30,448 nucleotides of DNA from a virus. Shown in pieces: positions 1-30,448 of this stretch. Positions within the stretch are counted from its first letter, which is position 1; each line of letters opens with the position of its first letter. The notes under the pieces are model-generated. The model was not told the DNA's origin. It saw only the letters and a list, made by a program, of their open reading frames with translations, and did no database searches. The translations under genes were made by a program, and so were the position numbers. Location of the stretch: IMG/VR virus record IMGVR_UViG_3300049830_000130, positions 1 through 30,448 of that record, one strand, 5' to 3'.

Positions 1-638
1 GAGGCTGCGCTGTGGATGAGTATAAGTCTTGAGAAAAATCCTTGACCAATTGCACTGGAAGGAAACGCAAGAGAGAAGCCAGTTGCTGTATTACCTCCGA
101 GAAGGCTAATACTTGGGTTGGGAATCTTGATAGATTTTCCATTTTTCACCTTATTCTCGTAGGCGCCGCCGGACCAATCCCACAGGTTACCCAGTATGGA
201 CATGAACTCAATATTACCGTTCCCGATAAAGTCATTGAATTCGCCTGCTACAATAAAATTCGGGGTAGTTCGTGTGTCTTCTTCGCAGCTAGTGAATCTA
301 TTTCCAAACAGTGATGCAGAGGAAATATCTCCGGATTCGTCAAGATCTTCATTCTGTTCTCCTAGGTCAAGTAGATACTTTTCTTTACTGGTTCTTTCAG
401 CACTGAAGTGATTGTATCCAGATAGTTTGAGTGTACTCTTTGCCAGGTTGATTGCAGTACTCTTGCGAGTACCACTTTCTCCCATCAGCATTACGTATAG
501 ATTAGGGTAGTATGTGAAATAGCCGTCGCCGTAAAAGCAATTACGTTCAAGGAGTGCGCCAATAGCAGTGAGTAAAGACCATCTGTGAAAGATAGTTGGT
601 GGTTCTGTATTCTCCACGTAGCGGAGATACTCGTCCAT
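1..638 (-). CDS. DUF3987-like helicase/primase ATPase (3' part missing)
   Basis: The gene reads leftwards from an ATG at 638 and is cut by the window edge after about 212 codons. The protein opens MDEYLRYVENTEPP and has a Walker A loop, GESGTRKST, at residues 53-61. Downstream lie acidic and glycine-rich stretches (VAGEFNDFIG, LLGGNTATGF) typical of DUF3987-type P-loop proteins, which phages and mobile elements use as replicative helicases or primase-helicases. It would act at the fork with the DNA polymerase encoded upstream on the same strand. It starts 22 bases after the stop of the preceding small gene, so it is probably in the same transcript. The family call rests on the P-loop, the pattern around it and the context. 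The C-terminus is not visible, so a primase domain cannot be judged. Confidence 0.65.
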   Translation of the reverse strand, partial: MDEYLRYVENTEPPTIFHRWSLLTAIGALLERNCFYGDGYFTYYPNLYVMLMGESGTRKSTAINLAKSTLKLSGYNHFSAERTSKEKYLLDLGEQNEDLDESGDISSASLFGNRFTSCEEDTRTTPNFIVAGEFNDFIGNGNIEFMSILGNLWDWSGGAYENKVKNGKSIKIPNPSISLLGGNTATGFSLAFPSSAIGQGFFSRLILIHSAA

Positions 639-660
639 GATTGTCACGTTGGCGCCTTGG

Positions 661-897
661 TTATGGTTTCTCCTTATGTCTCATCTTACACGCACTATCC
701 TGTGCATAGTAATCCATGAGAGGTGAACCGTGTTGAATGATATCTGCCAGATGTTTCCATTCTGGCTCTGCTTCGGGAAAACAGTTTAATGCTCTGTTAA
801 GCAGATTTAAGAAAGAAGGAATTGAAGTCTCAGGAATAGAGAGGATCAATCCTTGGTTTGGTTCCCGTTTATATTTAATATCACTGTAGGTTGGCAT
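661..897 (-). CDS. hypothetical protein, 78 aa
   Basis: This small gene lies between the HNH endonuclease and the helicase/primase. I chose the ATG at 897 because AGGA lies 8 bases upstream; an earlier in-frame ATG at 966 would give a long overlap with the endonuclease gene. The protein begins MPTYSDIKYKREPNQG, has a central EPEWKHLADIIQHGSPLMDYY stretch and a basic C-terminus (KMRHKEKP). No family is recognised. It overlaps the end of the endonuclease gene by 17 bases, which fits the packed leftward transcript. Confidence 0.55.
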   Translation of the reverse strand: MPTYSDIKYKREPNQGLILSIPETSIPSFLNLLNRALNCFPEAEPEWKHLADIIQHGSPLMDYYAQDSACKMRHKEKP

Positions 898-1366
898 TGG
901 TATTCCTGGAGAGATGATAAGCGAACTCGCCCTGATATTTAGCTGCAGCTTTTTCATAGGCTGCACTTGCTTGCTCTTCTGTTACGAATACACCTAAATA
1001 CTTACGTATTCCATTAACTGAAATGCGAGCCATGTATCCATCTCTAGCCTTATATACACCCTTGGCTAACAAACCATTACGTAACTTTCCTCTGTTAGCC
1101 ATATTCTGCGCACGCGTTGCCACTCTTAGGTTATCCCTGGTATTATTCAAGGTATCGCCATCTCGGTGGTCTACGTCCAATGCGGGAAAGTTCAGTACGT
1201 AATTTGATAATCGCTTTTTTCTGTGCGGTCCTGTCGTAAATGTAACTATCTTATAGCCATCTGGTCTAGTATATACTGACAATCCCCAGTGCATTACATC
1301 TAGAGCTATGTCGATGTCTACAAGTACTGTTTGACCTGTAGCAATTAGCTTAACTGACATGTGCAT
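881..1366 (-). CDS. HNH homing-type endonuclease with AP2 DNA-binding domain
   Basis: The protein has 161 residues. The HNH core is at residues 65-81, VDHRDGDTLNNTRDNLR, with D66-H67 and N79 as likely metal/catalytic positions, followed by the usual RVATRAQNMANR helix. The C-terminal third (about 100-150: GVYKARDGYMARI, YLGVFVTEEQASAAY) is an AP2/ERF-like DNA-binding domain. HNH-AP2 proteins are common free-standing homing endonucleases in phages; they cut cognate DNA lacking the insertion and so spread themselves. Its ATG overlaps the polymerase stop (TAATG), and a second ATG two codons on (1360) is an alternative start. Its place directly behind the DNA polymerase gene is a favoured site for such elements. 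Confidence 0.9.
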   Translation of the reverse strand: MHMSVKLIATGQTVLVDIDIALDVMHWGLSVYTRPDGYKIVTFTTGPHRKKRLSNYVLNFPALDVDHRDGDTLNNTRDNLRVATRAQNMANRGKLRNGLLAKGVYKARDGYMARISVNGIRKYLGVFVTEEQASAAYEKAAAKYQGEFAYHLSRNTNANLQ

Positions 1367-3780
1367 TACTCAGTGAGGTTCCAATGGGTTGCTCCGACTC
1401 CAGCTTTTCCAGCCTTAGTGTCAGCAGGTACTGTGAAGGTTCTAACCTTGGAGTCGCAGGATTGTATTGTGACTGCGATTTCCATAGCGTTTCTAACTCC
1501 CTCACAATATTTAGCATGGCATCCGCGCTTGAAGCCGTATAGGATAGAGTCGTGAATTTGAGCGTAGAGTCTAAACTCAGAGTTCCCAAGTGCAAACTTA
1601 TAGAAGACAGTAAGATAGGCTTCATTAAGAGTTCTCCCGTTTAGTGATTGGGGGACGTGAGCTACCAGAGCGTTAAGATCACGTTTAGACTTGTCAGGAT
1701 GGCCAAAGCAGTAACGAGTCCAGTCACCTTCTTCAATATAAACATTCGCAGGAATCTTCTCGGTTCGGGCCACGTGATGATATACGCGCGAAGTGAGCTT
1801 AGAAGTTTCCAGCACAGAACGCACAACCCAAGGGTAATACACTTTTGCAATATTAGGATAGGTAGCATGAAATCGCTCCAGTAGATATTCGCAGACTCGG
1901 ATCAGGCTCCACGCAGTCGGCAACGAGAGCATCTGCTTAGCATGCGCTACTCGCTCCTGACCCATGGTTTCCAACATAATCATTGCGCCCATATTGTAGT
2001 TAGCGCCGTGGTTAGTTCTTTTGCTGAGATCACGGAGTGGCTTATCGAGAGTCTTTCCGAGTTCATTGTCAAATATTTCGGCATAGGGTTTGCCGAAGAA
2101 CGCGCTGGCATTGTGTGCGTGGAAATCATTTTCACTGTCGAGTGCTGCGAGTAGTGCGCTATCTCCAGATATATTCGCAGTGTCTCTTGATTCGGCTTGC
2201 TTGAGGTCACATTCCGCCAGAAACATTCCATCATCTGCTGCAATCGTGGTCTTATATGTTCCGGTACGTGGTCCATTCTGTATGTTAAATCCACACCAAA
2301 AGGCGTGTGAGTTAGAGGACAATCTAGCAGTATCGGTACCGTGTGGATTGAGTGAATACAAGATTCTACCATCTGGTTCTCCTACAGTTTGGGCTTGATT
2401 ATCTCGTGCACTTCCGTAGGCGAAGAACTCAGCGGTGTCCTCTCCAGTACCCAGATAAGTGCTAATATTTTTACGTAGCTTACGGATTGCTTGAACTAGC
2501 TTAAGGATTCGGCGGCCGAATGGATGTGCAAGAAGGGCTTTCTCAATAACCTTGTCATTGTAGGAATTTCCTTCTTCGTATTCACCCTCACTGTTTCTCT
2601 TGCTAACCTCGGCGAACTCGCTAAGACCAAGTACCTTAAACAATGCTTCCATCTGCTTAGGGCTGTTGGTATTGAAGTATGGAACTCCGAGGATGTTGTT
2701 CAGACTGGATTGCAGCTTACCCAATTCCCCTGTATCCTTAGCAACAGCTGCTTTCATAGCAGCAGGATCGCGGCGCACCCCAGTCATTTCACTAAGCAAA
2801 CAAGGAAACACTAGCGGGAATTCGAGAGTGTAGTTCTTGCGTGCCCAAGCTGGCATCTGTAGCATCTGAAGCAGCCATACATTTGCCGTGACCCAAGCAT
2901 CGAGAGCATTGTATTTATAGTATAGATATTTATCTCCGACCTTAGCCAAGTCTTTCCAATAACAACTTTCTCGCAGGAAGAAAGCGTTGAGGAAGCCAAG
3001 ATCTTTAGGAAGCTCGCTATACCAGGAATGGAATAAATGTGCTGTATCCCAGAGCCAGTTGCTAACGGGGCAATTGAATCGGAGGAAGTAAGCGTTATCG
3101 TACTTTCCGTTCTGGAATATCTTGGGGCATGGCAGTGCATTCAGTCTCCGTACATACGACAGATTATAAGTGCTAGTGAAAGGCACAACATAGCCGCGAG
3201 TGCTAATGTTTCCAGCCACGTCAACAAATATTCCGACATATCCGACACAAGAAATCGCTGCATCTTGCTTGACGCTTTCAATGTCAATTGCGATTGCATA
3301 GGCGGAGGCAAGATCAGATTCTGCGGCTGCGAGTTGTTCTCCAGTGTTACATACGGTGAAGGAGAAGGCGGTACTGGAATGCCATCTATTGGGTTGAGTG
3401 AGCTTTGATACATGACGCTCCAGTACAAATTTACCGTAGGTTTTGGTAACACATTGCTTGAGTGGGTTGAGTACTACAATCTCAATCTGATCCCGCAATC
3501 CCGGCTTAGGCGATAGAGTGAAAAAGGAACCAGCATAATCATTAATGCTTGGTTTCTTTTTAAGTCCGGTCGGCCAGTCTTTCTCAACAAGTTTCCAGAG
3601 AAACGCGGCCTGTGTGGTGAATACTTTGGTGATATTCTTTTTGGCGCAGTATTCCCGGACTTGCTCTAGGTACTGGATATCTTGCAGGATTACGAATGAG
3701 GAAGTACAGGCAGAGAGAAGTGGTTTCAGGTAGCCTGTGAACTTCTCATCTGCTGGAGTTCCTAGAAATAAGGCGTTCAT
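1366..3780 (-). CDS. polA: family A DNA polymerase with 3'-5' exonuclease domain
   Basis: The protein has 804 residues and is the replicative polymerase of the phage. The exonuclease motifs are Exo I AIDIES (D166, E168), Exo II NGKYD (224-228) and Exo III YNALD (290-294). The polymerase motifs are DTARLSS..NIQN (about 483-502), motif A CDLKQAESR (D525), motif B RDLSKRTNHGANYNMG (about 583-597) and motif C QIHDSILYGF (H743, D744). Motif C has Ser where most family members have Glu. The start is the ATG at 3780, with AGGA about 8 bases upstream; starting further out would run into the tRNA gene. The length suits phage polymerases lacking a 5'-3' exonuclease domain. The stop overlaps the start of the HNH gene. 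Confidence 0.95.
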   Translation of the reverse strand: MNALFLGTPADEKFTGYLKPLLSACTSSFVILQDIQYLEQVREYCAKKNITKVFTTQAAFLWKLVEKDWPTGLKKKPSINDYAGSFFTLSPKPGLRDQIEIVVLNPLKQCVTKTYGKFVLERHVSKLTQPNRWHSSTAFSFTVCNTGEQLAAAESDLASAYAIAIDIESVKQDAAISCVGYVGIFVDVAGNISTRGYVVPFTSTYNLSYVRRLNALPCPKIFQNGKYDNAYFLRFNCPVSNWLWDTAHLFHSWYSELPKDLGFLNAFFLRESCYWKDLAKVGDKYLYYKYNALDAWVTANVWLLQMLQMPAWARKNYTLEFPLVFPCLLSEMTGVRRDPAAMKAAVAKDTGELGKLQSSLNNILGVPYFNTNSPKQMEALFKVLGLSEFAEVSKRNSEGEYEEGNSYNDKVIEKALLAHPFGRRILKLVQAIRKLRKNISTYLGTGEDTAEFFAYGSARDNQAQTVGEPDGRILYSLNPHGTDTARLSSNSHAFWCGFNIQNGPRTGTYKTTIAADDGMFLAECDLKQAESRDTANISGDSALLAALDSENDFHAHNASAFFGKPYAEIFDNELGKTLDKPLRDLSKRTNHGANYNMGAMIMLETMGQERVAHAKQMLSLPTAWSLIRVCEYLLERFHATYPNIAKVYYPWVVRSVLETSKLTSRVYHHVARTEKIPANVYIEEGDWTRYCFGHPDKSKRDLNALVAHVPQSLNGRTLNEAYLTVFYKFALGNSEFRLYAQIHDSILYGFKRGCHAKYCEGVRNAMEIAVTIQSCDSKVRTFTVPADTKAGKAGVGATHWNLTE

Positions 3781-3797
3781 TCTAGTTCCTGTGTGAG

Positions 3798-3891
3798 TGG
3801 TGCGAGTGGTGGGATTCGAACCCACAGTGTGATCGTTAATCTGTGTCTGATTTTAAGTCAGGTGCGTCTCAACCAATTTCGCCACACTCGC
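3798..3891 (-). tRNA. tRNA-Leu (anticodon UAA), CCA encoded
   Basis: The reverse strand folds as a class II tRNA. The acceptor arms are GCGAGTG (3891-3885) and CACTCGC (3808-3802), followed by discriminator A and an encoded CCA ending at 3798. The anticodon loop CTTAAAA holds TAA at 3855-3853. A long variable arm is typical of tRNA-Leu, and the T arm is GTGGG-TTCGAAT-CCCAC. It would read UUA and UUG. It lies only 17 bases before the DNA polymerase start and just after a terminator, so it is probably cut out of the polymerase transcript. Confidence 0.95.
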
Positions 3892-3901
3892 TGCGGTAAT
3901 G

Positions 3902-3940
3902 AAAATGCCCCGGCCTGTACTCAAACAAACCAGGGCACTT
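3902..3940 (-). terminator. rho-independent terminator
   Basis: On the minus strand, AAGTGCCCTGG and CCGGGGCATTTT form an 11-bp stem (two G-U pairs) around a 14-16 base loop, ending in a short T run. It follows the 160-residue gene and precedes tRNA-Leu. It would limit, but probably not abolish, read-through into the tRNA and polymerase. Confidence 0.75.
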
Positions 3941-3954
3941 GATATTACAGCAGG

Positions 3955-4437
3955 TTATGCTTCGACGATCAGATCAGAGAACACTTGATACTGCGGAGCT
4001 TCGCCGCCGCCAGCAGGTGCCTTACCTGCACGAGTTCCCATAACTAGCAGAACATCGTCAGCAGTGTTCAAAACTTCCAGCAGTTCCGGAACCTTCTTCA
4101 GACCAGTTGCAGCAGCAATCGGCTTCAGCAGATTCTTCAGGCCACCTTGGCCATACTCATTTTCCCAAGTGTAACGAACTTGAGTTTCAGAGCCGACATC
4201 CGGCGGAGTGCTTTCGGCACTGGCAAGTTCACGCACTTCCAACAACTTCGCAGTAACAGTAATGTGCGTTTCCATTGCACCCGTCTTTGCATTCTTCTTC
4301 TTTTCTTGCTTGATACCGGGCTTGACCTTGTAGACGCCAGCCGGGAAGTTACTCCAGCTAGGCAGATCATTCATGTCATCCAGAGTTGCATCCAACAGGT
4401 CGAGAGTGGAGACGGAGGCGTTGTTCAGATCGGTCAT
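3955..4437 (-). CDS. hypothetical protein, possible ssDNA-binding protein
   Basis: The protein has 160 residues. It has an acidic N-terminus, a predicted beta-rich middle (FPAGVYKVKPGI, ETHITVTAKLLEVREL, ETQVRYTWENEYGQGGLK), a conserved-looking helix (LLKPIAAATGLKKVPELLEVL) and a strand-rich C-terminus (DDVLLVMGTRAGK, QYQVFSDLIVEA). This layout and the place next to a Sak4-like ATPase and DNA polymerase suggest an OB-type single-stranded DNA-binding protein, but I see no diagnostic motif, so this is inference. A GAAAGA element lies upstream of the ATG at 4437. A terminator follows the gene directly. Confidence 0.8.
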   Translation of the reverse strand: MTDLNNASVSTLDLLDATLDDMNDLPSWSNFPAGVYKVKPGIKQEKKKNAKTGAMETHITVTAKLLEVRELASAESTPPDVGSETQVRYTWENEYGQGGLKNLLKPIAAATGLKKVPELLEVLNTADDVLLVMGTRAGKAPAGGGEAPQYQVFSDLIVEA

Positions 4438-4494
4438 GATTTGGTTCTTTCAGTTTACGGTTAGTTTGTACAGAATTGTACTTCAGGGGGAGAG

Positions 4495-4812
4495 TTACTT
4501 TTGGCAGTCAGAGAGACAAGCGGCGTAGCCAGCAATATCTACTGCACTGTCATGATGGTCGGGATTGTTTCCAAGGCGGGCCACCTTGATAAGCATGCAC
4601 ATAACTGCTACGTCGGCGCTAGCGATCTCAGTTCGCGCAGTGTTAACTGCAAGGTAGGAGTTCCAGAGATTAGCAATATGTTGGAAGTTATCTTCCGGAT
4701 TGCCGTAGTTTGCATTACGATCATGGTGAGTGATCTGCATAGCTTCTTGCAGCAAAGCGGATCGCTTAGTATCCGGAAGCGGCGTAGGCTTTTGTTTACT
4801 GGGGGCTGGCAT
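4495..4812 (-). CDS. DUF6378-like phage protein
   Basis: The protein has 105 residues. The core matches the DUF6378 pattern as I recall it: HHDRNANYGNPEDNFQHIANLW, then DVAVMCMLIKVARLGNNPD and HHDSAVDIAGYAACL. The family is widespread in phages. The all-helical fold with HD and DxxxD-like acidic residues recalls nucleotide pyrophosphohydrolases, but no activity is established to my knowledge. The ATG at 4812 has AAGGAA 9 bases upstream and overlaps the end of the ATPase gene by 17 bases, so the two are co-translated. Confidence 0.85.
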   Translation of the reverse strand: MPAPSKQKPTPLPDTKRSALLQEAMQITHHDRNANYGNPEDNFQHIANLWNSYLAVNTARTEIASADVAVMCMLIKVARLGNNPDHHDSAVDIAGYAACLSDCQK

Positions 4813-5674
4813 TGAGTTTGTTCCTTAGTGCGCTGAGTGAATTGACAGCTTGAGTTCCAGGGGTAGGTGAGGCAGGATTAATTTGTTTGACATTTCCTTT
4901 CATGATATCGAGTAGTGAAGGATTCTTTCCGGCTTTCTCTAGCACTGCGCCGGACCGCGAGCCAGTTGTGATTCCGTTCTTGTAGAGAGTACTGGAACCG
5001 AATTCATGCTTTCCGTTTGTGACTTGAGCATAGACAACGTGGTCGAAATACTTGGCGACATTGCGGCTAGAATTTCTGCTTCCCATGACTGGAACAACTC
5101 GCTCTTTTCCGTCTTCAAGTTCCGCCGTCGTGTCGTGCGTAATGCAGATAACATGACACTTAAGTTGCTGCACATACGACAAGAACATGTCCACGAACTT
5201 GGCAAGATTACCCCAGTCATCTGTTTGCATTTTATACATCTCATCCTGTTCCTTCGTGATATGTGCAATAAAGGAATTGGAGAGTTGCGTGAGTGAATCG
5301 ATTACGAGAATTGTTCCCTGTGGAAGTTCATTAAGACAAACTTCTTCGGCCGGCTTTCCCATCTTCCCGCAAGCAAGACAGTTTACTTTACCGTGTTCCT
5401 GGCAGATACTGACTTTGAGACCTTTGATAACTTTAAGCATCGTTTCTGCTGCGATGGGAAAACCTCGCGTATCTGGAATACTGATAATGTTGATCCGCTC
5501 TTGCTGTTCGGAAGGAAGTTTAAAGAGAGTGTCCTTTCCTGCTTCCAGATCAAACCAGAGTAGATCGAAATCTGAACTAAGGTTACCGGCAATCTCAGTC
5601 TTTCCAGTCTTAGGCGGACCATAAAGTAGAACTCGCTGGGTTGTGGATGGAGATAGTGTGGATAGTTTAGCCAT
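4796..5674 (-). CDS. Sak4-like RecA-fold ATPase
   Basis: The protein has 292 residues. Walker A is GPPKTGKT (residues 19-26), Walker B is TILVIDS (121-127), and a CHVICITHD strand (173-181) fits motif III of RecA-type folds. This is the layout of phage Sak4-like single-strand-annealing or recombination ATPases (AAA_24 class). Between the Walker motifs is a Cys/His cluster (C91, H94, C99, C102, C113) that could bind zinc; this insertion looks unusual. I chose the ATG at 5674, 11 bases past the nuclease stop; a TTG at 5713 is possible. Neither has a clear SD, so translation may be coupled to the nuclease gene. The neighbouring nuclease and polymerase support a recombination/replication role. 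Confidence 0.85.
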   Translation of the reverse strand: MAKLSTLSPSTTQRVLLYGPPKTGKTEIAGNLSSDFDLLWFDLEAGKDTLFKLPSEQQERINIISIPDTRGFPIAAETMLKVIKGLKVSICQEHGKVNCLACGKMGKPAEEVCLNELPQGTILVIDSLTQLSNSFIAHITKEQDEMYKMQTDDWGNLAKFVDMFLSYVQQLKCHVICITHDTTAELEDGKERVVPVMGSRNSSRNVAKYFDHVVYAQVTNGKHEFGSSTLYKNGITTGSRSGAVLEKAGKNPSLLDIMKGNVKQINPASPTPGTQAVNSLSALRNKLNASPQ

Positions 5675-5684
5675 GATTAGGATG

Positions 5685-6782
5685 TTAAGAGTTGCGTTCA
5701 ACCTGTCTGTCAATGATATCAGCTAGTGTGAATCTATGAGTATATCTCGCTTCCGCTATCTCAATGTGTTCCTTGCTTTCCGTCATTGGCTTAGCCAAAT
5801 AAGAAGTGCTAAGATTGCATACATTAAGATACTCACAATCACGGAAGAAAGAGTAGCACGATTCGCCGCGCTTAGGATAGAAACCAATTTCTTCATATCG
5901 GGTGATATCCTCTACGTCAAACACTAGACTGCGAATCCACTCGGCCCGCGATGCAAATGTCTTGCTGAAGGGCAGGCAGATAAATTCTAGAGTGCTTGTG
6001 CTGTAAACCAAATACAGAACCGAATAGCTAGATATACCAGGGAACAGTGAATCAAGCACGACACTGTATCCGAGAGCTTGTCCGCTATTCTTATAAGTCG
6101 CGGATGCCACCTGAGATATCCAAGTGGTCTTACATTCCAGAACAATGATTTCGCCAGTTTCCTTGTTGCGAAGTACAGCATCCACGAAACCGCGATAGAC
6201 AAAGCCGTCAAACACGCTGACAGCAAAGCCCAGCTCGCAAGCTGGTTCCAATACTCCGGTGGCAGGATTTGGTACATATACAAGTTCCAGTTCTTCAAGG
6301 AATCCTGCATTGCGCAGGGCTATGAATTTGCGAATGCATTGGATTGCTTCTGCAAAGCTCTTGTGTCGCTTAGGGTCACTATCCCAGAGATTCACACTAT
6401 CCCACATAAGGAATAGTTTCCAAGTGATTTGCTGGATACTCAGACCTTGAAATACTAACTGGAGACCTTCGCCAACTACATGCCCGAACGCGAACGTAAC
6501 ATTTGCAACTTCATCTTGAGTTGCTCGCTCGGACTTGAGTTTGTAGAGCTGGAACTTTCGGGGGCAACTGTGGAGAGTGAGGAGACTGGAATAACTGAGG
6601 AGCTGGATTCTGGGATCGATGCTTCCGCTGACTGCTTTGATTGGATCAATGCCTCCAGTACCGGACCCAGGCTCTGTATTTCCGAGTTCTTCACCATCAA
6701 GCAAAGCGCCGAAGTTTCCCCCGGCATCCATTTCTGCGGATTCCAGGGAGGTGTCCTTAATGGATGTTGCTTTAATTCCCAT
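5685..6782 (-). CDS. PD-(D/E)XK nuclease of the Cas4/RecB type
   Basis: The protein has 365 residues. The catalytic motif is D201 (RGFVDAV), then ECK at 216-218 (IIVLECKTTW), then a QxxxY-like QALGYS at 235-240. The N-terminal domain contains SYSSLLTLHSCPRKFQLYK (about 63-81). C73 together with C309, C316 and C322 near the C-terminus resembles the four-cysteine Fe-S staple of Cas4 and AddB nucleases. It would resect DNA ends for the adjacent annealing ATPase. Residues 1-50 are low-complexity. The ATG at 6782 has a strong AGGAG. The first 307 bases overlap the end of the preceding gene in another frame. Confidence 0.9.
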   Translation of the reverse strand: MGIKATSIKDTSLESAEMDAGGNFGALLDGEELGNTEPGSGTGGIDPIKAVSGSIDPRIQLLSYSSLLTLHSCPRKFQLYKLKSERATQDEVANVTFAFGHVVGEGLQLVFQGLSIQQITWKLFLMWDSVNLWDSDPKRHKSFAEAIQCIRKFIALRNAGFLEELELVYVPNPATGVLEPACELGFAVSVFDGFVYRGFVDAVLRNKETGEIIVLECKTTWISQVASATYKNSGQALGYSVVLDSLFPGISSYSVLYLVYSTSTLEFICLPFSKTFASRAEWIRSLVFDVEDITRYEEIGFYPKRGESCYSFFRDCEYLNVCNLSTSYLAKPMTESKEHIEIAEARYTHRFTLADIIDRQVERNS

Positions 6783-7027
6783 TCGTATAACTCCTGTTGT
6801 TCTGGAAATGTGATTAAGGATATGAGTCTGACAAGATCATGGAAATCAAGTACACTACAATCTGTTGCGTATAGATTAATTAGTGGCGTGAATATCTTTT
6901 CGGCGCGCGCCTTGCGATCAAATGCAAAGTCAGGATGAACTAAGAGCGCCATATAATGAAACCTGCGATCCGTAGTGCGGTACTGCAAACGAACGCAGGC
7001 CGCTATTAGGTAGATTTTAGGTTTCAT
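6476..7027 (-). CDS. hypothetical protein, 183 aa, long overlap with nuclease gene
   Basis: The first 80 or so residues lie in DNA not used by another gene and look protein-like (HYMALLVHPDFAFDRKARAE, then LISLITFPEQQELYEWELKQ). The last 100 residues run through the 5' end of the nuclease gene in a different frame and become Ser-rich. The upstream part is likely real. How far translation runs depends on there being no stop until 6476, and I saw none. An inner ATG at 6952 with GCAGGT upstream is an alternative start. No family is recognised. A frameshift joining this product to the nuclease cannot be excluded, but the nuclease has its own strong SD. Confidence 0.55.
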   Translation of the reverse strand: MKPKIYLIAACVRLQYRTTDRRFHYMALLVHPDFAFDRKARAEKIFTPLINLYATDCSVLDFHDLVRLISLITFPEQQELYEWELKQHPLRTPPWNPQKWMPGETSALCLMVKNSEIQSLGPVLEALIQSKQSAEASIPESSSSVIPVSSLSTVAPESSSSTNSSPSEQLKMKLQMLRSRSGM

Positions 7028-7057
7028 GGTTATGGAGTTCGTTGCTGGTTCGGGATG

Positions 7058-7588
7058 CTAGAACCCAAGTGAGGCAGTAGTTACCGGACCCTTCTTCGCC
7101 TTAGTGCCGGACGTTGCAGACTTGATTGTGATTGCTGCGAGATCAGTATCAACAACCTTTTCCAGCCCGCTGATAACTACTTCCATCTGCGACTCAGAGA
7201 GGAGAGTTACACACTCAGGATATGTGCGAAGAGTAGCCCAGATATCATGAAGTAGGCGAGGCATACTAGGATGCGCATCGTGAATTGCTACCGTGAGTTC
7301 CTGAATAGAATCTGCCACCCGTTGGAAGTTGACCGTTCCCGCACTTTCCACGCTTGCTGCGGATTGCAACTCAGATTTGCTGCTTTCTGCACTTGCTTTC
7401 GCTGCGGCTTCAAGACGAAGTAAGCCAGAATTGACGACTCCCGCCCCGGGCGAGACTGGTTGCGTTGCTTGCGAGTGGAGTTGTTGGTTCGCATGGTTGA
7501 TTTCCTTTGATTGAATATCACTTACTTGCTGCTCGGGCGGTGCAAACTTTGCTCTAATTGCATCTAGCTTAGCGCTATTAAGTCCCAT
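7058..7588 (-). CDS. hypothetical protein with MGLNS N-terminus and LGF C-terminus
   Basis: The protein has 176 residues. The ATG at 7588 is preceded by GGGGAAATAATC. It opens MGLNSAKLDAIRAKF, nearly the same as the SF1 helicase N-terminus. A Gln/Ser/Ala-rich linker follows, then a compact helical C-terminal domain (HDAHPSMPRLLHDIWATLR, then ECVTLLSESQMEVVISGLEK). It ends with a Lys-rich segment and ASLGF. The domain is not recognised. The shared ends suggest it binds the same partner as the helicase or as the other LGF-ending proteins. Confidence 0.8.
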   Translation of the reverse strand: MGLNSAKLDAIRAKFAPPEQQVSDIQSKEINHANQQLHSQATQPVSPGAGVVNSGLLRLEAAAKASAESSKSELQSAASVESAGTVNFQRVADSIQELTVAIHDAHPSMPRLLHDIWATLRTYPECVTLLSESQMEVVISGLEKVVDTDLAAITIKSATSGTKAKKGPVTTASLGF

Positions 7589-7608
7589 GATTATTTCCCC
7601 TAGTCCAA

Positions 7609-7842
7609 TCAATCCAGTTCATCGTATAGTCCTTTCTTCTCTGCGATCCACTCACTGATAACTAGATTATCTTCTTCATCTGCGTTAGCTGAGCGACAGA
7701 TACTAGTTACTTGGGACAGTGGAAACCAGCTTTGCCCGCTGATATCATAAGGTTTCATTCCGGGCGCAGTCAGCAGAGAACTGTATTTAAACAGGATAGC
7801 TTTATCGGATTCAGCTTGTATGATACCAAATATAGTAGGCAT
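7609..7842 (-). CDS. hypothetical phage protein, 77 aa
   Basis: It begins MPTIFGIIQAESDKA at the ATG at 7842 behind GGAG. The protein carries SWFPLSQV and VISEWIAEKKGLYDE, a pattern I recall from a common small phage protein family of unknown function with a WxPxSQ...EWxAxKKGL signature. The start sits 2 bases from the upstream stop and the stop lies just before the next gene's SD, so it is part of one transcript. Confidence 0.75.
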   Translation of the reverse strand: MPTIFGIIQAESDKAILFKYSSLLTAPGMKPYDISGQSWFPLSQVTSICRSANADEEDNLVISEWIAEKKGLYDELD

Positions 7843-7843
7843 A

Positions 7844-8290
7844 TTATTTCTCCGCCTTATCCTTGTTTGCAGCGGCCAGTTCCATTCCCATCTGCATCTG
7901 TGCACGAATTACTTCGTTCGCAGTAGGAATGAAATCGAACGCTACTAGTTCCAGTTCAGCCAGTCCGATATCATTTGCTAGTTGGCCCGGCAATGGTGGC
8001 TGTCTGCGGCGCACTTGCTGCTTATCTGCAAAGGACAGCAGCGTATCGTATTCACGAAGTACGAAAGTACAAATAAGAAAGCCCTCGCGAGTAGGATGCG
8101 GGGCAGTTGATTTGTACATAACGCCAGTTTTATTCTGGGTCGCGCGTACATTCCGGTATGCATGATCTTGATCTTTTTCCTTGTTAACTGCTTTCAGCAG
8201 TCTGGAAAGATAGATTGCAGGGACTTCAATGGGCACTCGCTTTCCAGGATTAGCCCGGATGCGTTCCCAGATAGGTTGATATGTGCGCAT
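7844..8290 (-). CDS. hypothetical protein, 148 aa
   Basis: The protein is basic at the N-terminus (YQPIWERIRANPGKRVPIEV) with a central mixed region (LLKAVNKEKDQDHAYR, EGFLICTFVLREYDTLLSFA), a basic patch (KQQVRRRQPP) and an Ala-rich C-terminal helix. DNA binding is possible from charge alone. No family is recognised. A GAAAGTGAAG stretch lies upstream of the ATG. It is the first gene after a 350-base gap with promoter-like and repeat sequences. Confidence 0.75.
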   Translation of the reverse strand: MRTYQPIWERIRANPGKRVPIEVPAIYLSRLLKAVNKEKDQDHAYRNVRATQNKTGVMYKSTAPHPTREGFLICTFVLREYDTLLSFADKQQVRRRQPPLPGQLANDIGLAELELVAFDFIPTANEVIRAQMQMGMELAAANKDKAEK

Positions 8291-8640
8291 CGCGCTTCAC
8301 TTTCTTTGGTAGGTATCGGGATCGAAGGGAGATACTCTTATAGGTGCATCCTGCCATACAGTATTATGCCATACAGTGTCCTGTATTTCTCGCACTCAGC
8401 AGTTCCGTATTTACGGCCTAATAAGCTAGTGGGCAGAATCCTGTATCTTTCTATCTCCGTTGATAAGGCACCAGACAGATAGGGCAGGACACACTTATAA
8501 GAGTGTACGTTTTTATGCAACTAGAACGTACAAACTAGGATTGGACAGTTTAGCGTCGTATCCAGGACGTCGATAACTCCGGTCGCAGTTCCCATCAGCT
8601 ATGCCTAGGGTCTAATAAGCTCGGCAGTTATCTAGCGGGA
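8291..8640 (-). other. 350-base non-coding region with short repeats and possible operators
   Basis: No convincing gene. It contains a direct repeat TGCCATACAGT (8352-8362, 8367-8377), CTAATAAGCT twice (8418-8427, 8612-8621), a CCGTA-TT-TACGG palindrome near 8406, and the inverted repeats ACACT-TATAAG-AGTGT (8491-8506) and GTACGTT...AACGTAC (8505-8531). TATAAG occurs on the minus strand at 8342-8337 and in the first inverted repeat, so a leftward promoter with operator is plausible. Confidence 0.5.
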
Positions 8641-9336
8641 TTAGAAGCCCAGAGCATCCGAAGTAATGACCGAATCTTCCGCCTTCAGTTCATCCGCCTT
8701 CTTGGTGAGGAACTCCAGAATCGGAGTGTACTCTTCCAGATCAGGCGTATTCGAGCCGACGAAAATGGCGATGGTTGCCATGAGGTTTTCGATAATCTTC
8801 TTGCGGTCCGGATTGCCAGTCAGCGGACGGAACTTTTGCACCAGCACAGAAACGCGAGCGGCGCACATTTCCGGAGTGGATTGCGAAAGAGCCGGCATAA
8901 CTGCAACGTAAGCCTTGGCGAACTTTTCCCAAAGTTCCTTAGCAATGCTGCTGACTCCGCGAATACCTTGCGGAACCTTGCTGATCGCATCGAACGTGAA
9001 CTTGTCCCAAGGAATGGTTTCTTGCGAAGCGTTCGGATTGTCCGAAACATAGCTTCGGACTTCGCCGATCACCACTTGCGCAGCGGCTTGTTGCAGCAGT
9101 TCGAATGCCTTCTTGCCATCAACAGTTTCTGCATTGCTGAGAATCTGGATCAGGCCTTGGTAGGACGGAACCGGAATCTCAACTTCAACTGCGGCGCGCT
9201 GGAAACCGGTGTCATCCTTGTTGAATCGGAAACGCTGCTTTTGCGGGAAAGTCAGGCCAGCAGTTTGGGCAGCTGCGAGCGGGACAACACTTGCGCTGGT
9301 ATCGGTGGCGGCTTGGTCGGTGGATTGGAGACCCAT
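8641..9336 (-). CDS. hypothetical protein, 231 aa, first gene after a strong promoter
   Basis: It starts MGLQSTDQAATD behind GAGGTAA. Residues 45 onward look folded: a strand-rich start (VEVEIPVPSYQGLIQIL), a helix (FELLQQAAAQVVIGEVRSYV), then an all-helical part (KELWEKFAKAYVAVMPAL, AARVSVLVQKFRPLTG, IIENLMATIAIFVG, EYTPILEFLTKKADEL) and an acidic tail ending DALGF. I know similar phage proteins, always of unknown function. The acidic tail with terminal Phe recalls SSB and T7 gp2.5 tails that recruit partners, but that is inference. Its own sigma70-like promoter suggests high expression. It is probably a distant paralogue of the protein at 15113-15766. Confidence 0.85.
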   Translation of the reverse strand: MGLQSTDQAATDTSASVVPLAAAQTAGLTFPQKQRFRFNKDDTGFQRAAVEVEIPVPSYQGLIQILSNAETVDGKKAFELLQQAAAQVVIGEVRSYVSDNPNASQETIPWDKFTFDAISKVPQGIRGVSSIAKELWEKFAKAYVAVMPALSQSTPEMCAARVSVLVQKFRPLTGNPDRKKIIENLMATIAIFVGSNTPDLEEYTPILEFLTKKADELKAEDSVITSDALGF

Positions 9337-9445
9337 TTGGAGTTACCTCGGTTGTTTGCACTTACGTGCGGGTTAGCTTGCGGATGCAAGTTTGAATTAC
9401 TGGTTGCTTTTCGCGAAAAGACTTGATTCGCAAACCAGAGATGCC

Positions 9446-9474
9446 AATGTAGCAGAGCCCTGGGCCGCTGTCAA
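9446..9474 (-). promoter_or_regulatory. sigma70-like promoter
   Basis: On the minus strand: a perfect -35 TTGACA (9474-9469), a 17-base spacer and -10 TACATT (9451-9446). Transcription would begin near 9439, about 100 bases before the start of the 231-residue gene. Confidence 0.8.
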
Positions 9475-9492
9475 GGGGGTCCACCCCTTTTT
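9473..9492 (+). terminator. hairpin with T run on the plus strand
   Basis: AAGGGG-GTCCA-CCCCTT followed by TTT has the shape of a rho-independent terminator on the plus strand, where no gene ends. On the minus strand it lies between the helicase stop (9507) and the -35 box, and its last two bases are part of that -35 box. It may weakly end helicase transcripts, stop antisense transcripts, or tune the promoter. Confidence 0.4.
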
Positions 9493-9506
9493 ATTAAGTG
9501 GCTTGT

Positions 9507-11297
9507 TTAGAGTTCATGGCTGTTCCCTAGGTTCTTGTCATCTACACCACTAACGTATTTGCCCTTGAAGTATTCAGCTTTCTCGGCGAGGCTGTTGCCT
9601 TTAATTCTCTGGCTCTCTATGCCGCGTTCGAAAGAATCTTTTTCGCATATGACCACAAGTTCTTCCCTGGCACGCGTGACAGCTGTATAGAGTAACTCCC
9701 TTTGTAGCATTCGATTATGCGATTGGTGAAACACCAAAAATACTCGTCTCCATTCCGAGCCCTGCGCTTTGTGGACCGTGAGCGCATAGCCGAGAATGGT
9801 ATTATTGATCTGGCCCGCTTTATCGAGGACAATTTCATTTTCGCTATCCGCTAGCTTAATAGTTACTCGGTGACTGGCTGCATGCACTCGGTCATCATCA
9901 GCAATTGCGGACTGTGCTAGCAGGAAATCGATATCTTCGAATTCAGCGTTCTCTACTCCCTCGTTCTCTTTGTTTCTTTGCGAGGAGATTTCCATGCCCC
10001 AGTAGGTTAGGGTTTTGCTGGCCGGGCGCACTAGCTTGCTTCCGCCGTATAGAGGATTCGGTTCGATCTTGGTAATGATCCCGTCATTGCGTTCATACAT
10101 GATCTTCTCGCCTACGCTGAAGTAGGCTTTATCGAATCCGGCCACCACTTCGTACACTTCGCGGCCGTGCTTGGTAGCAATGTACTGTGCAATGTATTTG
10201 TTCAGTTCATTGGTTCCTAGGCCCACGTTTTGTGGGATCAGGATCATGTCCTCTTCCGGATCGTATCCGCCGTTATCAAGTAGTTTCGGGAACAGTCCAA
10301 GATTCTTGGGATCATCCAGTTTACCCAGCACAGCAAGTGCGTGATCTGGGCTAATTGTTTTGGACCACGGCTTGATAACCAGCTGGCCCGGTACAATCAT
10401 TTCTTGGAGTTCACCCGGGCCGATTCTCTTTCCACTCAGAATCGAGTGTGCAAGACGGATAATTGGACTTTCAAGAGCCTGACGATATACCTCCGTGAGT
10501 TCGATTGTGCGAAGGGACTGTAGCTTGAAACCGAGAATAGCGGGCCCGAATACGGGAGGAAGTTGCTGGATATCACCCAAGAAGATTTCTTGGTGTGGAT
10601 GACAAAGCGCATTTTGTACCTGACGATAAAGATCAGTTCCGATCATACTGGATTCTTCGAAGATTACAGTATGGATGCTGGAACTGAGAGGATTAAGTTC
10701 ATTGCGACCGGGCCGGAATTCCATCTTCTTCTTTTCGCGGCCGGTGGCGGGATCGATTACTTCATAGAATACAGGTTCATATTCTAGCAGTTTGTGGATG
10801 GTGATACAGTTTCCGCGCATATCTTCCGGCATATTCTTACGGATATTGTTTACTGCGCGGCGCGTGTATGCACAGACGACGATACCGGGAGTATCTGCTT
10901 GTAGGTGTTTGTGGGTTGTATCGCTGTAGATGCCAGCAGTTCCGGAAAGGATCAGGGAGGAAACAACACCTTTCATGCAGGTAGTTTTACCGGTGCCTGC
11001 TGCACCAATTAGGATACAGTCTTCAGAACCTGCGGATGCTAGCTCTACAAATTGCTGTTGCTTGGTGTTGTATTCGATTACCTTTCCATGCCTGTCTGTT
11101 GCTGTTAGCGGCTCAGATGTAAGTGGGATTGGCGGCGCGCTGGATACTCCAACTTGCTTATTAAGTGCAGCAAGAGTGAAATTCGGGGATGCAGTCAGCA
11201 GTGGCGCCGGAGGTGCAGTTTGTATAGCAGTAGAAAGAGCTTGAGCGGCAATTACTCTTGCTCTGATTTCAGCTAGTTTGGACGAGTTCAGTCCCAT
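9507..11297 (-). CDS. SF1 DNA helicase, RecD/Dda type
   Basis: The protein has 596 residues. Motif I is GAAGTGKTT (98-106), motif II is FEESSM (213-218; EESS in place of the usual DE), motif III is GDIQQLPPV (241-249), motif IV-like is EVYRQ (269-273), motif V is LTVHKAQGSEW (506-516) and motif VI is LYTAVTRAREEL (536-547). This is the RecD2/Dda arrangement, a 5'-3' helicase used by phages in origin firing and recombination. Residues 1-70 are a disordered extension starting MGLNSSKLAEIRARV. The ATG directly follows the upstream stop (CTCTAAATG), with GGAG 8 bases before. It probably works with the polymerase and nuclease genes further down. Confidence 0.92.
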   Translation of the reverse strand: MGLNSSKLAEIRARVIAAQALSTAIQTAPPAPLLTASPNFTLAALNKQVGVSSAPPIPLTSEPLTATDRHGKVIEYNTKQQQFVELASAGSEDCILIGAAGTGKTTCMKGVVSSLILSGTAGIYSDTTHKHLQADTPGIVVCAYTRRAVNNIRKNMPEDMRGNCITIHKLLEYEPVFYEVIDPATGREKKKMEFRPGRNELNPLSSSIHTVIFEESSMIGTDLYRQVQNALCHPHQEIFLGDIQQLPPVFGPAILGFKLQSLRTIELTEVYRQALESPIIRLAHSILSGKRIGPGELQEMIVPGQLVIKPWSKTISPDHALAVLGKLDDPKNLGLFPKLLDNGGYDPEEDMILIPQNVGLGTNELNKYIAQYIATKHGREVYEVVAGFDKAYFSVGEKIMYERNDGIITKIEPNPLYGGSKLVRPASKTLTYWGMEISSQRNKENEGVENAEFEDIDFLLAQSAIADDDRVHAASHRVTIKLADSENEIVLDKAGQINNTILGYALTVHKAQGSEWRRVFLVFHQSHNRMLQRELLYTAVTRAREELVVICEKDSFERGIESQRIKGNSLAEKAEYFKGKYVSGVDDKNLGNSHEL

Positions 11298-11522
11298 TTA
11301 GAGTTCTCCGAGGGGTTCAAGTTCATGTTCGTAGAAATATAGCAATCGGTTTTCATCGTCCACTATGCATCCGTACACAGTATCCTTAATAGTAAGGTAC
11401 AGCTTAACTGGAAACAGGGAGATTACAACTACTAGGTCACCTACTTGAACTGTATGATATCCGGTTTTGGAGATGATAGTGCACACTACTCTGTGATAGA
11501 GTTTGTCTTGTTTGTTGCTCAT
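11298..11522 (-). CDS. hypothetical protein, 74 aa
   Basis: I chose the ATG at 11522 because the longer version would lie wholly over the next gene. The protein is rich in beta strands (LYHRVVCTIISK, TVQVGDLVVVISLFPVKLYL, VYGCIVDDENRLLYFYEHE) and could form a small barrel. No family is recognised. Its stop abuts the helicase ATG, implying translational coupling. Confidence 0.65.
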   Translation of the reverse strand: MSNKQDKLYHRVVCTIISKTGYHTVQVGDLVVVISLFPVKLYLTIKDTVYGCIVDDENRLLYFYEHELEPLGEL

Positions 11523-11526
11523 GATA

Positions 11527-11763
11527 TTACTTTCGTTGTGTTTGGTGCGGAGAAGTGGGTGCGGGCGCGGCAGAGAATGCAGAACATTCATCATGCCGGT
11601 TAACTTCCCGATCATGGAATGTGCAATTCATGTTGAATGTCCATCCGGGGACTTCTCGGCCATGTTCACATTCGCAGCATTCACGTTGAGTTCCCAGCAC
11701 TTGTGGGTGTATTTGAATTGTCTTCTTGGTTTTGGGAATGATGAAATTGCGTCCGGCCATCAT
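11527..11763 (-). CDS. Cys/His-rich small protein, possible zinc binder
   Basis: The protein has 78 residues. Its centre is ECCECEHGREVPGW, then MNCTFHDREVNRHDEC. The pattern CxC-x-H followed by C...H...H..C could bind one or two metal ions. The C-terminus is Pro/Ser-rich and looks disordered. The ATG overlaps the upstream TGA (ATGATG). No family is recognised; small zinc proteins at this position are often host-takeover factors, which here is only a guess. Confidence 0.7.
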   Translation of the reverse strand: MMAGRNFIIPKTKKTIQIHPQVLGTQRECCECEHGREVPGWTFNMNCTFHDREVNRHDECSAFSAAPAPTSPHQTQRK

Positions 11764-12107
11764 TCATCCCAGCCTTTCTTGCTGACTCGAACATTTACGA
11801 AACCGATGTTATCTTGCTTTCTCTTTCTGAAAGAACAGATAACGCGAGCGTTAGGATTGTCTCGCAGATAACAGTAATCTAGGTTATCAGCTAGAACAAT
11901 AATCCAGCTTTCATCTTGCACGCGAATGATTGCACCCTCTCTGTGGAAGAAGAAAGTAGCAGGCGTCCAGTGACGATGGAAGTATCGGATCAGTTCATGC
12001 TTGCTATCTACCAGATAGGGTTCAAATGCGAGTGCGCGGATTCCGATACTCGGCGGCACCGGCTCTGCTGGATATTGTCTTTGTGTGTGAGTGTAGTTAT
12101 CAGCCAT
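11760..12107 (-). CDS. hypothetical protein, 115 aa
   Basis: The ATG at 12107 follows GAGAGGATA and lies 7 bases inside the end of the 351-residue gene. After a Gln/Pro-rich N-terminus (THTQRQYPAEPVPP) comes a strand-rich, aromatic part (FEPYLVDSKHELIRYFHRHW, ATFFFHREGAIIRVQDESWI) and a basic C-terminus (SFRKRKQDN). No family is recognised. It is probably cytoplasmic, as there is no signal or membrane segment. Confidence 0.75.
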   Translation of the reverse strand: MADNYTHTQRQYPAEPVPPSIGIRALAFEPYLVDSKHELIRYFHRHWTPATFFFHREGAIIRVQDESWIIVLADNLDYCYLRDNPNARVICSFRKRKQDNIGFVNVRVSKKGWDE

Positions 12108-13155
12108 TATCCTCTCCCGCAGCGGCAGATTCAGTGGCACGCGCACTGAGAATGCTAGCGGCTGCATCATAACGAATCTTCGCTTTCAGATATTCCATCA
12201 TCGTAGAATATTGTGAGCGCAGTGGAAGTGTAGCAGGCGCTGCAGCCACGATTGCATCCAAGTTTGCAGCGTATGCATTCTCTTCAGTTTCCGGGGCGGC
12301 AGGTGCGTCTGGTGCGAAGTTCCAGATAAGTGGATTGGACTTCTTAACTCCCAATCCGCTGATATCCCCTAGGAATCCAGCCAGATATGACTTAGCTTCC
12401 CGCAGTACTAGTAGCAGTTTGTGATGGTGGATAGTACCGGGATCAATATTTTCCTCGCAGTGCTCCACTACTTCCTGCAAGTCTTTGTTATTGATGCTGA
12501 AGAATTGTTTCTTAGCGGCCGCGATGATTATGTTCTTCCAGTAATCCTCAATCGGGATTTGCAGGCCATCCACAAGTGCAGTACCGCGCGGGAAGTTACC
12601 TGCCAGCGATGCCCAGTCTGCAAGATCGCGAGCATAGTACGAAACATCATGCTGGCTGGACTTAATCATGCGTTCCAGTGCGAGTTCCCGCAAAGATAGC
12701 TTCTTCACATTTGCTGCGAAGCTGTAATTATCCTTGAAATCTTCATAGTTATCGAACCATGATTGAATCCAGTATTTCGCATTCTCCATATTGCAGCTAT
12801 CTGCATTAATGGCAACTGCCGCGAATACTTCCCCGGGCGCATTGATACTGTTCATGCGGCTCAGTGCAACCATCAGGCGTTCCATGCAGTTAGCTACTAC
12901 TGCATCACTGGGGCCGGGAGTGTAGCGAGCTGCTGTTCGGAAATACACTCGATTGGATGATTTGAGGAGTGCAGTGAATAGCAGATAGGAATCGGTGGGA
13001 GTTAGTTCTCCGGATGCCCACTTGCGTGCGAATGTGAATAGTGTTCGCTGTGGTGCATCGAAGATGGGATGATGGGATTCCCGGGAAGTGAGAGAGAGCG
13101 GGAAATGATTTGTGTGGCAGTCTAGGCCACTGTATGCACATATGAAATGTGTCAT
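12100..13155 (-). CDS. hypothetical protein, 351 aa
   Basis: It starts at 13155 behind AGGAATCCCA. The N-terminus (MTHFICAYSGLDC) has a Cys pair, possibly with H14 and H17 (CHTNH), suggesting a small metal site. The rest is mainly helical with many aromatics (KYWIQSWFDNYEDFKDNY, YYARDLADWASLAGNFPRG, SLRELALERMIKSSQHD), then an Ala/Pro-rich linker and a final helix (YSTMMEYLKAKIRYDAAASI). It resembles large unknown early proteins of other phages in layout, but I cannot assign a family. It follows a small gene and is followed by an 8-base overlap with the next. Confidence 0.8.
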   Translation of the reverse strand: MTHFICAYSGLDCHTNHFPLSLTSRESHHPIFDAPQRTLFTFARKWASGELTPTDSYLLFTALLKSSNRVYFRTAARYTPGPSDAVVANCMERLMVALSRMNSINAPGEVFAAVAINADSCNMENAKYWIQSWFDNYEDFKDNYSFAANVKKLSLRELALERMIKSSQHDVSYYARDLADWASLAGNFPRGTALVDGLQIPIEDYWKNIIIAAAKKQFFSINNKDLQEVVEHCEENIDPGTIHHHKLLLVLREAKSYLAGFLGDISGLGVKKSNPLIWNFAPDAPAAPETEENAYAANLDAIVAAAPATLPLRSQYSTMMEYLKAKIRYDAAASILSARATESAAAGEDNG

Positions 13156-13190
13156 TGGGATTCCTTTTGAAACTCTGTATGCTAGCGGAG

Positions 13191-13346
13191 CTAGTCTGGG
13201 CAGTAAATAAGGCGGGAGATAACTGCATCTCCGAAATCATCCATCACATACCATGCATTTCCGCAGTGCTGATATTGAAATCCAGCACAGTTATAGTGAT
13301 ATGTAGGTGGCATGTAGTCGTAACTGTAGCGAGCGAATCGCAGCAT
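13191..13346 (-). CDS. small protein, 51 aa, aromatic- and Cys-rich
   Basis: Read directly from the reverse strand: ATG at 13346 with GGAG 7 bases upstream, TAG at 13191. The protein starts MLRFARYSYDYMPPTYHYN and continues with CAGF, QHCGNAWYVMDDFGDAV and a C-terminal YCPD. It is rich in Tyr and has three Cys. It fills an otherwise empty gap on the coding strand and has good initiation signals, so it is probably real. No family is recognised. It lies just after a large hairpin that could control it. Confidence 0.6.
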   Translation of the reverse strand: MLRFARYSYDYMPPTYHYNCAGFQYQHCGNAWYVMDDFGDAVISRLIYCPD

Positions 13347-13387
13347 GATTGAATCTCCACGGGTTGTGGTGCGGTAGGAACTAGGTA

Positions 13388-13444
13388 GGGTTCTCGGTTA
13401 TTGTGCTCGTCTAGGTATTGCGGGGAGCACAATAGAGAGAACCC
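13388..13444 (-). repeat. long inverted repeat forming a large RNA hairpin
   Basis: Arms GGGTTCTC + TATTGTGCTC and GAGCACAATA + GAGAACCC pair over 18 bp with one small internal loop (TC against ACC) around a 16-base loop. In the leftward transcript it lies between the 81-residue and 51-residue genes, and its first arm shares three G residues with the terminator stem just before it. Confidence 0.7.
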
Positions 13445-13459
13445 GCACTGTGGCGGGCT
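13434..13459 (-). terminator. rho-independent terminator (possible attenuator)
   Basis: On the minus strand, AGCCCGC and GCGGGTT form a 7-bp stem with loop CACAGT, followed by TTCTCTCT. It lies just after the 81-residue gene. Because it overlaps the start of the larger hairpin (13388-13444), the two structures may compete. Confidence 0.55.
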
Positions 13460-13465
13460 TGTTAT

Positions 13466-13711
13466 TTATTCCATGGGATCAGGCTCAACAGTGTTCAGGC
13501 GGATTTTGTAATACATGTATTCATCATGCAGATTCTTGATTTCATCGAATGCTACGGGGTCAGTGAATACTTCCACTCGGATTGGGGTAGATTCCCATTC
13601 ACAACGCCACTCTTCCGTGCGGGCTGATGGGAATGCATCTGTGATCCACTCTTCCGTATGCGGCGCAGCGCGGTGGATACGCTTAATTGTGTAGAGATTA
13701 AGTGTGGTCAT
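13466..13711 (-). CDS. hypothetical protein, 81 aa
   Basis: It starts MTTLNLYTIKRIHRAAPH behind AGGAG; the ATG overlaps the previous stop (ATGA). Features are EEWITDAFPSARTEEW, a strand IRVEVFTD and a helical C-terminus (FDEIKNLHDEYMYYKIR). The protein is acidic overall. No family is recognised. Confidence 0.75.
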   Translation of the reverse strand: MTTLNLYTIKRIHRAAPHTEEWITDAFPSARTEEWRCEWESTPIRVEVFTDPVAFDEIKNLHDEYMYYKIRLNTVEPDPME

Positions 13712-13878
13712 TGCTGTTCTCCTGCCTGCGCAGCATCGATATTACTTTCCACTGCTGCAATCCCATCATTGAGTGCGATCAGTTGCTCATACTTGGCAAC
13801 ACTGAATCCTGCAATGAATGCTGCACTGAGTGTGCATGCGATTGCGATTGCGAGATATAGGGTAGTACGGATATTCAT
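13708..13878 (-). CDS. small single-pass membrane protein, 56 aa
   Basis: Read directly from the reverse strand: ATG at 13878 with AAAGGAA upstream, TGA at 13708-13710 overlapping the next ATG. After MNIRTT comes a hydrophobic segment (LYLAIAIACTLSAAFIAGF, about residues 7-25), then a short cytoplasmic or periplasmic tail (KYEQLIALNDGIAAVE). One transmembrane helix with a positive N-terminus is predicted. Both its start and stop overlap neighbouring genes by 4 bases or fewer, which strongly supports a real gene. It could be a small inner-membrane early protein; a lysis role is not supported by context. Confidence 0.75.
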   Translation of the reverse strand: MNIRTTLYLAIAIACTLSAAFIAGFSVAKYEQLIALNDGIAAVESNIDAAQAGEQQ

Positions 13879-14330
13879 TGCGGTTCCTTTCGATTGGGGA
13901 AGTGTGGAGTGTGCGGCGTAGCGCCTTCACTGTCAAAATTAAATTCGGGATCGATGAATGGATCAGGCAATTTCTTACCAGCATCTTCAGCTGCCTGTGC
14001 TGCTTTCTGTGCTGCATCCATCTTTGCCCAGAATGCTGGGTCATTATCCATTGCTGCAATTTGCGTAGCTGCATCTACAGTACTAGGACTAGAACTAAAA
14101 CCTAGCCCCTCACTGCTAAATTTCCTGGGGCGCGGTCCTTTCACAACTAGATCAACAGTTGCAGTGCCTTCTTCCGCTTCAATTAGTTTCTTCCGCAGAG
14201 TAACTCGCGCGGTACTGAGTGCAGGTGTTATTTCACTTGGGTCAAGATTACTGGGTTCCGTGAGTTCCAACAATGCTGCAATCTCATAACCACTGAGATA
14301 CAGTCTGTATTTTTCAGTCATGCCGGCCAT
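13875..14330 (-). CDS. hypothetical protein, 151 aa, internal LGF motif
   Basis: The N-terminal part looks folded (KYRLYLSGYEIAALLELTE, ALSTARVTLRKKLIEAEEG, VDLVVKGPRPRKF), followed by a disordered part with SEGLGFSSSP (about 73-82), an Ala-rich helix (WAKMDAAQKAAQAAEDAGKK) and a His/Pro-rich tail. The ATG at 14330 has GGGGAG upstream and overlaps the previous stop (TAATG). The function is unknown. The LGF motif is shared with five other proteins of this window. Confidence 0.75.
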   Translation of the reverse strand: MAGMTEKYRLYLSGYEIAALLELTEPSNLDPSEITPALSTARVTLRKKLIEAEEGTATVDLVVKGPRPRKFSSEGLGFSSSPSTVDAATQIAAMDNDPAFWAKMDAAQKAAQAAEDAGKKLPDPFIDPEFNFDSEGATPHTPHFPNRKEPQ

Positions 14331-14632
14331 TACAGATTCTCCCCTCGCAGAATATGCAATTCATCCCTAGCTTTTTGAATCTCTGCCTCGCTAGGATCAT
14401 AATAGTGATATGAAATCCAAGCAGGATGCAACAAGTATCTGGCACAGTCTTGAGTTATCTCACAAAAGTGCATCAGCTCAATTGCATACTGATAAACACG
14501 AGTGTTGTTAACTGTCTGACCTGCCCGCTTGAGTCGGCCGGCGATTGCATCGTAATAGATTCGTTCCATATAATAACTCTTGCTATTATATGTGATTTGA
14601 ACGAATTTAACTTGATTAATAATAAGTGCCAT
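14330..14632 (-). CDS. hypothetical protein, 100 aa, first gene of a promoter
   Basis: I chose the ATG at 14632 (GGAAAG upstream). A longer version starting at 14668 would begin almost on the predicted transcription start. The protein starts MALIINQVKFVQITYNSKSY, contains a helix with RLKRAGQTVNNTRVYQYAIE, the Cys-containing HFCEITQDCARYLLHPAW, and ends with ARDELHILRGENL. No family is recognised. It heads the transcript that runs through the small genes to the 51-residue gene and beyond. Confidence 0.75.
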   Translation of the reverse strand: MALIINQVKFVQITYNSKSYYMERIYYDAIAGRLKRAGQTVNNTRVYQYAIELMHFCEITQDCARYLLHPAWISYHYYDPSEAEIQKARDELHILRGENL

Positions 14633-14672
14633 GATTTTCTTTCCGCGCGCGGGCGCTGTGGGTTGCATGACC

Positions 14673-14702
14673 CTTATAGCCCGTGCGGCCTGTGCCTGTC
14701 AA
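14673..14702 (-). promoter_or_regulatory. sigma70-like promoter
   Basis: On the minus strand: a perfect -35 TTGACA (14702-14697), an 18-base spacer and -10 TATAAG (14678-14673). Initiation near 14666 leaves a leader of about 34 bases before the ATG at 14632. Like the promoter near 9460, it reads TTGACAG followed by a very GC-rich spacer. Confidence 0.8.
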
Positions 14703-14877
14703 GCCCCTGTCGGTCACCGGGTGGCACCCCCACCCCTTGAGGGGTATAGCTACATTGTTTAGTATCTGCTACACAGTAGCACTCTGCACACCAGTTAGCA
14801 TCTATATCAGGTAACTAGTGTAGTATAGTTCTAAGCGTATTTTTAGGGGGTGCTTAAAATAAACAAAAATCATTAAA

Positions 14878-14977
14878 TACATTCTTTATTCTCTTTAACT
14901 CTTTTTTAGCTACCCCCCTCGCGTAGCGAGTAGTATTGAGAGGGATAGTAAGTGGAATAAAGGGAATAAAGAATGTA
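14878..14977. repeat. 100-base element with 20-bp inverted arms
   Basis: The left arm TACATTCTTTATTCTCTTTA (14878-14897) and right arm (14958-14977) are inverted copies with one difference (T/C, still a G-U pair in RNA). The 60-base centre holds a tight CTCGC-GTA-GCGAG hairpin and CCCTC/GAGGG pairing. It lacks a T tract at its end, so it is not a simple terminator. Confidence 0.8.
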
Positions 14978-15026
14978 GCCTATGCCCTGAGGGGGTGGGG
15001 TACCGCACGGTGCGTAGGCACGGCTC

Positions 15027-15072
15027 ACGTGGGCACAGGCCATGCAGGCCACACAGGCTACGCATCCCACGT
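15027..15072. repeat. three 9-bp iteron-like repeats framed by inverted 7-mers
   Basis: CACAGGCCA, TGCAGGCCA and CACAGGCTA follow each other at 15034-15060. They are bounded by ACGTGGG (15027-15033) and its inverted copy CCCACGT (15066-15072). Confidence 0.65.
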
Positions 15073-15112
15073 AACCCGTACAACCTGCAGGCCTCACACA
15101 AGCGCAGTGAAA

Positions 15113-15766
15113 TCAGAAACCCAAACTCTCCTCAGCAATCTTCGGAGTGATCTTTTCCCGAATACGATCAGCGATCGGGCCACTGAGTTCCGCCAGATTC
15201 AGCACTCGCAACAGTTCCCCCGACTGCGCTGCATTCAGCTTGGGGAACTTATCCGCACAGGCCACGTAACTAGCTTTGTATGCTGCACACTTGCTTGCCA
15301 CATACTGCTGTTGTTCCCCGCTTAGGGATTCATCATTCCAGCCCTTCGCAGCGGAAATCGCGATCACCAGTACCGGTTCCATCTCCATATCAAACCAGCT
15401 TGCGATTCCTTCCGCACTCCAGTTCTTGCTGGTCCAGTAACTGGCCACCGCATCCTCGCTGATATCTTCCCCAGTGAATTCCTTTTGCCCTGCGCGGTAC
15501 AGATTCACGATCAGTTCTCGCCGCAGCGTATTCACGGCTTCATTGAGAATACCGCTGAGATTCCCTGCATCGAATTGCAGTGCAGGCACGCTGACTGCAG
15601 CAACAGTCTTTCCCTTTCCTCGGCCGCCATCCACCTTCTTCTCCGGAATCTTCACCCATTCCATTCCTTCCACTGCATCCAATCCCTTGCCATCCGTTTC
15701 CGTGGCGATGAAGAGAGGATTGTTAGCTTGAATTGCATTGGTGTGAGCGGCAGTAACGGTAGACAT
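15113..15766 (-). CDS. hypothetical protein, 217 aa, C-terminal LGF
   Basis: It starts at 15766 with GGAG 8 bases upstream. After a flexible N-terminus with a Gly/Lys-rich patch (KKVDGGRGKGK) comes a strand (VAAVSVPALQF) and a mostly helical body (GILNEAVNTLRRELIVNLY, DAVASYWTSKNWSAEGIASW, YVASKCAAYKASYVACADKF), ending KITPKIAEESLGF. Length, order of strand then helices, and the LGF end parallel the 231-residue protein at 8641-9336, so the two may be distant paralogues. The function is unknown; it is likely abundant or structural in the replication complex, by inference only. Confidence 0.8.
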   Translation of the reverse strand: MSTVTAAHTNAIQANNPLFIATETDGKGLDAVEGMEWVKIPEKKVDGGRGKGKTVAAVSVPALQFDAGNLSGILNEAVNTLRRELIVNLYRAGQKEFTGEDISEDAVASYWTSKNWSAEGIASWFDMEMEPVLVIAISAAKGWNDESLSGEQQQYVASKCAAYKASYVACADKFPKLNAAQSGELLRVLNLAELSGPIADRIREKITPKIAEESLGF

Positions 15767-15784
15767 AGCAAGTACTCCAAATAT

Positions 15785-15818
15785 CCCGCAAAGCGGGGAA
15801 ACACTGCAATAGCGCAGT
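15785..15818 (-). promoter_or_regulatory. two adjacent hairpins in the leader of the 217-aa gene
   Basis: ACTGC-GCTATT-GCAGT then GTTT (15818-15803) and CCCGC-TTT-GCGGG (15797-15785) follow each other on the minus strand between two genes, just before the SD of the 217-residue gene. The first could be a weak terminator and the second a stability element. Confidence 0.4.
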
Positions 15819-15859
15819 CTGCTAGCCCCATCCAGATAGGTAGAGCTAGTGTGACTGAG

Positions 15860-16387
15860 TTACTCCTGCGGCTGTTGACCGTATTCGTTGATGCACTGAA
15901 TCAGGAATTGCCTGCTCAGTTTTCTCTGAGCAGCATAAGCATCAGCATAAGCAGCATCAGCATAAGCATAAGCATGAGCATGAGCATCAGCAGCAGCATA
16001 AGCATGAGCAGCAGCAGCAGCATAAGCATAAGCATAAGCATCAGCAGCATAAGCATGAGCATAAGCATCAGCATAAGCAGCAGCATCAGCAGCAGCATCA
16101 GCAGCAGCATAAGCATAAGCATCAGCCCGTCTAGAATTTACGTTATTCAAATGTGCCACACTATCTGCACACATTCTTGCAAATCTAACGCATATCTGAA
16201 TCTCTGCCTTCCGCTTACCCAGCAGCCAGCATACATCTGATACGGAATTGCTTTCCACGCATTCTACCAGAGGAAACAGTTCGGAATCCGCCTCCGTTTT
16301 ATTTCTGCCTGCCAGAATAGCTTTCCAGCCCGAGGCGCAGGGATTGAAACTACGGATTTCATCCAACGAGGTCATGAGCGTAGACAT
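15860..16387 (-). CDS. alanine-rich repeat protein, 175 aa
   Basis: The ATG at 16387 has AGGAG upstream. Residues 1-88 look folded (MSTLMTSLDEIRSFNPCASG, then LFPLVECVESNSVSDVCWLL, AEIQICVRFARMCADSVAHL). Residues 90-155 are almost pure Ala alternating with Tyr, Asp and His (AYADAYAHAYAAD). The end is RKLSRQFLIQCINEYG. I recall a broad phage and bacterial family with the same plan: a C-x-x-G-W N-terminal helix bundle, an Ala-rich repeat and a short terminal helix. The function is unknown. The repeat is built of GCT-NAT hexamers and should vary in length between relatives. Confidence 0.75.
   Translation of the reverse strand: MSTLMTSLDEIRSFNPCASGWKAILAGRNKTEADSELFPLVECVESNSVSDVCWLLGKRKAEIQICVRFARMCADSVAHLNNVNSRRADAYAYAAADAAADAAAYADAYAHAYAADAYAYAYAAAAAHAYAAADAHAHAYAYADAAYADAYAAQRKLSRQFLIQCINEYGQQPQE
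15928..16127 (-). repeat. hexanucleotide repeat tract inside a gene
   Basis: About 200 bases built from GCT followed by TAT, GAT, CAT or GCT on the minus strand. Every Ala codon visible in the core is GCT, and the partner codons differ only in their first base, which shows recent expansion of one hexamer rather than selection on protein alone. Confidence 0.85.
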
Positions 16388-16439
16388 AATTAATTCTCCT
16401 GTGTTGACGTGAGTGATGGCTAAATAGAAGCCGAAGGCG

Positions 16440-16670
16440 CTAGAAGTGATACTGTTCAGAATCCCGAGCCGCATTCGCACCAGATACCATCGCCAGTGCA
16501 GTAGCCAGTGCATCCTGCCTATCCGGTGTGAAGTAGTCTGCATCCGGATAATACTTGTTCCGAATAATCAGATTGACCGTGTATTCCTGCAGCTCGCTAT
16601 TCCAGTAGACCTTGGCGGCCGTGAACTGGGTGTATTCAGAGAAAGTGGTGTGAATGAGTCTGTTAGCCAT
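16440..16670 (-). CDS. hypothetical protein, 76 aa
   Basis: The ATG at 16670 follows AGGAATACACATC. The protein starts MANRLIHTTFSEYTQF, has strands (AAKVYWNSELQEYTVNLIIR), an aromatic-acidic patch (YYPDADYFTPDRQDAL) and an Ala-rich helix. No family is recognised. It is the first gene of the leftward block, preceded by a long leader with repeats and possible control sites. Confidence 0.75.
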   Translation of the reverse strand: MANRLIHTTFSEYTQFTAAKVYWNSELQEYTVNLIIRNKYYPDADYFTPDRQDALATALAMVSGANAARDSEQYHF

Positions 16671-16692
16671 GATGTGTATTCCTGTGAGTGTG

Positions 16693-16745
16693 AGAGATAG
16701 AAACCAAGAGATAGAGGTAGATACAAACCACATAGAGATAGAAAC
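16693..16745 (-). repeat. imperfect repeats in the early leader
   Basis: AGAGATAGAAAC occurs at 16693-16704 and 16734-16745, with a degenerate copy between. In the leftward RNA these read GTTTCTATCTCT, just upstream of the first early gene. Confidence 0.6.
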
Positions 16746-16794
16746 GAAGTGAGTGGGAATGTTCTAGGAAACTAACTTGAGCTGAGCAATCCAG

Positions 16795-16851
16795 CTATAT
16801 GCACTACCTGAATCAATGCAATCCTAGTGATACAGAGCACAGTGCATATAG
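16795..16851. repeat. perfect 11-bp inverted repeat, possible operator pair
   Basis: CTATATGCACT (16795-16805) and AGTGCATATAG (16841-16851) are exact inverted copies 35 bases apart. They could be two repressor half-sites or the arms of a leader hairpin. Confidence 0.7.
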
Positions 16852-16865
16852 ATAGATAGCCGCCG

Positions 16866-16880
16866 GATTATTAAAGAGCT
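16866..16880 (-). promoter_or_regulatory. boxA-like antitermination sequence
   Basis: The minus strand reads AGCTCTTTAATAATC, close to the bacterial rRNA boxA core TGCTCTTTAACA. It lies in the leader of the leftward early transcript, where an antitermination site would make sense. No N-like protein is seen. Confidence 0.35.
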
Positions 16881-17018
16881 GTGGATTGTCAGTCCGAGTG
16901 TGCCTTATCAGGTACTACACTCACGTGAACACTGTGGATCACGATACAGAGACAGGAGCAATCTCCATGCCAACCCAGAATCACCCACAAACACCTAGTT
17001 GTGCACACGTTATCCACA
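16880..17018. promoter_or_regulatory. cluster of DnaA-like boxes
   Basis: A perfect TTATCCACA lies at 17010-17018. On the other strand, TGATCCACA (16941-16933) matches at 8 of 9 positions and CAATCCACA (16888-16880) at 7 of 9. Spacing is irregular. Confidence 0.45.
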
Positions 17019-17140
17019 GAAAACCAGTAAACATTACAATGCCTTGTAAAATGTGCAGTAAAGTATGCAGCAAGCTAGCAAAGCTAGCGCTCACTGACAA
17101 AAGTGGCGGGGGGTATGGACCTTTTTTGAGTTTGAGCTAG
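16967..17140 (+). CDS. possible small protein, 57 aa
   Basis: The ATG at 16967 has AGGAG 9 bases upstream, which is the main support. The protein has a Cys cluster (MPCKMCSKVCSK), a basic middle and a Gly-rich end (SGGGYGPF). It would be the first rightward gene and overlaps the perfect DnaA box. The composition is not decisive, and the region has other likely jobs, so this is uncertain. Confidence 0.3.
   Translation: MPTQNHPQTPSCAHVIHRKPVNITMPCKMCSKVCSKLAKLALTDKSGGGYGPFLSLS
17033..17062 (-). promoter_or_regulatory. possible leftward early promoter
   Basis: On the minus strand: -35 TTTACT (17062-17057), an 18-base spacer and -10 TGTAAT (17038-17033). It lies upstream of the boxA-like site and the first early gene. 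The match is moderate. Confidence 0.35.
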
Positions 17141-17294
17141 CGTTACAGCCTATAGAACCTCCCAAATTTTCCTAAACTTTTCAAATCGAAATTCAATCCA
17201 CCCCTACTTTGTATTCTCTTACTCTCTCTATTTAAAAGAATTACACTATCTTTAATCCTCCAGCTTTGCTGGATCACATATCTAGGGGCACCTC

Positions 17295-17942
17295 GTGGGA
17301 ATTCGTTCTACACAATTACTCGCAAGCCTTGGTTTTCCGCAAGAATCCACTCCGCCGCCGCTTCCTACTGCCGAACTAGCTGGTTTGGAGAGTGAGGTGC
17401 GCCGGAAATTCAGCACGAATGAAGAAAATATCCTGAAATTGCTAGCGGATGGCCACTCGCAAGAAGTGGTAGCATCCACTCTGGGAATCACACCCAGTGC
17501 AATCAGCCAACATCTTGCAAAAGACTGGTTTAAAGAGGAACTGGCGGCCCGGAAGTCACTGAAACTAGACCGTTATGCCAAACTGGATGATTCCTATGAC
17601 AGCATTGAAGGCAAACTGCTACAGAAATTAGAGAACACTCTGCCATTCCTATCCAAGCCAGGGGAAATTGCAGCTGTTCTCAGCAAAGTAAATGCCGCCA
17701 AGCGCCGTCTCGGCGATTCCAGCAAAGTCCAGAATACTCCAGTTACTCAGATCATCAATATCACGCTTCCTACTCAAGTAGTGCATAAGTTCTCCAAGAC
17801 TGTAGATGGCCACATTGTAGCAGTGGATAACAAATCTCTGGTCACCATTGGCAGTAACAGCATGGAGAATGCAGCTAAGGTCGCACTAGCACTTGAACAT
17901 GAGGAGAATATGAAAAATGACCGCCCGCCCGTGCAAGATTGA
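17295..17942 (+). CDS. terS: terminase small subunit
   Basis: The protein has 215 residues and starts with GTG at 17295 behind AGGGG. Residues 50-75 form a helix-turn-helix (LADGHSQEVVASTLGITPSA, then SQHL) that would bind the packaging site. A helical oligomerisation region follows (AKLDDSYDSIEGKLLQKLEN), then a C-terminal strand-rich tail that would contact the large subunit. The order directly before the large terminase supports the call. The N-terminus, MGIRSTQLLASLGFPQES, combines both short motifs found in the early proteins (MG[LI] start and ASLGF). Confidence 0.85.
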   Translation: MGIRSTQLLASLGFPQESTPPPLPTAELAGLESEVRRKFSTNEENILKLLADGHSQEVVASTLGITPSAISQHLAKDWFKEELAARKSLKLDRYAKLDDSYDSIEGKLLQKLENTLPFLSKPGEIAAVLSKVNAAKRRLGDSSKVQNTPVTQIINITLPTQVVHKFSKTVDGHIVAVDNKSLVTIGSNSMENAAKVALALEHEENMKNDRPPVQD

Positions 17943-18150
17943 ACTTGATTTCCTGTACCTAGTGGAATTCGATAAACCCACCGATAAACCCACTTTACCT
18001 CGTTTGCGCAGTCCTGATCGCATTCCACTTAAGCGAGTGGAGATTCTGCATCGTCCGCCGCAAACTTCCTACACTCAAGATAATGCAGTTCGCGCCAATG
18101 TACTGCTGGCCGGGCTTAGTAATTATCTGCGCACGCGGGATCCAAAATGA
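17917..18150 (+). CDS. hypothetical protein between terminase genes, 77 aa
   Basis: The ATG at 17917 has GAGGAG upstream, overlaps the small terminase by 26 bases and its TGA overlaps the large terminase ATG (ATGA). The protein is Pro/Arg-rich (FDKPTDKPTLPRLRSPDR, KRVEILHRPPQ) with a helical end (NVLLAGLSNYLRTRD). No family is recognised. The tight overlaps on both sides argue for a real gene, perhaps a terminase accessory. Confidence 0.65.
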   Translation: MTARPCKIELDFLYLVEFDKPTDKPTLPRLRSPDRIPLKRVEILHRPPQTSYTQDNAVRANVLLAGLSNYLRTRDPK

Positions 18151-19703
18151 CTCTAGCCGTAGATGATCTAGGTTTTGCATCTGATCCTACTGAACTGGAA
18201 CAAATAGAAGAACCTGAATACGAGGAGGCCACTCAGACTATTGCAGCAGATGCTCAGCAAATCCAAGAGTCCGCAAGAAACTCGCTGGATTTCCTAGCAG
18301 CGCTAGCAATGCCTGATGTCTACAAGTATGCATTTCCTATTGTGTTCACAGGTATCTGGCAGTGGTTATCCGGATTTAGTCATAAAGTACGCGATTTTTC
18401 CCAGATTGCTCTTGGTTTGCCGCGTGGATTCTCCAAAACCACTGTCCTCAAACTCTTCATTCTATACTGTATTCTATTTACCAAGAAGTCTTTTATTCTC
18501 TACATTGGCGGCACCCAAACAAAAGCTAACGATGTCATCGGTGACGTCACAGATATGCTGGATGAACCAAATATTAAAGCAACATTTGGCGACTGGAGAA
18601 TTGGACTCGTTACGGATCGGGCTGATTTTAAATTATTTGGCTTTCGAGGACGCAACATTATTCTTAGAGGAGCTGGAGCTGGGTCAGATATTCGTGGTAT
18701 AACTCGTAAAAATCGGCGCCCGGATGTAATGATTTTCGATGACGTACAGACTCGGGAAGATGCAGATTCTCAGATCATCAGTGACCAAATTGAGAACTGG
18801 ATGCAAGGTACTGCAATGAAGGCAAAGTCTCCTGAAGGCTGCCTTTATATCTTTCTTGCAAACATGTATCCTACCAAGTTCTCTATCCTCAAGAGACTCA
18901 AGCCTAACCCTAACTGGCTCAAGTTCATTGTGGGTGGCATCACGGAAGATGGCAAATCTCTATGGGAAGAACTGCATCCTATCAATCAGCTCCTTAAAGA
19001 ATTCCAGAATGATGCACTGGCCGGCAAAGCTAACATTTTCTACAGTGAAGTTCTGAACGATGAGAACGCCACAGTAGCAAATGATTTCGATCTCACTAAA
19101 GTTCCCGCCTATGCAGTTGAGCCAGATGAGATGCATCAGGGAAATGCAATCATCATTGATCCTAGTAATGATAAGGAAAATAGCGATGCCTGCGCACTCA
19201 GTTATATGGAATTACACCAAGGTATTCCCTGTGCAGTAGAACTCCACGAAGGCCGCTGGACTCCTAAAGAAGTGATTGAATTCGCACTGGAACTTGCTCT
19301 CCGCAAGAATTGCCGAGTAATCGGCATTGAAGCTAATGCATATCAGTACTCACTCATTTTCTGGTTTCAGGAGATTTGTCGTGAAAAGGGAATCATCGGT
19401 ATCGAGGCAGTTGAGCTTTACACAGGTAAGATGCAAAAGACCAACCGTATTCTGGACATGCTTAAGCAATATATGGCAGGTGAGATACAAATCCACCCCA
19501 AAGCACGGCCTCTCGCACATAATCAAATCGGTCAATACAATCCAATGAAATCGCGGCAAAAGGATGGCATTCTGGACTGCCTGACTTATATGCCGAAGAT
19601 GGTGGAATTGTATGCACCTCTTATGAAGCAAGAGAACTTTCTGGAAATGCAAGAGCACTTGGCAATCAAGATTCCACATGAATCTGAATCCAGTGCATTC
19701 TAA
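18147..19703 (+). CDS. terL: terminase large subunit
   Basis: The protein has 518 residues and is the packaging motor that pumps DNA into the capsid and cuts it. The ATPase domain has Walker A GLPRGFSKTT (90-99) and Walker B DVMIFDD (193-199). The RNase H-like nuclease has IIIDPSND (D338), VIGIEANA (E395) and KDGILDCL (D473, D477). Length and motif order fit the family. The N-terminal 40 residues are acidic and carry DDLGF at positions 6-10, like the LGF motif of early proteins. The start overlaps the preceding stop. Confidence 0.95.
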   Translation: MTLAVDDLGFASDPTELEQIEEPEYEEATQTIAADAQQIQESARNSLDFLAALAMPDVYKYAFPIVFTGIWQWLSGFSHKVRDFSQIALGLPRGFSKTTVLKLFILYCILFTKKSFILYIGGTQTKANDVIGDVTDMLDEPNIKATFGDWRIGLVTDRADFKLFGFRGRNIILRGAGAGSDIRGITRKNRRPDVMIFDDVQTREDADSQIISDQIENWMQGTAMKAKSPEGCLYIFLANMYPTKFSILKRLKPNPNWLKFIVGGITEDGKSLWEELHPINQLLKEFQNDALAGKANIFYSEVLNDENATVANDFDLTKVPAYAVEPDEMHQGNAIIIDPSNDKENSDACALSYMELHQGIPCAVELHEGRWTPKEVIEFALELALRKNCRVIGIEANAYQYSLIFWFQEICREKGIIGIEAVELYTGKMQKTNRILDMLKQYMAGEIQIHPKARPLAHNQIGQYNPMKSRQKDGILDCLTYMPKMVELYAPLMKQENFLEMQEHLAIKIPHESESSAF

Positions 19704-19739
19704 CCAGTCCACCCAAACAATCAACCAAAGGCAAACCAC

Positions 19740-21830
19740 ATGGCCGGCGCAACTGCAGTTGTAATCCCACCTAAGTCCCAGGCGGCAATCCTGGAATTTT
19801 CTCGTCAATGCTACAATCTTCTCAATAGCCAGTGGAGCATTCGCACCATGCTGGAGAATGTTGATCGTGCATATATGCGAGAGAAGGACTATACGGAAAC
19901 CCAGTGGAAAGCAAAACTTGCTAATCGATATGGTGATCCCACAAAGTACCAGAATGTAACTGTCCCAGTAGTCCTGCCTGCAGTTGAAGCTGCAGTTACC
20001 TATCAATCCAGCGTATTCCTAACTGGTCAGCCAATGTTTGGCTGGGTCGGCGGACCTGAGAATGAATCTGCTGCTTTGATGTATCAGGCAATCATGGAAG
20101 AGAATCAAACCCGTGGCGGTTGGGTTCAGGAACTCATGATGACTTTCCGGGATGGATTCAAATACAATCTCGGAATTGTGGAAGCAACTTGGGATCGGCA
20201 AGTATCAGCTGCAATTGAGACTGCACCTATTTCTAGTGGCGGCGGTCCGAATGGTTCTGTACCTAAGGAAGTTATTTGGGAAGGCAATTGCATCAAGCGT
20301 TGGGATCCTTACAATACTTTCTGGGATACCCGAGTTTATCCGGTTGATATGGCAACCAAAGGTGAATTCTGCGGTCGTACCGAAATCTATTCCCGGGTCG
20401 CACTTAAGAAATTGTTCGCCGAACTTCCGGATAAGATGGTATCCAATATCCAGGCGGCATTTGAATCTGGAGTAGGAAGTCCCAGTATTGCTGGTGGATT
20501 TGCGGGCGGCCTGGAATCATACTATGTGCCGCAACTTAATCCGGATGCAAGCATTGTTCGGAATCCGCGAGCTGGACCGGATTGGATGGCTTGGGCAGGA
20601 ATGAATGATCGGCCCGCAGGTGAGATGCAATATAGGAATCTATATGAAGTCACTACCCTCTACGCAAGAATTATCCCTCAGGATTTTAATCTGCGAGTCC
20701 CTGCAGCCAACACGCCCCAAGTATGGAAATTCATTATTGTCAATCATCAGGTTCTCGTCTACTGTGAAAGACAAACGAACGCGCATAATCTTATCCCGTG
20801 TCTCTTCATGCAACCGAATAATGATGGACTCGGGTATCAGACGAAGAGCCTCGCAACTAACGCGATTCCATTCCAAGATTTGGCATCCGCACTTGTCAAT
20901 AGTGCAATGGCTGCGAAACGTAGAGCAATCAGTGATCGCGGCATCTACAATCCACTCTTGATTTCTGCAGAACATATCAATAATGATTCTCCAGTAGCTA
21001 AGATTCCCATGCGTCCGGGCGCCTACGGAAAGACTCCGCAGGAAGCTTACTATCCTATTCCTTTCCGTGATGATCAGTCCGCAAATAGCTTCCAGGAAAT
21101 GCAGCAAATGCTTTCCATGGCAAATACAGTGAACGGACAAAACCAAGCCAAACAGGGACAATTCACTAAGGGAAATCGGACGCAAGCGGAATATGAATCT
21201 GTTATGGCTAATGCAAATGGCCGCGATCAGATTTGTTCCATGCTACTGGAAGCGCAGTTATTCACTCCTCTGAAGCAGATTCTAAAGATTAATACCATGC
21301 AATATCAAGCTGGTATTTCTCTGTACAGTCCAGCCCAGGAGCGAGTTGTTAAAGTTGATCCAGTAGCTCTTCGTAAATCCTTTGTCACATTCAAGATCAG
21401 CGATGGTCTCACTCCTACTGACAAGCTAATCAGTGCAGATGCTTTCCAGTCCGCATTGCAAGCTATCAGTAGCAGTCCTACTCTCGGCGCTGGCTACAAT
21501 GTGGCTCCTGCTTTCTCTTACTTGATGAAGACACAAAATGTCGACCTCACATCTTTCGAGAAGTCTCCTCAGCAAGTTGCCTACGAGCAAGCAATGTCAG
21601 CATGGCAACAAACTGCTCTCCAAATTAGTAAGACTGGACAAACGAATTATCCGCCGCAACCGACTCCGCAACAGTATGGATACACTCCCGGCGTTAGCGG
21701 AAATTCGGCACCGCAAGCACAAGGGAATCCGGTTTCACAGGCTCAAGGGAATTATGCAGGTAACCCTAATGCAGCACAGTTAGGAGCTAGTGCAGTTCCT
21801 GCGGCGCCACAGACGGGGAGTGCACAGTGA
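19740..21830 (+). CDS. portal protein
   Basis: The protein has 696 residues, in the size range of podoviral portals. Portal-like features are an early helical region (FSRQCYNLLNSQWSIRTMLE), VTVPVVLPAVEAAVTYQSS, GPENESAALMYQAIMEEN, FKYNLGIVEATWDRQ, PYNTFWDTRV and a long C-terminal helix region, then a Pro/Gln/Gly-rich disordered tail (about 630-696). It would form the dodecameric ring at one capsid vertex. The position after terminase and before scaffold supports this. AAAGG lies upstream of the ATG. Confidence 0.9.
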   Translation: MAGATAVVIPPKSQAAILEFSRQCYNLLNSQWSIRTMLENVDRAYMREKDYTETQWKAKLANRYGDPTKYQNVTVPVVLPAVEAAVTYQSSVFLTGQPMFGWVGGPENESAALMYQAIMEENQTRGGWVQELMMTFRDGFKYNLGIVEATWDRQVSAAIETAPISSGGGPNGSVPKEVIWEGNCIKRWDPYNTFWDTRVYPVDMATKGEFCGRTEIYSRVALKKLFAELPDKMVSNIQAAFESGVGSPSIAGGFAGGLESYYVPQLNPDASIVRNPRAGPDWMAWAGMNDRPAGEMQYRNLYEVTTLYARIIPQDFNLRVPAANTPQVWKFIIVNHQVLVYCERQTNAHNLIPCLFMQPNNDGLGYQTKSLATNAIPFQDLASALVNSAMAAKRRAISDRGIYNPLLISAEHINNDSPVAKIPMRPGAYGKTPQEAYYPIPFRDDQSANSFQEMQQMLSMANTVNGQNQAKQGQFTKGNRTQAEYESVMANANGRDQICSMLLEAQLFTPLKQILKINTMQYQAGISLYSPAQERVVKVDPVALRKSFVTFKISDGLTPTDKLISADAFQSALQAISSSPTLGAGYNVAPAFSYLMKTQNVDLTSFEKSPQQVAYEQAMSAWQQTALQISKTGQTNYPPQPTPQQYGYTPGVSGNSAPQAQGNPVSQAQGNYAGNPNAAQLGASAVPAAPQTGSAQ

Positions 21831-22102
21831 GTTCCATTAATATTTATGAGTCTAGAGGACGTTGCTATATAGTTCCAGTAAGTTCTAGCACAGGTTTGCG
21901 TCTGCCAAATTATGTACCCAGAGATGCAACTCTTGTACATGTTTACGAACTAGCTGGTTTATATCTTCAACTAGTGGCTAAGTACCTTATACATATCAAG
22001 CAGACAGAAGGTCCCAAAGCAATTTGGAATTTAATTCTAGACCTGCCTCTAATGCATAAGGTAATTATCTCAGCCGCTGTACAAGACAAGGCAATCCAAT
22101 GA
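21827..22102 (+). CDS. hypothetical protein, 91 aa
   Basis: It starts with GTG at 21827, overlapping the portal stop by 4 bases with GGGAG upstream. Features are RGRCYIVPVSSSTG, then a helical, hydrophobic second half (YELAGLYLQLVAKYLIHIK, AIWNLILDLPLMHKVIISA). No clear membrane helix is predicted. Unknown; possibly a head accessory by position. Confidence 0.7.
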   Translation: MSSINIYESRGRCYIVPVSSSTGLRLPNYVPRDATLVHVYELAGLYLQLVAKYLIHIKQTEGPKAIWNLILDLPLMHKVIISAAVQDKAIQ

Positions 22103-22401
22103 TCCAAATCACCCTGACCAAGGCATCTCTTACTGAGCGAGAGCAACTAGAAGGTTCTATACTTTCAGAACCGCAACTTCTAGTTCTCTCAAATGAGAAG
22201 TCAGTAATAGCGGAACGAATTCTAAATCTAACCTTCGATCCACATAATCCAGTCCAATTTGGACTTGACCAAGCATTTCTAAACGGCCAGTTAGTTTGCA
22301 TTACCTGGCTGATAGATGGCTCCATGGCAGCGAAGGCTGCTCTCCTAGAACTTGCAAAGAAACAATCTGCGCAAGGTAATAACCCCGATCAATTCAACTA
22401 A
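22099..22401 (+). CDS. hypothetical protein, 100 aa
   Basis: The ATG overlaps the preceding TGA (ATGA). The protein opens MIQITLTKASLTEREQLEG and contains EKSVIAERILNLTFDPHNP and FLNGQLVCITWLIDG, with an Ala/Lys-rich C-terminus. No family is recognised. By its place between portal and scaffold it may be a head-assembly accessory. Confidence 0.75.
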   Translation: MIQITLTKASLTEREQLEGSILSEPQLLVLSNEKSVIAERILNLTFDPHNPVQFGLDQAFLNGQLVCITWLIDGSMAAKAALLELAKKQSAQGNNPDQFN

Positions 22402-22414
22402 GTGAGATTTCAAT

Positions 22415-23155
22415 ATGGCCGGTATGGGCAGTCTGATGGCACAACTTTTTGGCGGCGTAACTCCTCCCGCACAACAAGCTCCTGTGCAGGGTGCTAATAA
22501 TCCTACGCAAGTAACTAATCCTGGACAGCCTCTTCCGGGTAGTGATCCTGCTAATCCTGCTGCACCTGCAGGTTCTGTAGATGCTAATTCCACCCCTCTG
22601 GATGCATTTAAAGATATCTGGAATACTCCGGACAACACCAATACGGAAGCGACTGATTTCTTTGCTAAACTCGATCCTGCAAAGGTAATGGAGTCCGCAC
22701 GTAAGGTTAATTTTGCGGGAGGTGTTACTCCCGAATTGATGGCAAAAATTGCTGCTGGGGGACCGGAAGCAATTCAAGCTTTCCAGCAAGCTATCAACAA
22801 CTCCAGTCAACAAGTTTACGGGCGATCCACTGTCACTACTGCAGAGATCGTTAAAGCAGCTCTCGCTGAACAGCGTGAACAATTCCAGAAACAACTTCCT
22901 GGAATTATGAAGGGTATGAATCTTACCGATTCCCTTCAGACTGAAAATCCCCTCTACGCCAATCCCGCACTTGCTCCTTTAGTTGAAATGGCCAAGACTC
23001 AATTCTTGCAAAAGAATCCGACGGCCACTCAATCTGAAATCAAGCAGCAAGTAAATGACTTCATGAATGCCATGCAATCTGCATTGGCTCCGAAGCCGGT
23101 TAAGACTGCAGAGCAAAAAGCTGCAGAAACTGATTGGACTTCTTTCCTGGAATAA
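22415..23155 (+). CDS. scaffolding protein
   Basis: The protein has 246 residues. The N-terminus is Pro/Gln/Asn-rich and disordered (to about 65). Then come long helices with many charged and Gln residues (KLDPAKVMESARKVNF, AEIVKAALAEQREQFQKQL, EIKQQVNDFMNAMQSALA) and a C-terminal TDWTSFLE that could bind capsid protein. Low complexity, helical content and the place between portal and capsid genes are typical of scaffolds, which shape the procapsid and then leave. Confidence 0.75.
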   Translation: MAGMGSLMAQLFGGVTPPAQQAPVQGANNPTQVTNPGQPLPGSDPANPAAPAGSVDANSTPLDAFKDIWNTPDNTNTEATDFFAKLDPAKVMESARKVNFAGGVTPELMAKIAAGGPEAIQAFQQAINNSSQQVYGRSTVTTAEIVKAALAEQREQFQKQLPGIMKGMNLTDSLQTENPLYANPALAPLVEMAKTQFLQKNPTATQSEIKQQVNDFMNAMQSALAPKPVKTAEQKAAETDWTSFLE

Positions 23156-23214
23156 TTCTGAGCTGGTAATTCCAGTTATTAAATACTAATCCACTCTGTG
23201 GAAAAGGAAACTCT

Positions 23215-23874
23215 ATGTCTCTCGCAAAGTCTCTTATTTCTGACGGGAATTTTACTCGTCAGATTATGCAAGGTGATGTGCTTGCTGCAGCGGAAGTTTT
23301 TCCGGCAACTGTTGCAGGTAATGCTCCCACCATTACAGGTGCAATGTTAACTGCTACTATTATCCAACGTACTCCTAGCGCTGCGGCCACGGATACTCTG
23401 GATACTGCAGCTAACATTCTTGCTGCGCTTACTGCTGGTCCCGGTCTTACTGGTGTTCAGCCGGGCACTTCCTGGCGCGTTCGCTGGTACAACACGGCTG
23501 CGTTTGCAATCACTGTTACTGCTACTGCTAACACCGGTATGTCTGTCGCAGCTCCGACTGTGAATGCATCCAGTGTCAAGGATTACTTGGTAACTGTAGT
23601 CAATGGCACTCCGGCTAAGACCACTTCCGCAACTACTGTGAATGCCAGTGCAGTTATCAGCGGTGTCCCTGCTGCTGATTTGGCTGCACTTACTGTCGGT
23701 ATGGTTGTCACCAGTGCCAGTGCTGGCCAACAAGGTGCAACTATTCTTGCAGTTAATCTTGCTGCTGGTACTCTTACTCTGAGTGCAAATGCAACTAGCA
23801 CGAATGCCACTGCAATTGCGTATACCTTCTCGCCTGTCATTTCCCTTCAGGGTCTTGGCCAAGGTCTTCTGTAA
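23215..23874 (+). CDS. head decoration or head-fibre protein
   Basis: The protein has 219 residues. The N-terminus is short and helical (MSLAKSLISDGNFTRQIMQG), then come Ala/Thr/Val-rich beta repeats (GAMLTATIIQRTP, WRVRWYNTAAFAITVTATAN, VVTSASAGQQGATILAVNL). It lies directly before the major capsid gene. The middle section GVPAADLAALTVGMVVT resembles an Ig-like/insertion domain that also occurs in phage capsids. A decoration role is inferred from composition and position. Confidence 0.65.
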   Translation: MSLAKSLISDGNFTRQIMQGDVLAAAEVFPATVAGNAPTITGAMLTATIIQRTPSAAATDTLDTAANILAALTAGPGLTGVQPGTSWRVRWYNTAAFAITVTATANTGMSVAAPTVNASSVKDYLVTVVNGTPAKTTSATTVNASAVISGVPAADLAALTVGMVVTSASAGQQGATILAVNLAAGTLTLSANATSTNATAIAYTFSPVISLQGLGQGLL

Positions 23875-23911
23875 TAGCCTACAGAACTATTTACCTAACT
23901 AAGGAAACAAA

Positions 23912-25132
23912 ATGAGTGCTGGTATTTTTACCTCTGCAGGCCTTACTCAGGATCTGGCAAAGAAGTCGTTCGCAGGAATGATTACTCGCCTGATGCCTAA
24001 TGGCACTGCTCCGCTTTTTGGCATGACTTCCATGCTGAAGACGGAAACTGCTGTTGCTACTGAGCATGGTTTCTTCACCAAGACTATGCTCTTTCCGCAA
24101 CTTACCGTGTCGGCTGCCGGTCAAACTGCAACTGATACGACGTTCACTGTGACCAACACTAACAATATCCTTCCGGGTATGGTTATGCGTGTTGACTCCA
24201 CTGGCGAAAACATTCTGATCAATGCGATCGTCAGCGGTGTCAGCGTTAGTGTTGTGCGTGCTGTTGGCAATGTGGCAGCTCAGGCAGTTCCTGCTTCTAC
24301 GAATCTTTACCAAGTTGGTAACGCTTTCGAAGAAGCTTCGAATCGTCCGAACTCGCTGATTATCAATCCGGTTCGCATTACCAATCTGACCCAGATTTTC
24401 CGCAATACGTGGGCAATCTCGGATACGGTTCGTGCGACTCTGATGATTGCTGGCGACAGTAACGAAGCTGAAAGCAAGCAAGATTGTGCAGCGTTCCATG
24501 CTGCTGATATCGAAAAGGCTCTCTTCTTCGGCCAGAAATCCAGTGGTGTTCGTAATGGTCAGCCGTTCCGCACTATGGACGGTCTGATCAGTATCATTGG
24601 CAATCTGTCGTACTATCCTAGCTACTACAGTGCAGTCAACATCAACACTGCTGGCGGTACGACTACCTACACGCAGCTGGAAACTTTCCTGGATCCGGTT
24701 TTCAATCAAGCCACCGATCCGAAGGTTGCTAATGAACGAGTTCTGTTCGTTGGCGGTGCTGCTAAGCGCGTTCTGAATAACATCGGTCGCGTGAATGGTA
24801 CGTACTTTATTGCTGATGGCCAGACTTCCTACGGTCTGCAGTTCAGCACTTTCAAGACGACTCGCGGTACTTTCCGCATGATCGAACATCCGCTGTTTAA
24901 CTCCAACGCAAGCTGGGGCAAAATGGCAGTTGCTGTTGATCTGTCTAGTTTTGCTATTGCCTACCTCGGCGATCGTAAGACTCAGAATCGGGAATTCACG
25001 CAATCTGGTGATATTGCTGACAATGGCATGGATGCAGTGGGCGGTACGCTTACTACTGAACTTACCACAGTTATCAAGAATCCGCCGGCAAATGCAGTTA
25101 TCTACAATCTGACTGCGGCTGCTGTGGGCTAA
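23912..25132 (+). CDS. major capsid protein, DUF5309/SU10 type
   Basis: The protein has 406 residues. It begins MSAGIFTSAGLTQDLAKKSF. The segment NSLIINPVRITNLTQIFRNT with AISDTVRA, then AFHAADIEKALFFGQKSSG and QPFRTMDGL, is the signature region I know from DUF5309 capsid proteins (E-loop and spine helix of the HK97-type fold). A small insertion, about residues 70-130, is Thr/Val-rich and may be an added Ig-like domain. The codons are Gly/Ala/Thr-rich and look highly expressed. AAGGAA lies upstream of the ATG. Confidence 0.92.
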   Translation: MSAGIFTSAGLTQDLAKKSFAGMITRLMPNGTAPLFGMTSMLKTETAVATEHGFFTKTMLFPQLTVSAAGQTATDTTFTVTNTNNILPGMVMRVDSTGENILINAIVSGVSVSVVRAVGNVAAQAVPASTNLYQVGNAFEEASNRPNSLIINPVRITNLTQIFRNTWAISDTVRATLMIAGDSNEAESKQDCAAFHAADIEKALFFGQKSSGVRNGQPFRTMDGLISIIGNLSYYPSYYSAVNINTAGGTTTYTQLETFLDPVFNQATDPKVANERVLFVGGAAKRVLNNIGRVNGTYFIADGQTSYGLQFSTFKTTRGTFRMIEHPLFNSNASWGKMAVAVDLSSFAIAYLGDRKTQNREFTQSGDIADNGMDAVGGTLTTELTTVIKNPPANAVIYNLTAAAVG

Positions 25133-25159
25133 TTGCTCTTGGTCGGGGCTCCAGTTTCT

Positions 25160-25188
25160 GGTATCTTCTGGATTACGAAAAAGATACC
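25160..25188 (+). promoter_or_regulatory. hairpin after the capsid gene
   Basis: GGTATCTT and AAGATACC form a perfect 8-bp stem around a 13-base loop, with no T run after it. It may stabilise or mark processing of the capsid mRNA or reduce read-through to later genes. Confidence 0.5.
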
Positions 25189-25211
25189 ACAACCCAACCA
25201 AGGACACAATC

Positions 25212-25775
25212 ATGGCAACTCTCATTCCTGCACTGGCTGCTAGCCAAAAATCCGCTGAACCTGAAATCGCTAAGGCTCAGGAACAAATGGCTGCAACTTT
25301 CTCTGCTGAGCAAGAAAAGTCTGCACTTGCAAAGCAAGCACTTGCTGAACTGTTGGCATCGGGCGCCGAAGTTCAATTGCATGTTTATAAGAATCGTCTC
25401 CCTTCCTGTCACTATGTATTCAAGGACGGCAGTCAAGCAACCTTTGTAAAGGGTGTCTACAAGACTGCTAACTCTGTTGAGATTGAGCAGCTGGATAAGG
25501 AAGTTCGTTCGGGTCATCCGCATATCTTTATTGATAAGAATGAACCTGCAGTGATTTCCAGTACTGATGATGCCGATCCGATGGCTGCATTGCGAGCTAA
25601 GATTCGTGCAGAGATTCTTGCCGAAAATGCTCCGCGTGATCTTGGCAATAATCTGGATCCTGCAGATAAGAAACTCAACGCCGCAGGTACCGACCAAGTT
25701 GCACAGAATGTCAGCAACGGTGCAGCAGCTCTTATGCCGGCTGCCTTGCTTGCAGCTATGAGCAAGAACTCGTAG
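25212..25775 (+). CDS. small head protein, 187 aa
   Basis: It starts behind AAGGACACAATC. The N-terminus is helical and charged (PEIAKAQEQMAATFSAEQEK). The middle, HVYKNRLPSCHYVFKDGSQA, then FVKGVYKTANSVEIEQLDKE and GHPHIFID, is a pattern I have seen in proteins just after the capsid gene of podoviruses. The C-terminus is disordered and Ala-rich. It may be a capsid-associated or head-completion protein; the precise role is unknown. Confidence 0.75.
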   Translation: MATLIPALAASQKSAEPEIAKAQEQMAATFSAEQEKSALAKQALAELLASGAEVQLHVYKNRLPSCHYVFKDGSQATFVKGVYKTANSVEIEQLDKEVRSGHPHIFIDKNEPAVISSTDDADPMAALRAKIRAEILAENAPRDLGNNLDPADKKLNAAGTDQVAQNVSNGAAALMPAALLAAMSKNS

Positions 25776-25793
25776 TAACTAGGACACAGTAAA

Positions 25794-26393
25794 ATGACAC
25801 TTGCCGAACTGATTCAGGAAGTCTATACCCTGACTAATCGCCCGGATAGAGTTGCTGAAACAGCTTCGGCAATTCGTTCTGCCACAATGAAAGCGCACCA
25901 GTCTGATTACTATTACAAAGATATCTTCGAGACTGGAATTAATTTCGGAACCGCGAACTACCTAAATGATCTGGACTATCGTTCAATTATTCCTCTCTTC
26001 CGCGCTATTAAGTATTTTCGCAAGTATTCCTTAGGAAGCGATGGTACTTTCTCTCCTGGAAGAGAACTCGAATTATTGCAACCGAATGAAGTATTTGATA
26101 TTTACAAGTGCGCCAAGTCTGACATTTATTATGCAGCCGGCGCACAGATTCATATTAAGTCCAGTACTCAAGATCAGTACTATTTATTCGGTTGCTACCT
26201 GAACCCAAATATCACCGATACTGGATTCAATTCCTGGATTGCACTCGATCATCCCTATTGTATTATCTATGATGCAGTAGCTAGTGTATTTGCCAGTGTC
26301 GGCAAGGATGAAGAAGCTGCTAGGTATAAGCAATTGGTTGCTGAGCAAATCGGTATGCTCAAGACTTCAAACATTACGGCCGCTGGATACTAG
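25794..26393 (+). CDS. head-tail adaptor protein
   Basis: The protein has 199 residues. It begins with a helical segment (LAELIQEVYTLTNRPDRVAE) followed by TASAIRSATMKAHQSDYYY, then a beta-rich middle (FRAIKYFRKYSLGSDG, YYAAGAQIHIKSSTQDQYYL) and ends with a helix (GKDEEAARYKQLVAEQIG). This is the plan of podoviral adaptor proteins that bind under the portal and fix the tail, as in SU10-like phages. The position between head and tail genes supports it. Confidence 0.8.
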   Translation: MTLAELIQEVYTLTNRPDRVAETASAIRSATMKAHQSDYYYKDIFETGINFGTANYLNDLDYRSIIPLFRAIKYFRKYSLGSDGTFSPGRELELLQPNEVFDIYKCAKSDIYYAAGAQIHIKSSTQDQYYLFGCYLNPNITDTGFNSWIALDHPYCIIYDAVASVFASVGKDEEAARYKQLVAEQIGMLKTSNITAAGY

Positions 26394-26401
26394 GAATACA
26401 A

Positions 26402-28432
26402 ATGACTTCCTTATTTGGTAATACCTCCCAAATCCTAGCTAATGCTAGTGGCACTGTCCTGCAGCAACGATTAGCTTCGACTGCAGGACAAACTGTTTTT
26501 AACCTTACTGCATTTAATTACGTACCTGGTACCAGTTCTCTGATCGTTTTCATTAACGGTCAGAAGCAAACTCTCGGTATTGATTTCGTAGAAACATCTA
26601 CCAGTAGTTTTACTTTCACCAGTGCTCTTACTGCAGTTGATGTGGTAGATGTAATTGGTTTTCCTGATCTTACTCTTACTGCTAATATTGACTCTGGCTT
26701 ACGAGCTACTTTAGCATCTGCTGCTGGTGCTAGTACTATTGGCTTTGGTGCTACTTTTGTCGATCTTGCTATTACTGCATTGCAGGCACGCGCTACTGCA
26801 CTTGAAGCCAGTGCTGCTTATAGTGCCTATGCAGATGCAGAAAATATTGGTCAAATATTTATTAATCTCACCAATGCAATTGCTCAGGTTATTGATTGTC
26901 ACGGCGACTCTACGTTTTATGGGAGCGGTACTGGTGGGGTAGGTCAGGTAGCTAATCCGCCGCCCCAGACGTTACAGGCTACGATGAATAACTTTCTTGG
27001 AGCTAATAATCTTACCGTTAATAACAATGCATTAGGCGGCACTTCACTCAATCAAATGATTATCGGGAGTGATGGTTCTGGCAGCAGCTACGCAGCCAAG
27101 ATGTTAATTAGTACTGCTAAAGCTGTGTACTGTAACCACTGTGTAAATGATGCACAGGGACCGAATTCCACTACACTGGCAGTATATAGGAATAACCTCC
27201 TGAACTTTATCTACTTAACTCGTGCCGCAGGTAAAGTTCCTATTTTGGTAACTCCTCACCCTATTCTTGCTATCGGTTCTTTCGGAAGTGATGCTTGGGT
27301 TCAGGCTACTGCTATGTTCTGCATGGCAATGAAGGATATTGCATATAAGCATCAAGTGATCCTGGTAGATAATAATGCTATGTTCCACAAGATGCTTGGA
27401 GGCGGTAACTATCGGGCACTTGATATGTTCCCAGATGGTGCACATGCCAGTAATACTATTTATATCAAAGCCGGTGTTAACTTAGTTGAACCATTACTTG
27501 GTTCTCTAATTCCTACCCTGAGTACAGATGGACAGATTGCTAATGCATCTGAGAGTTTTATTCGTGGAACTAGTATTGCAAACAACTCTACAGTAACTGC
27601 TCGAAGCGGTGCTAGTAAGAATACTAGTGTTGCTACTAATGGTAGTATGAAAGTTCTTTTCCGAGTTCCTGAAGTTGGATTTGATTTGGGTGCACCTTCG
27701 CTCGGTATGAACTTGGATGGCAGCTCAGTAGGTGCTGCAATTAACAGTCAAACACTTAGTGGGTTTAGTGCAGCTTGGCCGCAGGAAAATGAAATTGTAG
27801 TACAACGTAATATTGATCCAGGTATTCACCAATTGACTATTACCAATACTGCAAGCGGTGCTATTGCTCTCAGTGGCATTAAACTTCGCAAGCGTTCTAG
27901 ACAAGCACTGCTGGCAAATGCTGCGGCCGTTCCTATTAATCGTATTCAAGTAGCTAGTAAGTTATCTCTCAGTGCCGCAACTACTGACCAGCTTTTTTTA
28001 GTAGATACAGTTGCTGCTTCACGCTTTGACTATCCTCTGCAAGTTGAGTGGACTAGTCAGATGCCAAAGATTTCTGGTGTGGTATTGTGCGGTGGACTGA
28101 TCGGTAATAATGTTGCACTCACAGGCCCCGAGAAGTTTATCTACGTAGCTCTCAATGCAAGTGGTTTTGTTACTGTATATGAAGCTACTGCACCTGGAAC
28201 TTATACTGCAACTGTACTTGGTGCTGTAGACTTAAGCGTCGCATCGCATACGTATAGAGTTGTACTAAGTGCAGTCAATCCTGGTACTTGTACTGTATAC
28301 GTAGATGATGCAGCAATTGGCAGTCCAGTATCACTTACTCAACCTCATTTAGGCGGTCTACTGGGTGTTTGGAAAAACACTACTGCAGCTATCTTGAATG
28401 TGTATGATCTGTCTATCGGCTACGCAAACTAA
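26402..28432 (+). CDS. tail fibre or spike with SGNH esterase domain
   Basis: The protein has 676 residues. The N-terminal domain (1-90: TVFNLTAFNYVPGTSSLIVF, then INGQKQTLGIDF) is a common fibre attachment module. A helical stalk covers about 95-150. The SGNH hydrolase domain has block I CHGDS (S170 nucleophile), block II ALGGTSL (G212), block III CNHCVND (N249) and block V DGAHAS (D345, H348). The C-terminal part (about 400-676) is beta-rich with a LamG-like end. It would deacetylate or cleave ester groups of surface sugars during adsorption. GGAA precedes the ATG. Confidence 0.88.
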   Translation: MTSLFGNTSQILANASGTVLQQRLASTAGQTVFNLTAFNYVPGTSSLIVFINGQKQTLGIDFVETSTSSFTFTSALTAVDVVDVIGFPDLTLTANIDSGLRATLASAAGASTIGFGATFVDLAITALQARATALEASAAYSAYADAENIGQIFINLTNAIAQVIDCHGDSTFYGSGTGGVGQVANPPPQTLQATMNNFLGANNLTVNNNALGGTSLNQMIIGSDGSGSSYAAKMLISTAKAVYCNHCVNDAQGPNSTTLAVYRNNLLNFIYLTRAAGKVPILVTPHPILAIGSFGSDAWVQATAMFCMAMKDIAYKHQVILVDNNAMFHKMLGGGNYRALDMFPDGAHASNTIYIKAGVNLVEPLLGSLIPTLSTDGQIANASESFIRGTSIANNSTVTARSGASKNTSVATNGSMKVLFRVPEVGFDLGAPSLGMNLDGSSVGAAINSQTLSGFSAAWPQENEIVVQRNIDPGIHQLTITNTASGAIALSGIKLRKRSRQALLANAAAVPINRIQVASKLSLSAATTDQLFLVDTVAASRFDYPLQVEWTSQMPKISGVVLCGGLIGNNVALTGPEKFIYVALNASGFVTVYEATAPGTYTATVLGAVDLSVASHTYRVVLSAVNPGTCTVYVDDAAIGSPVSLTQPHLGGLLGVWKNTTAAILNVYDLSIGYAN

Positions 28433-28441
28433 GGAAATGCT

Positions 28442-28720
28442 ATGACTACTAAAGATCAAGGATCAACTCTTCCAGCATTTCCTTCTCCTAGTACTCAGGT
28501 AGGCGGAATTAAGACCGTCGGTACTGCAGTATTTACGGGCGGCCTAACTGTTACAGTGCCACTTCCTACTGCAGAAGCAGATACTGCATATAAAATCTTT
28601 ATTACTCCTAATGCTACAGCTAATAGGTATGCAGTTACTTCCAAGACTACTACTAGCTTTGTAATTAGTTCCAGTGCTGCATCTACTGATTCCGTTGACT
28701 GGATGCTCTTGGTTCATTAA
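28442..28720 (+). CDS. small fibre-associated beta protein, 92 aa
   Basis: AAGGAAATGCT precedes the ATG. The protein is Thr/Ser/Val-rich with strands (GGIKTVGTAVFTGGLTVTV, AYKIFITPNATANRYAV, FVISSSAASTDSVDWMLLV). The last segment is typical of small fibre-tip or trimerising beta-sandwich proteins that follow fibre genes. A receptor-binding or fibre-assembly role is inferred from the neighbour. Confidence 0.65.
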   Translation: MTTKDQGSTLPAFPSPSTQVGGIKTVGTAVFTGGLTVTVPLPTAEADTAYKIFITPNATANRYAVTSKTTTSFVISSSAASTDSVDWMLLVH

Positions 28721-28738
28721 TACCTAGGAAAAGATAAC

Positions 28739-30448
28739 ATGAGTCAAATTACTTCCCGCATTAATCTGAGTGCTCGTACTTTCCCGCTAGTTGCTCAGAA
28801 CTGGGGACGTACTATCATGGTATCTCAGTCTCCTGATAATAACTTTAACCGTCAAGTACAGAGTACTCAAGATAGTGACCATGATGTAGGTATTCCTCAG
28901 GTATACTATTGCCATAATGTGATGCCGCATGCTCAAGGATTCCAGAGTATTGGCTATGAAACTATCCTTAATCCAGCAGTCACTGTACCGAATACTACCT
29001 TCTCCTACATTCTAGACCTGCAGGATGACTTTGGTAGATTTGCACTACTGGCTATCTGCACTGATGGTAGCTGGTATACTTGGGAATCTAGCTTACTTGG
29101 CTGGCAATTGCAGTTTGTATCTACTGCACCTACCGCTAGGGTATATGCTACCTATATCAGCGGCATCACATACGTACTGCAGAAGAATTATAAACTCTGC
29201 ACCTACAACTGGACCACGCACGGGTTTGATAATCAAGTATTCACTGCATTGGATATCTCTGCAGTAGATGGCATCACTAGTAGTTTCGGCTACATGATTG
29301 CTTGGAATAGTACTAACCCTGGCTACACATTTGCAGTTACTTCTACTAGCGGTAGTGCTGACCTGAGTGCAATCACCATCGGCACAATCATTCCCCGGGC
29401 CGGCGATGCAGTAACTATCACGAACTTCCCTGCTGGAACCACTATCTCCAGTGTGAACTATACCACTGGCGTAGTGACTCTCAGTAATGTAGCAACCGCT
29501 ACTGGTGCAACTTCCTTAGTCAAGGCAACCAGTCCGGGTGCAGTATACTGGTCCAGTACAATTAGCGAACTTGATTTCACTCCCAGCCTTATCACGGGTA
29601 GCGGGGGCGGCGAAATCCAGGCAGCTGACGGACCTATTACATTCTGCCTACCGCACACTAAAGGCTTCATTGTATACACTACAGATAATGCAGTAGGTGG
29701 CACGTACTCTGGAAATGCTCAATATCCATTTGATTTCCAGGCAATTGTAGGTAGCGGCGGCATCAGTAACTTTGACCAGATTACTCAGGAAGGTGATACT
29801 GGAAATCACTATGCATACACCACGAATGGTATGCAACTTATCAGTATGGGTTCTGCTACCACTACCCTGACTGATGTCACCGATTTTATCAGCGGTAAGC
29901 TATTTGAGGACTTTGATGATATCAATAAGATCTTCACGCTCACTCGGCTATCTGCAACCCTAGTAAAAAAGATCTGTATTGTATCCTCCCGATACCTTAT
30001 CATTTCCTACGGTATCCTGTCTCTAACCCATGCGCTAGTGTACGATCTAATCACTCAGCGCTTCGGTAAACTAAAGGTTAATCATGTTAACGTCTTTGAA
30101 GTTTCACCTCAGATTGTATCTAGCACTATTACTGATTTACCTCGTCAGAGTATTGGACTTCTTCAAGCGAACGGTACGTGTGTGAGTGTGAGTTTTGACG
30201 TACTGAATCCAGCCAGTAACGGTACTCTCATTCTTGGTAAGTATCAGTATGTGCGAGCTCGCACTCTCATTCTGGATGAAATCTTCATTGAGAACGTATA
30301 CAATGAAGTTACCTTCAACCTGAATGTGATGACCTCGCTGGACGGTAAGACTTACAGCAGCATCCGTGCCCCGTATCTGGCTAATAGCGCGGGCGGCCAA
30401 AGTCAATATAAGTGCAGAGAAGAAGGTATCAATCACTCGCTGTTACTG
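28739..30448 (+). CDS. large tail protein (nozzle/knob-like), 3' end missing
   Basis: The frame is open from the ATG at 28739 (AGGAAAAG upstream) to the window edge, at least 570 codons with no stop. It begins MSQITSRINLSARTFPLVAQ. It is rich in repeated beta blades (FGRFALLAICTDGSWYTWES, NYKLCTYNWTTHGFDNQVF, KGFIVYTTDNAVGG, YAYTTNGMQLISMG, YLIISYGILSLTHALVYD), suggesting a beta-propeller as in tail nozzle or tail-knob proteins of short-tailed phages. Thr/Val-rich segments near 210-250 resemble an inserted Ig-like domain. It follows adaptor and fibre genes. The family is not proven. Confidence 0.65.
   Translation, partial: MSQITSRINLSARTFPLVAQNWGRTIMVSQSPDNNFNRQVQSTQDSDHDVGIPQVYYCHNVMPHAQGFQSIGYETILNPAVTVPNTTFSYILDLQDDFGRFALLAICTDGSWYTWESSLLGWQLQFVSTAPTARVYATYISGITYVLQKNYKLCTYNWTTHGFDNQVFTALDISAVDGITSSFGYMIAWNSTNPGYTFAVTSTSGSADLSAITIGTIIPRAGDAVTITNFPAGTTISSVNYTTGVVTLSNVATATGATSLVKATSPGAVYWSSTISELDFTPSLITGSGGGEIQAADGPITFCLPHTKGFIVYTTDNAVGGTYSGNAQYPFDFQAIVGSGGISNFDQITQEGDTGNHYAYTTNGMQLISMGSATTTLTDVTDFISGKLFEDFDDINKIFTLTRLSATLVKKICIVSSRYLIISYGILSLTHALVYDLITQRFGKLKVNHVNVFEVSPQIVSSTITDLPRQSIGLLQANGTCVSVSFDVLNPASNGTLILGKYQYVRARTLILDEIFIENVYNEVTFNLNVMTSLDGKTYSSIRAPYLANSAGGQSQYKCREEGINHSLLL

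Follow-up and report, generated by a model that had tools for sequence, protein, structure and literature searches.

In iteron-type theta origins such as those of pSC101, F ori2, RK2 oriV and lambda ori, tandem direct repeats lie at one locus beside an AT-rich unwinding segment and are spaced by 17–22 bp, or about two helical turns. The pac site of phage SPP1 (pacL-pacC-pacR) has two arrays around a cut, the parC site of plasmid R1 has two iteron arrays around a promoter, and a site period of 7–10 bp is typical of proteins of the MetJ/omega/ParR type. For the phage group comprising PaP2, 119X, PaMx41, Tiera and Shea, no description of an origin was found in a literature search. Here we describe a non-coding element which, with a probability of roughly 0.6 in our estimate, serves this group as its origin of replication and is combined with the main early promoter.

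The window, that is the whole stretch of DNA analysed here, has 30,448 bp and is a virus fragment in its source record. Judged by its proteins, it comes from a podophage that has the Fredfastierviridae (PaP2, 119X, PaMx41) as distant relatives. The large terminase, portal and helicase link it to the Pseudomonas phages PaMx41, PaP2 and 119X (Fredfastierviridae, Jamesmcgillvirus), and the same three proteins also link it to Polaromonas phage Tiera and EBPR podovirus 3. A comparison of TerL with the PLSDB plasmids gave distant matches only (at most about 30% identity), none of them over 80% of the query. A related phage terminase was also seen inside a MAG labelled Thermoprotei archaeon (L159), presumably because a phage contig was binned wrongly.

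Downstream of the element, on the same strand, are genes for a DNA polymerase, a Sak4-like ATPase, an exonuclease and a Dda-like helicase, and the promoter of the element reads toward these replication genes as an early operon. No convincing fold match was obtained with the predicted structure of the 217-aa protein encoded upstream (pLDDT 84) or with that of the conserved 351-aa early protein encoded downstream (pLDDT 80). Beside the polymerase gene there is a tRNA-Leu (TAA) at 3798–3891 (minus strand), a tRNA that EBPR podovirus 3 also has, and the small ORF directly after the polymerase gene (881–1366, minus strand) appears similar in sequence to HNH homing endonucleases. The gene at 15860–16543 (minus strand) encodes mostly an alanine-rich repeat of the AYADAYAH type, its DNA being periodic at 12 bp, and similar proteins are present in two relatives (L047 and L053). 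Three early proteins, encoded at 15113–15766, 8641–9336 and 7058–7612 (all minus strand), end in [AS]LGF; several early proteins of each of the close relatives L041, L042/G004 and L043 carry tails of this type, and both proteins flanking the element in FBPa48 end in DW. These shared tails are possibly a common C-terminal docking motif resembling the tail of SSB.

The coordinates of the element are collected in Table 1. Along the minus strand it runs from a 9-bp array through a C-run, a large inverted repeat with its hairpin, the AT tract, the core, a G/C block and the promoter to an inverted array. It lies between the ORFs at 15113–15766 and 14330–14668, both on the minus strand.

Table 1. Positions in the window of the parts of the element and of the genes around it
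Feature	Position	Strand	Remarks
Upstream gene, 217 aa	15113..15766	-	acidic/hydrophobic C-terminal tail (ESLGF)
Whole non-coding element	14633..15112	-	~480 bases; from the stop of ORF 15113-15766 to the probable early-gene start
Left iteron array	15028..15073	-	period 9; includes three 9-mers at 15034-15060
GGCACAGGCC, left member of inverted 10-mer pair	15032..15041	+	
C-run block GGTACCCCACCCCCTC within left array	14989..15004	-	
20-nt inverted repeat, arm 1	14958..14977	.	
Nested hairpin	14914..14944	.	in the 60-nt loop between arms 1 and 2
20-nt inverted repeat, arm 2	14878..14897	.	
AT-rich tract TTTAATGATTTTTGTTTATTTTAAG	about 14853..14877	-	candidate DNA unwinding element
Conserved core	14827..14850	-	G:C block CCCCC, then TAAAAATACGCTTAGAACT
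Right G/C-run block CCCCTCAAGGGGTGGGGG	14727..14744	-	
Sigma-70-type early promoter TTGACA-18-TATAAG	14673..14702	-	TTGACA 14702-14697, TATAAG 14678-14673; overlaps right array
Right array, inverted relative to left array	14660..14696	-	GGCACAGGCC at 14696-14687
First early gene after the element	probable start ATG at 14632	-	
Conserved early gene downstream, 351 aa	12100..13155	-	

The preliminary description had placed a candidate origin at 14845–15072, and the features it listed there are all present: the AT-rich run, the inverted repeat of 20-bp arms with its nested hairpin, the three 9-bp repeats framed by inverted 7-mers, and the non-coding nature of the stretch. The interval given is too short, however: about half of the element lies outside it (14633–14845), and this is where the conserved core, the promoter and the array inverted to the first are found. 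The arms of the inverted repeat, which spans what had been called a 100-base palindrome, are complementary at 19 of 20 positions across a 60-nt loop. None of 60 dinucleotide shuffles of the window reached such pairing (the best gave 17), so the repeat is beyond chance, and there is no second inverted repeat of this kind in the 30-kb window. The three 9-mers are CACAGGCCA, TGCAGGCCA and CACAGGCTA, framed by TGCGTAG and CTACGCA. The 10-mer GGCCTGTGCC/GGCACAGGCC occurs once on each side of the element and nowhere else in the window.

A DNA-level search of the element against the phage collection gave no match, and scanning viral contigs directly for the upstream protein gave none either. Relatives of this protein were obtained through the neighbouring genes, the upstream-gene family having members in 46 distinct relatives. 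In the relatives fetched in this way the element stands at the same position, and in 39 of 45 the gap that follows the upstream gene measures 200 bp or more. They have the plan of the element in common but not its sequence: a short-period array, an AT tract, a G:C block, a core like TAAATATA, TTGACA and an inverted array. The core takes the form CCCCT or GGGGT followed by TAAATATA..ACGCTAAGA, and TTGAC lies 87–148 bp from it in 15 of 22 relatives, about 1.3 being expected by our own estimate. A short core profile alone is too weak to find elements. As a held-out check, three relatives were fetched from another collection after the plan had been fixed, and were not used in writing it; all three loci (3/3) show the plan, with inverted arrays of the GCCAGAAT or TGGCA type. 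This is a conserved control element, present at the equivalent position in dozens of related phages. Matches to an exact-arm pattern in L004 and L005 come without such an inverted repeat and look like chance. In the corresponding gap of Polaromonas phage Tiera (L105, 4960–6600), a segment of ~73 bp with the TGTTCGTTAT repeat in it is tandemly duplicated on the left side.

Nine of 22 relatives, L041 among them, have a G-run in place of the C-run of the core, with the flanks unchanged. Such a swap fits a role of double-stranded DNA better than one of RNA, and suggests that this block forms a boundary at the level of the duplex.

The arrays of the relatives have a period of 7–10 bp, mostly 8. Period-8 arrays were found in 20 of 41 elements, where local shuffles give an expectation of 0.15, although a control region upstream also gives period-8 repeats in 7 of 41, which weighs against reading the element as an origin. 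Array sequences differ from phage to phage, but the two arrays of one phage match, and left and right arrays resemble each other more closely when taken from one genome than from different ones (p = 1e-4 by permutation). The two are mutually inverted, lie about 330–400 bp apart and enclose a long hairpin or an AT-rich segment. The preliminary description had proposed to search for the iteron elsewhere in the genome; in most genomes checked, the repeat unit is found only around the core, an outcome in favour of an origin. In full-length genomes the iterons lie mostly within about 250 bp of it, those beyond being one-mismatch matches (a single one in G005 and two in FBPa48), and the arrays were not found at other promoters in the genomes checked.

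The composition of the two DNA strands changes at the same place. On the early sense strand, the mean GC skew of 22 aligned genomes is about +0.15 upstream of the core and about −0.1 downstream of it, with the zero crossing at the core even though the genes on either side share one strand. At third codon positions the skew is +0.19 in the adjacent upstream gene and −0.10 in the downstream genes (upstream higher in 34 of 37, p = 1e-8), whereas it is near zero in other upstream genes. The AT-skew minimum falls at most about 2 kb from the core in 11 of 12 full-length genomes, and in the window at 15744. A GC-skew peak had been expected at an origin, with a maximum elsewhere counting against one: the cumulative GC-skew maximum of the window, at 13967, does lie less than 1 kb from the core, but of the 12 full-length genomes only 5 have their global maximum no more than 1 kb from the core, and the sign, G-rich upstream and C-rich downstream, is the reverse of that given by the usual rule for origins and hosts. 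Because of this sign, the switch is taken as supporting evidence only; as proof of an origin it was rejected, being of the wrong sign and partly carried by one adjacent gene.

Since its position, its plan, the pairing of its arrays and its AT-rich core are kept in dozens of relatives and in all three held-out loci, these comparisons strongly support a cis-acting, origin-like element. The layout of an origin probably fits it better than does any rival tested. The comparison thus backs the proposal of an origin-like element made in the preliminary description, while the skew sign, the GC maxima (at the element in only 5 of 12) and a packaging site as an unlikely alternative keep it from standing in full. 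The repeats, whose absence from close relatives would have spoken against an origin, are conserved there in arrangement and absent in exact sequence. Weighing against an origin are the skew sign, the GC maxima (5/12), DnaA boxes with up to one mismatch in only 1 of 22 elements, and the lack of a Rep_3 initiator (0 of 23 relatives). A search of 23 relatives for a protelomerase, the enzyme that a telomere resolution site would need, likewise gave none.

How might such an origin work? We propose that a putative phage DNA-binding protein would cover both arrays and bend or loop the segment enclosed by them, upon which the AT tract would melt as far as the G:C block. The DUF3987 primase/helicase of the phage and its family A polymerase could then load at the melted tract. 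DUF3987 is encoded in all 30 relatives checked, and the window stops before it reaches the place that this helicase has in PaMx41. A protein bound to the right array would also shut the early promoter, thereby tying replication to early transcription. The related phage Shea is reported to persist unintegrated in a carrier state, from which an autonomous origin may be expected in the group, and such an origin could also serve that state (PMC13348215).

The strongest rival, though an unlikely one, is a pac site of the SPP1 type, in which the small terminase would bind both arrays and loop the DNA, and the large terminase would cut in the middle of the element and start headful packaging. The two arrays around a central segment resemble pacL-pacC-pacR, and the records of PaP2, 119X and PaMx41 (L116, L106 and L111–L114) open in mid-element at the same base within 1 nt, about 25 bp past the core. 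That these three GenBank records both begin and end inside the element fits a packaging cut and weighs against an origin; published record starts, however, may be copied conventions, and the record of Tiera, the ends of which were sought with PhageTerm, starts beside the small terminase gene and away from its element. The small terminase gene lies about 2.5 kb from the element and its product has a weak helix-turn-helix match, 6 of 12 full-length contigs have a 127-bp end overlap as expected of closed circles, and Shea is reported to be terminally redundant (PMC13348215). The ends of the 12 full-length contigs are scattered, with none at the element. This counts against a fixed end but not against headful permutation, since headful packaging would look the same; fixed ends of the cos or DTR type were rejected because contig ends do not cluster at the element. 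Moreover, a pac site leaves the AT tract, the early promoter and the skew switch unexplained.

It is also improbable that the element is a regulatory switch only, with a phage repressor on both arrays looping the DNA and silencing the early promoter, for example in a carrier state. The conserved promoter is indeed overlapped by the right array, Shea persists unintegrated (PMC13348215), and the repressor could be of the ribbon-helix-helix class because the sites are 7–10 bp apart, a period that fits proteins of the MetJ/omega/ParR type. But RHH_1 gave no match above the cut-off in 23 genomes, the left array has no comparable promoter, the arrays are absent from other promoters, and an operator has no need of an AT tract, a G:C block and a core. 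Far less probable is a partition (centromere) site serving the episomal state: its layout, with arrays around a promoter, would be like that of R1 parC, yet a search covering the ParA type found such an ATPase in none of 23 relatives, the gene after the promoter varies, and the element is also present in phages without a known episomal state. A pure operator or partition site thus accounts for less of the anatomy. A structured RNA, attenuator or terminator between two operons is hardly credible, for although the predicted folds of the two strands are far stronger than those of shuffled sequences (z −4.7 and −4.9) and a transcription boundary is expected here, Rfam matched nothing in the element and only a tRNA in the window, no intrinsic terminator was called in the element, the C-run/G-run of the core changes strand between relatives, and the arrays and paired inverted repeats would be left unexplained.

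If the element is an origin, it may, tentatively, represent a new architectural class, in which inverted arrays of 8-bp sites, an unwinding segment, a strand-neutral G:C block, an early promoter and a putative phage initiator would together serve lytic and episomal replication. Array sequences that change between phages and stay matched within each could be a further mark of this class, with equal reserve. A candidate of ~500 bp with precise boundaries would allow replication to be mapped and the protein that reads the arrays to be found, and would open the way to studying the persistence of Shea as a non-integrated episome. The matched yet divergent arrays are also a natural data set in which the specificity of a viral DNA-binding protein changes along with both of its sites.

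Compared with the iteron theta origins, the element likewise has tandem direct repeats at one locus with an AT-rich unwinding segment adjacent, and repeats that also lie over the promoter of replication genes. It differs in its period of 7–10 bp instead of about 17–22, in having two arrays inverted around a core with a strand-neutral G:C block, and in the rarity of DnaA boxes and the lack of a Rep_3 initiator in its group; because of the spacing, the boxes and the initiator, we do not claim membership in the classical iteron origins. With SPP1-type pac sites it shares two arrays, here putatively protein-bound, around a central segment, but it lies outside the terminase gene, has an early promoter and an AT tract, and shows no fixed contig ends. 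Like R1 parC and the parS-omega operators of pSM19035, it has short-period arrays around or over a promoter; in contrast to them, no ParA was found, the downstream gene is variable, and an AT-rich core lies between inverted arrays. The ori and crr of phage P4 are also two repeat-bearing sites, thought to act jointly with the phage primase-helicase, but these are kilobases apart, whereas the arrays of the element are about 350 bp apart and inverted.
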